Part shown: in pieces, positions 1-16,645 of the stretch | Layout of the letters: every line of letters starts with the position of its first letter | How positions within the stretch are numbered: the stretch's first letter is position 1 | DNA from: JAWLHK01 sp041690355 [NCBI: bacterium] | Lineage (GTDB): Bacteria; J088; JAWLBW01 | Direction of reading: 5' to 3' | Assembly: GCA_041690355.1 (NCBI GenBank) | Contig: JAWLHK010000007.1 | Span: 221,552-238,196 of the forward strand | DNA length: 16,645 bases | Translations under genes and position numbers: made by a program | Notes under the pieces: model-generated | The model's input: the letters and a program-made list of their open reading frames with translations, nothing else | Databases searched by the model: none | Told to the model about the DNA's origin: nothing

Positions 1-20
1 TTTGTTCCGGTTTACATTGC

Positions 21-48
21 CCAGTGCCCAGCGTCCAGCGACCAGCGT
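21..48. repeat. Heptamer tandem array, CCAGYGN x4
   Basis: Four consecutive 7-base units start at 21, 28, 35 and 42 (CCAGTGC, CCAGCGT, CCAGCGA, CCAGCGT). The array lies just outside the left direct repeat, and a second array of the same word sits at 180-207. It is part of a family of intergenic heptamer arrays seen throughout the window. Confidence 0.7.
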
Positions 49-57
49 CTGGTTCGC

Positions 58-185
58 CCTTGCTTCTCTCCGCGGGCTCCGCGCCTCCGCGTGAAACTGC
101 AGTTCGAACTCCCTGCTTCCATCCGGTGCCCCCTTCGGGGGAACGCATCCAGCACTTGGGCGCCGTGAAGGAGTGGGGCCCAGCG
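58..185. repeat. Direct repeat, left copy, upstream of the ars operon
   Basis: This block matches 3224-3353 in the same orientation with substitutions and small indels. Both copies begin CCTTGC, carry the octamer-like CTCCGCG words and GTGAAACTGC, share an identical 24-base stretch (125-148 here, 3293-3316 there) and end in GGGGCCCAGCG. The 24-base stretch contains a C-rich/G-rich hairpin with a UUCG-type loop (129-141). The two copies bracket the whole arsenic operon. No coding function is visible. Confidence 0.7.
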
Positions 186-207
186 ACCAGCGCCTAGTGC
201 CCGTCGC
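180..207. repeat. Heptamer tandem array, CCAGCGA type
   Basis: Units CCAGCGA (180), CCAGCGC (187), CTAGTGC (194) and CCGTCGC (201) run in 7-base register, the last two degenerate. The array lies directly upstream of the arsR -35 box and belongs to the same word family as 21-48. Confidence 0.6.
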
Positions 208-210
208 TGT

Positions 211-239
211 TTGACATCCTGAAACTCATCGTTTATCGT
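211..239 (+). promoter_or_regulatory. Promoter of the ars operon
   Basis: A perfect sigma-70 -35 box TTGACA (211-216) is followed by 17 bases and the -10-like hexamer TATCGT (234-239, four of six consensus matches). The expected start of transcription is about 245-247, only 2-4 bases before the arsR ATG at 249, so the message would be leaderless or nearly so. Consistent with that, no Shine-Dalgarno sequence precedes the ATG. Confidence 0.65.
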
Positions 240-251
240 AGATTAACGATG
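227..251. promoter_or_regulatory. Probable ArsR operator (inverted repeat)
   Basis: An 11-base half-site CATCGTTTATC (227-237), a 3-base spacer and GATTAACGATG (241-251) form an inverted repeat with 10 of 11 positions paired. It covers the -10 box, the predicted transcription start and the ATG of arsR. ArsR/SmtB repressors typically bind AT-rich dyads over the promoter, so binding here would block polymerase and be released by arsenite. The dyad is seen; the assignment as operator is inference. Confidence 0.65.
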
Positions 252-599
252 AATCAGAAACGACGCATATTTCAGGAAGTGGGGTGTCCTCCCGTCGACA
301 CGTCGCCGGATCTCCGCCCGATCGAGGGAGAGGAGGCCGACGCCGAGCTTGCGGAACTGGCGAAGGCCATCGGGCACCCGGTCCGCATCCAGATTCTGCG
401 GATTCTCGAGCGGCGCACGGCCTGCCTCTGCGGCGATATCGTCGACGAGCTCCCGCTGGCGCAGTCAACCGTCTCGCAGCATCTGAAGATCCTGAAGGAG
501 GCCGGGTTCATCCGCGGCGACGTCGACGGACCGCGCGTCTGTTACTGCCTCGACCCGCGGACCCTGCACCGGTTCAGAATGCTGGCATCCAACCTCTAG
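249..599 (+). CDS. arsR: ArsR/SmtB-family arsenite-responsive repressor
   Basis: A 116-residue winged-helix repressor, the usual size for the family. The DNA-binding helix-turn-helix lies around residues 62-86, with the typical [16 protein letters not shown] sequence at 73-88. Cys59 and Cys61 (TACLCGD) sit where classical ArsR proteins carry the CVC arsenite-binding pair; Cys13, Cys98 or Cys100 could supply the third ligand. It should repress the operon until As(III) or Sb(III) binds. The ATG at 249 was chosen because it fits the promoter spacing; no Shine-Dalgarno is present, and the only internal candidate, a GTG at 279, has its purine-rich sequence directly abutting it. The gene is first in the operon, 30 bases ahead of the OsmC gene. 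Role strongly supported by the neighbouring acr3 and arsC. Confidence 0.9.
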
Positions 600-629
600 C
601 GCGCGCGACGCGAAAGGAACGGGTTCAAC

Positions 630-1082
630 ATGGCGAATGAAAATCCGGGCGCCGGAAAAGGCGGCCAGCTCTACGAGGCGGCTGCCGAAGTTCACGCCGG
701 CGGACGCGCCCGCTTCGAGGCACACGGCCTGGCGGCGGAATTCGACGGAACCTCCGGACGGCTGTCCGATCTGCCGGGTCCCGCCGATCTGCTCTGCGCC
801 GCGCTGAGCGCCTGCATCCTCAAGAACGTCGAGCGTTTTTCCCATATGATGCCCTTTCGCTACGAAAAGGCGACCGTCAGGATTACGGCAGAACGCCAGG
901 AGCCGCCGCCCGTCATCGTCCGCATGCACTATGAGCTCGAAGTGCGCACCGACGAGCCGGCCGACCGCGTGGATCTGCTCCACCGCAACATTCAGAAATT
1001 CGGAACGATTACCAATACCCTGGGGCGGGCCTGCGAAGTGAGTGGAACCATTCGCGCCTTCCCGCCGGGCTCCCCGTCGTGA
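630..1082 (+). CDS. OsmC/Ohr-family thiol protein in the ars operon
   Basis: A 150-residue protein of the OsmC fold. The family's two reactive cysteines are recognisable: Cys62 in the helix ([13 protein letters not shown]) and Cys135 near the C-terminus ([10 protein letters not shown]), spaced as in thiol peroxidases that reduce organic hydroperoxides. Cys56 is an extra cysteine six residues before Cys62. The start at 630 has AAAGGA at 613-618, slightly far upstream. It lies 30 bases after arsR and 4 bases before acr3, so it is very probably co-transcribed and induced by arsenic. Its role there is not established: detoxifying peroxides produced during arsenic stress, or a thiol-based arsenic function, are both possible. 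Predicted cytoplasmic, with no signal peptide. Family assignment is firm; substrate is unknown. Confidence 0.85.
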
Positions 1083-1086
1083 GGCC

Positions 1087-2238
1087 ATGAATACGCAGCA
1101 ACCCATCGCGCCCGGCGGCATCGGTCGGCGTCTTTCGTTTCTCGACCGCTACCTGACCCTGTGGATCTTTCTCGCCATGGGGCTCGGGGTTCTGCTCGGC
1201 CGCCTCGTGCCGGGTTCCGCGGAATTCGTGCAGCGCTTCGAAATCGGCGCCACGAACCTGCCCATCGCCATCGGCCTCATCGTCATGATGTACCCGCCGC
1301 TCGCGAAGGTACGCTACGAAAAGCTGGGGGCCGTCTTCGCCGACAGAAAGGTCGTCGGGCTTTCGCTCGTGCAGAACTGGATCGTCGGCCCCGTGCTGAT
1401 GTTCGCCCTCGCGGCCCTGTTTCTTCACGACAAGCCCGAATACATGACCGGTCTCATTCTCGTCGGCATCGCACGCTGCATCGCCATGGTGCTCGTGTGG
1501 AACCAGCTCGCACGCGGAAACAATGACTATGCCGCCGGGCTCGTCGCCCTGAACAGCATCTTCCAGGTGCTCTTCTACAGCGTGTACGCGTGGGTGTTCA
1601 TCACCTTTCTCCCGCCGCTTTTCGGGCTCGAGGGGAGCGTCGTCGATGTCTCCATGGGAGATGTTTTCAAGAGCACGCTGATCTTTCTCGGCATCCCCTT
1701 CGCCGCCGGGCTGTTCTCGCGCCTGCTCCTGCGCCGGTGGAAGGGGACCGCCTGGTTCGACGAGAAGTTCATTCCGCGCATCTCGCCGCTCACCCTGGTG
1801 GCGCTGCTGTTCACGATCGTCGTGCTCTTCAGCCTGAAGGGGAACATGATCGTCGACATCCCGTTCGACGTCGTGCGCATCGCCGTACCGCTCACGATCT
1901 ACTTCGTGCTCATGTTCTTCGTCAGCATGTTTCTTGCGTGGAAGCTCGGCGCCGACTATTCCCGCAGCGCCACGTTGGCCTTCACCGCATCGGGAAACAA
2001 CTTTGAACTGGCCATCGCCGTGGCCGTCGGCGTCTTCGGCCTGCACTCGGGGGCAGCTTTCGCGGCGGTCGTCGGACCGCTGGTCGAAGTGCCGGTGCTC
2101 ATCGGTCTCGTCAGCGTATCGCTGTGGATCCGGCGCCGCTTCTTCCCCGGCGAATCCCCGGCAGAGGACGTCCCCCTCGATTCCGGCTGCGAAACCACGC
2201 AGCAGGTCGTCGACCATACCGTGAGGCGCAAAGCATGA
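1087..2238 (+). CDS. acr3: Arsenite efflux permease, ACR3 family
   Basis: A 383-residue inner-membrane protein with about ten hydrophobic segments, the normal length and topology of ACR3 carriers of the bile/arsenite/riboflavin transporter superfamily. It exports arsenite using the proton-motive force. The two residues shown to be essential in characterised ACR3 proteins are present: Cys131 in [12 protein letters not shown] and Glu307 in SGNNFELAI. The ATG at 1087 was chosen over the in-frame ATG at 1042 because the latter lies inside the osmC gene and the conserved part begins after residue 20. It follows osmC by 4 bases and overlaps the next gene by 4 bases (ATGA at 2235-2238), which indicates translational coupling with the arsenate reductase that generates its substrate. 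Confidence 0.95.
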
Positions 2239-3086
2239 ACAGCATTCTTTTTCTCTGTGTCGCCAATTCAGCCCGGAGCCAGATGGCCGAGGGGCTCGCG
2301 CGGAGCCTCTTGGGCGACCGCGTGCGCGTGCAGTCAGCCGGTTCCCGCCCGTCGAAGGTGAACCCGTACGCCGTCGAAGTCATGCGCGAAAAGGGGATCG
2401 ACCTGACGACCCATTCCTCCAAATCGGTGGACACCATCGATCCCGCTACGGTCGACACGGTCATCACCCTGTGCGCCGAAGAAGTGTGCCCGGTGTTCCT
2501 CGGCAAGGCGCGGCGCATCCACTGGCCCGTTGACGACCCCGCCAGCGACGATCCAACGCTTTCGGCGGAACAGATGCGCGAACGTTTCCGCACCGCGCGC
2601 GACCGCATCGAAATGCGCCTGCGCATCCTCGACGCCGTGCGCGACCTGCCGCCGGGGCCTGACGGAACCGAGTTCCACGCCAGCATCCGCACGAAAGATC
2701 TGCCGCAGGCGGCGCGTTTCTACAGCTGGCTGCTCAACCTGCAGCCGAAAGAATGGACGCATCGCTATGTGACGTTCGTGAGCGAACGGCTGCGCACGAA
2801 CTTTGTCGTTCTCGTGGATGACGGCAAGGAGCTGCACCACGACACGCTCTACCACCTCGGGGTGGCCGTTCCGGACCGGAAGTCGGTGGTCGACGCCTGG
2901 CGCCGCGCGCAGGCGGCCGGGTTCCCCATCGAGAAACCGCCGCGCACGACCTGGCGCGGCACCCCGCTGCACGAGCTGTGGCTGCGCGACCTCGACGGGA
3001 ACCTGGTTGAGATCTACGCCCGGCTGACGGACGAGGAGCTCGCGCAGAAGCCGGCCGATCTGGAACCGGTGTTTCTGACGGAATAG
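2235..3086 (+). CDS. arsC: Arsenate reductase (LMW-PTP type) fused to an ArsI-like VOC domain
   Basis: A 283-residue two-domain protein. Residues 1-140 are an arsenate reductase of the low-molecular-weight phosphatase fold, with the P-loop Cys8-X5-Arg14 and the Cys80-X4-Cys85 redox pair of thioredoxin-linked enzymes. Residues 145-283 are a vicinal-oxygen-chelate (glyoxalase-like) domain resembling the ArsI/CadI C-As lyases. It keeps the likely metal ligands His148, His207 and Glu259, but where ArsI has its TTCCYA motif with two adjacent cysteines, this protein reads TTWRGT (Trp240-Arg241). The domain contains no cysteine at all, so it is unlikely to act as a standard ArsI. The start overlaps the acr3 stop by 4 bases; an upstream in-frame ATG at 2124 lies inside acr3 and was rejected. 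Arsenate reduction is well supported; the VOC function is open. Confidence 0.9.
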
Positions 3087-3109
3087 AAAGGCAAAAGACC
3101 GGAGATCCC

Positions 3110-3133
3110 ACGCGGAGGCGCGGAGACGCGGAG
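3110..3133. repeat. Octamer tandem array, RCGCGGAG x3
   Basis: Three consecutive 8-base units, ACGCGGAG (3110), GCGCGGAG (3118) and ACGCGGAG (3126). The reverse-complement words occur at 3233-3257 and at 67-91, so the two arrays in this gap face each other and could form a long imperfect stem. Confidence 0.65.
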
Positions 3134-3223
3134 AGGAACAGACCGGCAAAACCCTCCTCCACTTTTTCCGGATACGTAGCAACGCTTGTCCGGGTCCACA
3201 CCAGCGCAACTCCAGAGAAAAAT

Positions 3224-3353
3224 CCTTGCCTCTCTCCGCGGCCTCCGTGCCTCCGCGTGAAACTGCCCTTTGACTACCGTGCATCCCCCTCTGGTGCCCC
3301 CTTCGGGGGAACGCATGCGGCACCCGGAGACCATGAGGGAGGGGGGCCCAGCG
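3224..3353. repeat. Direct repeat, right copy, downstream of the ars operon
   Basis: This is the partner of 58-185, in the same orientation and about 3.17 kb away. It begins with octamer words (TCTCCGCG, CCTCCGTG, CCTCCGCG at 3233, 3242 and 3250), continues with GTGAAACTGC, contains the same exact 24-base stretch (3293-3316) with a UUCG-type hairpin, and ends GGGGCCCAGCG (3343-3353). The ars operon lies exactly between the two copies. Confidence 0.7.
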
Positions 3354-3427
3354 CCCCACCCCCTCCCGCTGGCGTTCCCCGCGGAATTTGCGGATACTCA
3401 GAAGAGAACCCCGCGCGCGGAAGCTTC

Positions 3428-4399
3428 ATGCAGCAGGAACGCACCAAGGTCAGCCGGCTCTTCACCCCGGCCGAAATCAAGGCGCTCAGCGCCACGTCGG
3501 ATCTCGCCGGCTGGTGGGCCGTCGTCTCCATCTGGGGGGCCATCGCCATCGCCTTCGCGGCGCTCGCCGTCTGGCCCCACCCGCTCACCTTTGTCGCCGC
3601 CGTTATCGTCATCGGCGGCCGTCAGCTCGCCCTCGCCATCCTCATGCACGAGGCGTCGCACTACACCCTGTTCCGCACGCGGTGGCTGAATGATGTCGCC
3701 GGCAACTGGCTCGCCGGCCGCTTCATCTGGATCGACGTGCGCCGCTACCGCACGCACCATCACCTGCACCACACGAAAACCGGCACCCACGAGGATACCG
3801 ACAAGAGCCTCGTGAGCCCGTTTCCCACCTCGCGCGCCTCGGTCGCCCGCAAGCTGCTGCGCGACGCCACGGGGCTCAGCGTGTTCCGCCGCTTCCTGGG
3901 CCTCGTGCTCATGGACATGGGCGTCTTGAAGTGGACCGTCGCCGCCGAAGCGGTGCGCCTGCCGCGCAACGGACGCTCGATCGGGAGCTACCTGCTTGAG
4001 GGGGCGCAGAATATGTTTCCCGTTCTTCTGGCCAACGGCATCCTCTTCGGCGCCCTCTGGGCGCTCGGGCACGCCTGGGTCTACGCCGCGTGGGCCGTCG
4101 CCTATGCGACCACGTTCAGCCTGTTTCTCCGCATCCGATCGATGGCCGAGCACGCGTGCACCGAAGCGACCCCCGACATGCTGCGCAACACCCGGTCGAC
4201 CCGCGCCGGCCTGCTCGCCCGCATGACCGTCGCGCCGCTGCGCGTCAACTACCACATCGAGCACCACGTGCTCCCCGCCATCCCCTGGTTCCGCCTGCAG
4301 GAGGCCCACCGCCTGCTGCGCGAGCGCGGCCACGTGCCCCCCTCGCCCACCTACCTCGACGTCCTGCGCCTGGTCTCGGCCGGCAAGCCCGCCGCCTGA
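3428..4399 (+). CDS. Membrane fatty-acid desaturase family protein
   Basis: A 323-residue integral membrane protein with the three histidine clusters of the di-iron desaturase superfamily: HEASH at residues 74-78, HHHLHH at 110-115 and HIEHH at 276-280. A further His in EHACTE (242) is in a region that is often conserved. Hydrophobic segments lie around residues 28-48, 53-72, 195-213 and 217-235. The family inserts double bonds into acyl chains, or hydroxylates lipids or carotenoids, using O2 and an electron donor; the exact substrate cannot be read from the sequence. The ATG at 3428 has GGAAG four bases upstream and starts a sensible N-terminus. A longer frame from 3257 translates the intergenic repeat and was rejected. 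It stands alone, with no ferredoxin or reductase beside it. Confidence 0.85.
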   Translation: MQQERTKVSRLFTPAEIKALSATSDLAGWWAVVSIWGAIAIAFAALAVWPHPLTFVAAVIVIGGRQLALAILMHEASHYTLFRTRWLNDVAGNWLAGRFIWIDVRRYRTHHHLHHTKTGTHEDTDKSLVSPFPTSRASVARKLLRDATGLSVFRRFLGLVLMDMGVLKWTVAAEAVRLPRNGRSIGSYLLEGAQNMFPVLLANGILFGALWALGHAWVYAAWAVAYATTFSLFLRIRSMAEHACTEATPDMLRNTRSTRAGLLARMTVAPLRVNYHIEHHVLPAIPWFRLQEAHRLLRERGHVPPSPTYLDVLRLVSAGKPAA

Positions 4400-4460
4400 C
4401 CCCCCCCCTCCAATTTCTTTTGCAGGATCGCCCCGGGCCACAGTAGAATGGCTCCGATCA

Positions 4461-4494
4461 GCAAAACGTTATTCCGTAAAGCGGAACGTTTTGC
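4461..4494. promoter_or_regulatory. Inverted repeat upstream of the cytochrome gene
   Basis: GCAAAACG (4461-4468), a TTA bulge, TTCCG (4472-4476), loop TAAAG, CGGAA (4482-4486) and CGTTTTGC (4487-4494) make a 13-base-pair stem with a 3-base bulge. No T-run follows, so it is not a standard terminator. The inner palindrome TTCCG-TAAAG-CGGAA may be a protein-binding site. A second small stem, GGAGAC/GTCTCC (4513-4518 and 4529-4534), lies between it and the ribosome-binding site. Confidence 0.45.
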
Positions 4495-4563
4495 CGGGAA
4501 GCCGCGCCGGGGGGAGACTCGGGGCGGCGTCTCCACCCTACCCTTCTCCTGGGAGAAATTCCG

Positions 4564-5550
4564 ATGAAAGCGGCATTGAAATGGATCGGCATCGCCTTCG
4601 GGGCGCTTGTCGCGGTCGTGCTCGGCCTGTTTGTCTACGTCGAAGCCACGTGGAGCCTCGACTATCCCGACACGCCGCTCCCCGCCATCCAGGCCTCGAC
4701 CGATCCGGCCGTCATCGCGCAGGGAGAATACATCGTGCACGCGGTCGCGCACTGTTCGGCCTGCCACGGCCCGGCCGAGCTCGTCGAAGCACGCAAGATC
4801 GATTTCACGAAGCCCATGGTCGGCGGCAACGTCTGGCACGCCGGCCCGTTCGGCAAGTTCGTCGCCGCCAACCTCACGCCGCACGAAACCGGCATCGGCC
4901 TGTTGAGCGACGCCGAGCTGGCGCGCGCCATCCGCCACTCGGTGCGCAAAGACGGCACGCTGGCCCCTTTCATGCGCATCGTCGTCGGCCCCATGTCCGA
5001 TGAAGACCTGACGGCGGTCGTGTCGTACCTGCGCGCTCAGCCCCCCGTCGCAGCCGAGCACGAAGCCGAGGAAGTCGGCTTCATCGCCAAGGCCCTCTCG
5101 AGCAAGTTCACGCCGCGCACCGATCCGGCGCCCCCCTATTTTCCCCTTGGAGCCACGTCGGTGGAGCGCGGACGCTACCTGGCCGAAGGGCCCGCCATGT
5201 GCGTCGGCTGCCACACGCCGCTCGACCCGATGAGCGGTTTTGCCCCGTCGGGCCCGCTGTTCTCGGGCGCCGGCCCCGAGCCGGATCACGCCGAAGAAGG
5301 CTACGAAATCGTGGCCCCCAACCTGACCCCCGACCTGGAGACCGGGCACATCGCCAAGTGGACCGAAGACGACTTCGTTGCCCGGTTCCGCAGCGGCACC
5401 GCCCTCGCCGGCACGAAGATGCCGTGGCCCGCTTTCCAGAAGATGGCGGAATCGGATCTGCGCAGCATCTACCGGTACCTGAAGACGGTGCCGGCGGCGA
5501 AGAATGACATGGGGCCGATCCGACGGGAGATCGGAAGTTTCAAGCCGTAG
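4564..5550 (+). CDS. Membrane-anchored dihaem cytochrome c
   Basis: A 328-residue protein with an N-terminal hydrophobic segment (about residues 7-25) that acts as an uncleaved anchor or signal, followed by two class-I-like cytochrome c domains in the periplasm. The haem-binding motifs are CSACH at 64-68 and CVGCH at 213-217. Each is followed by an ANLTP or PNLTP segment, and Met286 (GTKMPW) is the likely distal ligand of the second haem; Met137 or Met144 are candidates for the first. The architecture resembles cytochrome subunits of membrane dehydrogenases and other periplasmic electron carriers, but no partner enzyme is adjacent. GGGAGAA (4551-4557) is a good ribosome-binding site six bases before the ATG. 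A terminator follows at 5602. Confidence 0.88.
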   Translation: MKAALKWIGIAFGALVAVVLGLFVYVEATWSLDYPDTPLPAIQASTDPAVIAQGEYIVHAVAHCSACHGPAELVEARKIDFTKPMVGGNVWHAGPFGKFVAANLTPHETGIGLLSDAELARAIRHSVRKDGTLAPFMRIVVGPMSDEDLTAVVSYLRAQPPVAAEHEAEEVGFIAKALSSKFTPRTDPAPPYFPLGATSVERGRYLAEGPAMCVGCHTPLDPMSGFAPSGPLFSGAGPEPDHAEEGYEIVAPNLTPDLETGHIAKWTEDDFVARFRSGTALAGTKMPWPAFQKMAESDLRSIYRYLKTVPAAKNDMGPIRREIGSFKP

Positions 5551-5559
5551 AAGGTTTGG

Positions 5560-5587
5560 GTTTCCAGTTTTTCGGTTTTCAGTTCCA
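5560..5587. repeat. Degenerate heptamer tract, RGTTTYC type
   Basis: GTTTCCA, GTTTTTC, GGTTTTC and AGTTCCA follow one another in 7-base register directly after the cytochrome gene. The units are more diverged than in the other arrays, so assignment to the heptamer family is tentative. Confidence 0.4.
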
Positions 5588-5601
5588 GGGATCGTTCGCG
5601 C

Positions 5602-5633
5602 AAGGGACGCCGTGCAGGCGTCCCTTCTTGTTT
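5602..5633 (+). terminator. Intrinsic terminator after the cytochrome gene
   Basis: A perfect 10-base-pair stem, AAGGGACGCC (5602-5611) and GGCGTCCCTT (5617-5626), with a 5-base loop GTGCA, is followed by the T-rich CTTGTTT. It lies about 50 bases after the cytochrome stop codon. Confidence 0.75.
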
Positions 5634-5734
5634 CGGCAGACCGGGGGCAGCGGCGCGAACGATGCAACATCCGTGTCAACTGGACGAACCGCTTCTCGCG
5701 GAATTCCGGGGCGGCAAACGCATTCCGCTCCGGC

Positions 5735-5763
5735 TTGTAAGGGGCTCTTCCGGCTGGTATGAT
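5735..5763 (+). promoter_or_regulatory. Promoter of the 361-residue lipoprotein gene
   Basis: TTGTAA (5735-5740), a 17-base spacer and TATGAT (5758-5763) fit the sigma-70 consensus at four and five of six positions. Transcription would start near 5770, giving a leader of about 48 bases that includes the strong ribosome-binding site at 5807. Confidence 0.55.
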
Positions 5764-5817
5764 CTAGCCGATTCAGACAAGGCGGCTGCTACGTTTCCGG
5801 GCCCCTGGGAGGAACAC

Positions 5818-6903
5818 ATGCGTCACCCTATTGCTGCGTATTGCGTTGCGCTGGCCCTCACCGCCTGCGCTGCCGTCGATACCGAGGGCCCTGTTGAAAC
5901 CCGCTCGTCCCGCGACACCGGCGAGGTTCGCATCACCATCAAGCCCTCGCTGGCGCGGCTGGTCGACATCACGCGGGTCGACGTGCACGTCGCCCCCGAC
6001 GATCTGACCCAGACCATGGACTACAACGCCACTTCGGGCGGCTTCTCGGGGTTGATGACCCTCGCGCCCGGCGCGAAGACGCTCACCGGGCGGGCCTACG
6101 TCAACGAAGACAGCGTGGGTCAGGGCTCGGCGGCGGTCGAGGTCGTGGCCGGTCAGACTGCGGCGGTCCTGCTGCAGATCTTCGATACGAGCGGCGCCCA
6201 GCCCGAGAACGACATCGCGCCGATCATCCAGTCGGTCACGATCTCGAACGTCTATCCGGTCACCGGCGAAACGGTCACCCTGGGCGTGGCCGCCGTCGAC
6301 CTGAACGGCGATCCGCTGACGTACGCGTGGAGCGACGATTGCGCCGCGTCGGCATTCGACGCGCCGACCCTGGCGACCACCGGCTGGCAATCCGAAGCGG
6401 CCGGAACCTGCAACATCACGGTTACCGTCTACGCCACCGGGTACGCGGTACAGGAGGTATTCTCACTCGCCGTGCTCGACCCCGCGCTCGAGCAGGGGAG
6501 TCTGGCCGTGTCGGGGGAATTCGTTCCCGCCCCGTACCTCAGCTCCTTCCACCTCGACTACGTGACGGGGGGCGCGGGGAGCTACGTGGGATGCGAGATC
6601 GACCTCTACGCCCCGACGCAGAACGGCTTCGTCTGCCCGGCGCTGGAATACGACATGCCGCTGAATGGCTGGTTCTACAGCTACTTCGGCGTCACGACGG
6701 GCACCCGCACGTTTGCCCTGACCGACGATTGCGGGGGAAGCGCAACGCTGGGGCTGCAATATCATGCGCCCTACGGCACGACCCAGGAGTTCACGTGGAC
6801 GCCGCCGGCGGCGGGGCTCCCCCGGGTGTGCAGGCTGACGGCGACCGCGAGCTACTACGGACTCGACTCGGCGTTCGACGTGGGCCTCCTGGTCGATTTC
6901 TGA
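5818..6903 (+). CDS. Secreted lipoprotein with an Ig/PKD-like domain, function unknown
   Basis: A 361-residue protein with a lipoprotein signal peptide ending in the lipobox LTAC (Cys17). The ATG at 5818 was chosen because GGGAGGAA lies at 5807-5814 and the signal peptide begins there; an in-frame ATG at 5662 would put the lipobox far inside. Residues about 134-221 (from SVTISNVYPVTGETVTLGVAAVD) look like an immunoglobulin- or PKD-type beta-sandwich. Residues 222-361 form a second region with paired cysteines (GCEID, VCPAL, DDCGG, RVCRL) that could make disulphides outside the cytoplasm. I do not recognise a specific family. It is a single-gene unit with its own promoter and no functional link to its neighbours. 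Probably located in the outer membrane or on the cell surface. Confidence 0.8.
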   Translation: MRHPIAAYCVALALTACAAVDTEGPVETRSSRDTGEVRITIKPSLARLVDITRVDVHVAPDDLTQTMDYNATSGGFSGLMTLAPGAKTLTGRAYVNEDSVGQGSAAVEVVAGQTAAVLLQIFDTSGAQPENDIAPIIQSVTISNVYPVTGETVTLGVAAVDLNGDPLTYAWSDDCAASAFDAPTLATTGWQSEAAGTCNITVTVYATGYAVQEVFSLAVLDPALEQGSLAVSGEFVPAPYLSSFHLDYVTGGAGSYVGCEIDLYAPTQNGFVCPALEYDMPLNGWFYSYFGVTTGTRTFALTDDCGGSATLGLQYHAPYGTTQEFTWTPPAAGLPRVCRLTATASYYGLDSAFDVGLLVDF

Positions 6904-6923
6904 GCGGGCTTCAGTCTGCAGGC

Positions 6924-6991
6924 GTCACTCGTCACTCGTCACTCGGTCACTTGTCACTTGTCACTTGTTGTTGACGCTCGACTTTCGACTC
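6924..6991. repeat. Heptamer arrays GTCACTY and TCGACTY
   Basis: GTCACTC occurs at 6924, 6931 and 6938, then after one extra G, GTCACTT at 6946, 6953 and 6960. A second word follows: TCGACTT (6978) and TCGACTC (6985). The tract fills most of the gap between the lipoprotein and pirin genes, where a promoter would be expected. Confidence 0.75.
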
Positions 6992-7021
6992 GGTCCTCCC
7001 GGCCCGTGATACCTTGTAGGC

Positions 7022-8053
7022 ATGCAAGATTCACTGATCCGCATCCGGCCCCTCGGGATGCCCTGGGAGACCCCCGATCCCTTTCTCTTCTGCGTTCACC
7101 ACAACGACGCGTATCCCAAAGGGAATGCGCAACTCGCGCCCGCCGCGCCGCTGAGCGGGCGCACGCTGGGCAACGACTTCGCCGGCCGCGACGGGTGGAA
7201 CATGTATCATGGGCAGACCGTCCCCGGGTTCCCCTACCACCCGCACCGTGGCTTCGAGACCGTGACCATCGTGCGGCGCGGCTATGTGGACCACTCCGAC
7301 TCCCTGGGCGCGACGGCGCGCTTCGGCGGGGGCGACGTGCAGTGGCTCACGGCCGGACGCGGCATTCAGCACAGCGAAATGTTCCCCCTGCTGCGCGAGG
7401 ATCGGGAGAATCCCCTCGAGCTTTTCCAGATCTGGCTGAACCTGCCCGCGCGCGACAAACTGGTTCCGCCCCATTTTGCCATGTTGTGGAACGAGGACCT
7501 GCATCCCGTGGTCACGGCCGATCGCGAAGGGCGCGCGACGACGGTGGTCCCCATTGCGGGGCGCTTTGAAGGCGTGACGCCGCCGGCCCCGCCGCCGCAC
7601 TCCTGGGCCGCCGATCCGGAACACGAGGTGGCCATCTGGACGATCCGCATGAGCGTTGGTGCCCACTGGACACTCCCACCGGCCGGCGCAGACACACAGC
7701 GGACCCTCTACTTCTTTGCGGGCGACTCCGTGGAGCTCGACGGCCGGCGCATCGACACGCACGCGGCCCTCTGGCTGCGCCCCGACCACGCCGCAGCGCT
7801 GGTCAACGGGCCCACCGAGGCAGAATTCCTTCTGCTGCAGGGGCGCCCCCTTGCGGAACCGGTCGCGCAGCACGGCCCGTTCGTCATGAATTACCAGGGG
7901 GAGATCCGCCAGGCGTTTGTGGAGTACCAGCAGACGCAGTTCGGCGGGTGGCCCTGGTCGCGCCCCGATCCGGTGCACGCGCACGAACGGGGACGCTTCG
8001 CCATCCACGCCGACGGACGCGTGGAAGAGCGCGAAATGCCGAAGGCCGGCTGA
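7022..8053 (+). CDS. Pirin family protein
   Basis: A 343-residue bicupin of the pirin family, somewhat longer than the typical 230-300. The N-terminal cupin carries the metal site: His73 and His75 in the HPHRGFETVT motif, and His117 and Glu119 in GDVQWLTAGRGIQHSEM, matching the three-His, one-Glu iron site of characterised pirins. The segment LELFQIWLNLP is also typical. Pirins include quercetin dioxygenases and redox-sensing regulators; the role here cannot be fixed. Cytoplasmic. The ATG at 7022 gives a conserved N-terminus (PWETPDPFLFCVHHNDAYPKGN) but has no Shine-Dalgarno. It converges on the universal stress protein gene with only 6 bases between the stop codons and no visible terminator. 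Confidence 0.9.
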   Translation: MQDSLIRIRPLGMPWETPDPFLFCVHHNDAYPKGNAQLAPAAPLSGRTLGNDFAGRDGWNMYHGQTVPGFPYHPHRGFETVTIVRRGYVDHSDSLGATARFGGGDVQWLTAGRGIQHSEMFPLLREDRENPLELFQIWLNLPARDKLVPPHFAMLWNEDLHPVVTADREGRATTVVPIAGRFEGVTPPAPPPHSWAADPEHEVAIWTIRMSVGAHWTLPPAGADTQRTLYFFAGDSVELDGRRIDTHAALWLRPDHAAALVNGPTEAEFLLLQGRPLAEPVAQHGPFVMNYQGEIRQAFVEYQQTQFGGWPWSRPDPVHAHERGRFAIHADGRVEEREMPKAG

Positions 8054-8059
8054 GGCCGA

Positions 8060-8935
8060 TCAGCCCTTGCAGATCAGGACGGGGAGCGGGCTCGCGCGAA
8101 GAAGTTCGCGCGTGACGCTCCCGAGGAACATGGCGCGGAGGGGACCCGATTGGGCCGCGACGCCGATCAGGTCGGCCTTCGTGCGCCGGGCTTGCGCGAG
8201 AATGGCGTCGGAAATCTTTCCGTCGGCCGGACGGGCCTCGACCACGACCGTGCGTCCCGCGAGCTGTCTGGCCGCGACCGACAACTTCCGTTCCGCCTCT
8301 TCGAGCGCCTGCTCCCAGGCCTTATCCATATCGCCCGTGAGGGCCGGCTGTCCGAGAATCGCCTGCGGCGGGGCGGCGTGAAAGAGCTGCAGGCCGAGCG
8401 TCGGCGGCAGGTGCGCGAGCTGCGCCAGCGCCCGCGTGTCGCGCTTGCCCAGATCGTGTGCGAAGACGAGCCGCTGCGGCGCTTCGGGAATGCGCGTGGT
8501 GGGATTCGCGACGAGCACCGGCAGGGTGGCGTGGTGGACGAACGTCTCGGCGAACGACCCGAGCATCAGCCGCTTGACCCCTTTTTTCGCATGCGAGAAC
8601 AGCGCGACGGCATCGGCCCCCTGTTCGCGGGCCCATGTATCGAGCCGACCCGCCGCTGCCTTCATCGACGCGCTCTCTTCTTCGACGACGGCGACGCGCC
8701 GCGGGGAGAGCGGCAAGCCGGCATCGGCCAGCGCCTTGCGCAGGAGCCCAAGCGGAAACTTTCCGAAGCGTTCTTTTTCGGGAACGTCGAACGCGGTGCT
8801 CAAGCGCGCCTCGCCGTGTCCCGCCACGTACACCACCTGCACGCCGTCCTTTCCGGCGAGCGCGGTGAGCATGCTGTACATCGGTGCAAGGGGGAGCTGG
8901 TTGTCGAAGGGGTCGATGGCCCACACGATCTTCAT
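8060..8935 (-). CDS. Universal stress protein, tandem UspA domains
   Basis: A 291-residue cytoplasmic protein made of two UspA domains in tandem. The first (about 1-145) starts KIVWAIDPFD and ends in GVKRLMLGSFAETFVHHATLPVLVA. The second (about 153-290) starts QRLVFAHDLG and ends in SGPLRAMFLGSVTRELLRASPLPVLI. The second domain keeps a glycine-rich pattern close to the ATP-binding G-2x-G-9x-G(S/T) signature (Gly264, Gly272, Ser273); the first is less complete. Such proteins are induced under starvation, oxidative or energy stress. The ATG at 8935 has no strong ribosome-binding site. The upstream region is a heptamer array that marks the edge of the repeat island, so its promoter is not clear. 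Confidence 0.85.
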   Translation of the reverse strand: MKIVWAIDPFDNQLPLAPMYSMLTALAGKDGVQVVYVAGHGEARLSTAFDVPEKERFGKFPLGLLRKALADAGLPLSPRRVAVVEEESASMKAAAGRLDTWAREQGADAVALFSHAKKGVKRLMLGSFAETFVHHATLPVLVANPTTRIPEAPQRLVFAHDLGKRDTRALAQLAHLPPTLGLQLFHAAPPQAILGQPALTGDMDKAWEQALEEAERKLSVAARQLAGRTVVVEARPADGKISDAILAQARRTKADLIGVAAQSGPLRAMFLGSVTRELLRASPLPVLICKG

Positions 8936-8956
8936 GGGTACTCTCGGGCGCGGGTG

Positions 8957-8996
8957 ATTCTTAATTCCTGATTCTTAATTCTTAACCGGCAAGAGC
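8957..8996. repeat. Left inverted end of the repeat island (heptamer array plus GGCAAGAGC)
   Basis: ATTCTTA (8957), ATTCCTG (8964), ATTCTTA (8971) and ATTCTTA (8978) are followed by GGCAAGAGC at 8988-8996. The reverse complement of this whole arrangement occurs at 9666-9706 (GCTCTTGCC, then AATCAGG words), so the two form imperfect terminal inverted repeats of about 40 bases around the four-helix-bundle gene. Confidence 0.65.
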
Positions 8997-9003
8997 AATA
9001 CTG

Positions 9004-9023
9004 GTGACATTATCGCACTCTTG
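9004..9023. repeat. 20-base direct repeat, copy 1
   Basis: This 20-base sequence, GTGACATT to ACTCTTG, is identical to 9134-9153. In both copies a heptamer array of the AAGAATT/AATCAGG type begins 25 bases downstream, so a unit of about 130 bases has been partly duplicated. Confidence 0.8.
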
Positions 9024-9048
9024 GAGTACGGGAAGGTCTTGTCGACTC

Positions 9049-9075
9049 AAGAATTAAGAATCAGGTATCAGGAAT
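9049..9075. repeat. Heptamer array AAGAATY/AGGTATC
   Basis: AAGAATT, AAGAATC, AGGTATC and AGGAAT run in 7-base register and lead straight into the hairpin at 9076. This is the same word family, in opposite orientation, as 8957-8984. Confidence 0.65.
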
Positions 9076-9130
9076 GCTCTACGGCGCGAACCCTTTGTTA
9101 CAGGCCGGCGCTCAGCTGGCGCCGTAGAGC
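9076..9130. repeat. Hairpin repeat, copy 1: degenerate duplicate of the OMP gene 3' end
   Basis: GCTCTACGGCGC (9076-9087) and GCGCCGTAGAGC (9119-9130) are perfect 12-base inverted repeats. The block matches 9707-9761, which includes the last codons of the outer-membrane protein gene. Here the corresponding minus-strand reading would be LYGAS then stop, a frameshifted remnant. It sits on the other side of the four-helix-bundle gene from the intact copy. Confidence 0.65.
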
Positions 9131-9133
9131 CAA

Positions 9134-9153
9134 GTGACATTATCGCACTCTTG
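9134..9153. repeat. 20-base direct repeat, copy 2
   Basis: Identical to 9004-9023 and 130 bases away. It is followed by a diverged spacer and the heptamer array at 9178. Confidence 0.8.
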
Positions 9154-9177
9154 AGTGCACAGCATGCGCTCTGCATC

Positions 9178-9204
9178 AAGAATTAAGAATCAGGAATCAG
9201 GAAT
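9178..9204. repeat. Heptamer array overlapping the four-helix-bundle gene end
   Basis: AAGAATT, AAGAATC, AGGAATC and AGGAAT in 7-base register. The array overlaps the 3' end of the minus-strand gene: its stop codon TGA (9199-9197) and last residues are made from repeat units. The same array, with GAATGCTC following, occurs at 9049 and 9683. Confidence 0.65.
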
Positions 9205-9586
9205 GCTCCGCTGCGCCTGCCGCGCGGCGGAGACTCTCCATCCAGCGATTCAGCTGGCGCCCAATCGAGTTGGCCCGGTCCATGAGATCACTGCGCTTCT
9301 CCTCCAGGTGCCCGTACCGCTCGTTGAGGCCGATCACATACAGCATGGAGCGGAACTCGCCGGCAGATCCGCGCGCCAGTTTAAGCGAATGAAGCAGGGC
9401 CTTGGTTGAGCGCCACTCGAATCCTTCGGCAATGTTGTTCGGGATCGAGAGCCCGGCCCGGGTCAACTGTATCCGCAGGTCTCCCTGATAATTGAAACTC
9501 CTGTCGTCACAGAGCTTGAATGCGCGATCGGCCAGTTGAATTGCGTCCTTCCAGACCGGTAAATCTTCAAACCGTGTGTATCCCAT
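9197..9586 (-). CDS. Four-helix-bundle protein (23S rRNA intervening-sequence family)
   Basis: A 129-residue, wholly helical protein of the family first found encoded in 23S rRNA intervening sequences; the Avd accessory protein of diversity-generating retroelements has the same fold. Diagnostic segments are FEDLPVWKDA (6-15), LSIPNNIAEGFEWRS (46-60) and LLHSLKLARGSAGEF (64-78). Members are thought to pentamerise and bind nucleic acid; the role of free-standing copies is unknown. The ATG at 9586 was chosen over 9610 because GGAGG (9596-9592) sits five bases upstream and the conserved sequence starts there. There is no rRNA and no reverse transcriptase nearby. The gene lies inside a repeat island with inverted heptamer ends, and its stop codon falls within one array. 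This suggests movement as a cassette. Confidence 0.85.
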   Translation of the reverse strand: MGYTRFEDLPVWKDAIQLADRAFKLCDDRSFNYQGDLRIQLTRAGLSIPNNIAEGFEWRSTKALLHSLKLARGSAGEFRSMLYVIGLNERYGHLEEKRSDLMDRANSIGRQLNRWMESLRRAAGAAEHS

Positions 9587-9605
9587 GGCAGCCTCCAATC
9601 GGCTC

Positions 9606-9635
9606 ACCATGCGGCAACCAGCACGGAAATGTCAA
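9606..9635 (-). promoter_or_regulatory. Possible promoter of the four-helix-bundle gene
   Basis: On the minus strand a perfect TTGACA (9635-9630) lies 18 bases before CATGGT (9611-9606), a poor -10. The expected transcription start is near 9600, about 14 bases before the ATG and just ahead of the GGAGG site. The good -35 and fitting distance support it; the weak -10 does not. Confidence 0.35.
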
Positions 9636-9665
9636 CAAAAAAGCGACGCGTGTTCTGGTTCTGAA

Positions 9666-9706
9666 GCTCTTGCCAACTCAAGAATCAGGAATCAGGAATC
9701 AGGAAT
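9666..9706. repeat. Right inverted end of the repeat island (GCTCTTGCC plus heptamer array)
   Basis: GCTCTTGCC (9666-9674) is followed by AATCAGG at 9683, 9690 and 9697 and by AAT. Reverse-complemented, it matches the left end at 8957-8996 word by word, with a few C/T and A/G changes. Together they delimit about 750 bases. Confidence 0.65.
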
Positions 9707-9761
9707 GCTCTACGGCGCGTTCGCGCTCTACAAGCCGGCGCTCAGTTGCGCGCCGTAGAGC
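9707..9761. repeat. Hairpin repeat, copy 2, overlapping the OMP gene 3' end
   Basis: GCTCTACGGCGC (9707-9718) and GCGCCGTAGAGC (9750-9761) are perfect 12-base inverted repeats that could act as a transcription-end hairpin for the minus-strand gene, although no T-run is present. The right arm encodes the protein's LLYGA segment. It is duplicated at 9076-9130. Confidence 0.65.
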
Positions 9762-10465
9762 AACGGTGCACCTGTAAAGGCGTAGTCCGCGTGAAGCGTG
9801 AGCGAGAGAAACGGGAGCGGATCGATCTTCAGGCCGGCAAACGCCGAGGGGATCGAGGCCGTGAGGTCTCCGGGAGCCGCGCCGCCGAGGGGGTCGGCCA
9901 TCGCCGCCTTGTAGCCGGCGCCGACATACGGCGTGACGAACGGAAAACCCTTGCTCAGCTCGGCCTGCGCGCTAACCGTCGACAGATCCGCGAAGTCGAT
10001 GCCCGAGGCCTGCGTATACGCGACCCGCACGCCGAACGCGGGCAGCGCGACGCCGTCTTCGAGCCAGCCCCACTTCAGCTCTGCCCCCCACCAGGTTTCG
10101 TCGCCGTCGAGCCGCCCGCCGTAGGCGCCGCCGACATCGAAGCCGAAGGGGAGCCCCTTCACGGCGCGCAGGTACCAGCTGCTCCAGTTGGCGGGTCCGC
10201 CCACGGCCTGCCAGTCAGCGCGGCCGGAGTCGAGGGAGGCGCCCAGGTAGCCGGCCCCCACGTCGAAGCCGGTCAGGCCGTACGGGTCCGCGTAATCCAC
10301 CACCGGAAACGAGAAGACCTGTCCGAGATCGCGCGCCAGATCCGCAAATTCCGCCTCGGTCAGCGGTACCTCGGGCGCCTGCAGATCGTCGGCGTGCGTG
10401 AGGGCGGGCCCTGCCGCGGCAAACCAGGCCGCGAGCGCCGCGGCGATCCGAGCCGTCTTCTTCAT
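9728..10465 (-). CDS. Putative outer-membrane protein, uncharacterised
   Basis: A 245-residue protein with a signal peptide (MKKTARIAAALAAWF..., cleavage predicted after ALTHA at residue 25). The mature part alternates polar and hydrophobic residues with many Gly, Tyr and Trp (GLTGFDVGAGY, KGLPFGFDVGGAYG, TWWGAELKWGW, FVTPYVGAGY), as expected for a beta barrel. I recall similar uncharacterised proteins with a GLTGFDVG...KGLPFGxDVG pattern, but cannot name a function. It ends in Leu rather than the usual C-terminal Phe. The ATG at 10465 was chosen because GGAGG lies five bases upstream and the signal peptide starts there; the frame opens at 10498. A TAGAAT box at 10502-10497 could be its -10. 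The last codons lie within the hairpin repeat that is duplicated at 9076. Confidence 0.75.
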   Translation of the reverse strand: MKKTARIAAALAAWFAAAGPALTHADDLQAPEVPLTEAEFADLARDLGQVFSFPVVDYADPYGLTGFDVGAGYLGASLDSGRADWQAVGGPANWSSWYLRAVKGLPFGFDVGGAYGGRLDGDETWWGAELKWGWLEDGVALPAFGVRVAYTQASGIDFADLSTVSAQAELSKGFPFVTPYVGAGYKAAMADPLGGAAPGDLTASIPSAFAGLKIDPLPFLSLTLHADYAFTGAPLLYGAQLSAGL

Positions 10466-10543
10466 GAGTCCTCCGGAAACGAAAGGGGAAAGATTCATTC
10501 TAGCGATTCCGGCCGCGGGCGAAAAGGCAGCGGACGGAGAACT

Positions 10544-11797
10544 TCAGCGCGCGCCGCCCGTGACGCCGAAGCGGGCCACGTCGAGCAGGCGCCCGTCGGA
10601 GGTACGCACCTCGACCCGCCACGCCCCGCGCGGGTCGTCGGGAAAGTTGCGCTTGCGCGACCAGGTGCGGAAACCGGCTTCGCGGCCGCCCGTGATGCGG
10701 AGCGGAATGCGATCGATCTCGACGCCGTCCAGAAAGAACACGTGCTCCAGCTCGTCCTGCAGCCCGAGCGGCGCGGCCACGGCCGTGTGCAGCGCGAGCG
10801 ACGGCGGCAACGACTCCATCGATTCCGCCAGCGCGGGTTCCCAGCGCAGCTCCGTGACCCGCAGCGGAACGGCGGGGAACCACGGTTCTGCAAACCACGC
10901 GGCGAGGAACACGGCGGCGGCCACGGTCCAGCGGCCGGCGCGCGTGAGCTTGCCGAAGCCCGCGAGGAGCACGGACATGCCGCTCAAGATGGCCGCAAGC
11001 CACCAGGAGAGGCCGAGCGAGATTCCGAACAGCGTCGGCAGGACGGCCACGAGCGCGTAGAAGAGGACGACCGAACGCAGGCCCACCCGGGCTACCGGAT
11101 GCGCGTCGGCGCGCAGGAACCAGGGGTCCCACGTCCACAGGATGGCGACGGCCAGGAGCAGCGCGATGACGGCGGCGTGGGCGACGACGGGGGCCGCGCT
11201 CACGAGATAGAAGGGAACCAGAAACCACACGGCCGACTGGAAGGAGGACTGCGCGACCACCTGCGCGAGCGGAATCGGCCGGGTGAGCCAGCGCTCCAGG
11301 ATCCACAGGGCGACCCCGGCGAGCAGGGCGAGCAGGGCCCAGCGCAGCTCATCGAAATGGGTGCGCATCTGCCAGACGGTGAACCCGCCGGCCGCCAGCG
11401 ACAGGGGCGGACTCCATCGCTCGTACAGGCGGATAGCGCCGCGCGTCCACCGCTGCAGCGTTCCCGGTTCCGCAGAAGCGTCTGCCGCGTCCCCGGCCGA
11501 TTCCGCCGGACGGTCTCCCAGCGTGACCACGGTGGCCCCCCAGCCGCCGCGCGACTGCGGCGCGAGAACGAACCCGGCGACGTGCGGGTCGCGCCGCAGC
11601 ACGGCGTGCACGGTCTCGCGCAGGCGGCCGGTGCCTTTGCCGTGAATGATGCGCACCTCGCGGAGGCCGGCTTCCCGGGCGGCCGCCAGATACTCCGCCA
11701 CGAGGTCGGCCGCGTCGCGCGGCGCGAAGGTATGCAGGTCGAGGCTGTCTTCGAGCGGCGGCCGGTGCACCGGTTCGTCGTCGGGGGCTCCCGTCAT
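10544..11797 (-). CDS. Smr domain fused to a membrane region and DUF2914-like domain
   Basis: A 417-residue protein with an unusual order of parts. Residues about 18-93 are an Smr (MutS2 C-terminal) domain with DLH at 20-22 and the HGKGTG motif at 52-57; the usual DLHG reads DLHT. Smr domains are nucleases or nucleic-acid binders. After a linker (95-115), residues about 130-308 contain roughly seven hydrophobic segments, resembling the DUF5924 membrane region. Residues about 312-412 match a DUF2914-type domain (FFLDGVEIDRIPL, FRTWSRKRNF, GAWRVEVRTSDGRLL), probably extracytoplasmic. DUF5924-DUF2914 proteins are of unknown function, and the attached Smr domain is unexpected. The start lies 10 bases after the upstream small gene, so the two are probably co-transcribed. 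GGTGA overlapping that gene's stop may be the ribosome-binding site. Confidence 0.8.
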   Translation of the reverse strand: MTGAPDDEPVHRPPLEDSLDLHTFAPRDAADLVAEYLAAAREAGLREVRIIHGKGTGRLRETVHAVLRRDPHVAGFVLAPQSRGGWGATVVTLGDRPAESAGDAADASAEPGTLQRWTRGAIRLYERWSPPLSLAAGGFTVWQMRTHFDELRWALLALLAGVALWILERWLTRPIPLAQVVAQSSFQSAVWFLVPFYLVSAAPVVAHAAVIALLLAVAILWTWDPWFLRADAHPVARVGLRSVVLFYALVAVLPTLFGISLGLSWWLAAILSGMSVLLAGFGKLTRAGRWTVAAAVFLAAWFAEPWFPAVPLRVTELRWEPALAESMESLPPSLALHTAVAAPLGLQDELEHVFFLDGVEIDRIPLRITGGREAGFRTWSRKRNFPDDPRGAWRVEVRTSDGRLLDVARFGVTGGAR

Positions 11798-11807
11798 GCG
11801 CGCGCGA

Positions 11808-12143
11808 TCACCAGTCGATGAAGCAGCCCGAACCCTCGAAATAGGCGGTGCGCAGGCTGTCGAACCGCACCTTCATCCGGCCGCAGTTGCGGGCGTGCTG
11901 CAGTTTGTCGCGGGGAGCGTCGGCAATGTTGATCTTGTCGACCCCGATGTCGTCAGGCCGATCGATCAGCAGCCAGGGACCGTCGGTGCGGCCGCTTTCG
12001 TAGGGAATGTTGAAATGGGTCTCGCTCTCGTAGTTGTAGACGGCATCGCCGTCTTCGAGGTAGCGATAATCGCCCCCGTACTTGTAGAGGCCGTACATGA
12101 GTGCGAGCAGGACAATGATGGCGCCGGCGATTTTGGGGAACAT
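11808..12143 (-). CDS. Small membrane-anchored protein, unknown
   Basis: A 111-residue protein with one N-terminal hydrophobic helix (about residues 4-18, KIAGAIIVLLALMYG) and a polar remainder that is probably periplasmic. The remainder has two cysteines (CGRMKVR and GCFIDW, close to the C-terminus) that might form a disulphide. I recognise no family. It directly precedes the Smr-DUF2914 gene on the same strand with a 10-base gap, so the two are likely one operon. Coding status is supported by the tight spacing, sensible topology and low-repeat composition, but no good ribosome-binding site precedes the ATG at 12143. Confidence 0.65.
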   Translation of the reverse strand: MFPKIAGAIIVLLALMYGLYKYGGDYRYLEDGDAVYNYESETHFNIPYESGRTDGPWLLIDRPDDIGVDKINIADAPRDKLQHARNCGRMKVRFDSLRTAYFEGSGCFIDW

Positions 12144-12189
12144 GCGTATACTCTACCACCGGGCGCGCACCGCGCGCATGGGTGGGGTG

Positions 12190-12217
12190 ATTCCTAATTC
12201 CTGATTCCTAATTCCTG
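12190..12217. repeat. Heptamer array ATTCCTR x4
   Basis: ATTCCTA (12190), ATTCCTG (12197), ATTCCTA (12204) and ATTCCTG (12211), followed by AGAAGCAAGA. This looks like a solo copy of the left island end at 8957-8996, where the array is followed by GGCAAGAGC. No partner end or inserted gene is visible here. Confidence 0.7.
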
Positions 12218-12308
12218 AGAAGCAAGATCGCGGGGTTTCCGAGCCGGTATTCGGCAAGCCCAGGATCGCAGGCCGCGCAAAGTGCGGGATGCGGCGCCCT
12301 TGCCGGAT

Positions 12309-12337
12309 CCCCCCCTCTCCCCCTCCCCCGCTCCCCC
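12309..12337 (-). other. Potential G-quadruplex motif on the minus strand
   Basis: On the plus strand C-runs of 7, 5, 5 and 5 bases are separated by TCT, T and GCT. The minus strand therefore carries four runs of at least five G with loops of 3, 1 and 3 bases, a strong match to the quadruplex pattern. It lies about 105 bases upstream of the epimerase start codon. Confidence 0.6.
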
Positions 12338-12442
12338 ACTCCGCAGGGTGCACCGGCGTGAACAAGGTGCACACCGGTGGCGCCTCTCGCGAACCATTGC
12401 TATCCTGTCCTTTCCACCCCGGAACACGAGGTAGCAGTCCGC

Positions 12443-12862
12443 ATGATTTCCCAGATCGACCATCTCGGCATTGCCGTTCGCAGTCTCGACGAAGCCCTCC
12501 CCCTGTGGCGCGACGTTCTCGGCCTCAAGCATGAGGGGACCGAAACCGTACCCGACGGCATGAGCCGCGTCGCCTTTCTGAAGTGCGGCGAAGTGGCCAT
12601 CGAGCTGCTCGAGCCGACCCGGCCCGACACCCCCATCGGCAAGTTCCTCGAAAAGCGCGGCGAGGGGATCCACCACATCTGCCTGCGCGTGAAGGATATC
12701 GAAGAGGCGCGCGCGAAGATGGCGGCCGGCGGCCTGCAGCTGCTCGACGAGAAGCCGCGCCCGGGCGCGCACAACACGCTGGTCAGCTTCTTTCACCCGA
12801 AGTCGACCCGCGGCGTGCTGCTCGAAATCGCCTCGCACCCCGGCGAGTACCACCACATGTGA
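12443..12862 (+). CDS. mce: Methylmalonyl-CoA epimerase
   Basis: A 139-residue single VOC-fold enzyme that interconverts (2R)- and (2S)-methylmalonyl-CoA in propionate metabolism. The family landmarks are in order: IDHLGIAVRSLDEAL (5-19), ELLEP (54-58), the KFLEKRGEGIHHI block (67-79) and FFHPKSTRGVLLEI (116-129). Metal ligands are probably His7, His77 or His78, and Glu128. The length matches the family. The ATG at 12443 starts exactly at the conserved N-terminus and has GAGGT at 12428-12432; the in-frame ATG at 12377 adds 22 residues of unrelated sequence. No mutase or propionyl-CoA carboxylase gene is adjacent. A bidirectional terminator follows, shared with the convergent lipoprotein gene. 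Confidence 0.92.
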   Translation: MISQIDHLGIAVRSLDEALPLWRDVLGLKHEGTETVPDGMSRVAFLKCGEVAIELLEPTRPDTPIGKFLEKRGEGIHHICLRVKDIEEARAKMAAGGLQLLDEKPRPGAHNTLVSFFHPKSTRGVLLEIASHPGEYHHM

Positions 12863-12888
12863 GCGCGGATCTTTCCGCATCGAAATTG

Positions 12889-12920
12889 AAAAAGGCGGAC
12901 CCGGAAGGGTCCGCCTTTTT
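12889..12920. terminator. Bidirectional intrinsic terminator
   Basis: A perfect 14-base-pair stem, AAAAAGGCGGACCC (12889-12902) and GGGTCCGCCTTTTT (12907-12920), with a GGAA loop. It ends in T5 on the plus strand and reads as T5 on the minus strand too. It separates the convergent epimerase and lipoprotein genes and should serve both. Confidence 0.9.
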
Positions 12921-12944
12921 GCGTTTCAGTATCCTGCCGCCGGC

Positions 12945-14792
12945 TTAGAGGAAGCCCTGCACCGCGTCGACGATCGAGGCCAGCACCGCATTGAGCGTGC
13001 GCAGGTTGCCGAGCTGAATCGGCTGTTCGGCCGGCTTCGGCAGCAGCTTGTCGTTGGCGATGCGCGTCGGATCGATGTAGAGCAGGCCGCCGAACGAGCC
13101 GTCCTTCCAACCGATGTACGGCGAGATGACCGAGAAGCCGTCGGCGGCAATGGTCCCTTCCCACTTGTCGCCAAAGTTGCCGCTCGAGGTCTTTTTGTAC
13201 CAGGGGAAATCGGCGGAGTTCTCAGTAACCGCCTGGAAGTGATCCGCGTCCTGCGCCTTGGCGCAGATGAAGTTCTCCCCTTCGGGATCGAGCAGCGGGT
13301 TGTACGAGGCGTCGGGGCTGCACTCCCAGCTCAGGACAACGGTCGCATCGACGAGCGGCTGCAGCTCATGCGTCGTGGCTTCAGGGTATTCCGGCGGCGC
13401 CACGAAGGTATCCGGCTGCGTCCACGCCGGAAGCACGCCACGAAGCCCTGTTCCCGGATTGGCGAAGATATAGCCGAAGTCCAGTTCCATATCCGCCTGA
13501 ATCAGCGTCGTCATGGCCCCGACGAGCAGGTCACGGTTGTCGGTCACGAGCTTGAGCAGCTGATCGATCTGAGCGGCGGTGTCGGCATCGACGTCGCCGG
13601 CGACGGTGGCGATCAGGGCGTCGAAGGCCCCCGACTTGAGCAGCACAGAAGCCACGAGCGCAATCATGGGGAAGATGTCGCGCTGCAGGCTCACGCGGGC
13701 CCCCGGCACCTGCGCCAGGTTGTCGCGGAAGACCTTGATCCCCTCGACGATGTCTTCGCTGACCGGAACCTCGAGGTTGTCGAACTTATCGGTGTCGATG
13801 ATCCCGACGAAGGGATTGTTCGTGAAATCGACGTTCAGGACGAGCATGTCTTCTTTTTCGCCCGTGCGGTACTCCACGAGGAACCGCGACTGATCGCCCG
13901 TGCGCTTCTTGAGCACTTCGAGCGCTTCGACGATGGCGCCGAAGCCAAGCGAGTAGCCGTCGCCCGCCTTTTTCATGAATTCGGCCCCGTTCACGCTGTC
14001 GACAGTCAGGAACGTGGGGCTCAGGCCCATGAGAACGGCGTAGAGATTCAGCACTGTTCCGATGGGGCGATCGCTGAAGCTGTCGAGAGGGCCGTTTTCA
14101 ACGCCGGTGGCATAGCTGAGAATCTTGGTGCTGAACGAGTAGTCGATGCTCTCGACCACGTAGAGCGTGCTGAGAATCGTGTTGGTCATCGAGTAGACCA
14201 GCTGAATCTCGGCCATATCATATTTACCGCCGGCGTTCATGACGTCGATGTCGGCAATCTTGACCGGTAGTGAGCGGGTCTCCCAGCGAAAGCGGTTGCG
14301 CTTGATGATGGTTTCGAGAATCTTCTTGTTCTCCTCCATCGTAACCGTGATCGGCGACAGAAAGCCCTTGAGCGCGCTGCCGATGAGGCTCGGCGCCTGC
14401 GCTTCGATGCGGTACAGCGCGTCACGCAGCTCTTCGGGGGTCGCCTGCGGCGAAAGCGACTGCCCTTCGAGCAGCACAAGCACGGCGCCCAGCAGCGCCT
14501 GCAGCTGCTTCGTTACGTCATTGAGTGTCTTGAGCGTGCTCGCCGTCGTGTAGCAGAAAAGCGCCTGATCGACGGCCAGGTCGTTCGTCGCGGCCAGGGC
14601 CGGATTGCTCCAGACGCTCTGCCCTTCGAGCTTGGCGCGTGCGTAGTCGCCCGCTTCGAGATTGACCCGGCAACCCGATTCGTAGCCCTTGACCGTCTGC
14701 ACGTTCGGGTCGACTTGAACATCGGTGCCGCAGGAGGCGACGAAAAGCGATAAAGCGACGAGGGCCGAAGCCGGACGCATGAAAGCGCGCAT
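12945..14792 (-). CDS. Large lipoprotein of unknown function
   Basis: A 615-residue protein with a lipoprotein signal peptide, lipobox VASC with Cys21. The mature part is rich in predicted helix in the first two-thirds (for example residues 80-175, with LKTLNDVTKQLQALLGAVL) and has paired cysteines late on (WECSPDASYNP and ENFICAKAQD). Charged residues are balanced and there is no further membrane helix. I recognise no family. AAAGGAG six bases before the ATG at 14792 supports the start, and a promoter lies at 14851-14880. It is divergent from the Omp85 gene, 167 bases apart, which hints that both could act at the outer membrane; this is inference only. The shared terminator at 12889 marks its 3' end. 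Confidence 0.8.
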   Translation of the reverse strand: MRAFMRPASALVALSLFVASCGTDVQVDPNVQTVKGYESGCRVNLEAGDYARAKLEGQSVWSNPALAATNDLAVDQALFCYTTASTLKTLNDVTKQLQALLGAVLVLLEGQSLSPQATPEELRDALYRIEAQAPSLIGSALKGFLSPITVTMEENKKILETIIKRNRFRWETRSLPVKIADIDVMNAGGKYDMAEIQLVYSMTNTILSTLYVVESIDYSFSTKILSYATGVENGPLDSFSDRPIGTVLNLYAVLMGLSPTFLTVDSVNGAEFMKKAGDGYSLGFGAIVEALEVLKKRTGDQSRFLVEYRTGEKEDMLVLNVDFTNNPFVGIIDTDKFDNLEVPVSEDIVEGIKVFRDNLAQVPGARVSLQRDIFPMIALVASVLLKSGAFDALIATVAGDVDADTAAQIDQLLKLVTDNRDLLVGAMTTLIQADMELDFGYIFANPGTGLRGVLPAWTQPDTFVAPPEYPEATTHELQPLVDATVVLSWECSPDASYNPLLDPEGENFICAKAQDADHFQAVTENSADFPWYKKTSSGNFGDKWEGTIAADGFSVISPYIGWKDGSFGGLLYIDPTRIANDKLLPKPAEQPIQLGNLRTLNAVLASIVDAVQGFL

Positions 14793-14850
14793 AGGGGACT
14801 CCTTTAGACGTAGCAGGGCCGCGTCCCGGGGCGGCTGCTGATAGGGCTAT

Positions 14851-14880
14851 ATCATAGTCGACCGCCGAAACATCTTGCAA
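14851..14880 (-). promoter_or_regulatory. Promoter of the 615-residue lipoprotein gene
   Basis: On the minus strand TTGCAA (14880-14875), 18 bases, then TATGAT (14856-14851). These match the sigma-70 consensus at four and five of six positions. The leader would be about 50 bases, ending with the AAAGGAG ribosome-binding site. Confidence 0.55.
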
Positions 14881-14959
14881 GCCGCATAATGTGCCGCGGC
14901 GCGTCACCCCGGTATACGGCATGGCGCACCTGGGCCGGCCTGTGGATAATGGTTGCCAG

Positions 14960-16249
14960 ATGCTCGGTACTGCGCTCCTCTTTCTGCTCGCCGCCTTCGA
15001 TCCGACCGCCAGGGACGTGCCGGCCCCCGTCGCCGACATCGTCGTGCGTGCCCAGCGCACCCGCGAAGCGGTCATCCTCAGGGAGCTCGACACCCGGCCG
15101 GGCCAGCGCTTCTCGCCCGAACGCTGGCGCAGCGACGTCCAGCGCCTCAAGGATCTGGGTATCTTCTGGAGCGTCGATACGACCGCCGAGACCCGGCCGG
15201 GGGGCGTCGTCCTCTATCTGAACGTCCGCGACAAGTGGACGCTCATCCCCTCATTCGGATTCACGGCCTCAGACGTCTTCGAGTGGTATGCCGGCCTCTA
15301 CGAAGCCAACCTCTTCGGCTTTCACACCGAGCTCGGCTTTCAATTCGATCAGAAGTCCGGCGGCAACGGATATCAGGTCTGGCACTACAACTGGCGCGTG
15401 CGCTACACCGACCTCTACTACCTGCTCGAAGCGCACGACCGGAGCACGTTTCACCCCGTCTACGATCAGGAGGCACCGGCGAACACGCTTGACGGAACGT
15501 TCGAGACGCGCAGCCGGTTTCTCTACCTCGAAGTCGGGCGGCGAATCGGCGATCCCCTGCGCCGCATCGGGCTGGTGTTTCAGCCCGGATTCTCGGATTA
15601 CAGTCTGGTCGAGCGCACCGCCGAAGACCGCGCGCTGCACCGGGAAACCGGATTCCGGACCCCGCCATCCCGCTTTCTGAACCGCTACGGGGTGCGCCTG
15701 CAGTGGGGGCAGCCGCACGAAGACGACTACATCTTTCAGGGGGCCGGTCTGACGGCCCAATGGCTGACCGCGTTCCACGGCATCTTCACCCGGCATCAGT
15801 ACAACCGGCTGCATGCGGATTTCCGCCATCTCTTTCAGCTCGTCGGCCGGCACAACGCCGGCTACCGCGTCGTCGTGGGCCGCACGAGCAGCACGGCCCT
15901 CGAGGACGCCTTCACCGTGGGGGGGCTGCACGAGGTGCGCGGCTTTCCTGACGAACGCTTTTACGGCCAGAACGTCTGGTATTACAACCTGGAGTACCGT
16001 TACCCGGCGCTCGACACCAGCTGGCTGCTCGGGCAGGTGGCCATCTTCAGCGACGGCGGACGCACCTGGGACGGCGAGTGGTTTTCCTACGACGCCATCG
16101 ATCCGGCCCGGCTGGCGGTCGCGACCGGCGCGGGGGTGCGACTGAAGCTCAAGCCCATTCTCAGCACGTTTCTGCGCATCGACTACGCGCTCGCGTGGCG
16201 CCCGTACCGAACGTCAGGGTTGAGCGTAGGGGTCAGTCAGTTCTTCTGA
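14960..16249 (+). CDS. Omp85/BamA-TamA family protein with one POTRA domain
   Basis: A 429-residue outer-membrane protein from the chosen ATG. A hydrophobic leader (MLGTALLFLLAAF) is followed by a single POTRA domain (about 24-96, VADIVVRAQRTREAVILRELDTRPGQRF...) and a 16-strand-type barrel. The Omp85 signature VRGF lies at residues 326-329, and the protein ends GVSQFF with the C-terminal Phe recognised by the BAM machinery. BamA has five POTRA domains and TamA three, so this is a minimal relative whose client is unknown. The start is uncertain: in-frame ATGs at 14891 and 14921 and a GTG at 14942 are possible and none has a clear ribosome-binding site. GATAAT (14945-14950) would fit a leaderless message from 14960 but lacks a -35. 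Confidence 0.85.
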   Translation: MLGTALLFLLAAFDPTARDVPAPVADIVVRAQRTREAVILRELDTRPGQRFSPERWRSDVQRLKDLGIFWSVDTTAETRPGGVVLYLNVRDKWTLIPSFGFTASDVFEWYAGLYEANLFGFHTELGFQFDQKSGGNGYQVWHYNWRVRYTDLYYLLEAHDRSTFHPVYDQEAPANTLDGTFETRSRFLYLEVGRRIGDPLRRIGLVFQPGFSDYSLVERTAEDRALHRETGFRTPPSRFLNRYGVRLQWGQPHEDDYIFQGAGLTAQWLTAFHGIFTRHQYNRLHADFRHLFQLVGRHNAGYRVVVGRTSSTALEDAFTVGGLHEVRGFPDERFYGQNVWYYNLEYRYPALDTSWLLGQVAIFSDGGRTWDGEWFSYDAIDPARLAVATGAGVRLKLKPILSTFLRIDYALAWRPYRTSGLSVGVSQFF

Positions 16250-16277
16250 TTTACAATTTACGATTGACGATTGACGA
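16250..16277. repeat. Heptamer array TTKACRA x4
   Basis: TTTACAA (16250), TTTACGA (16257), TTGACGA (16264) and TTGACGA (16271) start immediately after the Omp85 stop codon. A hairpin of GATTTG and CAAATC with a GGGG loop follows. Confidence 0.75.
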
Positions 16278-16312
16278 TTTGGGGGCAAATCAGGATTGAC
16301 GAGTGACAAAGT

Positions 16313-16441
16313 CCGTTCGTGTCGAGCCGCCGGTCGAAGGCAGCGCCGGAAGCGACGGCGAGACAGGCACATGGATACCCAGGCGCGACCCCTCGCTGTC
16401 GCGCTCCTTTCCATTTCGCGCCGTCAGCTCGGGACGAACGG
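16313..16441. repeat. 129-bp structured repeat, copy 1
   Basis: The ends are inverted repeats: CCGTTCGTGTCGAGC at the left and GCTCGGGACGAACGG at the right, 13 of 15 positions pairing. Inside are two further inverted repeats, CGCCG/CGGCG (16344-16348 and 16356-16360) and GCGCGAC/GTCGCGC (16383-16389 and 16398-16404). The unit recurs at 16490-16618 with 7 differences in 129 bases. No open frame is conserved. Confidence 0.85.
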
Positions 16442-16453
16442 GAGGGGAAGCGC

Positions 16454-16474
16454 CGAGCGCTGAGCGCTGAGCAC
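16454..16474. repeat. Heptamer array YGAGCRC between the 129-bp repeats
   Basis: CGAGCGC (16454), TGAGCGC (16461) and TGAGCAC (16468). The same array restarts after copy 2 at 16631 and runs off the end of the window, so repeat plus spacer forms a 177-base tandem unit. Confidence 0.7.
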
Positions 16475-16489
16475 CGAGGAAGCGGGAAA

Positions 16490-16618
16490 CCGTTCGTGTC
16501 GAGCCGACTGCTGAAGGCAGCGCCGGAGACGACGGCGAGACAGGCGCATGGATACCCAGGCGCGACCCCTCGCTGTCGCGCTCCTTTCCATTTCGCGCCG
16601 TCAGCTCGGGACGAACGG
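16490..16618. repeat. 129-bp structured repeat, copy 2
   Basis: Same length and ends as copy 1; the 7 differences are all in the left half, and the right 60 or so bases are identical. The terminal and GCGCGAC/GTCGCGC stems are unchanged. Confidence 0.85.
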
Positions 16619-16645
16619 GAGGGGAAGCGCCGAGCGCTGAGCGCT

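Follow-up and report, generated by a model that had tools for sequence, protein, structure and literature searches.

A candidate transposase-less cassette: S23 four-helix-bundle genes between copy-specific arrays of short repeats

Introduction

S23 proteins are four-helix bundles for which we know of no catalytic function, and a relative of the S23 protein is a pentamer. Heptameric short tandem repeats (STRR) occur in cyanobacteria. Similar repeats are on record from other bacteria. GGGAATC heptamers are common in the intergenic DNA of Xanthomonas and Nostoc, where in general no association with insertion sequences or transposable elements was found, and the Xanthomonas arrays often form convergent (inverted) pairs (PMC4692102). 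TAACTGA heptamer repeats have been described in Beggiatoaceae (PMC4679880). A word search of these two papers gives no sign of a link with S23, "four helix" and "intervening" having no match in either. Nor was a report connecting S23 with heptamer arrays found in the literature searched by word, most subscription journals and bioRxiv preprints lying outside that literature.

The closest described system is the intervening sequence (IVS) in the 23S rRNA of Coxiella burnetii, in which an S23 ORF is preceded by tandem GACAGAT heptamers whose copy number varies among strains (PMC4990558). This IVS has a size of 428 nt, inverted repeats are mentioned for it, and RNase III excises it. The same paper cites an older hypothesis that regards it as a mobile element; the authors themselves think that the S23 protein is not made and that its ORF is decaying (PMC4990558). 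A second relative is Avd of diversity-generating retroelements (DGR), a related four-helix bundle, and the resemblance between PF05635 and Avd was stated in a 2023 paper (PMC10053308). Genes of this type are also reported outside both settings. One cyanobacterial genome has two strain-unique "four helix bundle" genes, of which one resembles a Chloroflexi protein at 67% (PMC8700078), which fits mobility, and in Flavobacterium a "four helix bundle" gene lies between guanylate kinase and nucleotidyltransferase genes (PMC5524665).

Here we analyze a 16,645-nt stretch of a bacterial contig (JAWLHK010000007.1, assembly GCA_041690355.1), called the window below. An earlier reading of its letters, here the original prediction, had proposed a possible mobile cassette in which a four-helix-bundle gene lies between inverted heptamer ends. 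We consider it probable, at roughly 0.6, that S23 is the sole gene in a small insertion cassette and is flanked on either side by cassette-specific arrays with units of 7-9 bp, which are mostly inverted where they can be detected.

The S23 gene of the window and its arrays

The protein of the predicted four-helix-bundle gene belongs to the S23 family, as it matches both PF05635 (E 4.4e-20, 72.3 bits, curated cut-off 33.8) and TIGR02436 (E 1.2e-19, 70.5 bits, cut-off 24). Translation probably begins with the ATG at 9586, which has a Shine-Dalgarno-like GGAGG (9596-9592) five bases before it; the ATG at 9610 is an alternative. The gene is in sense with the ORFs on its two sides, both likewise of the minus strand, namely 9728-10498, which is without a Pfam match and whose product is by our reading of outer-membrane type, and 8060-8935, which encodes a universal stress protein. 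The original prediction gave the gene a possible promoter of its own, which did not hold up in a scan of 8900-9800 for sigma-70-type promoters; given the GGAGG before ATG 9586, translation from the transcript of the neighboring gene is plausible. Rfam had no match anywhere in the window, and the neighbors of the S23 gene are protein-coding ORFs. A Pfam scan of seven window proteins found no transposase, as predicted, and no reverse transcriptase either. When the window S23 protein was used as the sole query, no relatives were found in genome contigs, viral contigs or phages, and its plasmid matches provided the alignment used for finding relatives. A search for close relatives of the window's organism gave weak matches in 12 of 41 genomes and none at E <= 1e-40 in 198 genomes of one phylum, an empty result to which no weight attaches; the comparisons of gaps below come from other genomes.

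Table 1. Positions of the S23 gene, arrays and tandem blocks in the window
Feature	Position	Strand	Basis or remark
Array 1 with GGCAAGAGC, inverted outer arm	8948..8996 (heptamers ~8957-8983)	-	
U1, tandem version without S23 (empty or excised)	8992..9136	.	alignment
Array 2, within U1	9044..9075	+	
U2, filled version (array 3, S23 gene, array 4)	9126..9768	.	alignment
Array 3, directly downstream of S23 gene	9173..9204	+	direct copy of array 4
S23 / four-helix-bundle gene (PF05635)	9197..9610	-	profile match
Array 4 (AATCAGG-type units), upstream of S23 gene	9675..9706	+	
Hairpin CTCTACGGCGCG..CGCGCCGTAGAG	9707..9762	.	read by eye; the 3' end of gene 9728-10498(-) forms one arm
Solo heptamer array, same type, upstream of ORF 11808-12143(-)	12190..12219	-	

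The heptamer pattern ATTCYTRATTCYTRATTC, with up to two mismatches, has 13 matches in the window against a mean of 0.00 over 200 shuffles. The arrays listed in Table 1 are all of the AATCAGG/CCTGATT type; arrays 2 and 3 were absent from the original prediction. Array 3 contributes the stop codon of the S23 gene, and array 4 is 21 bp from the stop codon of gene 9728-10498(-). The outer arms at 8948-8996 and ~9666-9718 align inverted, including GGCAAGAGC/GCTCTTGCC, with a score of 49, and the left arm aligns equally well, again inverted, with array 3, at the S23 gene's 3' end (score 53). Arrays 2, 3 and 4 share one orientation and only the far-left array 1 is inverted. Since arrays 3 and 4 point the same way, the arrays flanking the gene directly are direct repeats, so the predicted inverted repeats stand for the outer arms and fail for the arrays beside the gene. 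A solo end of the same type, predicted at 12190-12226, is borne out by an 84% match between 12185-12227 and 8952-8994. At the RNA level, folding of the region's minus-strand transcript gives a better structure than any of 20 shuffled versions (z -7.7). In the best fold for the window, array 1 pairs with array 3, outside the ORF, with array 4 left out; this fold and the direct arrays beside the gene count against the cassette reading.

The S23 gene and its arrays also form part of a tandem structure. The segment 8992-9087 matches 9126-9216 with a score of 101 (maximum of 500 mononucleotide shuffles 42), and 9032-9136 matches 9663-9768 with a score of 133 (maximum of 500 such shuffles 47), the best score elsewhere in the window being 34. 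The two matches overlap across 9032-9087, which holds an array, and 8992-9136 therefore reads as a site without S23 and 9126-9768 as a site with it, with a size difference of about 500 bp. At this one locus, the shorter block could be either a never-filled or an excised version. The hairpin next to array 4 has a diverged copy at 9076-9131, and the duplication also takes in the 3' end of gene 9728-10498. Tandem copies that include the end of a neighboring gene are what local duplication of array-bearing DNA would leave, with S23 trapped by chance. We regard that origin for the window structure as very improbable, as the arrangement of a gene among arrays recurs in many other genomes.

S23 loci in other genomes

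S23 loci were selected by protein alone from one-genome-per-species assemblies, and the best 80 of 568 confirmed candidates, ranked by similarity to the window protein, were taken. A phylum is named for 77 of these 80, covering 26 phyla, and 25 loci are from Bacteroidota. Two loci (L011 and L077) were dropped for short flanks. For the other 78, the 250 bp upstream and the 250 bp downstream of the gene were aligned inverted or direct at a cut-off score of at least 20, alongside control ORFs from the same loci that were 150 aa or longer, S23 being shorter. Flanks were inverted in 47 of the 78 S23 loci from the best 80 of 568, in 21 named phyla, versus 17 of 233 control ORFs; they were direct in 6 of the same 78 and in 18 of 233 controls. 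Where the flanks of these 78 loci are periodic, the period is mostly 7 and less often 8 or 9.

The array units differ between loci and, as judged by eye, among the copies of one genome too. In five genomes, scores of at least 16 were reached by a copy's own arms in 27 of 42 copies versus 23 of 344 pairings with arms of other copies in the same genome, and scores of at least 20 in 13 of 42 versus 6 of 344. The same cut-off of 20 was reached by the copy's own inverted arms in 66 of 230 S23 copies and by direct arms in 11, compared with 7 of 1147 permuted partners. After removal of redundancy, 57 of 154 copies have inverted and 10 of 154 direct arms at this score. As an RNA duplex, a copy's own arms do better than each of 15 foreign partners matched for GC in 74 of the 154, where 9.6 would be expected. 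Because 97 of the 154 copies score below 20 and 68 below 16, inverted arrays are frequent and not universal at these thresholds.

These results bear in two ways on the original prediction, which had suggested looking for shared ends at other genes of the family and had named homologs at conserved positions without such ends as evidence against a cassette. Inverted arrays do occur at many S23 genes, with end sequences specific to the copy, so a search for identical ends would have failed; homologs without a detectable pair make up the part of the family just given, so that the evidence named against a cassette is found in part only. Separately, we considered the heptamers as a device for stop codons in all frames. 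This was rejected, as all three frames meet a stop within 80 bp in 86 of the 154 upstream stretches and the fraction after mononucleotide shuffling is 0.58, which leaves no enrichment.

S23 genes at different sites, defined as sharing no flanking ORF at E < 1e-8, were compared for array similarity by bins of protein identity, with 300 pairs scored in each larger bin. Median array scores remain at 12-13, near background, up to 50-60% protein identity. They reach 20.5 at 60-70% (110 pairs), 24 at 70-80% (7 pairs) and 29 above (1 pair). Of the 118 pairs at unrelated sites with a protein identity of 60% or more, 68 have an array score of at least 20, compared with 3 of 118 when the arrays are dinucleotide-shuffled and 0 of 115 for the DNA 150-290 bp from the gene; for sampled pairs at 30-50% identity the figure is 13 of 400. 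Both phyla are named for 66 of the pairs at or above 60%, and 46 of these are cross-phylum, 25 of them with array scores of at least 20; the phyla are as given in record titles, and with metagenome assemblies numerous among these records, single cross-phylum cases may be misassigned. Examples are Omnitrophota and Bacteroidota (64%, L046/L028), Moraniibacteriota and Bacteroidota (68%, L081/L052) and Chloroflexota and Cyanobacteriota (65%, L013/L016). For pairs of at least 55% identity at different sites of the same genome, array scores were 20 or more in five of ten and lower in the other five; one of the five array-sharing pairs (L036/L131) lies within one suf operon.

Presence, absence and replacement at orthologous gaps

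In one genus, 40 of 58 suf operons were read. S23 is present between sufA and sufB in 8 of the 40, between sufC and sufD in 2 and between sufB and sufC in 1. Other suf gaps measure about 4-120 bp, save 17 sufB-sufC gaps of about 0.9 kb without an S23 match. One sufA-sufB gap (L190) looks like the scar of a deletion, since it retains just the 3' end of S23 together with the array downstream of it. In another genus, the gap between thiolase and carbonic anhydrase genes holds S23 in 4 of 10 cases, is 92-134 bp long without S23 in 5 and is 45 bp long in 1.

The fad operons of congeners, 30 of 57 of which were read, allow a comparison along a tree. The fadA-fadE gap has S23 in 19 of the 30 (428-453 bp). 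Of the S23-less gaps, 9 measure 21-27 bp and 2 about 95 bp, L334 being counted among the latter by its length of 95 bp. On the fadE tree the S23 state changes at least 7 times, and two sister pairs with full bootstrap (L329/L347 and L340/L345) have S23 in only one member. Two other sister pairs both have S23 at this site, with proteins only 49% identical in L325/L328 (support 100/98) and 46% identical, with unrelated arrays, in L348/L353 (support 92/60). In these two pairs one cassette has been replaced by another, either through a new insertion or through exchange of the gap. Presence, absence and replacement at one site could also come about by homologous exchange of the flanks, which would speak against a cassette.

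Filled gaps of S23 cassettes are about 0.4-0.6 kb long. No target-site duplication was recognised when filled and empty gaps were compared by eye; in filled gaps most of the intergenic sequence has been replaced, which leaves no target duplication readable, and the empty gaps, also read by eye, keep no clean target sequence. Several S23-less gaps also carry array-like inverted repeats. On a possible descent of such S23-less gaps from S23 cassettes the picture is mixed: for 13 S23-less gaps with inverted arrays, the best array match exceeds six shuffles in some (for example 26 versus 18) and not in others.

Comparison of sequences shows the gene with its arrays at unrelated sites, also in different phyla, arrays that are specific to the copy, and S23 present, absent or replaced at orthologous gaps. 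Movement of the cassette and its chemistry we infer from these patterns.

Placement, copy number and selection

The 154 non-redundant copies include 119 in sense between co-directional neighbors, 8 antisense, 7 convergent and 5 divergent, and 15 for which no neighbor was found on one or both sides. The upstream neighbor is at a median distance of 50 bp from S23, the downstream neighbor at 43 bp. When a single gene caller is used, 56 of 67 S23 genes lie in sense between tandem genes; the corresponding counts are 118 of 194 for other ORFs and 24 of 55 for those of at most 200 aa. In-sense placement is common for ordinary genes too, as the second of these counts shows, a point against the cassette. 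The number of S23 matches per genome ranges from 0 to 13 in one genus, in which 38 of 40 genomes are positive, and from 1 to 16 in 20 genomes picked for having S23; none was found in 14 named control genomes.

The S23 protein is basic, with a median pI of 8.8. In 167 of 249 pairs the median dN/dS is 0.085 and the maximum 0.40, the other 82 pairs having saturated dS and no ratio, and the pairs being non-independent. Judged by these ratios, the S23 protein is under purifying selection. A role as an anti-phage defence gene was rejected, with PADLOC models matching 0 of 48 family members.

Selection on the protein, together with sense placement between co-directional genes, is what would be expected if S23 were an ordinary small operon gene, for example an RNA- or DNA-binding regulator, whose repeats arise by slippage and whose presence and absence reflect loss and homologous exchange. 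The array-like inverted repeats in several S23-less gaps, the missing strong inverted pair in 97 of 154 copies and the common intergenic heptamers of Xanthomonas and Nostoc, reported as generally not associated with transposable elements (PMC4692102), point the same way. However, generic repeats would not be copy-specific, even within one genome, and would not follow S23 to unrelated sites in other phyla, and control ORFs in the same loci are mostly without inverted flanks, 17 of 233 having them at a score of at least 20. We therefore consider an ordinary gene of this kind unlikely.

Search for a mover

The original prediction supposed that the cassette is moved in trans. We scanned 31 genomes, 29 of which carry S23 and two of which do not, for Y1 transposases and for reverse transcriptases (RVT_1). 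Y1 was found in 20 of the 31 and undetected in 11, S23-rich genomes among them; RVT_1 was found in 14 and undetected in 17. Both were undetected in six S23-rich genomes, G001 (9 S23 matches), G004 (7), G029 (7), G047 (11), G050 (9) and G058 (10), for which assembly completeness is unreported and these two families were scanned. A resident Y1 transposase or reverse transcriptase as the required mover was rejected on these six genomes, and no mover was identified for the predicted movement in trans.

The relationship of S23 to Avd is relevant here. A profile of 48 S23 members matches PDB 2gsc (XCC0516) with E 3.5e-32, and also 2rld, and 22 of the 48 match the PHROG profile "Avd protein of DGR". 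These Avd matches, and the occurrence of Y1 and RVT_1 in many of the scanned genomes, would suit an element that is itself non-autonomous and depends for its movement on an IS200/IS605/REP-type transposase or a reverse transcriptase acting in trans. Set against the six genomes in which both families were undetected, such a mover seems quite improbable. A DGR also differs from the cassette in having a reverse transcriptase, which the seven scanned window proteins and 17 of the 31 genomes lack as far as detected.

Comparison with known systems

The rRNA IVS and the cassette of the window are alike in having an S23 family protein, a similar size and heptamers adjoining the S23 ORF. They differ in that the S23 cassettes described here lie in gaps between protein genes and not in rRNA, and have copy-specific arrays on both sides. 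S23 is moreover under purifying selection here, whereas the Coxiella ORF is described as decaying and probably unexpressed (PMC4990558). Not being inside rRNA, the window cassette is by definition not an IVS; by analogy, it would work like an IVS placed between protein genes. No S23 copy borne by 23S rRNA was found among 353 loci by exact match to one conserved 23S motif, so the link to rRNA rests on the published Coxiella case.

The heptameric repeats of other bacteria (STRR, GGGAATC and TAACTGA) resemble the S23 arrays in being intergenic arrays of 7-bp units. MITEs and IS elements share with the S23 cassette a short length and inverted ends, and some S23-less gaps with array pairs look MITE-like. 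Unlike MITEs and IS elements, the cassette has no transposase that we could see, its low-complexity ends differ from copy to copy, and no target-site duplication was recognised.

In outline the cassette of the window holds up, and it exemplifies a wide, apparently undescribed pattern. It is best read as a transposase-less, probably mobile cassette and as kin to the S23-bearing IVS of 23S rRNA. The predicted core, a mobile cassette with heptamer arrays as its ends and with kinship to rRNA insertions and retroelements, is supported beyond the window by inverted arrays in many phyla, by a gene with arrays at unrelated sites and by empty and filled gaps; its mobility keeps the status of an inference.

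Proposed mechanism and significance

Several steps may be proposed for such a cassette. The basic S23 protein may recognise its own arrays in DNA or RNA and may promote the spread of the cassette together with host functions. The inverted arms may pair in the transcript, as in the rRNA IVS that is cut out by RNase III, and such pairing would make an insertion between operon genes tolerable. Recombination between arrays could delete the S23 gene and leave a solo array.

A broader reading, which we put forward tentatively and hold to be possible, is that S23 and its arrays constitute a separate class of very small mobile element present in many phyla. Its only protein, a non-catalytic four-helix bundle, would recognise the arrays of its own cassette, with their specific units of 7-9 bp, and would recruit host machinery for copying the cassette in sense into operon gaps; the rRNA IVS and Avd would be specialised branches, and many orphan heptamer repeats would be S23-less remains. 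The host machinery in question could be RNA processing, replication or repair.

Both S23 genes and intergenic heptamer repeats are found widely and lack an explanation, and a single cassette would tie them together. Such a link would give the orphan S23 family a role and would offer an origin for the S23-bearing insertions of 23S rRNA, possibly for Avd as well. It would also provide a testable model of a mobile element without a recombinase of its own.

S23 copies in Nostoc and gaps in the suf operons

Members of the four-helix-bundle family S23 (PF05635) also occur in Nostoc, where one plasmid copy (locus L002) forms a cassette, an S23 gene together with its flanking arrays. This cassette has one of the two ribonucleotide reductase genes on each side, lies antisense to them and carries array units of TAGGGAG/CTCCCTA. 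By eye, the S23 gene of a second Nostoc locus, L004, is apparently annotated in two pieces about 0.2-0.3 kb apart, with array-like sequence at both breaks.

In 17 of the 40 suf operons read in one genus (L185-L224), sufB and sufC are separated by about 0.9 kb, and this stretch gives no S23 match. The sufC-sufD gap, which holds S23 or heptamer arrays in relatives, is filled by a different palindromic repeat, GTCATTCCCATGAAAATGGGAATCC...AGGAATGACA, at L188, L191, L197-L200, L205, L207 and L210. Two further repeats were found in the window itself.

Additional repeats in the window
Positions	Feature	Identity	Spacing
58-188 and 3224-3356	Dispersed repeat, two copies	81-83%	~3.17 kb
16313-16645	156-bp direct repeat, reaching the window end	96%	177 bp

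Gaps without S23

Gaps of about 55-135 bp that lack S23 and have the appearance of two short inverted arrays were seen at L315-L318, L323, L330 and L334, loci from the comparison of thiolase-carbonic anhydrase and fadA-fadE gaps, and likewise in several sufC-sufD gaps. Such gaps may represent S23-less kin of the S23 cassette.
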